The notes beneath the pieces were generated by a model that did no database searches, was not told where the DNA came from, and was given only the letters and a program-made list of their open reading frames with translations. From the NCBI GenBank assembly GCA_011042225.1, contig DQXT01000015.1, positions 1-48,322 on the forward strand: 48,322 nt of DNA, given 5' to 3'. The stretch is from Deltaproteobacteria bacterium (GTDB lineage Bacteria > Desulfobacterota > Dissulfuribacteria > Dissulfuribacterales > UBA3076). Each line of letters opens with the position of its first letter. Within the stretch, counting starts at the first letter, position 1. The translations under genes were made by a program, and so were the position numbers. This document shows, one piece after another, positions 1 through 48,322 of this stretch.

Positions 1-138
1 CCATTTGGGCCTGAAGCGGACCGCGGCAAGTACTACGGATGTCTCATCCTCAAATCCGCCTGCAACGTCCGGACCCTTGAGATCCGATCCGGATCCATCA
101 TATTCGTTATGTTGTTTGTCATCTACTGCCATTGCCAT
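1..138 (-). CDS. PSP1/RicT-like protein, N-terminal part only (runs off the window)
   Basis: An open frame runs from an ATG at 138 out of the window at position 1, giving 46 residues. An in-frame ATG at 153 is an alternative start; AAAGAAG lies before the ATG at 138, so I prefer that one. An acidic, low-complexity leader is followed by VVLAAVRFRPKW, which resembles the start of the PSP1 domain (RicT/YaaT family), where a VGVRF-type strand opens the domain. In many bacteria this gene follows holB, as it does here. RicT acts in the Ric complex in Bacillus; its role in Desulfobacterota is unclear. The identification rests on a short match plus context. Confidence 0.5.
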   Translation of the reverse strand, partial: MAMAVDDKQHNEYDGSGSDLKGPDVAGGFEDETSVVLAAVRFRPKW

Positions 139-232
139 ATTTACTTCTTTCATAGGCCGATATGATAACAGATTTTTCAAGGAAAATCCTATAGACTTTC
201 GCCGATTAGGATCGCCGTTCAAAGTATATATA

Positions 233-1273
233 CTATACGAGGTCTTTTATCCAAAAAATGAGAACCGATTCCGCCAAAAAGTCCCTGCTTATATTTCGGT
301 CCAACATCCATTCCACCTTGTCAAGCCACTGGCAATACTCTGCCAGATCCTGACATGTAAATCGCCGGGAGATCGCCTGAAGCCCGTTCTCATAGTCAGG
401 ATTAAAAAGAATATGAGTACCTGGTTCCTGTCTTTCTTTCATATCTTTCACTCGAAGTCCTTTAAGCACCATAAGATCTCTAAGGAAAGTGCGGATTATC
501 TGTACGGCAAGTAGTATATTCTCCCTCTTACCTGAGATCCGCTTCGACAGGACAAACAGCCTCAACAGGGCTTTCCCCCTACTGGTTTTCAGGAATTCAA
601 ACAGATCTCCCCGCACTTTTAAAACCTCCTGCTCAACTAGATCTTCGGCCCTTGAGAGACTGCCTTCTGAAAAACAGGCCAGAAATCGGGCTGCATCAGG
701 GGGGCAAAGGCCTTCCAATTTTATGCGCTCCAAAAGCGCTCTTACCGACAGGCCTTCACAGGCCAACACCTGGCAACGCGATACGATAGTAGGCAAAAGG
801 GTCCTGACTGAGGTGGCGGTGAGAATAAGATGATTCCCGGCAGGTGGTTCTTCCAGTGTCTTTAAAAGGGCGTTCGCCGCTGGAAGATTTATTTTTTCGG
901 CCTCTATTATAAGACATACTCTACGTTGAGAATCCAGGGGGGGGAAAGACAAATCCCTTTGCAAACAACGAATCTGGTCCAATCTTATCATTGCCCCCTG
1001 GGGCCTTAAGATTACGAGATCAGGATGAGTCCGGTGATCGAACTTTAGACACCCAGCGCAAATGCCGCATGGAATCAAGCGATCTTTGCCAAGACAGGGA
1101 TTTTCACACAAGAGCAACTTTGCGAAGGAAAGGGCGAGGGCCTCTTTACCGGCTCCGGACGCCCCTGCCAATAAATAGGCATGGGCCAGAAGGCCCTTTT
1201 GCATCATACGGCCGAAAACACGGGTAAGCCTCCCCTGGCCTGAGACATCACTCACATTAGTTGCCTGTTTCAC
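233..1273 (-). CDS. holB: DNA polymerase III subunit delta' (clamp loader)
   Basis: A 346-residue AAA+ clamp-loader subunit. The P-loop region GASGAGKE is at residues 37-44. The cysteines of the zinc module are at 56, 60, 69, 72 and 75. LLKTLEEPP and the sensor-1 region with SRC are both present, followed by a helical C-terminal domain. The protein helps load the beta sliding clamp onto primed DNA. The P-loop has Ala-Ser where ATP-binding subunits have a Gly-rich motif, which fits delta' being a poor ATPase. The start overlaps the stop of the upstream HD-nuclease gene by 4 bases (ATGA), which points to translational coupling. Length and motifs are typical. Confidence 0.93.
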   Translation of the reverse strand: MKQATNVSDVSGQGRLTRVFGRMMQKGLLAHAYLLAGASGAGKEALALSFAKLLLCENPCLGKDRLIPCGICAGCLKFDHRTHPDLVILRPQGAMIRLDQIRCLQRDLSFPPLDSQRRVCLIIEAEKINLPAANALLKTLEEPPAGNHLILTATSVRTLLPTIVSRCQVLACEGLSVRALLERIKLEGLCPPDAARFLACFSEGSLSRAEDLVEQEVLKVRGDLFEFLKTSRGKALLRLFVLSKRISGKRENILLAVQIIRTFLRDLMVLKGLRVKDMKERQEPGTHILFNPDYENGLQAISRRFTCQDLAEYCQWLDKVEWMLDRNISRDFLAESVLIFWIKDLV

Positions 1274-2334
1274 ACCGTCTTTTTCTTAGACCACAGGCTG
1301 GGCTGTAAATCTAACCGGTCTTCTGTGCCGGCATCTTGGACCGCCTCTTTCCAGGCTTTATCCCCTGATACTCCTTCCGCGCGTGGGAGATAGAAATAAC
1401 GCTCAAAGAGCCTTTGGTATTCAGTCCAGCCGTGAGTCGGCCCTGGGATACCTTTTTTCAGCTTCCCAAGATAGTTGAGCTTGGCATCTAAATCATCTAT
1501 ATAATTCAGTGTTATAGCCTCCTCCATCATGGGAAGTACAGGCGCGCCAAACTCCTTCTGACCGTGATGGCTGATTATCAGGTGCTTAAGTGCGACTATC
1601 TGTTGAGAGGATTCTTTAATGCCCAGTCTTGCAACAAAGCCGTCAACAATAGAGATGCCCAGTACAATATGACCAAGGAGCCTTCCCTTGTCGGAATAGT
1701 CTATCGGAGGGCGGGAAAAGGTGAACTCTTCTATTTTCCCGATGTCGTGAATCAGGGCTGCCGATACCAGCAAATCCCGGTCAAGGTGAGGATATAGCTT
1801 AAAGACGGAATCCGCCAGCCTTGTCACCGATACGCTGTGTTCCAACAATCCGCCGATATAGGCATGATGCATCTTCTTTGCCGCTGGAGCCAGCCTAAAC
1901 GCCTCGCTTATTTTCCGGTCCGTGAAAATACCATTTAACAAAGAAGCCAAATCATTGGATTTGATTCCTTTGATATACTGTCTGAACTCCGACCAGAGTT
2001 CATCACTGTCAGCCTGAGAAACAGGGAGAAAGAGGCCTGGATCTATGTTGTCATCCCCTACTGATTCAAGGCGAGTGATCTTCAACTGGGTGATGTCCCT
2101 GAACTTCTGTGCCTCCCCCTTGATCCGGACATAATCTCCCGGAGCAAATACTGTGTCAAGCTGTTTAGCACCTTCCCAGACCCGGCTTTCAATCTCCCCG
2201 GTCCGGTCGGTAAGGGTGACGGCCAGATACGGCTCTCCATTTCTTGTCTCAAGCAATCGTTTGGAAGCGACACAAAAAATCCCTTCTATAGAAGCGGAAG
2301 GCCGAATTTCAGATATAAAAATTCCCTTTTCCAA
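1270..2334 (-). CDS. YhaM-like 3'-5' exoribonuclease (OB fold + HD domain)
   Basis: A 354-residue protein with an N-terminal OB-fold nucleic-acid binding domain (about residues 10-95) and an HD phosphohydrolase domain. Metal ligands expected for HD proteins are visible: His156/157, His166 in GGLLEHS, and the HD pair at 196-197 in IHDIGK. This order matches the YhaM/CBF1 family of 3'-5' exonucleases acting on RNA or single-stranded DNA. It lies 9 bases downstream of nadE and overlaps holB by 4 bases, so it probably belongs to one transcript with them. The exact substrate cannot be read from sequence. Confidence 0.8.
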   Translation of the reverse strand: MEKGIFISEIRPSASIEGIFCVASKRLLETRNGEPYLAVTLTDRTGEIESRVWEGAKQLDTVFAPGDYVRIKGEAQKFRDITQLKITRLESVGDDNIDPGLFLPVSQADSDELWSEFRQYIKGIKSNDLASLLNGIFTDRKISEAFRLAPAAKKMHHAYIGGLLEHSVSVTRLADSVFKLYPHLDRDLLVSAALIHDIGKIEEFTFSRPPIDYSDKGRLLGHIVLGISIVDGFVARLGIKESSQQIVALKHLIISHHGQKEFGAPVLPMMEEAITLNYIDDLDAKLNYLGKLKKGIPGPTHGWTEYQRLFERYFYLPRAEGVSGDKAWKEAVQDAGTEDRLDLQPSLWSKKKTV

Positions 2335-2343
2335 AACAATTAC

Positions 2344-3999
2344 CTAACCTATATTTTCTGCCTGTCTCCTATATCCGTGGCAAACCGGATATCTGCGGCC
2401 ATAACCAAAGGCCCTGGTAGTAACCCTGGGACCCATGGGGACTTGGTGACGCTTATACTCGCTGCGGTCGACCATTTGTATTATTCTGTATACTGTATCC
2501 GGATTAAAACCCTCTGCGATTATCCGGTCTGGCGGGGTGTTCTGTTCCAGGTATTTCTCAAGTATTGCATCCAGAATGTCGTAGGGCGGAAGATAGTCCC
2601 GGTCCTTTTGCCCCGGCCTCAGCTCCGCCGAAGGCGGCTTTGTCAGCACCCGCCTGGGGATTATCTCCTTCTCTGAGTTGAGATATCCAGCCACTTTATA
2701 CACCATGGTCTTAGGTAAATCAGAGATAAGGGCAAAACCCCCGCTCAGATCTCCGTAAAGTGTACAATAACCAACCGCTAGCTCCGATTTGTTGCCGGTA
2801 GAAAGAACCAGGTGGCCGAACTTGTTTGATATGGCCATGAGCAGGTTACCCCTGATCCTGGCCTGTATGTTCTCTTCAGTAACATCCCGCCCTTTTCCTT
2901 CAAAAACCGTTTCAAGGGTCTGAAGATATGAATCAAAGATACCTGATATGGGAGTTACAATAGTCCGGATTCCCAGGTTTCGGGCCAAGGCCTCTGCGTC
3001 CTCAATACTTGTTTCTGATGTATAAGGAGAAGGCATTATGACTCCAAGCACATTTGCAGGGCCAATGGCCTGTGCAGCAACTGCGGCGGTTAGAGAAGAA
3101 TCTATGCCGCCGCTCAGGCCCAGAATGGCCTTGTTGAAACCGCATCTGTCTGTATAGTCTTTCAGGCCCAGCTTGAGTGCCTTTACCACAGCTTCTTCTT
3201 TAGAGACCGAGATCGTGTGCTTTTCACCTTGCCGGGTGTCTGTGTCCACTGTGACCAAATCCTCTGCAAAGTCCTTTGCCTGGGCTATGATTTCTCCGGT
3301 AACATCAACAGCCATGCTGCCACCATCAAATATCAGACAATCCTGCCCACCGACTGCATTGATATAAAAAAACGGCCTGCGATATTTGGCGGCAAGGCGG
3401 CTCAGGACATGATAGCGAAAAGCGGCCTTTTCTATATCAAATGGAGAGGAATTTATTGTGATAAAGACATCAGCACCCTTTTCTGCAAGTTCAGCCACCG
3501 GGTTAACAGAGTAATGGCGTTCGGAGAAGACGACGCTGTCATTCCAGATGTCCTCGCATATGGTAACGCCGATAGAGAGCCCCTTAAAGTTTACCGGGGT
3601 ACTCCCGGTTCCCGGCTCAAAATACCTGGCTTCATCAAAGATATCATAGCTGGGAAGGAGCCGCTTATGCACCTCAGCCAGGACTTTTCCGTCTTCAAAC
3701 AGAATGGCTGTATTATGTATGGGTTTCCCGGCCCCTCTGGTATTCAGTGAAACGCAGCCATACAGGACGGCAATCCCCTTTACTTCTGACATCAGGCGAT
3801 CCGCAGCCCGCAGGTTTTCCTGTATAAATTCTCTGCGTTCCAGCAGATCCAGCGGGGGATAACCACATACCGCAAGCTCAGGGAATATGATCAGCTCACA
3901 CCCTTCCTCTCTGGCCTTACCCGCAAGGCGAATCATATGAACTACATTGTGCTTAAAGGCCCCTATTGCAGGATCATATTGTGCCAGACCTATTTTCAC
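2344..3999 (-). CDS. nadE: Glutamine-hydrolysing NAD+ synthetase
   Basis: A 551-residue two-domain enzyme. The N-terminal nitrilase-like glutaminase has the Glu-Lys-Cys triad at Glu41 (FPEL), Lys112 (HKRLLP) and Cys148 (TICED). The C-terminal synthetase has the ATP pyrophosphatase loop SGGIDSS near residue 295 and STGNKSE further on. It converts deamido-NAD+ to NAD+ using ATP and glutamine-derived ammonia, the last step of NAD biosynthesis. The length fits the bacterial glutamine-dependent form. It is followed closely by the HD nuclease and holB. Confidence 0.95.
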   Translation of the reverse strand: MKIGLAQYDPAIGAFKHNVVHMIRLAGKAREEGCELIIFPELAVCGYPPLDLLERREFIQENLRAADRLMSEVKGIAVLYGCVSLNTRGAGKPIHNTAILFEDGKVLAEVHKRLLPSYDIFDEARYFEPGTGSTPVNFKGLSIGVTICEDIWNDSVVFSERHYSVNPVAELAEKGADVFITINSSPFDIEKAAFRYHVLSRLAAKYRRPFFYINAVGGQDCLIFDGGSMAVDVTGEIIAQAKDFAEDLVTVDTDTRQGEKHTISVSKEEAVVKALKLGLKDYTDRCGFNKAILGLSGGIDSSLTAAVAAQAIGPANVLGVIMPSPYTSETSIEDAEALARNLGIRTIVTPISGIFDSYLQTLETVFEGKGRDVTEENIQARIRGNLLMAISNKFGHLVLSTGNKSELAVGYCTLYGDLSGGFALISDLPKTMVYKVAGYLNSEKEIIPRRVLTKPPSAELRPGQKDRDYLPPYDILDAILEKYLEQNTPPDRIIAEGFNPDTVYRIIQMVDRSEYKRHQVPMGPRVTTRAFGYGRRYPVCHGYRRQAENIG

Positions 4000-4035
4000 C
4001 TATTCCCCACAATCCGTAAGCGTTCACGAAACGTT

Positions 4036-4117
4036 GAAATTGGAAAATAGAAATTGGAAATTTGGCATTCATACTCTTGTTTCATATCTCCCAAATTTCT
4101 AATTTCCAATTTCAAGC
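4036..4117. repeat. Short inverted-repeat relic related to the element at 20188-20374
   Basis: Between nadE and sufB lie two arms of the type GAAATTGGAAATTTGG and CCAAATTTCTAATTTCC, facing each other and separated by about 26 bases. The right arm and the bases next to it (ACTCTTGTTTCATATCTCCC) match the right end of the longer element at 20188-20374, which has ACTCGTTTCATCTCTCCC. The simplest reading is an internal-deletion derivative of the same element that kept only the ends and lost its reading frame. The rest of the 4000-4168 spacer is AT-rich and shows no gene. Confidence 0.7.
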
Positions 4118-4168
4118 TGTGAATAGCTACCCCAATCCCTAACTCTTAATCCATAATCCATAATTCCC

Positions 4169-5362
4169 CTACATTCCCTTGTGACATTCTTCCACAACTT
4201 CCTGCAGTTCTTCATTCAGCTCCGAGGGCAGACCGTTGATCTTGATATCCAGAAATCCTCGAACTATAGTAGACGTTGCTTCTTCTTCATCAAGACCCCG
4301 TGCCATAAGATATTCGATCTCCTCTTGGGCTATTCGGCCTACGGCTGCTTCATGGGACATATCTACATCTGCTACATGGGCCTCAAGTTCAGGTATGGCA
4401 CGAATCACGCCATGTTCTGCCAATATCAGGCCCTGGCATTCAAGGTGAGCCTTAATATCAGGAGCAAGCCCGACAAGATGTCCTCTGGCCACTACCCGGC
4501 CGCCGGACGATATGGTCCGGGATATTATCTCGGACCTGCTTCCGGGTGCCTCAAGGATAACCTTGGCACCGATGTCTATATCAGAGCCCTCTGGGGCCAC
4601 GATGACTGAATTAAAGCGGGCCAAGGCATTGGGGCCTGCAAGGGTGGCTGTTGGAAGGGTCTGTACAGACTTCACCCCCTTAAGGGAAATATAGTTAGAG
4701 ATAAAGACGCCGTCCTCCTCTACCCTGATACCGGTACGGGGCCTTACGTAGACATTTTCACCCCAGCTATGGATCATGGTGAAAGTGAGCTTGGCCCCCT
4801 TCTTTACGTAAAATTCAGATATCCCTATGTGAAGTCCGGATCTCAGGTGAGGATGTGTGGAACACCCTGTGATGATATTTAACTCGGAGCCTTCTTCCGC
4901 TATCACTATATTGTGAACGCGCTGGGCCAAATTTTCATCCCGGATATAAAGACAGGTCTGAAGTGGATAAATCACCTTTTCACCTGGAAGGGCCCGAATA
5001 AAATAGCCATTATCGAGTTCCCGGTCAGCTTCCCTGGTAAAAGAATCTTTTTCTGCCGATATAAGCCTCCACCAATAGTCCTTGAGGCCGTTATATTTTT
5101 TGAAGGCCTCTGTAATGGGAAGCAGCTCTATGCCCGATGACCCACAATCACACCTCTGAACACTGTGGTTTGTCTGGACAAAGGTCCCTGTCCTATTCGG
5201 ATTTGTGAGATCGATTCCGGTCTGCTTGAGTCTTTCAAGCTCCTCTTCTTCAAACTCCCCTGTATCTTTCCGCCCCTCTGCCTCAGAGGCGGGGCTGAAG
5301 GTCTTCAGTAGTTCCTCATCACTCAAGTTCTTTTTATCGTAATGGTTTTCTGAATAATTCAT
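4169..5362 (-). CDS. sufB: SufB-like Fe-S cluster scaffold (minimal SUF/SMS type)
   Basis: A 397-residue SufB/SufD-family protein with the parallel beta-helix core and the C-terminal helical region. Residues equivalent to the catalytic Cys and His of SufB are visible in HLECQGLILAE and DVDMSHEAAVGR. Together with the ATPase SufC it assembles Fe-S clusters in the cytoplasm. It is paired with sufC only: no sufD, sufS, sufE or sufU is nearby. That matches the two-gene minimal SUF-like system described for archaea and strict anaerobes. The N-terminal region (to about residue 60) is charged and carries a CDCG motif at about 72-75. The start overlaps the end of sufC by 4 bases. Confidence 0.87.
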   Translation of the reverse strand: MNYSENHYDKKNLSDEELLKTFSPASEAEGRKDTGEFEEEELERLKQTGIDLTNPNRTGTFVQTNHSVQRCDCGSSGIELLPITEAFKKYNGLKDYWWRLISAEKDSFTREADRELDNGYFIRALPGEKVIYPLQTCLYIRDENLAQRVHNIVIAEEGSELNIITGCSTHPHLRSGLHIGISEFYVKKGAKLTFTMIHSWGENVYVRPRTGIRVEEDGVFISNYISLKGVKSVQTLPTATLAGPNALARFNSVIVAPEGSDIDIGAKVILEAPGSRSEIISRTISSGGRVVARGHLVGLAPDIKAHLECQGLILAEHGVIRAIPELEAHVADVDMSHEAAVGRIAQEEIEYLMARGLDEEEATSTIVRGFLDIKINGLPSELNEELQEVVEECHKGM

Positions 5363-6102
5363 ATCTTAAGGCCTTGTTCGAAAAGACGACATTTAGCGCA
5401 TTCCTCGTAACCGTAATTTTTGATTCTCTCAAATATATCCAGAGGATTTCCATGGCAGTATATCTGCCCATTCAGCATAACATGTCCCCTGTCGGCATTT
5501 ACATAGTTGAGTATAAGTCCTGTATGGGTAATTATCAGACCCGACTTCCGGCGTTTTGCAGGCAGGTCTTTTTGTAACAACTTGCGGATCATCTGACATA
5601 TTACATCCAGATTCTCAACATCAACACCTGATTCCGGCTCATCAAGAAGCAACAGATCAGGACTCTGAGCCAAAAGCTGGAGTAGTTCGGACTTCTTTAT
5701 CTCACCACCGGAAAAGCCGAGATTCACTTGCCTTTCCAGGAAATCTTCAAAATTATATGTAAGGGCCAACCGCCGCCCGACATCGATCTCCTTGCTGTAT
5801 AAGGCCAACAGGTTCTTAAGCTGTACGCCTCTCAAAGTAGGGGGGCGCTGGAAGGACAGCCCAAGCCCTAGCCTGGCCCTTTCATTGATCGGCAGATGCG
5901 TGATATCCTCTCCCTTGAAGATTATGTGACCGTGTTTGACCCTATAACCGGAAAAACCCATTAAGGTCATGAGCAAGGTTGTTTTCCCCGAACCGTTTTT
6001 ACCAAACAGGCAGTGTATCTCACCTGTTCCTATCCGGAGGTTGATTCCCTTGAGGATATCGCGGCCCTGCACTTCTACCCAAAGATCTTCTATCTTTAGC
6101 AT
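5359..6102 (-). CDS. sufC: SufC Fe-S assembly ATPase
   Basis: A 247-residue ABC-type ATPase. Walker A is FGKNGSGKTT at residues 33-42, the signature region is FSGGEIKKSE and Walker B is LLLLDEPESG. The Lys-Lys-Ser after the signature GGE is typical of SufC rather than of transporter ATPases. It has no membrane segment and no permease partner. It forms the two-gene unit sufC-sufB, overlapping by 4 bases, and drives conformational change of the SufB scaffold. Confidence 0.93.
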   Translation of the reverse strand: MLKIEDLWVEVQGRDILKGINLRIGTGEIHCLFGKNGSGKTTLLMTLMGFSGYRVKHGHIIFKGEDITHLPINERARLGLGLSFQRPPTLRGVQLKNLLALYSKEIDVGRRLALTYNFEDFLERQVNLGFSGGEIKKSELLQLLAQSPDLLLLDEPESGVDVENLDVICQMIRKLLQKDLPAKRRKSGLIITHTGLILNYVNADRGHVMLNGQIYCHGNPLDIFERIKNYGYEECAKCRLFEQGLKI

Positions 6103-6254
6103 AAAATGCCTGCTCTCCTAAATATGATGTGCATGAATTCCCTTAAATCAGGCATCAGAGTCAGCGGAAAGAATGTAATAGATATGCCCTGGATTTATAA
6201 GAAGCCCTGCAGAATAATTCATAATTGACCAGCCAACGGCTGGAAATGTCAAGC

Positions 6255-6464
6255 TCAAGTGAAGCGGGGAGAGCCACAACTCGATGCGCCACCGGGACTG
6301 CAGGAAACAGGACCTGTTGAAACAGAACTGAAGCTCGACAGCATCTTCCCGACTTCTTTCGATCCGCACTCAGGACATTTAATCCCCATCTTGTCCCTGG
6401 AAGAAAGCACAAAACTTTCAAAAATCTTGTTGCACTTTTCACATTTATATTCATAAATTGGCAT
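6255..6464 (-). CDS. FmdB-family zinc-ribbon protein
   Basis: A 69-residue protein starting MPIYEYKCEKC, the hallmark of the FmdB/CxxC zinc-ribbon family. Metal-binding cysteines are at 8, 11, 30 and 33. The tail is Ser/Gly/Cys-rich. I chose the ATG at 6464 because the family always begins with this MPxYEY motif; the frame stays open 15 codons further upstream. It lies 152 bases upstream of sufC on the same strand, so it may share its transcript. The molecular role of the family is not established. Confidence 0.85.
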   Translation of the reverse strand: MPIYEYKCEKCNKIFESFVLSSRDKMGIKCPECGSKEVGKMLSSFSSVSTGPVSCSPGGASSCGSPRFT

Positions 6465-6517
6465 AGAAGACTTGACCTCCATTCTTTTTAGCTCGATACT
6501 GGCGAACAACCCGAATG

Positions 6518-6546
6518 TAAGTTAATTTACAAAAACCGGTTGTCAA
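6518..6546 (-). promoter_or_regulatory. Candidate sigma70-type promoter for the FmdB/suf genes
   Basis: On the minus strand there is a perfect TTGACA at 6546-6541. A weak -10 candidate (AACTTA) lies 17 bases further on, about 55 bases before the FmdB start. The -35 match is good and the -10 match is poor, so this is tentative. No Rrf2/IscR-like regulator gene is near. Confidence 0.3.
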
Positions 6547-6619
6547 GGAAGACTGCAGAGAGAGACAATTATTCACTGCACATCGTGGGGTTTAAAGGTC
6601 GGAATAAAGGAGATTAATT

Positions 6620-7183
6620 TTGGATTATAAAGATCAACTTCGGAAGGTCTTGTCATCTGAAACTATTAAGACGCGGGTATGTGAGCTGGGGGAGCAAATT
6701 TCCAAGGATTATGAAGGGCGTCCTTTGGTAATTATCGGCATCCTCAACGGGGCCTTTATTTTCATGGCGGATCTTATTCGACACATAAAGAACCCTTTGC
6801 AGATTGACTTTGTGCGTCTAGCCAGTTATGGCTCTCAGGCAAAGTCATCCGGTCATATAAGCTTTACAAAGGACATTGAGATCGATATCAAGGACAAAGA
6901 TGTTTTGGTTGTGGAGGATATAGTAGACACGGGTTATACGCTTAAGTACCTGAAGGAGGTACTAAACCTGCATAATCCGGCTTCAATCAGGATTTGTTGT
7001 CTTATTGACAAAAAAGAACGGAGAAAGGTGTCTGTGGAAGTGGATTACGTTGGGTTCGATATACCCAGTGGGTTTCTGGTGGGCTATGGACTGGATTTCA
7101 ATGAGAATTACCGCGGTTTACCCGGGGTTTACCACCTCAATCCTGTTTATAAGCCGGAGGGATTCATGCCCTCGGACAGATGA
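6620..7183 (+). CDS. hpt: Hypoxanthine phosphoribosyltransferase
   Basis: A 187-residue purine-salvage enzyme that joins hypoxanthine or guanine to PRPP. The PRPP-binding motif VLVVEDIVDTGYTL is at residues 95-108, and the C-terminal DFNENYRGLPGVY region is typical of bacterial Hpt. The start is a TTG preceded by AAAGGAG at good spacing; there is no ATG at the right place. It stands alone on the plus strand, divergent from the FmdB/suf genes and convergent with the porin gene. Confidence 0.93.
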   Translation: MDYKDQLRKVLSSETIKTRVCELGEQISKDYEGRPLVIIGILNGAFIFMADLIRHIKNPLQIDFVRLASYGSQAKSSGHISFTKDIEIDIKDKDVLVVEDIVDTGYTLKYLKEVLNLHNPASIRICCLIDKKERRKVSVEVDYVGFDIPSGFLVGYGLDFNENYRGLPGVYHLNPVYKPEGFMPSDR

Positions 7184-7304
7184 GTTGGCATTTTGCCAAA
7201 TTAAGCCTTACTTTTAGAAAAAGTATTTTTGCAGTAAAAGATCAATAATTTTGTTTGCCTGCTCAAAATTTTGAGTCTTTAAAACTGTTTATAAGTTCAG
7301 TTAT

Positions 7305-7348
7305 GAAAGAGGCCCCGGCAAGACGAAAATATCTTTCCGGGACCTTTC
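7305..7348. terminator. Shared hairpin terminator between hpt and the porin gene
   Basis: GAAAGAGGCCCCGG and CCGGGACCTTTC can pair with two bulges around a loop of about 17 bases. A T-rich tail follows on the plus side and the flank on the other side is A-rich. It sits between two convergent genes and could serve both. A perfect 14-base palindrome (CTCAAAATTTTGAG, 7262-7275) just upstream may add to termination of hpt. Confidence 0.55.
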
Positions 7349-7367
7349 TTATTAATCAAGTTAAAAA

Positions 7368-8657
7368 TTAAAATTCTATGGCTATTTGACTGAAAAACAG
7401 GTCCCTTGAATCTCTGTCTTCAACATCAGATTTATCGTATTCGTCATAGAGATAGCCGAAGGAAAGTATCGTATTGTCAAAAATTTCCTGGTTAAAGTTT
7501 ATGCCATAACGATCTTTAGGAAATCCAAAATACTCGCAATCATTGGACCCTGCATACTTAATGGCGATCTCCAGATTTCGCCACCAGTTGTAATTATAGC
7601 CAACCTCAACGTTCCATACTTCCATATTTTCTACTTTTCCCACATCAGTGACATCGAAGGATCTCTCGATGCATAACTCCGCATTATCAGTAGCCGCCAT
7701 GTACTCAGCGTCAAAAAACAGGCCTTTATATCCAACATGGAAATAGGCAGCAGTACCCCCGACATAATCAGCAATATCAGCTCCGAGGCCGTCCAGTGCA
7801 TCTGTCAACCCGTCGGCCTCAAATACGTTGGAGATATATGATCCTCCGACCAGAAAATCTAAACCGCTATCCTCGTCTTCAAAGGCATAGTTGGCATCGA
7901 GACCGTAACTTTCAACAACATTATCGCCATCACCCCCGGCTTCTTCGACGTCACCGTTAAAGACATAACCTGAAACAGCAAAACCTTTATATTCAGCTCC
8001 GATTAATACGGCCTTCTCTGATGTCTCACCCATGGTGAGAGTCATAGGGACGTCGATAAGGGGATCATCAGGGAAATGCTCCAGGAGTGAACCATAAGGC
8101 ACGTACATCTTGCCGCCTTTGAAAAAGAAAGGAAACTTTTCCGTATTCCCCAGAGTGATAAATGCCTCATCAATGTCCACGCTTGTTTCCTCTCCAAAGG
8201 TGGCGTCTTCATACAGCAACACCATTTCCCCATTTACCCAGTCATTGACTTCTGCTGAAATTCCGATTTGAGCGGTAGTCAGGCAAATGTCGCTGTCCTG
8301 TTTATGACCTTCCCTTTTCCTGTCAACGCTCTGATAAGCACCTCCAAATTCAAGCAGGCCATTGATGGTGATGCGGTTTTCCAGATCAGACAAAAAGCCC
8401 GTGGCAGGTGTCTTTTTCTCCAGTTTTTCTTCTATCTGGCTAACCCGCCGTTCTACCTCAGCAGGCATAGTCTTCGCTTTCATTTCGCTGAGTTGCTGTT
8501 CCACTTGCTTCAGTCGATCAGTCAGGAACTGATTTTGTCGGATCAGTTCCTGTACCTGCTGTTCAAGACCAACCTCGGCCGCAGAAGAACCTGGAATCCA
8601 GGAAATTATTGCCATTCCCGCCATGAACAAGCTCAATAATAAAATCCTCCGATTCAT
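7368..8657 (-). CDS. Outer-membrane porin, LbtU-like
   Basis: A 429-residue protein. A signal peptide (MNRRILLLSLFMAGM, cleavage near residue 27, after SSA) is followed by a short coiled coil (about 30-75, EQQVQELIRQNQFL) and then a long, acidic, aromatic-rich region with alternating beta strands ending in Phe (AIEF). This is the layout of outer-membrane beta-barrel porins. ITINGLLEFGGAYQS recalls the LbtU-type siderophore porins, but the ligand cannot be told from sequence. I chose the ATG at 8657 because AGGGAGAAGG precedes it and the signal peptide starts there. A riboswitch-like leader (8756-8840) and a half operator (8719-8732) lie upstream, linking it to the iron locus. Confidence 0.75.
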   Translation of the reverse strand: MNRRILLLSLFMAGMAIISWIPGSSAAEVGLEQQVQELIRQNQFLTDRLKQVEQQLSEMKAKTMPAEVERRVSQIEEKLEKKTPATGFLSDLENRITINGLLEFGGAYQSVDRKREGHKQDSDICLTTAQIGISAEVNDWVNGEMVLLYEDATFGEETSVDIDEAFITLGNTEKFPFFFKGGKMYVPYGSLLEHFPDDPLIDVPMTLTMGETSEKAVLIGAEYKGFAVSGYVFNGDVEEAGGDGDNVVESYGLDANYAFEDEDSGLDFLVGGSYISNVFEADGLTDALDGLGADIADYVGGTAAYFHVGYKGLFFDAEYMAATDNAELCIERSFDVTDVGKVENMEVWNVEVGYNYNWWRNLEIAIKYAGSNDCEYFGFPKDRYGINFNQEIFDNTILSFGYLYDEYDKSDVEDRDSRDLFFSQIAIEF

Positions 8658-8718
8658 AATACCTTCTCCCTTTAATAATTTTTTGTTGTATTTTAAGTGC
8701 ATGAATTTATAATAATTA

Positions 8719-8732
8719 TTAGACATAAATAA
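8719..8732. promoter_or_regulatory. Weak match to the DtxR-type operator upstream of the porin gene
   Basis: TTAGACATAAATAA shares its left half with the TTAGACATATCTAA boxes at 17576 and 18395, but the right half is degenerate. It lies between the riboswitch-like leader and the porin start. It may be a weak site or chance in AT-rich DNA. Confidence 0.3.
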
Positions 8733-8755
8733 TTATTGCACCTTGTTTTTAGTCC

Positions 8756-8840
8756 AAATAAAAGGCGCAACATGCCTGTTTTTATTCAGCCTTGCTGCGC
8801 CTTCACTTGTTCCGCCCTGAGTCGAAACCCGTAAGACAAA
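8756..8840 (-). promoter_or_regulatory. Riboswitch-like leader, copy 1 (upstream of the porin gene)
   Basis: The most divergent of three related leaders. In the transcribed direction it has GTCTTACGG, an inner stem (TTTCG with CGGAA), then AAGTGAAGGCGCAGCA. The last part can pair with TGTTGCGCC, followed by TTTT, to form a terminator. GUCUU near the 5' end can also pair with AAGGC, so the two stems exclude each other. It may also end transcription from the gene upstream (stop at 8864). See copies 2 and 3 at 13695-13790 and 17158-17248. Confidence 0.6.
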
Positions 8841-8863
8841 ATTAAGTCCGGTCAATCACTCTA

Positions 8864-9688
8864 TTATTCGGTTATATCAAGGGCCTGTACCCATATAACT
8901 GCATCCTGGGAGAGTTCCTTTCCATTGTAGTTAAGATCTCCGCCTGCTCCCAGCGCTGCAAAACCCCACCAACCTGCTTTAGGAATACCGAATACAAACT
9001 CACCGTTTGCATCTGCTTTTATAGTCATGGTAATCAGGGCATCGTGGGGGGCTTCTATCTTGGCCTCCCGAGCAAAGGCATTCCCTGTCACATCATGATT
9101 GAGGTACTCTACCTCGATCTGTGAATATGGAACCGGCTTTCCTTGGCATGTTACGATGCCGCGGAAGACATTTCCCGCCCAGAGTGCATACGGTTTGTCC
9201 AGGGGAACAATTTCCACGGGCAGAGGATCACCCACCGGCTGATCCCAGTCTGTCGGGGCGCCGGCAACATTGAATATGACTTTTGTGCAATGCTGAATAT
9301 AGATGTCCTCCGAACCTTCATAATAAGGTGCAGGAACAAAATAGAATATATGATCCCCTATTCCTTTGAGTCTTATATCGGCCTCATAGGCCTTGCCTTC
9401 ATTGGTAAGGCTTTTAAAAATGATGGGTTTCAGCGTATCAAGCAGATTTCTTTTCTTTCCCTTGTTCATTTCACCAAAAGCAACAGGGGGATGAATTTCC
9501 CCTCTTTCATCTTTTCCCATATCCATGGTGTGACCTGCCTCAAACGGATGGGTAAACACAAGCTTCAGGTTAAGTTCTTTTGATTTTGGCACGCTGTCCG
9601 GCGAATACATCATCTGAAAATGGGCATAGGCCGGCGCATGCCATACTATAGAGGCTACAGCAATTATTAGTGCACATAATTTTTTCAT
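8864..9688 (-). CDS. DUF4198-type periplasmic protein
   Basis: A 274-residue protein with a signal peptide (MKKLCALIIAVASIVWHAPAYA) followed by HFQMMYSPDSVP, the usual opening of DUF4198 (NikK/CbiK-like) proteins. The expected conserved segments are present: LVFTHPFEAGHTMDMG, then beta-rich regions and a C-terminal GIPKAGWWGFAALGAG. Family members are often found beside cobalt, nickel or iron uptake genes and are thought to act in the periplasm on metal delivery; the ligand is unproven. His residues in the first 60 positions could bind metal. It is the last of three secreted proteins after feoB. Confidence 0.78.
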   Translation of the reverse strand: MKKLCALIIAVASIVWHAPAYAHFQMMYSPDSVPKSKELNLKLVFTHPFEAGHTMDMGKDERGEIHPPVAFGEMNKGKKRNLLDTLKPIIFKSLTNEGKAYEADIRLKGIGDHIFYFVPAPYYEGSEDIYIQHCTKVIFNVAGAPTDWDQPVGDPLPVEIVPLDKPYALWAGNVFRGIVTCQGKPVPYSQIEVEYLNHDVTGNAFAREAKIEAPHDALITMTIKADANGEFVFGIPKAGWWGFAALGAGGDLNYNGKELSQDAVIWVQALDITE

Positions 9689-9769
9689 CGCATTCCTCTC
9701 CTTATCGTTGTTTTATTAATAGCTATCCTTGAATTCTTTTCTGTAATTGCCATTCCTTAAAAAACGCCT

Positions 9770-10516
9770 TCAATGGAGTTGAACAGCATCTGTCAGCTCG
9801 AAAGTGTCTTTACCCGCCTCCTCCAGATCGGCTTCATATTCCCTGCCTTCGAATACAAATAACGCAGGAATATGCAGAATGCCGTCTTCCCCGTAAAACG
9901 GGACTGCTTGAATATCAAACTTGTCAATGAAGGGGAGGGTCTCCATGTTCGCCGCGGCCTGAGGTCTAAGGGATTTCCGAAAGAAGGCCTTTTGCTCTTG
10001 GGTCGCCGCTCCTGTTTTGACCAGGGTGCGGTAGGTGAAAAATTCCATTGGGTAAAGGTCCTCTTTTGCCACGACCTTCCAGACCTTGCCTGTGGACTTC
10101 TGGATAAAGAAGAAGTAGGCGTCCTCGATGGTGAGATAGGCCGGGGCCGTAGGGTCTGTCATGAACTCCAGGTCATCATCGGGCCAACCCATCACCTCGA
10201 TGAACAGTTCCTCGGGTCCATCGGTGGTCCATCCACTATAGATTGTGATGTCTTCCTTTGGAATCACACCATCCGCAAACTGGCTTGCCAGCGTCTGGAG
10301 CGACCTGAAAGAGAGGCATCGGCAGATGCAGACCTTTGTTTTCCCGTCTTCTGTCTCCCATTTGACATCATCCAGATTATACGCTGTGATAACATCATTC
10401 TCTTTGACTGCGACCTGGTTGCCAGTGATGGTATCGGCATAAGCATCGGGCCCTGTAAAAGAGCAAATTATTAAAAGGGTCATAGCCGCCCATCCTATTT
10501 TCATACTTCTTTTCAT
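9770..10516 (-). CDS. Secreted protein of unknown function in the feo operon (possibly FmdE-like)
   Basis: A 248-residue protein with a signal peptide (MKRSMKIGWAAMTLLIICSF, cleavage near DAYA). The ATG at 10516 is preceded by a strong GGAGGTG. After the signal, a segment with CICRC and then SLQTLASQFADGVIPKEDI faintly recalls FmdE-like domains, where a CPG motif precedes a helix; the canonical HGHxCPG is absent, so I do not claim that family. The C-terminal half (LPFIDKFDIQAVPFYG onward) is a separate beta-rich segment. It lies between the 107-residue secreted protein and the DUF4198 protein, and probably shares their transcript and periplasmic location. Confidence 0.6.
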   Translation of the reverse strand: MKRSMKIGWAAMTLLIICSFTGPDAYADTITGNQVAVKENDVITAYNLDDVKWETEDGKTKVCICRCLSFRSLQTLASQFADGVIPKEDITIYSGWTTDGPEELFIEVMGWPDDDLEFMTDPTAPAYLTIEDAYFFFIQKSTGKVWKVVAKEDLYPMEFFTYRTLVKTGAATQEQKAFFRKSLRPQAAANMETLPFIDKFDIQAVPFYGEDGILHIPALFVFEGREYEADLEEAGKDTFELTDAVQLH

Positions 10517-10610
10517 CAACACCTCCATGTGTGTGAACAGTTTATGCCATTACACATCATTATCGTAATTTGTTGATCGTTATTAATAATCTTTCGATTT
10601 CCTTTGATCT

Positions 10611-10934
10611 CTACTCCATAATTTCAGAGCTCGGTACTTCCACCAGATGACCCGGTCCTGCATCAAACTGCACCTTATAGGGACCTTTGGGTTTATCGAA
10701 AACAAACTCGCTATCATCGTTCATTCTGCCTTTTATCAGGACCTTTCCTGCTGAATCCTGCACCCGTATCTCTACCCCGGCAGCCGAAGATCCGTCTGAA
10801 AAAGCCCCTTCACAAAGAATGGTTCCATCTCCTTCATCAGAGCATGAGCAGAGAGGAGTATGGGCCATGGCCCAGGTATTCATAAGGACCGTAAAGGCAA
10901 AAAAAGCAATGAGGATCGTCACTGTTTTTTTCAT
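10611..10934 (-). CDS. Small secreted protein with an Ig-like/carboxypeptidase-regulatory fold
   Basis: A 107-residue protein with a signal peptide ending near AMA, then HTPLCSCSDEGDGTILCEG. This Cys- and His-containing segment could bind metal. The remainder (VEIRVQDSAGKVLIKG, EFVFDKPKGPYKVQF) looks like one small beta sandwich of the kind in carboxypeptidase regulatory domains. It starts 17 bases after the feoB stop, so it is cotranscribed. It may be a periplasmic partner of Fe(II) or other metal uptake; this is inferred from context only. Confidence 0.72.
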   Translation of the reverse strand: MKKTVTILIAFFAFTVLMNTWAMAHTPLCSCSDEGDGTILCEGAFSDGSSAAGVEIRVQDSAGKVLIKGRMNDDSEFVFDKPKGPYKVQFDAGPGHLVEVPSSEIME

Positions 10935-10950
10935 TCTGTCACCTCCTTTT

Positions 10951-13458
10951 TTATGTAAATTCCGTTTCTCTCCTGATAAGACCCATTGATATAAGAAGCA
11001 TTAAAGCCAGGATATAAAAGGTAATCATGGCCTGAAATCCGGATAAGCCCAGTAAATTTCCTCCGGTGAATACAAGAATAGATATAATTATGCCCAAAAC
11101 TATGGGATAAAAGGTGGCAAACAACATCCATTTCGTGCTTGCAGTTTCCAGATGAATCATCATCAGGGTGGGGATACAAGGAGGATACATGGCCATGAAG
11201 AGCATTATGGCCAGCGCATGAAGAGGAGTCCAGCCTTCTTCTTTTTCCTTTATCCTTTCTTCCAGGGTCTTTTGTTCCCCTGAAGATGACTGGTAAATTC
11301 CTCCCAGGGTAGCCACACTGTTTTCCTTTGCGGCGAATGCGCTTATAAGGGCAATGTTTATCCTCCAGTTAAAGCCGGCCCACTGGGTTAATGGCTCCAT
11401 AAATCTTCCGGCGCGACCCATGAAGCTGGAGATAATCGTCTCCTCATTTTGTTCTCTTCGAAGCCTGTTCCTTGTCTTATCCAGCGCTTTGTAGGCATTA
11501 TATACATCTTTTGCCTGTTTATCTTTTGCAAGTCTGCCTCTTGTTTCATATTTCCCTCTTTTTACGACTTTGAAAAATTCCAAATTTTTTGCTCTGAATT
11601 TCTGGTCAATAGCCTCCATCGCCTCCTTACCCTTAGCCCCCATCTTCGCCTTTCTGTAATCATTCCAATAAGCACTGAATTTAATTAAGTTATCACCGGC
11701 TATAATACTGGCATAAGGATTATCTTCCCCTATTCTGTTAAAGAAGTCCTGTTGTACCTGATTACCCTGAGCAATGAATTGCGCCTTTCTTTCTTTACTC
11801 AGGCCGGGAAGGTAGAGAAGGGCATACACAACAGCAGAAACTGCAATAACAACAGTAATGATCTTTTTGACAAACAGCCATGTCCTCTCCAAACAACGGG
11901 ACAGCACACCCTGAACAGTAGGCATATGATAGGGAGGCATCTCCATGACAAATGGTGCACTCAATCTCTTTTTCAGCACGGTAAGATTCAGGATTTTGGC
12001 TATGGAGAGAGCTATGATAATGGTGATAGAGGCTATAAAAAACATGGCAATTCCCTTATATGCAGCGAAAAAAATGCCTATCATAAGTACATAAAAAGGA
12101 ATTTTGGCCAGACAATTCATTAATGGCATGATCATGATGGTCGCCATTTTGGCCTTCTCATCTTTCATGGCCCTGCATGCCATAACTCCGGGTACGGCAC
12201 AACCGCCCACATAAAGCCCCCCTATAACCATGGGGAGAACAGACTGTCCGTGGAGACCGAAGTGTCTGAATATTCTGTCCAGAATAAAGGCCATCCTGGC
12301 CATGTAACCGGTATCTTCCAGGATAGCGATGAGTGCAAACAGAATAAGAAAGATGGGGATATAATTGAGAACGGCAATGGTTCCGTCCATGACCCACAGG
12401 GATATGGAACGAAAAAAGGGATCAAAGACAAACCCTTCAGACGGAAGGAGCAGGGCAACGATATCCCGCAACCATGCAAGCAAGGGCCAGGTGTAAGCGG
12501 TTATTTTATATCCCTGTACTATAGCCAGATCATACATTATATAAATAGTAGCGGCTAATATAACAGGACCTGAAAAACGGTTGCATGCCGCGCTGTCGAT
12601 CTTATCCGTAAGTGTTCTGGCAAATTTTTTCTCGCGGAATACGCTTGTTTCAATAATTTTCTGGGCATTGGTATGCCGTGATACGGCAATCACCTTTCTC
12701 GGTGATTTTTTATATTTTTGGATAAAGTATGCAGTCTTTTCTTCCACAAATGCCAAAATCTGATCATTTTCATTCGAGTATCTTCTGATAGCTCTTTGTG
12801 CCTCTTCATCGTTTTCCATCAACTTTACGGCAAGCCACCGCAATGGATATCTCTGTGAAAGGCCGGGATCTTCTGAAAGCCTCTTTTCAAGGGAACACAG
12901 GATCGGCTCTAATGCCTCGCCGTAGCTGATATGAAATGGGACAGCATCTACTTTTTTAGAGCTTTTCAGGATCGCCTGCCTTAATTCATCTTTACCTCTG
13001 CCCTTGTTTCCCACCGTCGAAATCACCGAAACTCCTAGTTGATGACTCAGTCTTTCCTTGTTGATCTTATGTCCACGCTTTTCTGCTATATCCATCATGT
13101 TAAGATTCGCCACAATAGGAATACCCATCTCTGCTACTTGAAACAACAGATACAGGCTTCTCTCTAAATTGGAGGCATCCATTACATCAACCACTACATC
13201 AGGACTTTCCGTAAGCAGAAAGTCTCTGGCAATCCGCTCTTCCTCAGTATAAGAAGTAAGGCTGTAGGTTCCTGGAAGGTCGACCAGTTCTATACAAATC
13301 CCATCATGATGGAAGAAGCCGCTCTTTTTTTCGACTGTCACACCCGGATAGTTGGCTATATGCTGCCTGGCCCCGGTGAGCATATTGAAGATTGTGGACT
13401 TTCCAGAATTTGGCTGTCCGACTAAGGCCACAACGATTTTGTCAGGTTTACTGCTCAT
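10951..13458 (-). CDS. feoB: Ferrous iron transporter FeoB
   Basis: An 835-residue inner-membrane protein that takes up Fe(II). The N-terminal G domain has G1 GQPNSGKS (14-21), G3 DLPGTYS (from residue 60) and G4 NLNMMD. Two gate regions with repeated hydrophobic helices follow, with the GGLYVGGCAVPGVMACRA motif in the first. A long hydrophilic insert (KAKMGAKGKEAMEAID onward) lies between the gates and is larger than in E. coli FeoB. The start overlaps the feoA stop by 4 bases (ATGA). Confidence 0.95.
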   Translation of the reverse strand: MSSKPDKIVVALVGQPNSGKSTIFNMLTGARQHIANYPGVTVEKKSGFFHHDGICIELVDLPGTYSLTSYTEEERIARDFLLTESPDVVVDVMDASNLERSLYLLFQVAEMGIPIVANLNMMDIAEKRGHKINKERLSHQLGVSVISTVGNKGRGKDELRQAILKSSKKVDAVPFHISYGEALEPILCSLEKRLSEDPGLSQRYPLRWLAVKLMENDEEAQRAIRRYSNENDQILAFVEEKTAYFIQKYKKSPRKVIAVSRHTNAQKIIETSVFREKKFARTLTDKIDSAACNRFSGPVILAATIYIMYDLAIVQGYKITAYTWPLLAWLRDIVALLLPSEGFVFDPFFRSISLWVMDGTIAVLNYIPIFLILFALIAILEDTGYMARMAFILDRIFRHFGLHGQSVLPMVIGGLYVGGCAVPGVMACRAMKDEKAKMATIMIMPLMNCLAKIPFYVLMIGIFFAAYKGIAMFFIASITIIIALSIAKILNLTVLKKRLSAPFVMEMPPYHMPTVQGVLSRCLERTWLFVKKIITVVIAVSAVVYALLYLPGLSKERKAQFIAQGNQVQQDFFNRIGEDNPYASIIAGDNLIKFSAYWNDYRKAKMGAKGKEAMEAIDQKFRAKNLEFFKVVKRGKYETRGRLAKDKQAKDVYNAYKALDKTRNRLRREQNEETIISSFMGRAGRFMEPLTQWAGFNWRINIALISAFAAKENSVATLGGIYQSSSGEQKTLEERIKEKEEGWTPLHALAIMLFMAMYPPCIPTLMMIHLETASTKWMLFATFYPIVLGIIISILVFTGGNLLGLSGFQAMITFYILALMLLISMGLIRRETEFT

Positions 13459-13679
13459 AATGGCTTCACTTCTATCTTTTTGGCCTCTGAATGTCGCAGG
13501 CTGATGTGATATCCCTTCACCAAAAACTCAACCGGATCTACAAGGGGTGCATTCCGTACAACTCTTACTCGGACCCCCGGAATAAATCCCATATCCAAAA
13601 GCCGTTGCCCTATAATATCTTCAGTGATAATATCAATAACTTCGCATTCCTGATCCGGCTTAATCTCATCTAATGTCAT
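13455..13679 (-). CDS. feoA: FeoA, SH3-like partner of FeoB
   Basis: A 74-residue protein of the FeoA family (small SH3-like fold): GQRLLDMGFIPGVRVRVVRNAP and the C-terminal HISLRHSEAKKIEV are typical. FeoA binds or modulates FeoB in the cytoplasm. I chose the ATG at 13679 because AGAGAGA lies at the right distance; a TTG two codons upstream would be too close. Expression is probably controlled twice: by the riboswitch-like leader at 13695-13790 and by the inverted repeats at 13802-13832. Confidence 0.93.
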   Translation of the reverse strand: MTLDEIKPDQECEVIDIITEDIIGQRLLDMGFIPGVRVRVVRNAPLVDPVEFLVKGYHISLRHSEAKKIEVKPL

Positions 13680-13694
13680 TTTCAATTCTCTCTA

Positions 13695-13790
13695 AAAACA
13701 AAAAAGGCGTAACCTCCGCCTTATATAAGGCTTCGAGTTACGCCTTCACTTTCATCCGCGCCTTTAGGGGCCGGAGACCGCAAGACATAC
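13695..13790 (-). promoter_or_regulatory. Riboswitch-like leader, copy 2 (upstream of feoA-feoB)
   Basis: In the transcribed direction: ATGTCTTGCGG, then an inner stem-loop (TCCG-GCC, loop CCTAAA, GGC-G-CGGA), then GAAAGTGAAGGCGTAAC. GGCGTAAC pairs perfectly with GTTACGCC, with a small GCCTTATATAAGGC hairpin inside, and is followed by TTTTTTG: an intrinsic terminator ending about 20 bases before feoA. ATGTCTT can instead pair with AAGGCGT, destroying the terminator. Two exclusive stems around a conserved core is classic riboswitch layout. I do not recognise the class. Confidence 0.72.
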
Positions 13791-13801
13791 CTAATAAATT
13801 T

Positions 13802-13832
13802 TTAGTGTCTAATTAAATTAGAGCTATCTAAT
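13802..13832. promoter_or_regulatory. Tandem DtxR-type operator boxes upstream of feoAB
   Basis: The stretch holds TTAGTGTCTAA and, overlapping its flank, ATTAGAGCTATCTAAT, whose arms TTAGA and TCTAA are 4 bases apart. The same arms and spacing are found at 17576-17589 and 18395-18408, beside the DtxR-family gene. It lies just upstream of the riboswitch-like leader, where the feoAB promoter must be. Repression by the metal-loaded regulator is inferred. Confidence 0.6.
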
Positions 13833-13914
13833 ACCCCAGTGAAAAAACGATGTCAACACTTTTTTTAAAAAAAAGCGGAATAATCTCAAGTCAATGCCCG
13901 ACCACTGCAATCAA

Positions 13915-14040
13915 TCACGGGATGAATTTTACAAAGCCCTCATTGCCCCCACCTGATTCGGCACTGCCGAAAGGACTCCAAACGATCAGCCCGGCTTCGG
14001 GAGTATGGAAGTATGCCTTTTTTTGATTAGAGATCAGCAT
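13915..14040 (-). CDS. Possible small protein or gene remnant (41 aa)
   Basis: An ATG-initiated frame of 41 codons with the segment TPEAGLIVWSPFGSAESGG, rich in Gly, Ser and aromatic residues. No good ribosome binding site precedes it. It reads more like the C-terminal end of a larger protein than a complete one, so it may be a remnant left in the spacer between the DUF2325 gene and the feo leader. I do not recognise the family. Confidence 0.25.
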   Translation of the reverse strand: MLISNQKKAYFHTPEAGLIVWSPFGSAESGGGNEGFVKFIP

Positions 14041-14140
14041 GTTGAGTGATTTAGAGCCCTATTATTCCCCGTTTACCTGTCTGAGCCATACGAAAGAGAA
14101 GACATGCACACCAATGGTAATACATTGCTATCAATACGTG

Positions 14141-14242
14141 TCATCGCAGTACTTGCCAACTTGGTGCTGCATAATTTGGGATGATAGCCCATCCCGGGTA
14201 GATCTCTTTCGCTTTCTGTAGCGAATCTTCCATATCGATCAT
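14141..14242 (-). CDS. Possible small protein (33 aa) directly after the DUF2325 gene
   Basis: The ATG lies 8 bases after the DUF2325 stop codon and is preceded by GATAAGAGAAAAA. The peptide begins MIDMEDSLQKAKEIYPGW and continues AIIPNYAAPSWQVLR before a TGA. It has a plausible helix followed by a Pro/Trp-rich segment. The frame stays open for about 29 codons beyond the TGA, but nothing there looks conserved. It is either a short translated gene or the decayed start of a longer one. Confidence 0.3.
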   Translation of the reverse strand: MIDMEDSLQKAKEIYPGWAIIPNYAAPSWQVLR

Positions 14243-14250
14243 TTTTTCTC

Positions 14251-15528
14251 TTATCCTGTTATTTTCGAAAGGGTTTTATAGACAGAGTTGGCACTGGGAT
14301 GTCGCACTACGTTGAATTGTTTTCCAGTCTTCTTGCACGTAGCCTTTACTATTTTCAAGGCCCCATGACTATTGATACTGGTGATAAATAAAACGATGTT
14401 AGCCTTACAGACCACGTTTTTTAGAACATGGCGGCCATTGGAGCAATCTCCGTTATGGAAAAGAAAATCCGCGCCCAAGTCATGAATTGTGCTACGATAT
14501 TCGGATTCCAAACGATCAAGGCCTCCTATTACTGCTACACGCATGCCTTCCAGAGGACAACGGCATTTCTTCTGTTCTGTACAGTGGCTGCAGTCTCCCC
14601 GGGCATCCTCAGGGCGAAGTAAAGTAACCACGTTACCAGCCTGAATATCCTCTTTTTTAATCGGCTCTGCGTTATGTCCTGCGGATTGGTTTTCATCCCT
14701 GACGTGCATATATGATTCAATAAGTCTCTCATATTCAGCTATCTTTGTATTTGCCTGTTCAAGCTCGTAGGTAAGCTTCTTTGCTTCGTGTTTCAAGGTT
14801 GCTTCTCGAAATGGCCGTTGTCTCAACTCTGTCAACTCCTGGAAGTATTCAGCCAGCTTCTTATTGAGTTTTAATATTTCCGTATTCTTTTTCAGTAATT
14901 GCTCTTTAAATGTATGTTTTACTGAATCTTCAGACATATTGACCTCAGAGTGAAATTGACGTCCTTCATGGGTCTTTATGCCTTGTTTTTTCTTTGTGAC
15001 ATTGTGATTCAGGACAAAAAGGCCGAGCTTGAGCTGGTTAGAATTTTCCATAAGTCGCCAGATAAGAGAATGTGTCAGAATTTGGGCCTGTTTGCGCATT
15101 TCCGATCTGGAGTCAGTGCTTGCTGCCCATAAAATTGGCGCAGGCCACTGTATGTCTCCAATTGACTTTGCCAAGTCCTCAGGGGCCATGGAACGGACCT
15201 TCGACGGCGCAACGGAAAACCGACGCTTAAAGTAGCGGTAGAGTTCCTTTGCGACGGATCTTTCAGGGTCGTGACTGTAATGATAAAGGCTCCAGAGCTC
15301 GTAACCCAAATGCAAACCAGGCTTACTGGACTCGAGATCATGCTTCCTACACATTTTATGTATATCTTTGGGATTTATAGCCATGGCCAGGAGTAATGCC
15401 AGAGTTACGCAGTCGGGTAACGGAATTTTACTTTCTTTTACTGTATTGCATGAAGGTATAGCATGATTGTCTATGACTTTAACGGTGAGGTCTGCCTGAT
15501 TTTTGGAATTTTCTACGATATTTTCCAT
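14251..15528 (-). CDS. DUF2325 domain protein with coiled coil
   Basis: A 425-residue cytoplasmic protein. The first 200 residues are helical and unassigned; residues about 205-270 form a coiled coil (KKNTEILKLNKKLAEYF). A Cys cluster (CSHCTEQKKCRC) precedes the C-terminal DUF2325 domain (about 328-425), which starts RVAVIGGLDRLESEY and contains FHNGDCSNG. The start is supported by AGGAGG 6 bases upstream. It lies 63 bases after the histidine kinase gene and probably shares its transcript. The function of DUF2325 is unknown; the CxxC-rich linker could bind a metal or respond to redox state (inference). Confidence 0.78.
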   Translation of the reverse strand: MENIVENSKNQADLTVKVIDNHAIPSCNTVKESKIPLPDCVTLALLLAMAINPKDIHKMCRKHDLESSKPGLHLGYELWSLYHYSHDPERSVAKELYRYFKRRFSVAPSKVRSMAPEDLAKSIGDIQWPAPILWAASTDSRSEMRKQAQILTHSLIWRLMENSNQLKLGLFVLNHNVTKKKQGIKTHEGRQFHSEVNMSEDSVKHTFKEQLLKKNTEILKLNKKLAEYFQELTELRQRPFREATLKHEAKKLTYELEQANTKIAEYERLIESYMHVRDENQSAGHNAEPIKKEDIQAGNVVTLLRPEDARGDCSHCTEQKKCRCPLEGMRVAVIGGLDRLESEYRSTIHDLGADFLFHNGDCSNGRHVLKNVVCKANIVLFITSINSHGALKIVKATCKKTGKQFNVVRHPSANSVYKTLSKITG

Positions 15529-15591
15529 TACTGCCTCCTGACAGATGTTATTTCTTGAGATTCAATTGCAATTATTGGCTGAATTAATGTT

Positions 15592-16521
15592 TTATCCCAG
15601 CATACCGTTGCGGTTGTTATGTTGTACCTCATTTTCCACCTGCAAGGGCAGAAAGACCTCAAAAGTGCTTCCCTCCCCAGGGATGCTCGTCACGTCAATC
15701 CATCCGCCCCGCCGATGGATCAGGGCAAAGATAATAGCAAGGCCCCATCCCCTCTTTCGACTTTTTCCATTCACTTCTTTGGTGGAAAAGAGGGGATCGA
15801 AAATCCGATCAAGCATATCCTTATGCATACCTGATCCGTGGTCGCATACAGAAAGGACTGCAAAGGTCCCTGGGTAAGCGTTCCCGTGCTGCTGACAGTA
15901 ATAATTATCAACAATGCGTTTGGAAGTTCCGACAAGCAGATTTCCCCCTTCTGCCATTGCCTCCCGGGCATTGACCGCAAGATTGCTCAAGATCCGCCAT
16001 ATGTCGCATTGGTTTAACAGAACAGGAAGAGGATTGCCGCAGGGGGTAAAATGTAGATTGATATTCTCGTTGAAAGATGATCTCAGGGCATCAAGGACCA
16101 GTTCTGTCTCTACATTTAAATCCCTGTGGACCAGTTCCACTGTGATATCGTCAGGCTCGAGGGCCTGTAGGCAACTAACCAAGCCTTTCATGTTATCCAA
16201 GACCTTGCGTACAGCTAATACTTTCTGTCGTATATCAGGTTGAAGGAATTCCTTTTCGAGTAGATATACTGTAGCCCCGATGGCCAGCAGACCATTATTG
16301 AGGTCATGGCACAAGCCACTGGCCAGGTGCTCCATGGATGCCATTTTCTTGATCTGGACAGCCTCCGCCACTGCGTGATCTGTGGAATCCAAAAGGTCCC
16401 GAATGGTACTCAGAGAGTCACGGACGTCCGCAAATACTGTGCCGCTAACAGCATGTGCTACATTCCCTATTGGGCGCTTTCGTGTGACTCGACCGCGTAT
16501 GGATGTTCGACTTCCTACCAT
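15592..16521 (-). CDS. Soluble sensor histidine kinase (orphan)
   Basis: A 309-residue kinase with no membrane segment. The phospho-acceptor region is LASGLCHDLNNGLLAI with His72, the N box is ILSNLAVNAREAM, the G1 box is VCDHGSGM, the F box is IFDPLFSTK and the G2 region is GWGLAIIFALIHRRGG. This is the HisKA/HATPase type related to NtrB-like kinases. The first 60 residues are a short helical input region without a recognisable PAS domain. No response regulator gene is adjacent. The start has GGAGAT at good spacing. Its place inside the iron locus suggests, but does not show, a role in metal or redox response. Confidence 0.85.
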   Translation of the reverse strand: MVGSRTSIRGRVTRKRPIGNVAHAVSGTVFADVRDSLSTIRDLLDSTDHAVAEAVQIKKMASMEHLASGLCHDLNNGLLAIGATVYLLEKEFLQPDIRQKVLAVRKVLDNMKGLVSCLQALEPDDITVELVHRDLNVETELVLDALRSSFNENINLHFTPCGNPLPVLLNQCDIWRILSNLAVNAREAMAEGGNLLVGTSKRIVDNYYCQQHGNAYPGTFAVLSVCDHGSGMHKDMLDRIFDPLFSTKEVNGKSRKRGWGLAIIFALIHRRGGWIDVTSIPGEGSTFEVFLPLQVENEVQHNNRNGMLG

Positions 16522-16641
16522 AATTTTATCTCCATTAATTCAGAATTATTTCTTTGTTTATTGATAAACTAAATTTATTATATTTCGCGGATTCAACTCC
16601 TTAAGCTGCCAGCCGATCCGCAATCTCCTTTCATTCTCGTC

Positions 16642-17140
16642 TCATCCTTGCTTTATATTTCGTACATGCCTCGTCGCTGTACACGGCACCCGAAGTCTGC
16701 GTTTAATGCTTGCGCCACATTCTGGGCATACACATTGGCCTCCGGGCCCCAGTCCGCACCTTGCTTCTTTTTTAGAAAAAGTTGGGTTCTCTGAAGCCTC
16801 AGATGTCGTCGCAGGATTCTCCAGTTCTCCAGCGCGATAAGTATCAACAGCCTCCCTAATCTCCCCTTGGATACCGGTAATCACTATTATGCCGCCCTTT
16901 TAAATACCTTAAGGGCATTAGGGCCGACTCTTTTGGCCATGACCGTCTTTTATTACATGCTGTTCAGCCATCCATTGAGCTGCATGTATGCCTGCCCCTC
17001 TATCTGCTGTTCTAATGGATTTTCTCTGGCCTGAAATAAAAGGGCATCCGGATCGATCACCATAAAATATCAGCACCTTCTGAATCTCGAATCTATGAGC
17101 GTATCCATTTCTTTCCTGAAACTGGCAAAGCCAATTTTAT
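16642..17140 (-). pseudogene. Decayed NifX/NifB-C-terminal-like gene with zinc-ribbon tail
   Basis: Fragments of one protein family occur in order but in different frames. First come ALPVSGK (17134-17114) and EMDTLIDSRF, then a TGA, then MVIDPDALLFQARENPLEQQ, then GAGIHAAQWMAEQ in a second frame, VGPNALKVFK in another, and finally VITGIQGEIREAVDTYRAGE with a Cys-rich tail CVCPECGASIKRRLRVPC. This is the order of the dinitrogenase iron-molybdenum cofactor (NifX-like) domain followed by a zinc ribbon. At least three frameshifts and two stops break it, and the start codon is ATA after a strong AGAAGGAGG. The 240-base open C-terminal piece (16642-16884, GTG start) could still be translated. Riboswitch-like copy 3 lies just upstream. 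Confidence 0.75.
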
Positions 17141-17157
17141 CTTTTTTACCTCCTTCT

Positions 17158-17248
17158 AAATAAAAAGGCGCAACCCAATGTCTTTTTCTCATCGAGTTAC
17201 GCCTTCACTTTCATCCGCGCCTCTAGGGACCGGAGACCGCAAGACATC
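17158..17248 (-). promoter_or_regulatory. Riboswitch-like leader, copy 3 (upstream of the NifX-like pseudogene)
   Basis: Nearly identical to copy 2 in the core: ATGTCTTGCGGTCTCCGG, then CGCGGATGAAAGTGAAGGCG. The inner stem has GTC/GGC where copy 2 has GCC/GGC. The terminator pairs GGCGTAAC with GTTGCGCC followed by TTTTTATTT; its inner loop is unrelated to that of copy 2. The pairing is kept while the sequence differs, which supports the structure. The ribosome binding site of the decayed gene follows directly after the T tract. Confidence 0.72.
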
Positions 17249-17258
17249 CCTGATTTTT

Positions 17259-17552
17259 TTATTTTGCCTCTATCAATATCTGAGTAAGCTTTTTACGCAA
17301 TAACTCCAATCTCCTAGATTTAAATGCCTTTCTGCTCTCTTCCAGGACATCTATGGCCTCCGTAATGGCCTGTTTTAATTTGTTTTCATTAGGGAAATAA
17401 GCAGGCAAAGCCATTTGTTTTATGGTCTCAGCATCCACCCTTTTCTGCAATAAAGCGGTTATAAGACCGCATTGTATATCTATTTTCTGATGAAGTTCTT
17501 CAGCACTTCTATTAATGACAGCGACAAGATCTTTTTTAATATCCGTTTCCAT
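17259..17552 (-). CDS. Small helical protein of unknown function in the dtxR-feoA cluster
   Basis: A 97-residue, wholly helical, charged cytoplasmic protein (METDIKKDLVAVINRSAEEL at the start; KAFKSRRLELLRKKLTQILI near the end). It has a single Cys and no metal motif. An exact operator box (17576-17589) lies 23 bases upstream of the ATG, so it is probably controlled by the neighbouring DtxR-type regulator. I do not recognise the family. A FeoC-like helper role would be a guess. Confidence 0.65.
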   Translation of the reverse strand: METDIKKDLVAVINRSAEELHQKIDIQCGLITALLQKRVDAETIKQMALPAYFPNENKLKQAITEAIDVLEESRKAFKSRRLELLRKKLTQILIEAK

Positions 17553-17575
17553 ATTATTAGAAGGTCATATTTTAA

Positions 17576-17589
17576 TTAGACATATCTAA
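17576..17589. promoter_or_regulatory. DtxR-type operator upstream of the 97-aa gene
   Basis: TTAGACATATCTAA: arms TTAGA and TCTAA with a 4-base centre, identical to the box upstream of the regulator gene (18395-18408). The right flank also matches: both are followed within a few bases by ATTAAGGTA. Two identical 14-mers in front of two genes of one cluster are unlikely by chance. Confidence 0.65.
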
Positions 17590-17606
17590 CTATTAAGGTA
17601 AAAAAA

Positions 17607-17822
17607 TTATCCCACGATTATCTTACTGGCCATACCATAACCGATAACGAGCCTGGAATCTTTTAAGGCTATAATAACCGGACCACGTCCGTTCCGGTTT
17701 AAAACCCTTAGACTTACCCCAGGCACAAGTCCCATACTATAGAGTTTTGATCTTATTCCTGCACCTCCGCTTATATCTATAAGTGTTACTTCTCTTTCTG
17801 TATCAGCATTACTGAGGACCAT
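17607..17822 (-). CDS. feoA: Second FeoA-like protein, coupled to the DtxR-type regulator
   Basis: A 71-residue FeoA-family SH3-like protein: GIRSKLYSMGLVPGVSLRVLNR, then ALKDSRLVIGYGMASKIIV. It overlaps the end of the regulator gene by 14 bases and has a strong GGAGGGG before its ATG. It has no FeoB directly next to it; the transporter with its own feoA is 4 kb downstream. Stand-alone FeoA proteins may act with FeoB or with the regulator. Here coupling to dtxR favours a regulatory or accessory role (inference). Confidence 0.88.
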   Translation of the reverse strand: MVLSNADTEREVTLIDISGGAGIRSKLYSMGLVPGVSLRVLNRNGRGPVIIALKDSRLVIGYGMASKIIVG

Positions 17823-18378
17823 TGTGGTCTCCCCTCCTCTTTTCCATAGCTTCTATTTTTTCTTTAAAGTCATCTACAAATTCTTTCATATGCTCCAGGC
17901 ATTTTGCTCTATTTTTATCTTTTTTCCCATACTCATCAAAACGATCAAGCCAGTTTGTACCGACTCGAGGACAGGATTGGACAAACTCCATAAATGCTAT
18001 GAACCTGTCCAGTGTTGAAGAACTGATCGCATGCTCCATCTTACAGGCCTCTTCGTCAGCTATTGCAGGATCAATATTTAAAATATCCATCAAAAAACTG
18101 CGTAAAACACAGTGCCTTCGATATATTTCTTTTCCGATATCCCTTCCATCATCCGTCAGCTCTAAATATTCATATTTTTCGTAATTAATCAGTTCCCGCC
18201 TGCTGAGGGTCTTGAGCATATTGGTAACTGTCGGCATCTTTACCCCAAGCCTTTTGGCGATATCTTTTACTCGAACTACCCGTTTTTCCTTGTCTAGATT
18301 AAAAATAGCCTCCAGATAATCTTCCATTGCGTGTGTCAATGGTTTTGGCACGGTATTTCCTGTTTTCTTATTTTTCAT
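17809..18378 (-). CDS. DtxR/MntR-family metal-dependent repressor
   Basis: A 189-residue regulator. The N-terminal winged helix (EDYLEAIFNLDKEKRVVRVK, then IAKRLGVKMPTVTNMLKTLS) is followed by the metal-binding dimerisation domain with the characteristic EEACKMEHAIS segment (Glu, Cys, Glu and His ligands). No C-terminal SH3 domain is fused, but a separate feoA-like SH3 gene follows and overlaps, as if the two modules were split. The operator-like palindrome at 18393-18410 lies 15 bases before its start, which points to autoregulation. The gene context favours iron; manganese cannot be excluded from sequence. Confidence 0.9.
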   Translation of the reverse strand: MKNKKTGNTVPKPLTHAMEDYLEAIFNLDKEKRVVRVKDIAKRLGVKMPTVTNMLKTLSRRELINYEKYEYLELTDDGRDIGKEIYRRHCVLRSFLMDILNIDPAIADEEACKMEHAISSSTLDRFIAFMEFVQSCPRVGTNWLDRFDEYGKKDKNRAKCLEHMKEFVDDFKEKIEAMEKRRGDHNGPQ

Positions 18379-18392
18379 ATATCAGGATATTT

Positions 18393-18410
18393 TATTAGAC
18401 ATATCTAATA
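18393..18410. promoter_or_regulatory. DtxR-type operator upstream of the regulator gene
   Basis: TATTAGACATATCTAATA has 7-base arms (TATTAGA and TCTAATA) around CATA. It is the best copy of the box repeated at 17576 and 13818. A candidate -35 TTGACA (18453-18448) and TAATTA (18430-18425) lie upstream on the minus strand, so the box would sit just after the promoter, a position that blocks transcription. The divergent lipoprotein gene starts at 18591. The rest of 18411-18590 is AT-rich without a gene. Confidence 0.65.
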
Positions 18411-18590
18411 AAATTAAGGTAAGCTAATTAACATTCAAAAATTCTTTTGTCAAGCTTTTTTATAATAAATTTTGGTTTAATCATAGACATAAAAATCTCT
18501 ATGAAATATTATAAAAATGTCTCGAAAAAAATCCCTGAACTGGTCAATCACCTTATCATTTATAAATTGCCCGTGTGCGCGGAGGGTAAA

Positions 18591-19073
18591 ATGCCAAGAA
18601 TCCTTTTTTGTTTATTTTTTTCCATTATCTTTTTAACCGGATGCGGAGAAAGCGCAGAGAAAGAAAAAATTGAAAAGGCAACCGGGACAAAGGCCGATAT
18701 GGATCTTTCAAATAAGAAAATGAAGATCACCGGAGAGACTGAAAACGGCAAATATACTATTACCGCAGGAGAGGAAACCGAGATCCCGGGGGACTTCCCT
18801 GACGATGTATTTATCTATCGCCCCTCTAAGGTCATAATGGCCATGAAGGTGCCGGAAGGCCATTCCCTTACCCTTACCAGCAGCGACGACCGGTCCAGGA
18901 TCCTGGATACTTACAAACAAAAGATGGATGCAAAGGGATGGACCGAAGAGACCTCTATTATCATGGGGCCCCAGTCAACGATTGTTTACAAGAAAAATGG
19001 CCGTACAGCCAGCATCAGTGTCATCACTTCGGACAAGGCGCTTCAGATAAATTTGGTGGTCACCACAAAATAG
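18591..19073 (+). CDS. Lipoprotein of unknown function
   Basis: A 160-residue protein with a lipoprotein signal peptide (MPRILFCLFFSIIFLTGCGE; lipobox FLTGC). The mature part has a charged stretch, then GKYTITAGEETEIPGDFPDD and a C-terminal alpha/beta region ending in VISVITSDKALQI-like strands. The start was placed at 18591, preceded by GGAGGG; the frame is open further upstream without coding character. Short lipoproteins with a GEETEIPxDFPxDV segment occur in several deltaproteobacteria without known function. It is divergent from the DtxR gene and convergent with ychF. Confidence 0.78.
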   Translation: MPRILFCLFFSIIFLTGCGESAEKEKIEKATGTKADMDLSNKKMKITGETENGKYTITAGEETEIPGDFPDDVFIYRPSKVIMAMKVPEGHSLTLTSSDDRSRILDTYKQKMDAKGWTEETSIIMGPQSTIVYKKNGRTASISVITSDKALQINLVVTTK

Positions 19074-19123
19074 GACGGAAAATATAGATAGAGGCTCACG
19101 ATATCCGAAAGACTGCTTTTAAG

Positions 19124-20173
19124 TTATACATTAAATCGTATATCTAAAATATCGCCGTCCTGTACAAGGTAATTTTTGCCTTCAAGCCTCACCCTTCCAG
19201 CCTTTTGGGCGGCGGAGTGGTTGCCATGGGCCATGAGATCATCGTAGGATACAACCTCTGCCCTTATAAAACCCTTTTCCAAGTCGGAATGAATGGCCCC
19301 GGCGGCTTGCTGGGCAGGGGTGTCTTTCCGGATCGGCCAGGCGCGGACTTCATCTTTCCCCACGGTAAAGAAGGAAATAAGGCCAAGGAGCTGATGAGAT
19401 TCTTTGATCAAACGGAAAGTGGCGGGTTCTTCAAGGCCCATATCTTCCCTGAAGAGTTCCGCTTCTTCCGGTGAAAGCTGGGCCAATTCCATCTCAAGCC
19501 TCCCTTTAAGCTCTACAAAGACAGTTCCATTGGGAGTCTGCAGCTCTGTAATACCAAGCCCTACCTCATCTCCAGTGTTAAGGACTACAATACATGGTTT
19601 TGCCGAAAGAAAGGCATATCCCTTAAGCATAGGGGATTGGGCTATCTCTGAATATCTCCTTAATGCGTCCCCCCCTTCAAGAATGCCCTTGGCCCTGTTA
19701 AGGAGTTCCAATTCCTCTGGATTCCCTTTTTTTGCCTTGGTAATCTCTTTTTCCAGCCTCTCAACCTTTTTTTCCAAAATGATGAGATCAGTGAGAATAA
19801 GCTCTGATTCCATGGCCTCCAGATCCCTCTGTGGCTTGGGGGGCTCGCCGGACCGGTCAAAGTTACGGACCACATGAACCAGGGCGTCTACAGGATGAAG
19901 GAGTTTAAGGAGTTCGTCTATCGAAGATTCCCTGCCTTCTGTGGGAGAGACGGTCTCACCTATATCCACATACTGTACCTGGGCATAGATGGTCTTTTGA
20001 GGATTATATATGGATGAGAGTCTATCCAAACGGCTGTCAGGTACTTTGACTACCGCCAGGTTTGATTCTCTTTTGCCCTTCTGATAGGCAGAGACCTCTG
20101 CAACGCTTCCTGTAAGGGCGTTAAATATAGTGGTCTTACCAGAACCCGATATTCCGACTATTCCTAACTTCAT
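19124..20173 (-). CDS. ychF: YchF-type GTPase/ATPase (DUF933/TGS domain)
   Basis: A 349-residue Obg-related P-loop NTPase. The P-loop is GISGSGKTT (residues 6-14). A coiled coil at about 115-185 (LEKKVERLEKEITKAKKG) is inserted in the G domain, as in the family. The C-terminal TGS domain ends DGDILDIRFNV. YchF proteins bind ATP better than GTP and associate with ribosomes. It is the last gene of the long minus-strand run and is separated from moaB by the inverted-repeat element at 20188-20374. Confidence 0.9.
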   Translation of the reverse strand: MKLGIVGISGSGKTTIFNALTGSVAEVSAYQKGKRESNLAVVKVPDSRLDRLSSIYNPQKTIYAQVQYVDIGETVSPTEGRESSIDELLKLLHPVDALVHVVRNFDRSGEPPKPQRDLEAMESELILTDLIILEKKVERLEKEITKAKKGNPEELELLNRAKGILEGGDALRRYSEIAQSPMLKGYAFLSAKPCIVVLNTGDEVGLGITELQTPNGTVFVELKGRLEMELAQLSPEEAELFREDMGLEEPATFRLIKESHQLLGLISFFTVGKDEVRAWPIRKDTPAQQAAGAIHSDLEKGFIRAEVVSYDDLMAHGNHSAAQKAGRVRLEGKNYLVQDGDILDIRFNV

Positions 20174-20176
20174 GGG

Positions 20177-20335
20177 CTATATCTTTAGAAACTGGAAATT
20201 GGAAATTTGGCCTTCACGCCTTTTTACTATTAAAGTGTTCTGAACTTTTTTGTTCCACTTATCAAAATTTTGCCAAACCAAATCTGATAACTCTTCTGCC
20301 AGTTTGCAGACATCCAATTCATAAACTCGTTTCAT
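20177..20335 (-). pseudogene. Truncated four-helix-bundle (23S rRNA IVS/S23-type) protein
   Basis: The frame starts MKRVYELDVCKLAEELSDLV and continues WQNFDKWNKKVQNTL, the well-known first helix of the four-helix-bundle family first seen in 23S rRNA intervening sequences. After about 34 residues the family sequence (IGYQIIRSSDSIAANI type) is missing, and the frame runs into the right inverted repeat, giving IVKRREGQISNFQF. Intact members have about 120 residues and this has 52, so the core was deleted. A GGGAGAG lies before the ATG, so a short peptide may still be made. Confidence 0.75.
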
Positions 20336-20374
20336 CTCTCCCAAATTTCTAATTTCAAATTTCAAGTTTCAAGC
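20188..20374. repeat. Inverted-repeat element carrying the truncated four-helix-bundle gene
   Basis: Left end GAAACTGGAAATTGG, then AAATTTGG; right end CCAAATTTCTAATTTCAAA, then TTTCAAGTTTC. The ends are imperfect inverted repeats built from a tandem GAAATTN unit. The right end matches the right end of the shorter relic at 4036-4117 almost base for base. The right end overlaps the last codons of moaB. The element looks mobile or formerly mobile; no transposase is present. Confidence 0.7.
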
Positions 20375-20879
20375 CATCCTGCCGGCAGGGAGTAGTATCT
20401 CCCTTGATTTTATCCAAGGCATGCCTAAGTACCGGAAGTAATACTTCCATTCCAGAGGCCACAGCCGATGGGCTGCCGGGCAGATTGATAATAAGTGTTT
20501 CACCCCGCACGCCGGCGATCCCCCTTGAGAGCATGGCCCTCGGCGTGGCATCAAGGCCCTTGATGCGGATGGTCTCAGCGATCCCGGGAACCGTCCGTTC
20601 TATTATGGACTTTGTAGCTTCAGGTGTGATGTCCCTGGGAGACAATCCGGTGCCACCCGTTGTGACTATGATGTCCAAAGGAGTTATGTCTGTCCACTTG
20701 ATCAATATGTCTCTGACATCCTGTACTTCGTCAGGGACGGTTTTGTATAAGAGCACATTGTAACCGTGCCGTCCGAGCATCCGGCGGATTACAGGGCCGG
20801 ATTCGTCGCTCGCTGCCCCCCTGGCTACGCTGTCACTGACAGTCAGGACACCGGCGGTATATACTGGCTGTCCTTCTAT
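20355..20879 (-). CDS. moaB: MoaB/Mog-type molybdopterin adenylyltransferase
   Basis: A MoaB/Mog family enzyme that prepares (adenylates) molybdopterin for molybdenum insertion. AGVLTVSDSVARGAASDESG, VTTGGTGLSPRDITPEAT, RAMLSRGIAGVRG and IINLPGSPSAV are the family motifs. The conserved N-terminus starts 33 codons before the first ATG (20780), so the true start must be upstream; in that frame there is no ATG, GTG or TTG before the stop codons TGA TAA. The best candidate is ATA at 20879, overlapping the EF-G-like stop as ATAG, with GGAAG seven bases before it. From there the product has 174 residues. The last codons (LKLEI) and the stop come from the inverted-repeat element. It fits the nearby molybdenum- or tungsten-dependent formate dehydrogenase. 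Confidence 0.85.
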   Translation of the reverse strand: MEGQPVYTAGVLTVSDSVARGAASDESGPVIRRMLGRHGYNVLLYKTVPDEVQDVRDILIKWTDITPLDIIVTTGGTGLSPRDITPEATKSIIERTVPGIAETIRIKGLDATPRAMLSRGIAGVRGETLIINLPGSPSAVASGMEVLLPVLRHALDKIKGDTTPCRQDGLKLEI

Positions 20880-22951
20880 ACCCTTTCTTCCTTGGCCTGG
20901 CTGACAATCTTATCAGCTAGATTCGGCGGCACCTCTTCGTAATGAGACTGCCCCACGGTAAATGTCCCGCGGCCGGCGGTCATGGCATTAAGGTCCAGCA
21001 TATAGCGCTGAACCTCTGCCAGAGGCACAACCGCTATAATGGTCTGTCCGTCTTGGCCCGGCTCCATGCCCATAACCTTGCCCCTTCTGCTGTTTATGTC
21101 ACCGATTATATCTCCAACAGCATCATCCGGCACGTTTATGGTAAGTTTCACAATAGGTTCGAGCAGGACGGGCCTGGCCTCCAGCACTCCCTTCTTAAAG
21201 CAATTTATGGATGCTATCTTAAAGGCAATTTCAGAAGAATCCACCTCATGGGATTTACCGTCATAGAAGCGCACCTTTACATCAACTACCGGATATCCGG
21301 CAAGTGGTCCGGTCTCTATGGCCTCCTTCAGTCCCTTTTCCACTCCCGGAACGAAGTTTCTCGGGACATTCATTCCCACAAGTGCCTCTTCAAACTCAAA
21401 ACCCTTACCCCTTGGCAGCGGTGAAATATCAAAGTGGACCTCTGCAAACTGTCCTGCTCCACCGGACTGTTTTTTGTGTCGATAAATAACGGCTTTCTTT
21501 GATGTCTTTATGGTCTCATGATAAGGGATGCGCGGAAGGGCGAGGTCCACCCGTACTCCGAACTTCCTTGCCATCTTTTCTACAGTGGCATCTATATGAA
21601 TCTGCCCGCTTCCTGAAAGCAGGAGTTCCTTTGTCTGTTGATCCCGGTCCACACAAATTGTAGGATCTTCCTCCTGCAGTCGTGCGAGGGACTGGGTTAT
21701 CTTCTCCTCATCCCCCCGGCTTCTGGGCTTGAGAGCATAGGTCAGAACCGGACGGGGAAGAGATACAAAAGGATAAATTATCGTATTTGCAGGATCACAA
21801 AGGGTGTCGCCGGTAGCGGTCTCCTTCAGCTTTGCTATTGCTACTATCTCACCGGGGCCGGCCTCTTTTAAAGGTTTCTGTATTTTACCTTCAAGGACGA
21901 ATATCTGACCGTAACGCTCAGTTTTTTCCTTGTTTGAGTTATAGAGTGAGCCGTCGGATTTTAGCGTGCCGGAATAGACCCTGATAATTGAAAGACGCCC
22001 TGTATAGGGATCTGTAAGGGTCTTAAAGACAAGACCTGATACCGGGGCGTCCGGAGATGGAGTACGTGATGTTTCATCCCCGCTCTTGGGATCAGTACCG
22101 TAAACGCTTCCAAGCTCATCAGGCGAAGGCAGAAACTCTACAATCAGATCGAGCAAGGTGTTGCTGGCCATGTTTTTTAATGCTGAACAGCAACACACCG
22201 GGATAAAACCACCACTGGTTATTCCCTGTTTCAGGCCGGAGACGATCTCCTGAGGAGTAAGTTCTTTGCCTTCCAAAAATTTTTCCAGTAGTACATCGTC
22301 GGATTCTGCGGCAAACTCGATCAGATTGCCCCTTAAATTTTCCACTTCGGCCTGTAGAACAGCCGGTATATCAACAGGATTGGCATTACCGCTTCCATCA
22401 TTGCCAAACTCAAAGGCCTTCATCTGTATAAGATCTACAACACCCCTGAAATCCTCCTGTTCCCCAAGCGGCAAAAAAACCGGGACCAATCTCAGATCCA
22501 GGGCCTTCTTTATATCATCCACGGCCTTTTGGAAGTCCGCCCTCTCCTTGTCCATTTTATTGACACACATAATTACAGGACGGCCCGAGTCTTTGATAAT
22601 CGACCATACCTTCTGTGTCTGCGGCTTTACAGGACTTACAGCATCTACTACGAACAAAATATTGTCCGCCGCCCTGATGCCCATCTTGGCTTCAGCAAGG
22701 AAGTTGTCATCGCCTGGTGTATCGATAAGGTAAACCTCGGCCTTTTTCCAGTTCAGGTGATGAAACGCTGTGCTGACTGACATGTTGCGTTTGACCTCTT
22801 CAGGCTCAAAGTCCAACACTGAAGATCCGTCATCGACTTTGCCTATGCGCGAAGTCGCCTTGGCGGTGAAAAGCATGGCCTCTGCCAAAGAGGTCTTGCC
22901 GCTGCCACTCTGGGCAACAAGAGCGAAATTTCTTATGCTGCTGACGTCCAT
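20876..22951 (-). CDS. Elongation factor G-like GTPase (EF-G paralog)
   Basis: A 691-residue translational GTPase with all five EF-G domains. The G1 loop is AQSGSGKTS instead of the AHIDAGKTT of canonical EF-G, G3 is DTPGDDNF rather than DTPGHVDF, and G4 is NKMDKERADF. These variants define the widespread EF-G-like paralog family whose role is not settled; it is not the main translocase. I chose the ATG at 22951 (MDVSSIRNFALVAQSG), since 35 further upstream codons are not conserved. It lies 26 bases after fdhA and overlaps moaB. Confidence 0.88.
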   Translation of the reverse strand: MDVSSIRNFALVAQSGSGKTSLAEAMLFTAKATSRIGKVDDGSSVLDFEPEEVKRNMSVSTAFHHLNWKKAEVYLIDTPGDDNFLAEAKMGIRAADNILFVVDAVSPVKPQTQKVWSIIKDSGRPVIMCVNKMDKERADFQKAVDDIKKALDLRLVPVFLPLGEQEDFRGVVDLIQMKAFEFGNDGSGNANPVDIPAVLQAEVENLRGNLIEFAAESDDVLLEKFLEGKELTPQEIVSGLKQGITSGGFIPVCCCSALKNMASNTLLDLIVEFLPSPDELGSVYGTDPKSGDETSRTPSPDAPVSGLVFKTLTDPYTGRLSIIRVYSGTLKSDGSLYNSNKEKTERYGQIFVLEGKIQKPLKEAGPGEIVAIAKLKETATGDTLCDPANTIIYPFVSLPRPVLTYALKPRSRGDEEKITQSLARLQEEDPTICVDRDQQTKELLLSGSGQIHIDATVEKMARKFGVRVDLALPRIPYHETIKTSKKAVIYRHKKQSGGAGQFAEVHFDISPLPRGKGFEFEEALVGMNVPRNFVPGVEKGLKEAIETGPLAGYPVVDVKVRFYDGKSHEVDSSEIAFKIASINCFKKGVLEARPVLLEPIVKLTINVPDDAVGDIIGDINSRRGKVMGMEPGQDGQTIIAVVPLAEVQRYMLDLNAMTAGRGTFTVGQSHYEEVPPNLADKIVSQAKEERV

Positions 22952-22977
22952 AGATGCCAATTCCTTCCTTTTTAGAT

Positions 22978-25791
22978 TTAAATTTTTCCGGTACCCCACC
23001 TCATATAGTCTTTTGTAATATATGCAGATTCTTCCCGTTCGATTTTGACTGCGCATACCTTGAATTCAGGTGTCTTGGTAACAGGGTCTGGTGCCCTGCT
23101 GGTCAGGATATTTGTCCTTGTCTCAAGAAAATTAAAGGTCATGCACACAACACCGGCGGGTACAACTTCCGTTATTTTTGTTTTGGCCTTTACACTCCCT
23201 CTCCTTGAACTCACTTTTATGACTTCACCGTCCTGGATCTCCAGAGTAGCCGCATCAGCCGGATGTATTTCAATACGCTCCTCCTTTCGAAGTTCATCAA
23301 AACCTTCAGCCTTATGCGTCATAACCGCATGATAATGAAAGGCGCTTCGCCTTGTGATGAGGATAAAAGGATACTCGTGGCTGGTAGTCTCTGCCGAAGG
23401 CCGGTAAGAAACGTGGGCGAATTTTGCTCGTCCGCTCGGTGTATTGAAGCGCTCGCTATATAGATAAGGGGTCCCAGGGTGTTTATCATCCGGGCAGGGC
23501 CATTGGATGCCGGATTTCTCGATACGTTCATAAGTGATACCTGCGTAACTCGGGGTCAGTGCGCGTATCTCCTCAAAAATTTCTTGAGCGTTGTCGAAAT
23601 CAAAACCCTCAACCCCCATGCTTTTTGCAATATCACATATTATCATCCAGTCCGGACGCGAACCGCCTTTAGGCTCTATTGCCTTGCGGACCCTCTGCAC
23701 CCTACGTTCGGTGTTTGTAAAGGTCCCGTCTTTCTCGGCAAAACCGGCAGCCGGGAGCACAACGTCTGCCAATCGAGCTGTCTCTGTGAGAAAGATATCC
23801 TGCACGATAAACAGTTCCAGATGCGATATGGCCTTTTCGATGAAAGAGGTATCCGCGTCCGTGACTATCGGGTCTTCACCCTTCAGGTAGAGGACCTTAA
23901 TCTTGCCCTCATGCGCCGCTTCAAACATCTCTGTCATTTTGAGCCCGTTTGAAGGACTGAGCTTACAATTCCATGCCCTTTCAAACTTTCTCCGCGCCTC
24001 TTCATCCTCCACCTTCTGATAACCGGTGTATACGTTGGGAAGCGCCCCCATATCACAGGCACCCTGAACGTTATTCTGCCCTCTTAGGGGATTTACGCCG
24101 GTTGAAGGCTTACCTATATTACCTGTGAGCAGCGCCAGGTTGGCCAAGGCCCGGACATTATCCGTGCCGTGCGAATGCTCGGTAATACCCAGGGTATACA
24201 GAACAGTTGCAGGTGAAATAGAGCCAAGCATCTTGGCAGCTCTTACTATGTCTTGTGCGGGCACGCCGGTAATTTTCTCAGAAACTGCCAGGTCATTATC
24301 CATGATGGATGCTCTGAAAGCTTCATAATCTTCACATCGTTCCTCGATAAAAGCAGTATCCATAAGATTTTGTTCGATAATGACCCTCATTATCCCGTTA
24401 ATCAGTGCTATATCGGTTCCCGGATAGAGCCTGAGCCAGATATCCGCTAAACGGCACAGAGGTATTCGCCGGGGATCCGCCACAATAAGTTTTGCACCCT
24501 TTTGTACGGCCCTGGTCACCTGCCTGCCTATAATCGGATGATTGGCTGTGGTATTGGTTCCAATGGCAAAGATGCAGGCCGCCTCCCTGATCTCGTTAAT
24601 GGAGTTCGTCATGGCACCGCTGCCGAAACTGGCGGCCAGACCGGCCACCGTCGGAGCATGTCAGAGACGGGCACAGTGATCGATATTATTGGTTTTCAGG
24701 ACCACCCTGGTGAACTTTTGAAATAGGTAGTTCTCCTCATTTGTACATCTAGCCGAAGAAATGGCGGCGATCTTATCTCCTTTGTAATGGGCCAGACTGC
24801 TGGCCACATATTTGATTGCCTGGTCCCAGGTAATCTCCACAAATTTTCCGTCTCTCTTTACAAGCGGCAATGTAATAGGTCTGCCTTCTTCGGTCACTTC
24901 AACTACAGAAGACGGCTTTGCATATTCATCGTAAGCACGCATAAGTGGAATAGACAGCCTGTCCGGACTATTAACGAAGCTATAACCGAAGCGCCCGCGA
25001 ACACATAGACCTCCATGGTTAACCGGGCTTTCATCATCTCCCCTGGCTCTCACAATAGTGTTTCCACGGATCCCGAGATAAAGCCCGCACCCTACACCAC
25101 AGTATGGGCAGGTGGTTTTTACTTCACGGGTCGGATGTTCGACCTTCTTTGGGATCAGGGCACCTACCGGACAACGCTCCATACATTCGCCGCAAGACAC
25201 GCAGACAGACTCTTTAATGGGTTTGTCGGCAAAAGTGCTTACTCGAAGATCGTAACTTCGGTATGCCATATCGATCGCGTCATTACCTGTAATCTCATGG
25301 CAGGTACGCACACATATTGTGCACTGCACGCATTTATTGGGATTAAAATCAAAAAACGGATTGCTGGTGTCTATGGGAAGATCCTTGGCCACATGCTCTA
25401 AGCGACTAAACCGATGTTCATTAAAACCTATGCGGTTCACCAGCTCCTGAAGGCGGCACTGTCCGCTCTTGGGACAGAGAAGGCAGTTAAAGTCATGGTC
25501 GCTCAAAATGAGTTCAAGAATCACCTGGCGCAATCGTTGGATTTCAGGATCGTCCGTAACAACCACCATTCCTTCTTCTATAATGGTCCGGCAGGCCGGT
25601 TCAAATCTCCTTCGATTTTTAATCCTGACCAGACACAGGCGGCATACACCTATAGACGAGACATCAGGACAATGGCACAGGGTGGGGATATAAATACCTG
25701 CGTCCTGAGCCGCCTTTAGGATCGTAGCGCCCTTATCGGCCTTTACCGTGATTCCGTTTATATTCAAAGAAACCTTATTCACCCTTATCAC
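22978..25791 (-). CDS. fdhA: Selenocysteine formate dehydrogenase, catalytic subunit
   Basis: One gene read through an in-frame TGA at 24663-24661, giving 937 residues with Sec377 in CARLUHAPTVAGL, exactly where FDH-H-type enzymes have Sec. The N-terminal NuoG-like part has a [2Fe-2S] site (Cys39, 50, 53, 67), a His-Cys3 cluster (FNCLLCPKSGQC) and two [4Fe-4S] motifs (CVQCTICVRTC, CVSCGECMERC). The molybdopterin domain follows, with CPYCGVGC for its [4Fe-4S] cluster. The enzyme interconverts CO2 and formate in the cytoplasm. It overlaps the NuoF-like gene by 17 bases. A hairpin just after the TGA matches a bacterial SECIS. The split of the frame is recoding, not damage. Confidence 0.95.
24631..24649 (-). 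promoter_or_regulatory. SECIS hairpin of fdhA
   Basis: GGTGGCC pairs with GGCCGCC (7 pairs) around the loop GGTCT. It starts 11 bases after the UGA. The loop GGUCU and the codon register are the same as in the E. coli fdhF SECIS, which binds SelB. Confidence 0.88.
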
Positions 25792-27703
25792 CTGAGTTTT
25801 CTATCTTGCCTGTAACACACTCCACCGCATTGAACCGCTTAGGGCAGACCTCCATACAGGTCCCGCATTTTATGCACTTACTCTGGTCAATCTCATGGAC
25901 CTGCCATTTCGCACCCACAATGGCGTCAACCGGACATGCATGAAGACACTTCATGCAGGCCTTGCACCTGTAATCCTTGATACGATAGAAAATAAGAGCT
26001 CTGCACACAAGGGCCCGGCAGCGGCCCTCAAGGATGTGTTCTTCATATTCCTTTCGAAAATAGCGTATGGTAGATAACACCGGGTTAGGCACTGTCATTC
26101 CAAGACCGCACAGGGAGCCCTGTTTAACGGCATCGGACAATTCCAGCAGGATCTCGATATCCCCCGGCCTTCCCTTTCCTCTTGTAATGTCCTGCAAGAT
26201 ATTGAACATCTGCTTTGTGCCGAGCCTGCACGGAGTACATTGACCGCATGATTCATTTCGAGCAAAATCGAGAAAGTAGCGTGCAATATTTACAATACAC
26301 GTGTCCTCATCCATGACAAGCATGCCCCCGGATCCAATGATCGATCCGGCCTTGGCCAGTGATTCGTAACCAACAGGCAGATCCAGAAGCTCTTCGGGGA
26401 TACACCCCCCGGAAGGACCGCCGGTCTGGACCGCCTTGAAATCCTTGCCTCCCTGGATACCTCCGCCTATGTCAAAGATAATCTCGCGAAGTGTCGTACC
26501 CATCTCCACTTCGACAAGGCCGACATTCCTGACCTTTCCTACGAGTGAAAATATTTTGGTTCCCTTGTCGGTGGCGGTGCCTATTTGGGAATACCATTCG
26601 TGACCATTCAGGATAATCCTGGACACGTTTGCCAGTGTCTCCACGTTATTTATGACCGTAGGTTTGCCCCACAGCCCCTGTATGGCAGGAAAGGGCGGCT
26701 TTGGTTTTGGCCGGCCGCTTTTACCTTCGATGGAGGCGATAAGCGCTGTCTCCTCTCCGCATACAAATGCGCCTGCCCCTTTTACGACCTTGATTACAAA
26801 ATCAAACCCTCTCCCCATGATGTTGTGTCCGAGGAGTCCCATGTCGGTGGCTCTGGCAATAGCTGTGGACAAATGATGAACAGCCAGCGGGTACTCCGCC
26901 CGCACATATATGATCCCCTGAGAGGCCCCGATTGCGTAACCTGCGATCATCATCCCCTCAATAACGCTGTAAGGATCTCCTTCCATCACGCTGCGGTCCA
27001 TAAAGGCACCCGGATCACCCTCGTCGCCGTTACAGATGATGTACTTCTCTTCGCTAGAGACATTGCGTGCTGTCTCCCACTTGATGCCGGTTGGGAACCC
27101 GGCTCCTCCTCTTCCTCGCAGACCGCTGAGTTTGATTTCCTCAATGACTCCTTCAGGGGCCATTTGCGACAGAATTTTGGCAAAGGCCTGAAAGCCATCG
27201 ACCTTTATATAGTCTTCAATGCTTGTGGGATCTATATTGCCGCAGTTTTTGAGTACAATCCTCTTTTGCTTCTTATAAAAAGGAATATCATTTTCATGAA
27301 AGCACTTTTGACCGGTAACAGGATCTTCATATAAGAGCCTCTTAACCACCCGATCTTCAAGCAATGTCTCGGAAATGATTTCCGGCACATCTTCTTTTGT
27401 TACGTGCTGGTAAAATATATTCTCCGGGCCCACAACCACAATCGGACCCCTCTCGCAGAATCCATGGCAACCTGTCTTTTTGACTTTTATCTCATCTTCA
27501 AGTTCAAGCCCTTTGATCCCACTGATAAATGCCTCTCTGACCTGTTCACTCCCGGAAGACATGCAACCGCTTCCACAGCAGACATTGACCAATTTCACCG
27601 TTTTATTCTGGTCGGCCAAGAGTGTTTCCCTCAGAAGTACCAAAGACTCCGCACTATCTATTTTGTAGGCTTCTATTGATTGTATCGAGACGGATTTTCC
27701 CAT
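25775..27703 (-). CDS. fdhB: NuoF-like NAD(P)H/FMN subunit of formate dehydrogenase
   Basis: A 642-residue flavin and FeS subunit. The N-terminal thioredoxin-like [2Fe-2S] domain has VCCGSGCMSSG and GCHGFCERGP. The central NuoF domain has the nucleotide- and FMN-binding GRGGAGFPTGIKWE and EYPLAVHHL segments. The [4Fe-4S] motif is ESCGQCTPCRLG. The C-terminus has two more clusters (CKACMKCLHACP, CIKCGTCMEVCP). This domain order is that of HydB/FdhB proteins in NAD(P)-dependent and electron-bifurcating complexes. With fdhA and the NuoE-like gene it forms a soluble three-subunit formate dehydrogenase. Whether it bifurcates to ferredoxin cannot be decided from sequence. Confidence 0.92.
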   Translation of the reverse strand: MGKSVSIQSIEAYKIDSAESLVLLRETLLADQNKTVKLVNVCCGSGCMSSGSEQVREAFISGIKGLELEDEIKVKKTGCHGFCERGPIVVVGPENIFYQHVTKEDVPEIISETLLEDRVVKRLLYEDPVTGQKCFHENDIPFYKKQKRIVLKNCGNIDPTSIEDYIKVDGFQAFAKILSQMAPEGVIEEIKLSGLRGRGGAGFPTGIKWETARNVSSEEKYIICNGDEGDPGAFMDRSVMEGDPYSVIEGMMIAGYAIGASQGIIYVRAEYPLAVHHLSTAIARATDMGLLGHNIMGRGFDFVIKVVKGAGAFVCGEETALIASIEGKSGRPKPKPPFPAIQGLWGKPTVINNVETLANVSRIILNGHEWYSQIGTATDKGTKIFSLVGKVRNVGLVEVEMGTTLREIIFDIGGGIQGGKDFKAVQTGGPSGGCIPEELLDLPVGYESLAKAGSIIGSGGMLVMDEDTCIVNIARYFLDFARNESCGQCTPCRLGTKQMFNILQDITRGKGRPGDIEILLELSDAVKQGSLCGLGMTVPNPVLSTIRYFRKEYEEHILEGRCRALVCRALIFYRIKDYRCKACMKCLHACPVDAIVGAKWQVHEIDQSKCIKCGTCMEVCPKRFNAVECVTGKIENSGDKGE

Positions 27704-27798
27704 ATCTATTTTAACTCAACATTCAAAATTCGAAATTATCTTATGCTGCACAGGCTGGAAAATTGAAGAGGATACGCCGATTGGATCTTTCAGCAGGT

Positions 27799-28278
27799 TC
27801 ATGCCTGAATTTTCCTGTCATCAATGTCCTCTGTTAATAATTGCTTGACCTTTCTCGGTGTCATTTTTGAATGGACTTCGTTATCCACAAGGACAACCGG
27901 GGCCAAGGCGCATGATCCCAAACAGGCCACCCGCTCAAGGCTGTATTTGTAGTCCGGAGTAGTCTGGCCTGTCTTGATCTCGAGGCAATTTTCCGCTGTC
28001 TCCAGGATGTCTCGTGCGCCTAATACATGACAGGCAGTCCCCTGACATACGGAAATAAGATGATCACCACGGCGTGTCAAATAGAAATTGTCATAAAACG
28101 TTGCCACGCTGAACACCTGGCTCTGGGGCAAATGTAAAAAATCCGCAATCAAAGACAAAGCTGGCTCAGGCAGATACCCAAACTCCTCCTGAACCCTCTG
28201 CAGTATGGAGATCAACCCTCCCCTTTCTCCCTGAAAAACTGCAAGTATCTTATTAAGTTTCTCTGTATTCATATCCAT
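27799..28278 (-). CDS. NuoE-like [2Fe-2S] subunit of formate dehydrogenase
   Basis: A 159-residue thioredoxin-like ferredoxin. The four cluster ligands are in SVCQGTACHVLG and VACLGSCALAPVV, the NuoE pattern. The N-terminal helical part (ISILQRVQEEFGYLPEPAL) is typical. It carries electrons between the flavin of the NuoF-like subunit and the complex. It precedes fdhB by 95 bases and is the first gene of the formate dehydrogenase part of the run. Confidence 0.92.
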   Translation of the reverse strand: MDMNTEKLNKILAVFQGERGGLISILQRVQEEFGYLPEPALSLIADFLHLPQSQVFSVATFYDNFYLTRRGDHLISVCQGTACHVLGARDILETAENCLEIKTGQTTPDYKYSLERVACLGSCALAPVVLVDNEVHSKMTPRKVKQLLTEDIDDRKIQA

Positions 28279-28307
28279 ACCACAGATCCCTGATTCTTAA
28301 TTCTTTC

Positions 28308-29318
28308 CTAACGCCTTCCCTGAATGATATCTTCAGCTATACGCACATCGTCAATACTGCCCATGAATACCGGCACCCTCTCATGAAGATGCCGCGGCTC
28401 AAGATCGAGTATGCGCTCAGTACCGGTGCTTGCAAGTCCTCCTGCCTGTTCGACAATAAAGGCCAGTGGATTGACTTCGCATGTGAGCATCAGTTTTCCA
28501 TGGGGCTTTGACGGATCCTTTGAGTTCGCCGGATACATGTATATACCGCCTTTCAGAAGATTCCTGTGAATATCCGTTACAAAAGAACCTGTGTAGCGCG
28601 CGGTATAAGGACGGCCTGTCTTCAGATCGGGCGTCTTGAAGTACTCTATTACGTCACGGACGTTTTCTTCCCAGAAATAATAGTTCCCCTCATTGACACT
28701 GTAAGTCTTGCCCTTTTTAGGCATACAAATGTTCTCGTGAGAGAGGAGAAATTCTCCGATACTTGGCTGCAGCGTAAATCCGTGCACTCCATTTCCTGTT
28801 GTATAGACCATCATCCTGCTCGATCCATAGATAAAATATCCTGCTGCCACCTGCTCATAGCCCGGATGCAGGGCGTCTGCCATCAAACCGAATTCCGCAA
28901 TGCCTCGTTTTCTGAAGATCGAAAAAACCGTACCGATTGCCATATGTACGTCAATATTGGTAATGCCTCCCAAGGGATCAAAGATCAATATGTAGTTGCC
29001 AGTGCCATACTTCTTGGGAATAGAGATCAAATCGGTATTCATCTTGGAGGCCATGCAGCTCAGGCACCCCACGTGACTGAGGCGGTTCACAATGGTGGAA
29101 TTGGCGAATTCGTGCAACTTCTGTACGACCCCTTCTTCACCGCTCATCGACTCAATAGTATCAAGTGCATCAGATAAGTTTGCCTTGTCCACTTTTTGCG
29201 CTATTATCTTGGCTGCAACCGTCAGCTCTGACAGAATAGACGTAAATGCACCTGTTGCCTCTGGCTGCTCTTTTTGTCTGGACAAGATAAACTCGGTAAC
29301 AGTTATCCCTTTAGCCAT
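28308..29318 (-). CDS. Class I fructose-1,6-bisphosphatase-like protein lacking key metal ligands
   Basis: A 336-residue protein aligning over its whole length with class I FBPase. The sugar-binding regions are kept: SVNEGNYYFW, RYTGSFVTDIHRNLLKGGIY, HGKLMLTCEVNPLAFIVEQAGG. In the catalytic metal site, however, the family motif ASEE reads ASKM and DPLDGSSN reads DPLGGITN. So two Glu and one Asp ligand are replaced by Lys, Met and Gly, while the first Asp of DPL and the Glu of CEVNP remain. The frame is otherwise perfect, so this is not decay. It may be a pseudoenzyme or have a changed function. It lies between acsE and the formate dehydrogenase genes. Confidence 0.85.
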   Translation of the reverse strand: MAKGITVTEFILSRQKEQPEATGAFTSILSELTVAAKIIAQKVDKANLSDALDTIESMSGEEGVVQKLHEFANSTIVNRLSHVGCLSCMASKMNTDLISIPKKYGTGNYILIFDPLGGITNIDVHMAIGTVFSIFRKRGIAEFGLMADALHPGYEQVAAGYFIYGSSRMMVYTTGNGVHGFTLQPSIGEFLLSHENICMPKKGKTYSVNEGNYYFWEENVRDVIEYFKTPDLKTGRPYTARYTGSFVTDIHRNLLKGGIYMYPANSKDPSKPHGKLMLTCEVNPLAFIVEQAGGLASTGTERILDLEPRHLHERVPVFMGSIDDVRIAEDIIQGRR

Positions 29319-29404
29319 TTAAAATTCACCTCTTTTGTGTGTTATGCTGCAAACATGGATTGCTTGTACAGCATCCATGTACCATGGCGATTCATTGTTT
29401 TCAA

Positions 29405-30295
29405 TTACAGCTCCAGCCATGACTCGGAAAATATGGTCTTCCCCATAAGGACTCTGGTCGTCTTGTAGTATTCCATTTCTTTAGGAGAAAGGGTACTTGG
29501 ATCAGGTTCGTTTTCATCCATTATATCGTGAACAAGCCTCAGCAGTTCAGACATCTGCCCATGTGCCAGCTTTATCAACTCATAATCGTATGTATCGACA
29601 ATGGCCGACCATATTCCATATTTCATCAACATGGCCAGAAAGGCCCTGTTGAGATAAGGCCTCTTCTCGGCAGAAACACCGTTTGAGACATTTGACAGAC
29701 CTATTGTGGATTTTACGCCCGGAGCGATCTCAGACAACATGCTCATGAATTCCAGCCCACTCATCACCTGTTCAGATCCAAGGGTTATCGGGGTGGCAAT
29801 TGGATCTATCAGAATTTTTTCGTTTGGAATCCCGGCCTCGTTCATTGCGGCAGTCAGGTCTACAGTCATGGCTGCCCGCTCGTTGGAATCCCTGGGCATA
29901 CCGTCCACTCCCCATAACAGGCCCACGACGTTGCAGCCTGTATCAGCAGCTACAGGTATAAGCTTTTCCATTCTCTCAGGCTGAAGCGAAATAGAATTCA
30001 TTATGTGATTCCGGGAATTCACGGCTGCCTTCATACCGGCAATCAGTGCATCGGCATTTGTAGTATCAAGGGAAAGAGGACAATCGGTTATTTCCTCCGT
30101 AACATTGACCATCCAGGGCATCAGCTCAGGTCCTTCTTTTCTGGCAGGCCCAATATTCAGGTCCAGAAAATCGGCCCCGTCCGCCACCTCTTCATTGGCC
30201 ATCAACCGAATCGGCTCTGGATCACGCTCCTTCATGGCCTTTCCGATCCGGGTACCCATAATATTTATACTTTCAGCTATGCATTGGACATACAT
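29405..30295 (-). CDS. acsE: Methyl-THF:corrinoid iron-sulfur protein methyltransferase
   Basis: A 296-residue TIM-barrel protein of the pterin-binding family. FLDLNIGP, PLSLDTTNADAL, IMNSISLQPERM and TIGLSNVSNGVS are AcsE motifs, including the Asn that contacts the pterin. It moves the methyl group from methyl-tetrahydrofolate to the cobalt of the corrinoid protein AcsCD (or the reverse). It has a C-terminal tail of about 35 residues beyond the usual length (from about 262). It starts 2 bases after the acsC stop. Confidence 0.93.
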   Translation of the reverse strand: MYVQCIAESINIMGTRIGKAMKERDPEPIRLMANEEVADGADFLDLNIGPARKEGPELMPWMVNVTEEITDCPLSLDTTNADALIAGMKAAVNSRNHIMNSISLQPERMEKLIPVAADTGCNVVGLLWGVDGMPRDSNERAAMTVDLTAAMNEAGIPNEKILIDPIATPITLGSEQVMSGLEFMSMLSEIAPGVKSTIGLSNVSNGVSAEKRPYLNRAFLAMLMKYGIWSAIVDTYDYELIKLAHGQMSELLRLVHDIMDENEPDPSTLSPKEMEYYKTTRVLMGKTIFSESWLEL

Positions 30296-30297
30296 GA

Positions 30298-31653
30298 TTA
30301 CACCTCAGCCTGCCAATCCCTGAGAAAGGGAGATATATGGCTTGCCTCTCTGGGGCCGATCTGGATCTTCCAGTCAGGAAGCTCCTCCTCCAGTTCACCT
30401 TTTATAGATGCAAGATATCCCGGTATAATAAGACTTCTGTGTTTGATCCTGTCTTCTATATTTGTTTTTTTGATAAACACACTTATCAGATCCGCACTGA
30501 ATTTTCCTGCGGCCCAGGCGGTAAGCACTGAAAGGCCTTCCGTATCTTTGATTAAGAGCCATGAAGGAACTTTGCTGCCTTCGACTTCTCCTGAAACTAT
30601 AAAGTAAGTCAGAGAAAAATTGCATGTAATAAGTACGGGAGAATTCTCGTCCGGCCCGTTTATTGGATAGATATCCTCCTCGACCACCATAGGCCGCTGA
30701 GGATCGGTAAAGATGTTAAGCCGCTCTAGCAAAAGCGGGAAAAGGGTGTCTCCCTGCAGGTCGGAAAGAACTATTATGCCGGCATATTTGGCCACCATAA
30801 CCGATGCAATCATTGTCTCAAGAAGAGGGTCCCGGGTCATCTCACAAGCAAAACAGATGGTTGGAAACCCAAGGGCCTTGTACTTGTGCTTAATAGTAGC
30901 CCTGCGTATGGCCACGTGATCTTCAAACGCAGCCTTTACAGTCCTGGCGCCTGTATCCAGGACAAGATCTTTAAGCCCTGCCTTCTGCAACCGTTCCGAG
31001 ATCTCCGCAACCCCTCCCAGGGTCTCACCCTTTACCGCCAGAGGACAACCGACCTCCATTGCCTTCTCCGCCATAGTCTCAGCATTTTCTTTCGTGCCAC
31101 AGTAAAGAAGGGGCTTATGATCTCCGCAGGCCCTGGCTCCGGCTGCAAGACAGTTCGCCTGATCGCTCATGAGTATGACAGCGGCGTCAGGGCACTCGTT
31201 GCGTACACGTTCCACCAGAGAAGTAAAGGCACCTTCATCCCCTGCAGCATCACTAACAGCTATCAGGTCGGCCTTGAGCAACAATCCTACACGATCATAG
31301 CGCAGATCATTAAAACGCTGCAAACGGCCTGCGATATTGTCCTCGTCCATATCGGTCCTGATCAGGACTGCAATGCCTGTTGGGTGCTCAAACCTCTTTT
31401 CATGCCGGTACAGGCAGGTCTCGCCTCCCATCTTAAAGGTATCGTCACCACTGCCAAGGGCAATGGACCGTATAGGCGGGGCAGATGCCTCTCCCACCTT
31501 TTCTTTTACATCATCAGAGATATAAGGACATGCGCCTATATCTAACTGACCAGCCGCCACCTTCATGGCAAAAGCCAGGCAGGTGGGTATACCGCACTCC
31601 CCGCAGTTCGTCTTGGGAAGCATCTTCAGGATCTCTATACCGCTGAATGCCAT
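30298..31653 (-). CDS. acsC: Corrinoid iron-sulfur protein, large subunit
   Basis: A 451-residue protein. The N-terminal [4Fe-4S] domain has Cys17, 20, 25 and 42 (NCGECGIPTC, ACPYIS), followed by a TIM barrel and a C-terminal cobalamin-binding domain (VLTAWAAGKFSADLI onward). With AcsD it carries the methyl group on cobalt between AcsE and acetyl-CoA synthase. Here AcsD is supplied by the C-terminal part of the MetF fusion. The gene lies 15 bases after acsB and 2 bases before acsE. Confidence 0.94.
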   Translation of the reverse strand: MAFSGIEILKMLPKTNCGECGIPTCLAFAMKVAAGQLDIGACPYISDDVKEKVGEASAPPIRSIALGSGDDTFKMGGETCLYRHEKRFEHPTGIAVLIRTDMDEDNIAGRLQRFNDLRYDRVGLLLKADLIAVSDAAGDEGAFTSLVERVRNECPDAAVILMSDQANCLAAGARACGDHKPLLYCGTKENAETMAEKAMEVGCPLAVKGETLGGVAEISERLQKAGLKDLVLDTGARTVKAAFEDHVAIRRATIKHKYKALGFPTICFACEMTRDPLLETMIASVMVAKYAGIIVLSDLQGDTLFPLLLERLNIFTDPQRPMVVEEDIYPINGPDENSPVLITCNFSLTYFIVSGEVEGSKVPSWLLIKDTEGLSVLTAWAAGKFSADLISVFIKKTNIEDRIKHRSLIIPGYLASIKGELEEELPDWKIQIGPREASHISPFLRDWQAEV

Positions 31654-31668
31654 GGGTTATCCTTCTCC

Positions 31669-33873
31669 TTACATCACTTTTTCCATACTCAACGCCGGGT
31701 GCTCCTTCTCCTTAATATATCGAAGCACTGCGTCTTCCGTGATACCTACTTCGTCATCCGCTATCATTTCAACCAGATCGGGGGCATTTTCTTCTTCAGC
31801 CCTCTTCTGAAGACGATCCCTGATTTCGTCTTTTAATATTTTAGGCATCCACACCACACGCTTGAGGCCGCCTTCAGCCTTCATAAATTTCCGACTGCAG
31901 ATATAATGCTTGGAAACACCTAGGAAGCCCGGAGTAACCTGACCTCCGCCAACCATTCCAGCCAGGGTGGTAAACTTCATTCCAGCCGGGGTCATTCCCA
32001 GATAGTCCCTGTTAACAATCATTATTCCGTTACATATGGGCAGCATAGTGGCAATACATTCGAAGCAGCCGCAGGCGGTCATGGGATCTACCATAAGGCT
32101 GTAGGCACTGACACGCTCGACCTTTCCCCTGGATGCCTTATTAACAAAATCATTTATGCCTTTCCACTGTCCGAGGTCGGCATCGATGAGATCTCCCTTG
32201 ACTATGGGCTGGTTAGGACCCGTGGGATTTATTTCAAAAGAGGCCTTGCCGTCCAGCCAGTTATAGGCACCGCACATACCTACACGCTCAGGGGTGATCA
32301 CGCATACATGGCTGGGGGCAAAGGACTGGCACAGAGTACAGGAGTAAAAAATCTCTTCGCTTTCATCCGTCATGGTGCCCAGGCGCTCATCCCTGGCGGC
32401 ATAGACGGCCTTTGCCATGTCAATCACTTCTTCTACCCGGGCCTCCTCTGTATAGATTTTTACCTGTATCTTGTCTACAATAGCACCAAAGTCCTGATGT
32501 AGCTTTCCATGGAGGATGCGCCCGATATGTTCGAATTTGAAACCCTTTTCTACAGCCGACTTGCCCGCCCTGAACCACATTATGTTGCGCTGTCCGATAT
32601 GCATGATTCCCTGGGCATAGTTGATCAGGTGATGAAACTGCCGCTCAAGTATAGGTTCGAAGTCAGACTGCATCTGCCTGCCAGCCACCTCAACAAGTAT
32701 GGCAAGCGGGAGCTTTGAACCCTTTTCTACATCGTTTATTTCCGGTCCTTCCACGATTACCAGCCCGTCCTGCACCTCATCCATATCTCTGGAAACAAGG
32801 ACCTCTACTCCAAGGCTTTTCCCGCCGCCGCACTCAATATATAGGTCATCTTTCCTTACACGCTCCCCTTCAAACGCGGGACCATAAGGCATTGGAATAT
32901 CGATCTTGGAAACCGTGACCTTGAGACCCCTCACCTCTATGGCCTTCTGAACGATTTCATCGTGCGGGACCTGGCTGACCACGTGTTCGTAAGTACAGAT
33001 ACCCGTGGGAAGAATATTGGGTATATCCCAGTCGGATATGGTGGGGAAACCCCAGTTTATGGCCCCGGCCGCATTGGCATACCACTCATCGGAGACCGGG
33101 CCGAATGCAATTACAAAGGCAAATGTCCTATCCTTGTTATAGATCAGGTTGCCCTTGAAATCACCAGGCTTTATGCCTCCAAAGGCAAGGGCAACACGGC
33201 AGGCAAAGCCCATGGCAAATACTGCAGAGGTATATGTGTGCCCAAAAGGAACAAGGCGTGTGGACCAGCCAATCTGCACGTTTTGTTTTGCCAGCTGATC
33301 CGGCATGGAGATGCCGTCCGTCTGATCGTGCATAAATACATAGAGATTCTTTTGTTGCAATTCCAGGGCAATCTTTTCAGCCGTCTCCGGATCTGAAGGG
33401 GTACCAAGTATTGCTGCAAATCCAGGGGCGGTACCATCTACGAACTCTACACCGCGTTTACGGAAAATCACATCATCCGCTGCCCCAAGCCATAGACAAT
33501 CATCTGTGGGATCCTCGGTCTTTGAATAAAATTCCGGTTTCTCAACGTATCGCATAGCCTCATGCATTTCTTCAGCAAAAAAAGTAGCCATACCGGCATC
33601 CAGGGCCGGCGCCAGATATGGGAGCCATACACGGTCACTAACCGGTGCGGGAAGCAATTTTCGACATTCCTGGAATATCTCCTTCATGTCCCCCAGCTTT
33701 TCTACACGGGACCCCAGAATGCTGTAAATTACAGGCAGGTAGTAACCGGTATTGGGAAAACCGACCTTTTGTTCAGGCCCAAATTGTTTCAGGACTTTTT
33801 CATAGTTTTCTTCAGCCATATCCACTATCTTGTGGGCCCCTCGAATCGCTGCTGAACAGATGATCTTAGACAT
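31669..33873 (-). CDS. acsB: Acetyl-CoA synthase (CODH/ACS, A-cluster subunit)
   Basis: A 734-residue bacterial-type acetyl-CoA synthase with the N-terminal CODH-contact domain that archaeal CdhC lacks. The A-cluster ligands are in MTACGCFECIA (Cys-Gly-Cys) and upstream in YSCTLCQSFAPSHVCVITPERVG-type sequence, which also holds GMCGAYNW. The enzyme joins CO, a methyl group from AcsCD and CoA to make acetyl-CoA, or cleaves it. The usual partner AcsA/CooS (CO dehydrogenase) is not in this window. Confidence 0.95.
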   Translation of the reverse strand: MSKIICSAAIRGAHKIVDMAEENYEKVLKQFGPEQKVGFPNTGYYLPVIYSILGSRVEKLGDMKEIFQECRKLLPAPVSDRVWLPYLAPALDAGMATFFAEEMHEAMRYVEKPEFYSKTEDPTDDCLWLGAADDVIFRKRGVEFVDGTAPGFAAILGTPSDPETAEKIALELQQKNLYVFMHDQTDGISMPDQLAKQNVQIGWSTRLVPFGHTYTSAVFAMGFACRVALAFGGIKPGDFKGNLIYNKDRTFAFVIAFGPVSDEWYANAAGAINWGFPTISDWDIPNILPTGICTYEHVVSQVPHDEIVQKAIEVRGLKVTVSKIDIPMPYGPAFEGERVRKDDLYIECGGGKSLGVEVLVSRDMDEVQDGLVIVEGPEINDVEKGSKLPLAILVEVAGRQMQSDFEPILERQFHHLINYAQGIMHIGQRNIMWFRAGKSAVEKGFKFEHIGRILHGKLHQDFGAIVDKIQVKIYTEEARVEEVIDMAKAVYAARDERLGTMTDESEEIFYSCTLCQSFAPSHVCVITPERVGMCGAYNWLDGKASFEINPTGPNQPIVKGDLIDADLGQWKGINDFVNKASRGKVERVSAYSLMVDPMTACGCFECIATMLPICNGIMIVNRDYLGMTPAGMKFTTLAGMVGGGQVTPGFLGVSKHYICSRKFMKAEGGLKRVVWMPKILKDEIRDRLQKRAEEENAPDLVEMIADDEVGITEDAVLRYIKEKEHPALSMEKVM

Positions 33874-33884
33874 TACAGCCCCCT

Positions 33885-36800
33885 CTATACCATTCCCTTT
33901 ATTAATGCCTCTGTCAGGGCTACTGCCTTCGGGTGCATCATTACCATGAGTTCACCACCGGCAAGCAGCAAGGTTGAAGCGGTTATCGCCTCCATCAACA
34001 CCCCCCGGTGCTCTTGATCTCCCATATGGGCATCACTTGGCAAACGGCACTCCTTGGTCTTCCAGACCTCCCTTCCGAGATTGCAAATAAAAGGTACCTG
34101 AAGTTTTTCATCCTGCTGAGTCAAGGCTGCCAGCCTTATGCGTTCCATTACTGAATATGAGTACTCAATGCCGTAACCTATCGCCCCTATGGAGGGATCC
34201 ATCAAGATCTGATCCAGGGATAATCCGAGGTTCTCCAACAGAATATTCAGCTGCTTCGCAAGATTCACGTCAATGGGCGAAGATGCCACAACCGGAAGGT
34301 GAAAGGCCATGGCTGTGGCCCCCAGAGAACGATAATTTGCGTCACTAAGCGGGCCAATACACACCTTGCGATTGCCGATAAGGCCGGTCACTTCCCTTAA
34401 GGTCTCTGTATCTTTTTCAGCATTTCCACACCCCCAGAGGACCACAGGCACATCTATTCCTTCTATAACTGCCTGGGCCTTTTTGGCGGCCTCGCTTGAG
34501 GGCCGGTTCATGCCGTTGGGATCAGTACTGACGAGGGAAAGACAAATGGCCTTTGCACCATAATGGTCTATACATTTCTTAGCCCATGCAACAGGATCGG
34601 AAAATACATCGGAATAATATTTGCTTAATACATCAGGCCAGTCTTCCGGCTCTGAATCAAGGATTCCAAAGGCTATTTGAGGCACATGGGGCATGTCTCC
34701 CTCAAATAGATGAAAAGGTAAAGTAGATGCACCACCAAGTCTGATGGCCCTTTCGCCCTCACCCAGAGAAATCTCCCTGATGGCTCCTGTGCAGGATTCT
34801 TTAAACAGGTTCTCCTGTATGGAACCTTCCCTTTCAGAAAGCGTCCCGGTCTCTTTCGGCAGCTCGAAAACAGTGAGACCCTCTATTACGGTCGGCACCG
34901 TCGTGACAGGGACCTCTCTTTTTGCTTCCGTCTTCACCTCTTCAGGCACCTTGGCGATTTTGGGTACGGGAGAGGAAGGCACTTCCGCCTTCTGCGGCGC
35001 ATCCGGCTCGGCAGGAACCGGCACCCCGGCTGCCTCTCCGGACTCTGCCTTAAGAAGACCGGCCTTTGCCTTTTCATCGTCCGGCTTAAGCTCCAGGGCC
35101 AGCTTGAAGGACTTCAATGCCTTGTCGACATCACCTTTGTACAATTGGACATTGCCTATGGCCACAAGGCGTATCACCCATTTGCGCTGCCACTCTTCGG
35201 GGCTCATTCCCTCAGGACATGGGGGGATTCCTTCAGGCACTGCCGGTGCCTCCGCCTCTTCCAAGGATACTGTGTATTCAAGGGCCTCTTTGGCCTTTTT
35301 GAGCCCTTCCCCGGCCTTTTGATCCTCAGGCTCAATTGCCAGAGCCCTTTCAAAGGCATCAACTGCTCCGGCTGCATCATTTTTATGCAGAAGCACATTG
35401 CCTTTAGCTACAAGGTTAACCACCTCCTTGTGTCTGGAATCTGCCTCTGGTTTTTCCCGCCTTTCCACAGGGACAGGGGCCTCATCAAAAGTGGCGGTTA
35501 CCTGTTCGGCCGTATCTGAACTCAAAAGGAGTTCCACCTCAAATAGACGCTTCAGGGCCTCAAGCTGATCTTCATTTATGCCCAGTCCTTTGCGCAGGGC
35601 CTCAAGCCCTGATCTGAGAGAGGTTAACGCTCTACTGCTACAGCTTGAAAGCGCACTGTCTGCATCATCTGAGACCGACCTCCTTACAGACCGGACATGT
35701 ACCCGACCGTCCCTGGTCTCTTTGAGTTCTTTCATAAGCCGCCCTATTTCAGCCTCTTTTCGGTCCGCAATAGCATTTGCCTCCTCTAACTGTCTCTTAA
35801 GATTCGAGACCTCTGAGGTTATTTTCCCTTTCTCCTTTAAGACAAGATCTCTTGATGCCTGGGCCTCCGCCTTGGCCTGCTCGAGCGTCTTTTCTATCTC
35901 CGCCTTTGCTTCTTCCTTTGCTTTGGATACTATAAGATCTATGGCCTCGGAACTCCTCAGTCTTGGGTCAACCCTCCTGGGCGCCGGTCTTGGAGAAAGG
36001 CCCGCAAGGGAGACTATCTCAGGGACCGCCTGTTCCCACTCAATGGCCATAATGTGGACCCCGGCTACGCCCGCTATTTCACGAACCTGTTTTATGATAT
36101 CTACGCAGATATTGATACCCTCTTCCTTAGGGTCCTTCGCGCCCTTCAGACGATCAATAACCTCATCGGTAACATCAAGGCCAGGCACGAATTTTTTCAT
36201 ATACCGTGCCATACCGACCGACTTGGGAGGCGTTACCCCTGCAAGGATATAGACCTTTTCATGCAGACCAAGGTCTCTAACGATATCCATGAATCGGGCA
36301 AACTTTTCCACATTATAAATAATCTGAGTCTGTATAAAGCTTGCACCGGCCTTTACCTTCTTGGCCACCCTTAAGGGTCGGTACTCAAATGGGTCGGCAA
36401 AGGGATTTGCCGCCGCACCGAGAAAAAACCTTGGTTCATGAGACTTGATTTCATCACCGCACTGGAATTTTTTGCCATCCCGCATGGTTTTAACCATATC
36501 CAGAAGCTGTATGGAGTCCATGTCAAAGACACCCTTTGACTGCGGATGATTTCCAAACTTCTGATGATCCCCGGTAAGGCACAGGAGATTTTTTATACCT
36601 AGTGCTGAAGCCCCCAGGATATCCGATTGTATGCCGATGCGGTTTCTGTCTCTGCATGTCATCTGCATCACAGGCTCTACACCTTCCGCTAATGCGATAA
36701 GCCCTGCGGTCAGGCTGGACATCCTTACTATGGCTGTCTGGCAGTCTGTTATATTGACAGCATCTACATGACCTTTGAGAATACGGGCCTTATCACGTAC

Positions 36801-36896
36801 TACATCGAAATTGCCGTTTTGGGGCGGGCCGAGTTCTCCGGTCACTGCGAACCGACCTGAAATTAAAACCTGTTCTAGATTGCTTCCTGATATCAC
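33885..36896 (-). CDS. Fusion: MetF - coiled coil - TPRs - AcsD (corrinoid protein small subunit)
   Basis: One uninterrupted frame of 1003 residues. Residues 1-300 are a methylene-THF reductase (MetF) barrel: FAVTGELGPPQNGN, NITDCQTAIVRMSS, LLCLTGDHQKFGNHPQS, FIQTQIIYNVEKF. Residues about 316-395 are a charged coiled coil. Two TPR-like units lie at about 490-545 and 575-615, followed by a Pro-rich linker (620-670). Residues about 672-1003 are AcsD: IPLGGASTLPFHLFEG-type start, GAKAICLSLVSTDPNG, DPSIGAIGYGIEYS, HPKAVALTEALIKGM. It would bring methyl-THF formation next to the corrinoid protein that receives the methyl group. It overlaps metV by 4 bases and precedes acsB by 11. Confidence 0.9.
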   Translation of the reverse strand: MISGSNLEQVLISGRFAVTGELGPPQNGNFDVVRDKARILKGHVDAVNITDCQTAIVRMSSLTAGLIALAEGVEPVMQMTCRDRNRIGIQSDILGASALGIKNLLCLTGDHQKFGNHPQSKGVFDMDSIQLLDMVKTMRDGKKFQCGDEIKSHEPRFFLGAAANPFADPFEYRPLRVAKKVKAGASFIQTQIIYNVEKFARFMDIVRDLGLHEKVYILAGVTPPKSVGMARYMKKFVPGLDVTDEVIDRLKGAKDPKEEGINICVDIIKQVREIAGVAGVHIMAIEWEQAVPEIVSLAGLSPRPAPRRVDPRLRSSEAIDLIVSKAKEEAKAEIEKTLEQAKAEAQASRDLVLKEKGKITSEVSNLKRQLEEANAIADRKEAEIGRLMKELKETRDGRVHVRSVRRSVSDDADSALSSCSSRALTSLRSGLEALRKGLGINEDQLEALKRLFEVELLLSSDTAEQVTATFDEAPVPVERREKPEADSRHKEVVNLVAKGNVLLHKNDAAGAVDAFERALAIEPEDQKAGEGLKKAKEALEYTVSLEEAEAPAVPEGIPPCPEGMSPEEWQRKWVIRLVAIGNVQLYKGDVDKALKSFKLALELKPDDEKAKAGLLKAESGEAAGVPVPAEPDAPQKAEVPSSPVPKIAKVPEEVKTEAKREVPVTTVPTVIEGLTVFELPKETGTLSEREGSIQENLFKESCTGAIREISLGEGERAIRLGGASTLPFHLFEGDMPHVPQIAFGILDSEPEDWPDVLSKYYSDVFSDPVAWAKKCIDHYGAKAICLSLVSTDPNGMNRPSSEAAKKAQAVIEGIDVPVVLWGCGNAEKDTETLREVTGLIGNRKVCIGPLSDANYRSLGATAMAFHLPVVASSPIDVNLAKQLNILLENLGLSLDQILMDPSIGAIGYGIEYSYSVMERIRLAALTQQDEKLQVPFICNLGREVWKTKECRLPSDAHMGDQEHRGVLMEAITASTLLLAGGELMVMMHPKAVALTEALIKGMV

Positions 36897-37561
36897 GGCA
36901 GCAAGTCCTCCCTGATCCTGCGACGCGGCCCCCCATGACCGGACGGTCGCCAGTCGCGAATGGGCACGATCTCTCTTAGTAATTGGTCCTGTTTTCGACT
37001 GGTCAATTTGTCACAGATCTGATGCCATATGCAAGGTACATCCTTATTAATCTCGCATCTGCCACCGACGGACCCGCCACACGGCCCGTTTGACAGACTC
37101 TTTGCACACCTTGCTACAGGGCAAAGTCCGCCGGTCAGATGTAATATGCATGCCCCGCAACCGGCACACATCTCGGCCCACTCGCCGCTGCTCAGATTGG
37201 CGCCGTAGAATGTTGTATTAAGGGCAGGCAACACATTTACGCCGGGACAACGGTCTGCGATAAAATTCACGCCAACTCCGCAGGCCATTGAGAGTACTGC
37301 GTCATACTTTTTCCCATCTTCCTTAAGTGGCTCCAAATACTCCGGATCACACTGTCTAACATAGGTCTCTTCATCAATCTCTATTGGTTTTCCGGCCTTC
37401 TTTCTACCCAGGCGCAGTGCAGAAGCGAGAACGCCTACCTCCTTGTCACCGCCGGCGGAACACACCGCCACGCAACCCCTGCATCCAAGGACCAGCAATT
37501 TCTCTACCCCGGATATCATCTCCATGATTTCATCCAAAGGCTTTTGTTCGGCAATTATCAT
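36893..37561 (-). CDS. metV: MetV, FeS partner of methylene-THF reductase
   Basis: A 222-residue Cys-rich protein of the MetV family (methylene-THF reductase C-terminal-like). Cys motifs: VLGCRGCVAVC, SMACGVGV, MCAGCGACIL, GLCPVARCAKSL and GGRCEINKDVPC. MetV is an obligate partner of MetF in acetogens and passes electrons to the MetF flavin. The overlap of 4 bases with the MetF-AcsD fusion supports a stable MetVF complex. The C-terminal tail is basic (HGGPRRRIREDLLP). Confidence 0.9.
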   Translation of the reverse strand: MIIAEQKPLDEIMEMISGVEKLLVLGCRGCVAVCSAGGDKEVGVLASALRLGRKKAGKPIEIDEETYVRQCDPEYLEPLKEDGKKYDAVLSMACGVGVNFIADRCPGVNVLPALNTTFYGANLSSGEWAEMCAGCGACILHLTGGLCPVARCAKSLSNGPCGGSVGGRCEINKDVPCIWHQICDKLTSRKQDQLLREIVPIRDWRPSGHGGPRRRIREDLLP

Positions 37562-37579
37562 AGTTATATTTCTCCCGGC

Positions 37580-38002
37580 TTAGGTGCTGTGCAGTTGCCC
37601 TAATTTTAAGATTCGTCTTGTCATCTGCCTGACCGCGTCCACAATCGGCTGGGTCTCACCACGGTGGACAAAAAACATTTCAACCCGGTCAGGATCAATA
37701 TTCAGTTCCTCCAGGAGCCTTTTTGTATAAACAACTCTCTTTTCAGCCCGCCTGCTGCCGGACAGGTTGTGACACTCACCTGAACGGCAACCCGCCACAA
37801 ATACCGCTTCAGCCCCTTGTTCAAAGGCATCTAACAGGGCACTTACTTCGATACAGCCAGTACAGGGCAACTTCCTTACATCCAGATTTTCCGGAATAAG
37901 ATCCGCATCTCTTAATGTATCAGTCGAGACACTCGCCGTGTAGTTGCAGCAAAAGGCCACTATCTTTCCGACTTGGTAGCTGTTATTCTTTAACCTGTTC
38001 AT
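37580..38002 (-). CDS. mvhD: MvhD-type [2Fe-2S] electron transfer protein (Cys form)
   Basis: A 140-residue MvhD-family protein. Ligand cysteines are in AFCCNYTA, LPCTGCIEVS and AGCRSGECH. MvhD connects an electron-input module to HdrA in methanogens and to MetVF-HdrABC in Moorella. At the position where the sister protein at 38577-39362 has Sec, this one has Cys (AGCRSGECH versus GGUHLGECH). It lies between the HdrC-like gene and metV, which fits the same role here. Confidence 0.9.
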   Translation of the reverse strand: MNRLKNNSYQVGKIVAFCCNYTASVSTDTLRDADLIPENLDVRKLPCTGCIEVSALLDAFEQGAEAVFVAGCRSGECHNLSGSRRAEKRVVYTKRLLEELNIDPDRVEMFFVHRGETQPIVDAVRQMTRRILKLGQLHST

Positions 38003-38007
38003 CTATT

Positions 38008-38580
38008 TCAGCCTGTCACCCATTCACATAATTCACTTAATCCCCTCTGTTCAAGTGACGGAATCAAGGTAATGGCCCCGGCGGGGCACTCAACGACACA
38101 TATGCCGCACGCCCTGCAAAGCTCGGGTTCTATATACGCCCGTTCCGTATCAGCTATATAGGGTGCGCCAAAGGGACAAAACCTGACGCACGTGAGGCAT
38201 GCCACGCATCTTTCAGGATCTACTTTCGCCGAAAAACCCAGGTTCACCAGACGGTCCTGATCCACCAGCCCCCGTTTGAGGGCTTCACCTCGCAGGGCCT
38301 TAATCACATCGCTGCAACGGACTCCCTGTGGACAGACATCTACGCAACTCTGGCACTGGGAACAGGCCCAGATTATATCCGAACTCAAGAGCTGTTTTTC
38401 AAGCCCAAGGGTCACCATGTGTACGATCTTTCTGGGATCAAAGCCCGGTACTACCTTTTCCACCGGGCACACACTGCTGCATGAACCACATGTATAACAT
38501 TGGGCCAGGAAAGAACATCCTTCTAAATCGGACATCTCCGACACAAATAAATTATTCAATTTCGCGGATTGTATAGTCAT
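38008..38580 (-). CDS. hdrC: HdrC-like iron-sulfur protein with added ferredoxin domain
   Basis: A 190-residue protein with four [4Fe-4S] motifs: CYTCGSCSSVCP and CSQCQSCVDVCP in the N-terminal HdrC-like half, then CVACLTCVRFCP and CRACGICVVECP in a C-terminal ferredoxin-like half. HdrC normally hands electrons to HdrB, but no hdrB is present in the window, so here it may pass electrons straight to MetVF or to another partner. It overlaps the Sec-MvhD gene by 4 bases. Confidence 0.87.
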   Translation of the reverse strand: MTIQSAKLNNLFVSEMSDLEGCSFLAQCYTCGSCSSVCPVEKVVPGFDPRKIVHMVTLGLEKQLLSSDIIWACSQCQSCVDVCPQGVRCSDVIKALRGEALKRGLVDQDRLVNLGFSAKVDPERCVACLTCVRFCPFGAPYIADTERAYIEPELCRACGICVVECPAGAITLIPSLEQRGLSELCEWVTG

Positions 38581-39362
38581 GATTCCTGATTTCCCATTCC
38601 AATTCCATACCAGTTGGATCCCTGCTTTTTGACCATTTTCTTTCTGGAAAGGGTCTCTAAAATTTTCCCTATCTCTTTGATGCCCCCCCCGGTTTTTTCA
38701 CTCAGATCGGCGCTTTTACAGGGGCCGATTTCTGAAAGGCAGATCTGTACTTCCTGTGTGAGCCTTTCTTCTCGAAAGGCAGGAAAGACCTTTTTTGTCA
38801 CTCCCTCTGAAATAATCCCGGGGCTGTAGTCTCCCGACTTCTTAATATCTTTAGCCAATTTACCAAGGGCAGTGCGCACCTTCAGTGCCGAGGCCGCTTT
38901 GGCCCCTGCCTTCAAATGCATGCCAATTACAGCCTCCTTATTCTCACCTTCAGCTTTACCCAGAGGCCCTATGGACTTTACGGCCGACACATACCTTGTA
39001 ATGAGTTCCACAAATCTGGGTGCCTCTGCTGCTGATGCCCACTCAAGGGCCGTGCGCTCAGGATTTACACCCACATCTTTAAGCACTTGACGACAGGCCT
39101 CTGCTATTATCATTGCTTCGTAATTACCAGACTGGTAATGGCACTCTCCCAAGTGTCAGCCACCGGTAAAAACGCCGTCAGCACCGCACCCAAATGCCTC
39201 CAGGATAAACCGTAAATCTATCCGGCCTGTGCACATAACCCTGATAACTCTGACATTTGGAGGATACTGGTATCGAGACACACCTGCCGCATCGGCTGCA
39301 GCATAGCAGCACCAGTGACAGAAAAAGCCCAGTATGTGCGGATTAAAATCCCCGGCGGTCAT
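38577..39362 (-). CDS. mvhD: Selenocysteine MvhD-type protein with C-terminal winged-helix-like extension
   Basis: The frame continues through a TGA at 39158-39156, giving 261 residues with Sec69 in FTGGUHLGECHYQSGNY. MvhD homologs have Cys here and VhuD of Methanococcus has Sec. N-terminal cysteines are in FFCHWCCYAAAD and VMCTGRID. Residues after about 145 form an extra domain ending in a winged-helix-like segment (QICLSEIGPCKSADLSEKTG). A SECIS-like hairpin follows the TGA by 16 bases. Without recoding, both the 68-residue front part and the 191-residue rest would be useless fragments. It lies between hdrA and hdrC. Confidence 0.92.
39123..39139 (-). promoter_or_regulatory. SECIS-like hairpin of the Sec-MvhD gene
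   Basis: ATTACC pairs perfectly with GGTAAT around the loop AGTCT, starting 16 bases after the UGA. The loop contains the GU expected of bacterial SECIS elements and matches four of the five bases of the fdhA loop GGTCT. Confidence 0.75.
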
Positions 39363-39386
39363 GATCTGCTACCTCTTTTATCTTTT

Positions 39387-42300
39387 CTAAACACATCTCT
39401 CTCCTGCAAAGGCATGGATCTGCGCCATGATGGCCTCATCCGTAAATCCGCCCATACTTATGGCAAGTGTGGGGCAATGTGATGCACATATTCCACAACC
39501 CTTACAGGAGGCGGTTATGGTCTCTGCCTTGCGCCGCTTGTTTACCCTGAAAAGGCGGATGGCATTAAAGGGACAAAGGCTTTCACAGATTCCACAACCG
39601 ATACAGGCGGCCTTGTCGACCCTGGAGACTATCGAAGCAACCTGTGCCTTCCCTTTTGCCAGAGGTATGGCGGCCTTTGCCGCAGCCGCCTTTGCCTGAG
39701 CTATTGATTCATCAAGGGGTTTCGGGCCATGGGCCAGTCCGCAGACATATATGCCTTCCGAAGCCAATTCAACCGGCCGCAGTTTCACGTGGGCCTCAAG
39801 GAAAAAGCCTTCCGGGGTAAGAGGGGCCTTTAAGACATTGGCCAGGACATCGTTGGCCCCTGGGGTGATACCAACGGACAGCACCACAAGGCACGCAGAT
39901 ATGTCAATCTCATCTTTCAGAAGACGGTCAAAGACCCGGACTTTAATCCTCCCGTCCCTCTCTATTACCTCAGGTCTGCGGTCAGGCTCGTACCTTATGA
40001 ATATAACGCCTCTTTTCCTGGCCTCCTTGAACAAATCTTCCGAAAAGCCATAGGTACGCATATCTCTGTAAAGGCAATAGATTCTGATGTCCGGCTTAAT
40101 CCCCTTGAGTTTAAGCGCATTTTTAATCGCCTGGGTACAGCACAAACGGCTGCAGTGTCTCATGTCTTCCCCACGGCTCCCCACGCACTGAATCATAACA
40201 ACATTCTTAATATTCTTCAGGATGCCCTTGCCGCTGGCTAAACTTTTCTCAAGTTCAAGTTGGGTAACTACCCGCTTATTTACGCCGTATTGGTAAGACG
40301 TGGGACTGTATTCACGGCCTCCGGTTGCAATGACTATCACACCGTGATCAACCACTACCGGCTGTCCAGCCTTAACAATGGAAGAGGTAAAGTTACCCAC
40401 ATAACCGGAAACGTCCTCTACCTGGGCCTCCAGCATTACGCAAACCAGAGGATGCCCATCCACTCTCTTTATCAGGTTATCCAGGACCTCCGACGCCTCT
40501 CCCCCGTCCATGGTCCAGACAAGCCGCCTCAGATTACCTCCCAGTTTATCACTTCGCTCCACCAGCAAGCACTCAAAGCCCTGGTCCGCAATGCAGAGCG
40601 CTGCGGTCATACCCGCCGCACCGCCTCCTATCACCAAGGCGGTAGGCGAAACGTCCACGGTTGTCTGTTCCAGAGGTTCCAGCAGCCTTGCCTTGGCCAC
40701 TGCCATCCGGACAATTTCCTTGGCCTTTTCAGTTGCCGCCTCTGGTTCCTGTGAATGGACCCAGGAACACTGATCCCTGATGTTGGCCATCTCAATAAGT
40801 GCGGGATTTAAACCAATTGACTTTAAGGTCTCCTGGAAAAGCGGTTCATGGGTGCGTGGTGAACAGGCGGCAATAACAACACGGTTAAGCCGGTTCCCCT
40901 TTATTTTACTTGCTATGCCCTTTAAGGCATCCTGAGAACAGGAGTAGAGGGTATCCCTGCAAAATACTACGTCTGGCAGCGTACCTGCATAATCTCTGAC
41001 CGCATTGATATCTACAACGCCGGCTATATTCGACCCGCAGTGGCAGACAAATACACCGATTCGCGGCCCTTCAGACTCAATGGCCTTGTCTTCTTCAGGA
41101 TATGACAAGGTAACCGTCTGTGTATTCCTGGCCTCCGACAAAAGTTCCGAAACCATGGCCGCCACGCCGGAGGCCTGGGTAACACTCTCAGGGATATCCT
41201 TCGGTCCCTGGAAGGCACCTGCCACATAGACCCCTTTACGGCTTGCAACCAGGGGCGAATCAACGCATGTCTTACAAAATCCATAATGATTAAGCTCTAT
41301 TCCGGCAATTTCTGCAATTGCCTCGGCGTCTTTCGGTGCACTGAGTCCCTCTGAAAGGACCACCATATCAAATAGTTCTGAACAAGATTTTCCATCATCC
41401 GTCGTCCACGTAAGGGCAAGCCGTCCGTCCACCTGGTCTACCCTGGGAATCCTCGCCCTTATGACCCTGAGTCCGTATTTTTCCTCCGCCCTCTCTCTTG
41501 CGGCATCAAAGCCTTTGCCCTGGGTCCGGATGTCCATAAAGAAAAGCACGACCTCAAGATCAGGATCATGCTCTTTTGCAACAGACGCCTCTTTTATGGC
41601 ATACATACAGCACACAGAGGAACAGTAACCATTTCCGCATATCTCGTCCCTGGAACCCACACACTGAAGAAATGCGATCTTCTTAAGCGGCTCCCGGTCC
41701 GACAGACGGACCACGTGGCCCTCTGTCGGACCGGACGCGCAAGTCAATCTTTCAAACTCCATGCTTGTAACTACATTATGAAAACGCCCATAACCATACT
41801 TTTTCAGAACGGACGGGTCTATCCTTCCAAAACCAGGGGCCAGGACTACAGCTCCGATGTCCAGGTTCAGCTTCCTGGGTTTCTGGCTGAAATCTATGGC
41901 CTGGGCCGTGCATGTCTGAGCACAGAGGTTACAGGTCTCATAGTTTATCCTCAGGCAGGCCCTGGCGTCTATATAATAGCTGGTGGGAACGGCCTGGGCA
42001 TAGTCTATGTGAGGGGCACGGGTTATATCCAGTCTTTCATTGAACAGATCAACAACGGGCATGGGGCAATACATTGTACACGTACCACAGGCAGTGCACT
42101 TATCATCGTCTATGAAACGCGGCTCCTGATGAACTATAGCCGTGAACCGCCCCGGTTTCCCGTCCAAGTTTTCCAGCCTGGCACTTGTCAGGATTTCTAT
42201 GTTTGGAGACCGACCGGCCTCGACCAACTTTGGCGCCAGTATTCACAATGAGCAGTCATTGGTAGGGAAGGTCTTGTCCAACCGGGCCATGACGCCACCG

Positions 42301-42431
42301 ATAGAGGCCTTCTTTTCCACCAGATATACATAGTAACCCAGGTCGGCAAGATCCAAAGTTGTCTGTATACCTGCGATCCCACCTCCCAAAACCATAACCG
42401 CACCGGATTTCTTGGCTTTGCCTTCAGGCAT
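39387..42431 (-). CDS. hdrA: Large HdrA-type flavoprotein with selenocysteine
   Basis: The frame reads through a TGA at 42245-42243, giving 1014 residues with Sec63 in [19 protein letters not shown]; HdrA proteins have Cys or Sec here. The first FAD fold ([17 protein letters not shown], residues 16-32), an inserted ferredoxin ([12 protein letters not shown]) and [19 protein letters not shown] make one HdrA unit. A second unit starts near 545 ([18 protein letters not shown]) with its own [17 protein letters not shown]. The C-terminus has two [4Fe-4S] motifs ([24 protein letters not shown]). The doubled layout resembles the large HdrA forms (HdrL) of sulfate reducers. HdrA is the site of flavin-based electron bifurcation. 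It is the first gene of the 23-kb run. Confidence 0.92.
42206..42221 (-). promoter_or_regulatory. SECIS-like hairpin of hdrA
   Basis: GAGGCC pairs with GGTCTC (six pairs, one G-U) around the loop GGTC, starting 21 bases after the UGA. Stem length, GU in the loop and distance fit bacterial SECIS elements, though the loop is one base shorter than in fdhA. Confidence 0.65.
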
Positions 42432-42996
42432 TTGCTTTCCCTAACTTTTAACTTTTAATTTTTAACCCTTAAATAAAAAACATGTATATCCTTGACAAGT
42501 ATCAGCCTCGATTGTGCAGTCTACCTAGTTCAGCAAAGATGCGAGGCGATGGATACATTAAATTACTTTACTTAGTACCTCAATCGTCCGGCAACAAAGC
42601 AGATCCAATAAAAACAGCAACCTATTGCGGCTTCAAAGGCTGAAAAACATATCAAAAACCAGTTCGGCCTTTTAGACAAACGATTTAAATGCATTTAAAG
42701 ACATTTATAAAGTAATACACAACAAATATTAAAGACAAAATTGACCTTTTTATATTGGAGTACAAAATTAGGCATTAATCTATCCGCTAATTAATCAATA
42801 TGTCAAGTTAATGGCATACAGCCTAAAAGGGGATTCGGGACCTGTATCCATATTATACATGTTTTCATCTATTTTTTGAAAAACAGTATCTCTTTTGACA
42901 TTCATGTGAAGTTTAGGGGCATCGGCTATTAAAGGATTGAGGAAAGGAATTGAAGGTAGTATGCTTATATGAATTTAATACCTAAATTATATTAAT
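42432..42996. other. AT-rich 565-base divergent intergenic region upstream of hdrA and the DUF4911 gene
   Basis: No gene is visible. The region must hold the start signals for the 23-kb acetyl-CoA run to the left and for the DUF4911-miaB genes to the right. Next to hdrA is a run of simple AACTTTTAACTTTTAA type sequence. No operator of the DtxR type and no riboswitch-like leader was found here. Confidence 0.6.
42778..42806 (-). promoter_or_regulatory. Candidate promoter for the hdrA-acs-fdh run
   Basis: On the minus strand, TTGACA (42806-42801) is followed after 17 bases by ATAGAT (TAGATT with 18). It is the best sigma70-like pair in the region, but would leave a leader of about 340 bases before hdrA. 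Confidence 0.3.
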
Positions 42997-43272
42997 ATGT
43001 TTGAATTAGAAAAATTTAGCTTGCGCATAGACCCTTCATCGGTCTATTTCTTTCGTTTTATCCTTGAAGGATACGACAACATGTACCTGCTCAGCACTGT
43101 TGATCCAAATGAAGGATTGATTGTGGTGCGGGCAGCGAAGGGCTCCGTAAAGGACCTTTCAATTGTCCTTAAATCTCTTGAGACCGCTATAGGCCTTGAT
43201 CGTATGTACTCAAGACCTGATTCCTGGATACTGGATAACGGAACAGGTGATGATTTGGGGATTGAGCAATGA
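42997..43272 (+). CDS. DUF4911 protein
   Basis: A 91-residue protein: LRIDPSSVYFFRFILEGYDN, then STVDPNEGLIVVRAAKGS. This is the DUF4911 family, small proteins often encoded directly before miaB in deltaproteobacteria. The role is unknown; the sequence suggests a small alpha/beta fold. The stop overlaps the miaB start by 4 bases, so the two are translationally coupled. Confidence 0.82.
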   Translation: MFELEKFSLRIDPSSVYFFRFILEGYDNMYLLSTVDPNEGLIVVRAAKGSVKDLSIVLKSLETAIGLDRMYSRPDSWILDNGTGDDLGIEQ

Positions 43273-44672
43273 AACTTTTAAATTTCAGCAATGCGGGTGC
43301 TGCCGGCTTTGGTAACAGAGGACTTAAAAGGCTGTATCTCGCCACCTTTGGCTGTCAAATGAATGAGTATGATTCCCAGAGGATAGCTCAGATCCTGCAT
43401 GAAAAATATACACTGACATCAGAGGTGGATAATGCCGACCTTATCCTTATAAATACCTGCTCAATCAGGGAAAAGGCGGAAAACAAGGTATACAGTCTTG
43501 CCGGCCGGTTTAAAAAATTCAAGAGACAAAACCCCGGTTTAATAATTGGAATAACAGGTTGTGTTGCCCAGCAGGAAGGTGATCGCCTTCTAAAACGCCT
43601 GCCGTTTATTGACCTGGTAGTAGGACCACACGGCATTTACGGCCTGCCTGAAATGTTGAGGGATATAGAAAAGGGCAGGGGACCTGTCTTGTATACGGAA
43701 CTCAAACATGATTTTTCAATACCCTTGATCTCCGCCCCTCTACCTGAGCCGAACCCTGTCCAGGCATTTGTCACTATCATGCAGGGCTGTGACAACTTTT
43801 GCGCCTTTTGTGTGGTTCCCTATGTAAGGGGACGTGAAGTCAGCCGGCCGCCGGATGACATCCTGGCTGAAATAAGGCAGATACTGGATGAGGGGGTAAA
43901 GGAGGTCACACTCCTGGGGCAAAATGTAAATTCCTATGGCAAAAAGTTGAATGACGACTTCAGCTTTCCCTGCCTTCTCCGTATGGTGAATGAAACTCCG
44001 GGCCTGGAACGCCTCAGATTTACAACCAGTAATCCCAAGGACCTATCCATTGATTTAATGAAATGCTTCCGAGACCTTGATGCCCTGTGCGAACATCTGC
44101 ACCTGCCGGTGCAATCAGGCTCCACTACGACCCTGAAACGCATGAACCGTCATTATACCAGGGATCGGTACCTGGCAACCGTGGATAAGCTCAAGTCTTT
44201 CTGCCCGAACATCACCCTAACCACCGACCTGATTGTGGGCTTTCCAGGTGAGACCGACAGAGACTTTGAAGACACGATATCATTACTCAAGGCCGTAGAG
44301 TTTGATCAGATTTTTGCCTTTAAGTACTCACCACGGCCCCTTACCCGTGCAGCACTGCTTGATGAGCACATCCCGGAAGAAATCAAGGCGGAACGTCTTG
44401 AAGCGGTACTTGAACTTCAAAAAGAAATAGGGCTCAGGCGTTATAAGTCTATGGAGGGACGGAAAGAGGAAATACTGGTGGAAGGTAACAGCAAGAAAAA
44501 CCCGAAGGAACTCAGGGGCAGGACCAGGGGCAACCACGTGGTAAACTTCCCAGGGCCTGAAGAACTTATCGGGGAATTCGTTACTGTAAAAATAACAAAG
44601 TCATGTTATCATTCTTTGAGAGGTGAAATATCTGATACCCTGAAAGGAGAGGTCAAAGTTAACCTGGGTTGA
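43269..44672 (+). CDS. miaB: tRNA-2-methylthio-N6-dimethylallyladenosine synthase
   Basis: A 467-residue radical-SAM methylthiotransferase acting on A37 of tRNAs that read UNN codons. The N-terminal UPF0004 domain has its three cysteines in LATFGCQMNEYDS, LINTCSIREKAE and GITGCVAQQEGD. The radical-SAM CxxxCxxC is GCDNFCAFCVVPYVRG. A C-terminal TRAM domain begins near residue 395 (GRKEEILVEGNSKKN). Length and order are typical. Confidence 0.95.
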   Translation: MKLLNFSNAGAAGFGNRGLKRLYLATFGCQMNEYDSQRIAQILHEKYTLTSEVDNADLILINTCSIREKAENKVYSLAGRFKKFKRQNPGLIIGITGCVAQQEGDRLLKRLPFIDLVVGPHGIYGLPEMLRDIEKGRGPVLYTELKHDFSIPLISAPLPEPNPVQAFVTIMQGCDNFCAFCVVPYVRGREVSRPPDDILAEIRQILDEGVKEVTLLGQNVNSYGKKLNDDFSFPCLLRMVNETPGLERLRFTTSNPKDLSIDLMKCFRDLDALCEHLHLPVQSGSTTTLKRMNRHYTRDRYLATVDKLKSFCPNITLTTDLIVGFPGETDRDFEDTISLLKAVEFDQIFAFKYSPRPLTRAALLDEHIPEEIKAERLEAVLELQKEIGLRRYKSMEGRKEEILVEGNSKKNPKELRGRTRGNHVVNFPGPEELIGEFVTVKITKSCYHSLRGEISDTLKGEVKVNLG

Positions 44673-44842
44673 AATGTCCAGAGAAGATTAAAGTTAAAGT
44701 AACGCTTCATCCTGTCTGTTTATATTAATAAATTAACCGCATTGAAAGAATCTCAAATTCGGGTGCTTAATACTTTATTTCATTTAAAACCCTGTTCCGG
44801 TTTATCCGGGTCAGGAAATCATAAGTACTTTTCGGAGAAATT

Positions 44843-45346
44843 ATGTCGAATATTTCCATGCATGTACACGCAATAACCTTTGACGCTGATTCCAACTCCC
44901 CCATACTTATTCTCAAGGAAAAAAACGGGGAAAGGATCTTGCCGATATGGATTGGTATCCTGGAGGCCACCGCGATTGCTACACAGATAGAAAAAATCGA
45001 ATTTGCAAGGCCGATGACCCATGATCTTACAGTAAATCTTTTAAAGAAGATGGAAATAGAGATACCAATGATCCAGATATCTGATCTAAAGGACAACACA
45101 TATTATGCCCTGATAACCCTAAGACAGGGAGACCGCGAGCTGACTGTGGATGCAAGGCCGAGTGATGCGGTAGCCCTTGCCCTGAGGACCAAGGCCCAGA
45201 TCTTTGTAAACGAGTTCGTCCTAAACAAGATTAAGCCGACTAAAGAAACCGTAACAAAGAATGGAGAAGCAATTCCTTCGGAAGAAAAGAAGTGGTCAAA
45301 AATTCTGGAGGAGATGGACCCCTCCACAATTAAGTATAAAATATGA
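44843..45346 (+). CDS. Bifunctional-nuclease (BFN/DUF151) family protein
   Basis: A 167-residue BFN-domain protein: SPILILKEKNGERILPIWIG, EATAIATQIEKIEFARPMTH and VDARPSDAVALALRTKAQIF are the family hallmarks. Its C-terminal extension (about 130-167) is charged. The family has been described as having DNase/RNase activity in plants and bacteria, but its cellular job is unclear. It follows miaB, as in many deltaproteobacteria. The ATG has GGAG at good spacing. The 170-base gap after miaB shows nothing definite. Confidence 0.87.
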   Translation: MSNISMHVHAITFDADSNSPILILKEKNGERILPIWIGILEATAIATQIEKIEFARPMTHDLTVNLLKKMEIEIPMIQISDLKDNTYYALITLRQGDRELTVDARPSDAVALALRTKAQIFVNEFVLNKIKPTKETVTKNGEAIPSEEKKWSKILEEMDPSTIKYKI

Positions 45347-45482
45347 GGACGCCTGCAGAAACCATGGGATACACGCAAAATTTTTTTATGATACGGCTCA
45401 GACATCATGTTGGACCGGGAATGAAAATTGAAGCAAAGCCACCGACTGGATTTTTCCGCAGGATCAGATTTGAGCCGCAAAA

Positions 45483-46136
45483 ATGTTGATGTTTGACCTG
45501 CACTGCCACAGTCTCTTCAGCGATGGAGGGCTTATACCTTCTGAATTGGTAAGACGTCTGGAAGTCATGAACTACAAGGCCGTAGCCATTACAGATCATG
45601 TCGATTCTTCCAACCTTGATTTCATAATTCCCCGTTTGATAAAGGCGGCAAAAGACATCAACCGTCACAGTTCTGTAAGACTCATACCTGGTGCGGAGAT
45701 TACCCATGTTCATCCTGATCTGATTGACCCGCTGGCAAAAGATGCCCGGCATCTTGGGTGTGATATACTGGTCTGCCACGGAGAAACCATTGTGGAGCCT
45801 GTCTGCCCTGGAACTAACAGGGCTGCCATTGAGGCGGATATTGATATACTCGCTCATCCTGGGCTGATCTCTGAGGAAGAGGTAAAGCTGGCGGCCCAAC
45901 ACGGTGTTTTCCTTGAGCTGTCCGGCAGGAAGGGCCACAGCTTGACAAACGGCCACGTAGCAAAGCTTGCCAAAGTTCATGGGGCGAAACTTATAATCAA
46001 CTCGGATGCCCACGCCCCTGAAGACTTCATGAGCGCTGAAAAGGCACGAAAAGTAGGTCTTGGTGCCGGGCTCAGATCAGAGGAAGTCGAGTCAATTTAC
46101 AAAGCGGCCTGGAACTGGATCCGTTCACTGATCTGA
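45483..46136 (+). CDS. PHP-domain phosphoesterase
   Basis: A 217-residue protein of the PHP superfamily with metal-binding motifs: DLHCHSLFSDGG, AITDHVDSS, GAEITHVHP, ILAHPGLIS and INSDAHAPED. These form the usual trinuclear metal site. It resembles stand-alone histidinol-phosphatase-like PHP proteins; the substrate is unknown and no his genes are near. A TTG/ATG ambiguity is absent: MLMFDLHCH fits. The end overlaps the convergent uvrC end by 12 bases. Confidence 0.88.
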   Translation: MLMFDLHCHSLFSDGGLIPSELVRRLEVMNYKAVAITDHVDSSNLDFIIPRLIKAAKDINRHSSVRLIPGAEITHVHPDLIDPLAKDARHLGCDILVCHGETIVEPVCPGTNRAAIEADIDILAHPGLISEEEVKLAAQHGVFLELSGRKGHSLTNGHVAKLAKVHGAKLIINSDAHAPEDFMSAEKARKVGLGAGLRSEEVESIYKAAWNWIRSLI

Positions 46137-47954
46137 ACGCAGGTGCCGGTGTATGGTCCGGGCCAAATCTTTGGAAATTCCCGGCACTTTATTGATTTCT
46201 TCCGAAGAAGCCCTGCACACCCCTGTCAGACTTCCAAAGTGCTTTAAAAGTGCTCGTTGCCGCTTTGGACCTATGCCGGAAATCTCACTGAGACGTGAAC
46301 ACAGTCTCTTGCTATCCCGTTTCTTCCGATGAAAATTGATCCCGAACCGGTGCGCTTCATCCCTCACCTGCTGAAGAAATAACAGTACCGTATGATGACG
46401 AGGCAGAATCAAGGGCTTTGGCCATCCCGGACGAAAGATCTTCTCGCCTTCATCCCTTGTCTCCTTTGCAAGGGCCACAACATCAAATTCTCCCAAAAGG
46501 CCTGCGGAATCGGCTGCTTCAACTGCATTCACGAGTTGCAGGCGACCCCCGTCTATCAGGAAGAGATCGGGCAAATCCCCCTTTTCCCTTCCCCGGGCGG
46601 TCCTCCTCATCATCATCTCTCTAATCATTGCGCAATCGTTGATCCCGCTGACCCCTTTTATATTGTAGTGTCTATAACCCTTTTTGTTCGGCCGTCCCCT
46701 GTAAAAGGCTACAAGGCTTCCGACGGGAAGTTCGCCCCCTGTTGTAGAGATGTCCATGCCCTCCACTTTTTCAGGGGCATATTTTAGATTCAGTATATCC
46801 ATGAGAAGGCCGGCCTTTTCCCTCCATTCCTCATGCTGTCTCTCAAATGAAAGCATGGCCTGAGCGGCATTTGTCTTTGCCATCTCAAGCAGTCTGCACT
46901 TCAAACCCCTTGCGGGTCTTCTAAGTGCTACCTTTCTGCCGGCCAGGTCGAATAGCCATTCTGAAATCAGGTCCGAATCTTCAATGTCATGCGGTATAAT
47001 TATCTCTTTTGGTAATGGACTCTGTTGATAAAATTGGCGAATGAATACGGAAAGAATTTCTTTATCCGTCTCCTCAATAATCCTGCTCAGATTGTATACT
47101 TCATGGCCCTGCACCACTCCATCGCGTACCTGAAGCACAGCCAGTGCTGAAGCATCCCCGCTGCGGGCGAGGCCTATGATGTCCCAATTGGAGTGTATGC
47201 CCGCCACTATCGACTGTCTCTCAACAATTTTTTCAATGGAATAGACCTGGTCTCTCAAGATCGCTGCCTTCTCAAACTCAAGCGCCTCCGATGCCTCTTC
47301 CATCTGTGATCTCAAATTTCTGAGAAGAGGACCTGTCCTGCCTTTAAGAAAAAGCCTTACCTGTCTTACCTGATCCGCATAATCCTTTTCTGAGACAGCC
47401 CCCACACACGGGGCGGAACAGCGTCCGATCTGATGTAGCAGACATGCACGGACCCTGGTCTTCATGGATCTGTAAGAGCAGGTCCTGAGCCTGAATAAAC
47501 ACGAAATGGACTTCATGACCTCCCTCACCGCCTTTGCGGAAGGATAAGGACCGAAATAGAGTGCCCCGTCCTTTGCCCTCCGCCGGACAACGCTTATACG
47601 AGGAAACGGCTTCTTTATGTCAAGCTTGAGAAAGGGATAGGCCTTATCGTCTCTTAGCACAACATTGTACTTGGGCCGGTACTCCTTTATGAGCAGGGCC
47701 TCAAGTATAAGTGCCTCCTTTTCATTGGATGTAACTATAATTTCAAATGAACCGGCCAGCTTCATAATCAGGACTGTCTTAGGCGATACAGACGAACCGG
47801 ACTTCAAATATGAGGACAGACGATTACGCAGGTCCCCCGCCTTTCCGACATAGAGGACATTATCATTAGGGTCTCTGAAGAGATAGACGCCCGGTACACT
47901 GGGAATTGTTGCCAGGCTGGTGGTATTTGAAATTTCAAAACGGACCGGCTTCAT
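46125..47954 (-). CDS. uvrC: Excinuclease ABC subunit C
   Basis: A 609-residue nucleotide-excision repair nuclease. The GIY-YIG domain is at the start (PGVYLFRDPNDNVLYVGKAG). Cys-rich RTCSYRSMKTRVRACLLHQI and a UVR motif (EEASEALEFEKAAILRDQV) follow. The RNase H-like 5'-incision domain has EGMDISTTGGELPVGSLVAF, and helix-hairpin-helix units end the protein (SEISGIGPKRQRALLKHFG). I chose the ATG at 47954 because AGGGGTG precedes it; a start at 47990 has no ribosome binding site. The PHP gene ends inside its last codons on the other strand. Confidence 0.94.
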   Translation of the reverse strand: MKPVRFEISNTTSLATIPSVPGVYLFRDPNDNVLYVGKAGDLRNRLSSYLKSGSSVSPKTVLIMKLAGSFEIIVTSNEKEALILEALLIKEYRPKYNVVLRDDKAYPFLKLDIKKPFPRISVVRRRAKDGALYFGPYPSAKAVREVMKSISCLFRLRTCSYRSMKTRVRACLLHQIGRCSAPCVGAVSEKDYADQVRQVRLFLKGRTGPLLRNLRSQMEEASEALEFEKAAILRDQVYSIEKIVERQSIVAGIHSNWDIIGLARSGDASALAVLQVRDGVVQGHEVYNLSRIIEETDKEILSVFIRQFYQQSPLPKEIIIPHDIEDSDLISEWLFDLAGRKVALRRPARGLKCRLLEMAKTNAAQAMLSFERQHEEWREKAGLLMDILNLKYAPEKVEGMDISTTGGELPVGSLVAFYRGRPNKKGYRHYNIKGVSGINDCAMIREMMMRRTARGREKGDLPDLFLIDGGRLQLVNAVEAADSAGLLGEFDVVALAKETRDEGEKIFRPGWPKPLILPRHHTVLLFLQQVRDEAHRFGINFHRKKRDSKRLCSRLSEISGIGPKRQRALLKHFGSLTGVCRASSEEINKVPGISKDLARTIHRHLRSDQ

Positions 47955-48043
47955 GTCTGTTTCACCCCTCAGGGCAATCATACTATACAACGCCGTATGC
48001 CGTCAGTATTCTGCCATGAATAAGGCGGGCTTTGCCCTGGCGT

Positions 48044-48070
48044 AAAAAAAGCCCCTCTTTTGAAGGGGCT
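48044..48070 (-). terminator. Intrinsic terminator after tRNA-Val
   Basis: On the minus strand AGCCCCTTC, loop of four A, GAGGGGCT, then seven T. It lies about 40 bases after the tRNA and before uvrC, so it ends the tRNA transcript. Confidence 0.85.
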
Positions 48071-48109
48071 CAGCATAATCAATGGTCTACAAACCATTGA
48101 AATCATTTG

Positions 48110-48185
48110 TGGTAGGCGGTACTGGATTTGAACCAGTGACTTCCACCGTGTGAGGATGGCACTCTAACCGCTGAGTTAACCGCCC
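48110..48185 (-). tRNA. tRNA-Val (anticodon CAC)
   Basis: A complete cloverleaf: acceptor GGGCGGT with ACCGCCT, D arm ACTC..GAGT, anticodon stem CCATC/GGTGG with loop CTCACAC (anticodon CAC, reading GUG), T arm ACTGG-TTCAAAT-CCAGT, discriminator A and an encoded CCA. The first acceptor pair is G-U rather than G-C, which is unusual but tolerated. Confidence 0.93.
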
Positions 48186-48246
48186 ATGCAAAAAATATGT
48201 AGCCTATTAGTATAGTTATTTCAAGTCCGGGAAAGGCCGGAATATG

Positions 48247-48322
48247 TCATTTATCTCTCAAGACATTATCCAGGGCCTTCTGAAAGCCCTCATCATCGGC
48301 CACAGTCTCAAGATCACTGGAA
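48247..48322 (-). CDS. C-terminal end of an unknown gene (runs off the window)
   Basis: An open frame enters from the right edge and ends at a TGA at 48249-48247. The last 24 residues are SSDLETVADDEGFQKALDNV followed by LRDK, an acidic helix-like tail. It is upstream of tRNA-Val on the same strand. Too short to assign. Confidence 0.45.
   Translation of the reverse strand, partial: SSDLETVADDEGFQKALDNVLRDK

Follow-up and report, generated by a model that had tools for sequence, protein, structure and literature searches.

Metal-sensing riboswitches (NiCo/czcD and Mn yybP-ykoY) are cis-acting leaders of metal transport genes with terminator platforms; to our knowledge, none of the protein-dependent antitermination systems is dedicated to metal uptake. 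Among systems that do rely on an antiterminator protein, the licT gene adjoins its RAT site directly on the 5′ side (PMC1489936), and in the ANTAR antiterminators (EutV and NasR) a small helical RNA-binding domain stabilizes an antiterminator that excludes the terminator (PMC8934654). In delta-proteobacteria, iron-uptake genes, including those of hypothetical porins, are under palindromic operators, the Fur boxes (PMC545781). Here we describe three hairpins that are probably the targets of protein-dependent transcription antitermination for iron uptake, under the control of a DtxR-type repressor. A search of the open-access literature found no paper matching such an iron-linked antiterminator or riboswitch.

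The window (the whole stretch of DNA analyzed, 48,322 nucleotides) carries an iron-uptake locus on its minus strand. A sequence-only reading of this DNA had described three minus-strand leaders with a common motif (8756-8840, 13695-13790, and 17158-17248), and all three were present as described. GUCUU pairs with AAGGC in each of them, and the longer pairing claimed for copies 2 and 3 was found as AUGUCUU/AAGGCGU. A search of the 2.05-Mb genome with the pattern GTCTTRCGG-N20..45-AAGTGAAGGCG returned exactly three matches, which are the three leaders, and the reversed pattern, used as a control, returned zero. With RNAfold, the isolated cores of all three copies formed a hairpin of two stems, P1 and P2, and the full leaders of all three formed the terminator. 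The hairpins and terminators are as follows, with scores under R1, a covariance model built from eight cores.

17196 to 17249, minus strand: hairpin copy 3 (P1 AUGUCUU/AAGGCGU, core GCGG/AAGUG, and P2), 10 nt past the stop codon of the 97-aa gene; R1 score, 61.1 bits
17162 to 17205, minus strand: intrinsic terminator of copy 3, with the P1 3′ strand as its 5′ arm
13737 to 13790, minus strand: hairpin copy 2, in the feoA-feoB leader; R1 score, 60.7 bits
13700 to 13746, minus strand: intrinsic terminator of copy 2, which shares sequence with the P1 3′ strand
8794 to 8841, minus strand: hairpin copy 1, with the DUF4198 gene before it and the porin-like gene after it; R1 score, 58.7 bits
8757 to 8803, minus strand: intrinsic terminator of copy 1, which shares sequence with the P1 3′ strand

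Two other origins of the motif were rejected. A dispersed repeat would not be expected to occur just three times in the genome, to lie each time on the same strand as the gene behind it, and to keep P2 paired while its sequence changes. A regulatory palindrome acting as DNA rather than RNA does not fit the nearly invariant U-G pair in P1, the many G-U pairs, or, again, the fixed orientation relative to the downstream gene.

The genes around the three leaders are the following.

17809 to 18378, minus strand: DtxR-family iron-dependent repressor (PF02742, PF01325)
17607 to 17822, minus strand: FeoA-domain protein (PF04023)
17259 to 17552, minus strand: gene of a 97-aa helical protein, a putative RNA-binding antiterminator, matching no Pfam or NCBIfam family
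13455 to 13685, minus strand: feoA, downstream of copy 2
10951 to 13458, minus strand: feoB, ferrous iron transporter (PF02421, PF07670, PF07664)
8864 to 9688, minus strand: DUF4198 periplasmic protein, upstream of copy 1
7368 to 8726, minus strand: porin-like outer-membrane protein, downstream of copy 1, with no Pfam match above the cutoff

Directly behind copy 3 (16885-17150, minus strand) lies a frameshifted NifX/Nitro_FeMo-Co-like remnant, judged by eye; its pieces (KLALPVSGK.. and EMDTLIDSRF..YFMVIDPDALLFQ) are the decayed NifX-like gene reported earlier. In the relative M55B156 (G005; L012/L103), the small gene is followed directly by a single leader and feoA. That genome is without the segment between copies 3 and 2 (the pseudogene, a HATPase_c protein, and a DUF2325 gene; window positions 13690-17255), as if it had been deleted by recombination between the two leaders, which are 94% identical. 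DUF2325 proteins with coiled-coil N termini recur behind the hairpins (window positions 14251-15528; L011:12692-13552).

At the gathering cutoff, the sole match of Rfam 15 (4,227 models) in the whole window was a tRNA at 48113-48185. Relaxed E values gave only chance-level matches at the three hairpin sites, and a scan of six related loci gave no match, which bears out the earlier proposal that the RNA is not of a known class. R1 found matches in 27 of 395 Desulfobacterota genomes at an E value of ≤0.01, 18 of these at an E value of <1e-6, and R1 matches and loci of the 97-aa protein together yielded 88 distinct motif copies. In their common fold, the outer stem P1 and a variable, strongly covarying stem P2 flank the core RCGG/AAGYG, which is nearly invariant. 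Two details extend the original description: a pair of inner base pairs (R-U and C-G) continues P1 inward past a bulged G, and a tandem G·A mismatch (GG/AA) lies between P1 and P2. Copies from another family of the same phylum (G055) read GUCUUACGG-CCCCUG(n7)CAGGGG-AAGUGAAGGCG, so the motif is a simple interrupted helix.

In an alignment anchored on the core and not on the stems, 90% of P1 cells were paired, versus 41 to 65% when slid by 1 to 3, and the corresponding values for P2 were 92% versus 45 to 62%. The six top-scoring covarying column pairs all fell within the proposed structure, and P2 covaried beyond a tree-based null at pairs 15-26 (E ~ 0) and 19-22 (E = 0.007). Compensatory double changes on the tree numbered about 4 in P1 and 27 in P2. 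P1 also carried 32 single changes that preserve pairing, and it is too conserved for any of its pairs to be individually significant against the same null. Variants such as GUCCU/AGGGC and AUCUU/AAGGU still pair. In other phyla the P1 sequence differs and pairing is kept: Hydrogenedentota has GUCCU/AGGAC, with the inner A-U pair changed to G-C, and Omnitrophica has CGUUUU/GGAACG. P2 varies freely in sequence and length, and its apical loop is variable. Both homologs in related genomes (by covariance model) and covariation among them (against the tree-based null), the two things to be looked for according to the sequence-only reading, were found, and the RNA part of that reading, a new RNA class, is well supported.

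In 78 of 87 copies, the hairpin is followed by an intrinsic terminator that builds its 5′ arm from the P1 3′ strand, counted as such when four or more of the strand's first seven bases take part. Each of these 78 holds two mutually exclusive helices, one of them an intrinsic terminator, as in an attenuator; the exclusion between antiterminator and terminator proposed from three leaders is a property of the family. Because the P1 3′ strand is the terminator 5′ arm, P1 is the antiterminator, and its stabilization turns the gene on. The proposed ON switch is supported in the form of an iron-linked ON element. The hairpins form a family of transcription attenuators without an Rfam entry, whose members occur across Desulfobacterota and in a few further phyla. 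At L011:13805-13849 and L045:3349-3393, a tandem second hairpin with the core AAGGG, versus AAGUG, lies near the ribosome binding site of a DUF2325 gene; no U-run was found downstream of the one at L011:13805.

The contexts of the motif are overwhelmingly those of iron uptake. Across loci, its neighbors are feoA, feoB, dtxR, ExbB/ExbD/TonB, TonB-dependent receptors, porins, and DUF4198 and DUF2325 proteins; the linkage to feo and porin genes suggested at first recurs, joined by TonB genes. The Ignavibacteria locus has FeoB and then an OprB porin, the Omnitrophica locus has FTR1 followed by a TonB receptor and ExbB, and the Eisenbacteria locus has TonB receptors. The exception is the Hydrogenedentota copy, which sits before a DUF1559 prepilin-like gene.

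The 97-aa protein is conserved at the protein level across phyla, and its family has a conserved, basic C-terminal segment (LEExxKAFKSKxLExLRKxL). An AlphaFold model of modest quality (pLDDT, 75; pTM, 0.38) has three long helices and one short one; KAFKS lies where the penultimate helix turns into the last. Searches of solved structures and folds with this protein gave nothing significant and no known RNA-binding fold. About half of the homologs (L011:8113-8421, L011:13950-14264, L053, L054, and L055 among them) have a Cys/His cluster in midprotein (e.g., CxxxxCxxxDCPH), possibly a metal site, which is absent from the window protein.

The protein was found in 25 of the 395 genomes and in 16 of the 18 motif genomes (those with an R1 match at an E value of <1e-6), an association with a hypergeometric P value of 2.4e-20 when phylogeny and physical linkage are ignored; co-inheritance as one physically linked locus explains part of it. 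Of the two motif genomes without an intact protein gene, one is 66% complete and the other has a decayed gene remnant just upstream of the motif. In G127 (L045, about 3150-3250), the 97-aa gene is decayed to a remnant and P1 has an A-C mismatch, a single case that hints at the protein gene and the motif decaying together. Nine genomes with the protein initially had no strong motif match. Six of these have the motif just downstream of the protein gene, and in a seventh (G200) the weak match is a real copy; no convincing motif was found in G135 and G215, where the protein matches are weak. DtxR was rejected as the specific partner of the motif because PF02742 is present in 235 of the 395 genomes.

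In an independent scan of GTDB species, the 97-aa protein turned up at 62 loci, 50 of which have a motif detected by R1. By eye, three further loci from other phyla have motif-like hairpins after the protein gene; the protein gene precedes such a hairpin even in Omnitrophica and Hydrogenedentota. Three loci (L139, L146, and L164) have a clear protein and no detected motif, and a search for more relatives in 145 Omnitrophota genomes returned only the one already known. The protein gene lies directly 5′ of the hairpin in most loci, its stop codon usually tens of bases before the motif. Desulfosarcina widdelii and D. alkanivorans each have one protein gene and three motif copies. In some genomes (L058, L140, G426, and G446), the motif is kilobases from the protein gene or on the opposite strand, so the link between protein and motif is not only in cis. 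Co-occurrence, synteny, and the conserved basic segment suggest that the 97-aa protein binds the hairpins and antiterminates.

The genome has three sites of a palindrome, TTAGATANNTCTAA, and no more, each of them within the iron-uptake locus. These sites and a nearby promoter are listed here.

17576 to 17589, minus strand: palindrome TTAGATATGTCTAA in the promoter region of the 97-aa gene, a candidate DtxR-type operator
18395 to 18408, minus strand: palindrome TTAGATATGTCTAA in the promoter region of the dtxR-feoA operon
13818 to 13831, minus strand: palindrome TTAGATAGCTCTAA over the −10 box of the promoter of copy 2 (feoAB leader)
13828 to 13856, minus strand: TTGACA-17-TATTAG, which by eye resembles a promoter, upstream of copy 2

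The promoter scan did not list TTGACA-17-TATTAG because its −10 box is without the final T. Of 41 other loci, 19 have a similar palindrome, matching at 9 or more of 10 fixed positions, 34 to 72 nt before the protein gene, versus 0.9% of shuffles. We read TTAGATANNTCTAA as the putative operator of the DtxR-type repressor.

In the mechanism that we propose, the Fe(II)-bound DtxR-type repressor would shut its own promoter in this locus and also the promoters of the 97-aa gene and the feoAB leader. Iron would be the signal; when it is scarce, the repressor would be relieved, the three promoters would open, and the 97-aa protein would accumulate. Without this protein, polymerase in each leader would stop at the terminator that uses the P1 3′ strand (AAGGCG...). 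When present, the protein would recognize in the emerging transcript the irregular helix (the RCGG/AAGYG core between P1 and P2) and stabilize P1, which would sequester the terminator 5′ arm and let polymerase read through into feoAB, porin, or TonB-receptor genes. The outcome would be greater expression of ferrous-iron and outer-membrane uptake genes at low iron.

We also think it likely, with slightly less assurance than for the role of the three hairpins, that this locus exemplifies an undescribed iron-starvation cascade in Desulfobacterota, sporadic in other phyla, that runs from a DtxR-type repressor through a new family of small RNA-binding antiterminator proteins to a new family of hairpins in feo, TonB-receptor, and porin leaders. 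If so, many sulfate-reducing and related anaerobes would have a second, so far missed layer of iron-uptake control, built from an RNA family and a protein family that are both absent from the public libraries searched. An orphan protein family would gain a function, and the regulon would be predictable from sequence, for example, in Desulfosarcina widdelii and Desulfacinum infernum.

The sequence-only reading called the element a riboswitch, and in this respect it is not supported as stated: almost perfect co-inheritance with one small protein and a short irregular-helix core are the layout of a protein-bound antiterminator (LicT-RAT), not of a metabolite aptamer. In a riboswitch, the RNA alone would bind Fe(II), another metal, or a cofactor, the ligand would stabilize P1, and the 97-aa protein would merely belong to the same regulon. 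The highly conserved core, the terminator-overlapping P1, and the exclusive link to metal uptake are riboswitch-like traits, but the single protein with which the element nearly always co-occurs is usually encoded 5′ of it and not behind it, and the core has neither a pseudoknot nor a multiway junction and is joined to a freely variable P2. An ON switch that binds iron would, moreover, raise uptake at high iron, which is the wrong sign for uptake genes. We therefore regard a riboswitch as unlikely, and as less likely than a protein-dependent antiterminator.

The stop codon that precedes P1 by just 5 to 40 nt in many loci would also suit translation-coupled attenuation, in which a ribosome at the end of the upstream gene masks the 5′ strand of P1 and so sets the terminator, the sequence of the protein being irrelevant to the RNA. 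Copy 2 argues against such coupling, since a promoter-like sequence of its own precedes it and no gene adjoins it upstream on the same strand, as do the copies that lie kilobases from the gene or on the other strand (L058/L140, G446, and G426) and the conservation of the 97-aa protein as a protein across phyla; we give this explanation very little credence, the least of those weighed here. Hardly more probable is a protein of the opposite sign, which would destabilize P1 or promote termination and so exert negative feedback on iron uptake. Binding could in principle favor either fold, and a palindrome common to the 97-aa gene and the operon controlled is also expected of a feedback repressor. 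The conserved core, however, belongs to the antiterminator fold and not to the terminator, so the simplest assumption is that the RNA is antiterminated when bound.

Protein-dependent antitermination invites comparison with the BglG/SacY/LicT-RAT systems, where a hairpin with conserved internal loops or bulges likewise overlaps an intrinsic terminator and the regulator gene lies directly 5′ (PMC1489936). Here, too, the regulator gene adjoins its RNA target and the controlled operon in most loci. Unlike BglG, SacY, and LicT, the 97-aa protein has no Pfam match and neither a CAT nor a PRD domain, and it is all-helical in the model; the RNA core is different, and the genes serve iron uptake rather than sugar uptake. 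With the ANTAR systems (PMC8934654) the locus shares a small helical protein, proposed here to bind RNA, and mutual exclusion of antiterminator and terminator. ANTAR proteins, however, read hexaloops, with A1 and G4, in paired hairpins, whereas in the present RNA, a single interrupted helix, conservation lies in an internal helix and the apical loop is variable. Nor does Pfam give an ANTAR match for the 97-aa protein. The NiCo/czcD and Mn yybP-ykoY riboswitches are likewise cis-acting metal-transport leaders with a terminator platform, but they are multihelix junctions without a protein partner, in contrast to the single interrupted helix without an Rfam match found here. As in DtxR/Fur control of feo operons, where hypothetical porins are among the genes controlled (PMC545781), iron-uptake genes are associated here with palindromic putative operators. 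The palindrome TTAGATANNTCTAA differs from the published dFUR box (PMC545781), and the locus would add a further layer to such control, an RNA hairpin with a small protein.
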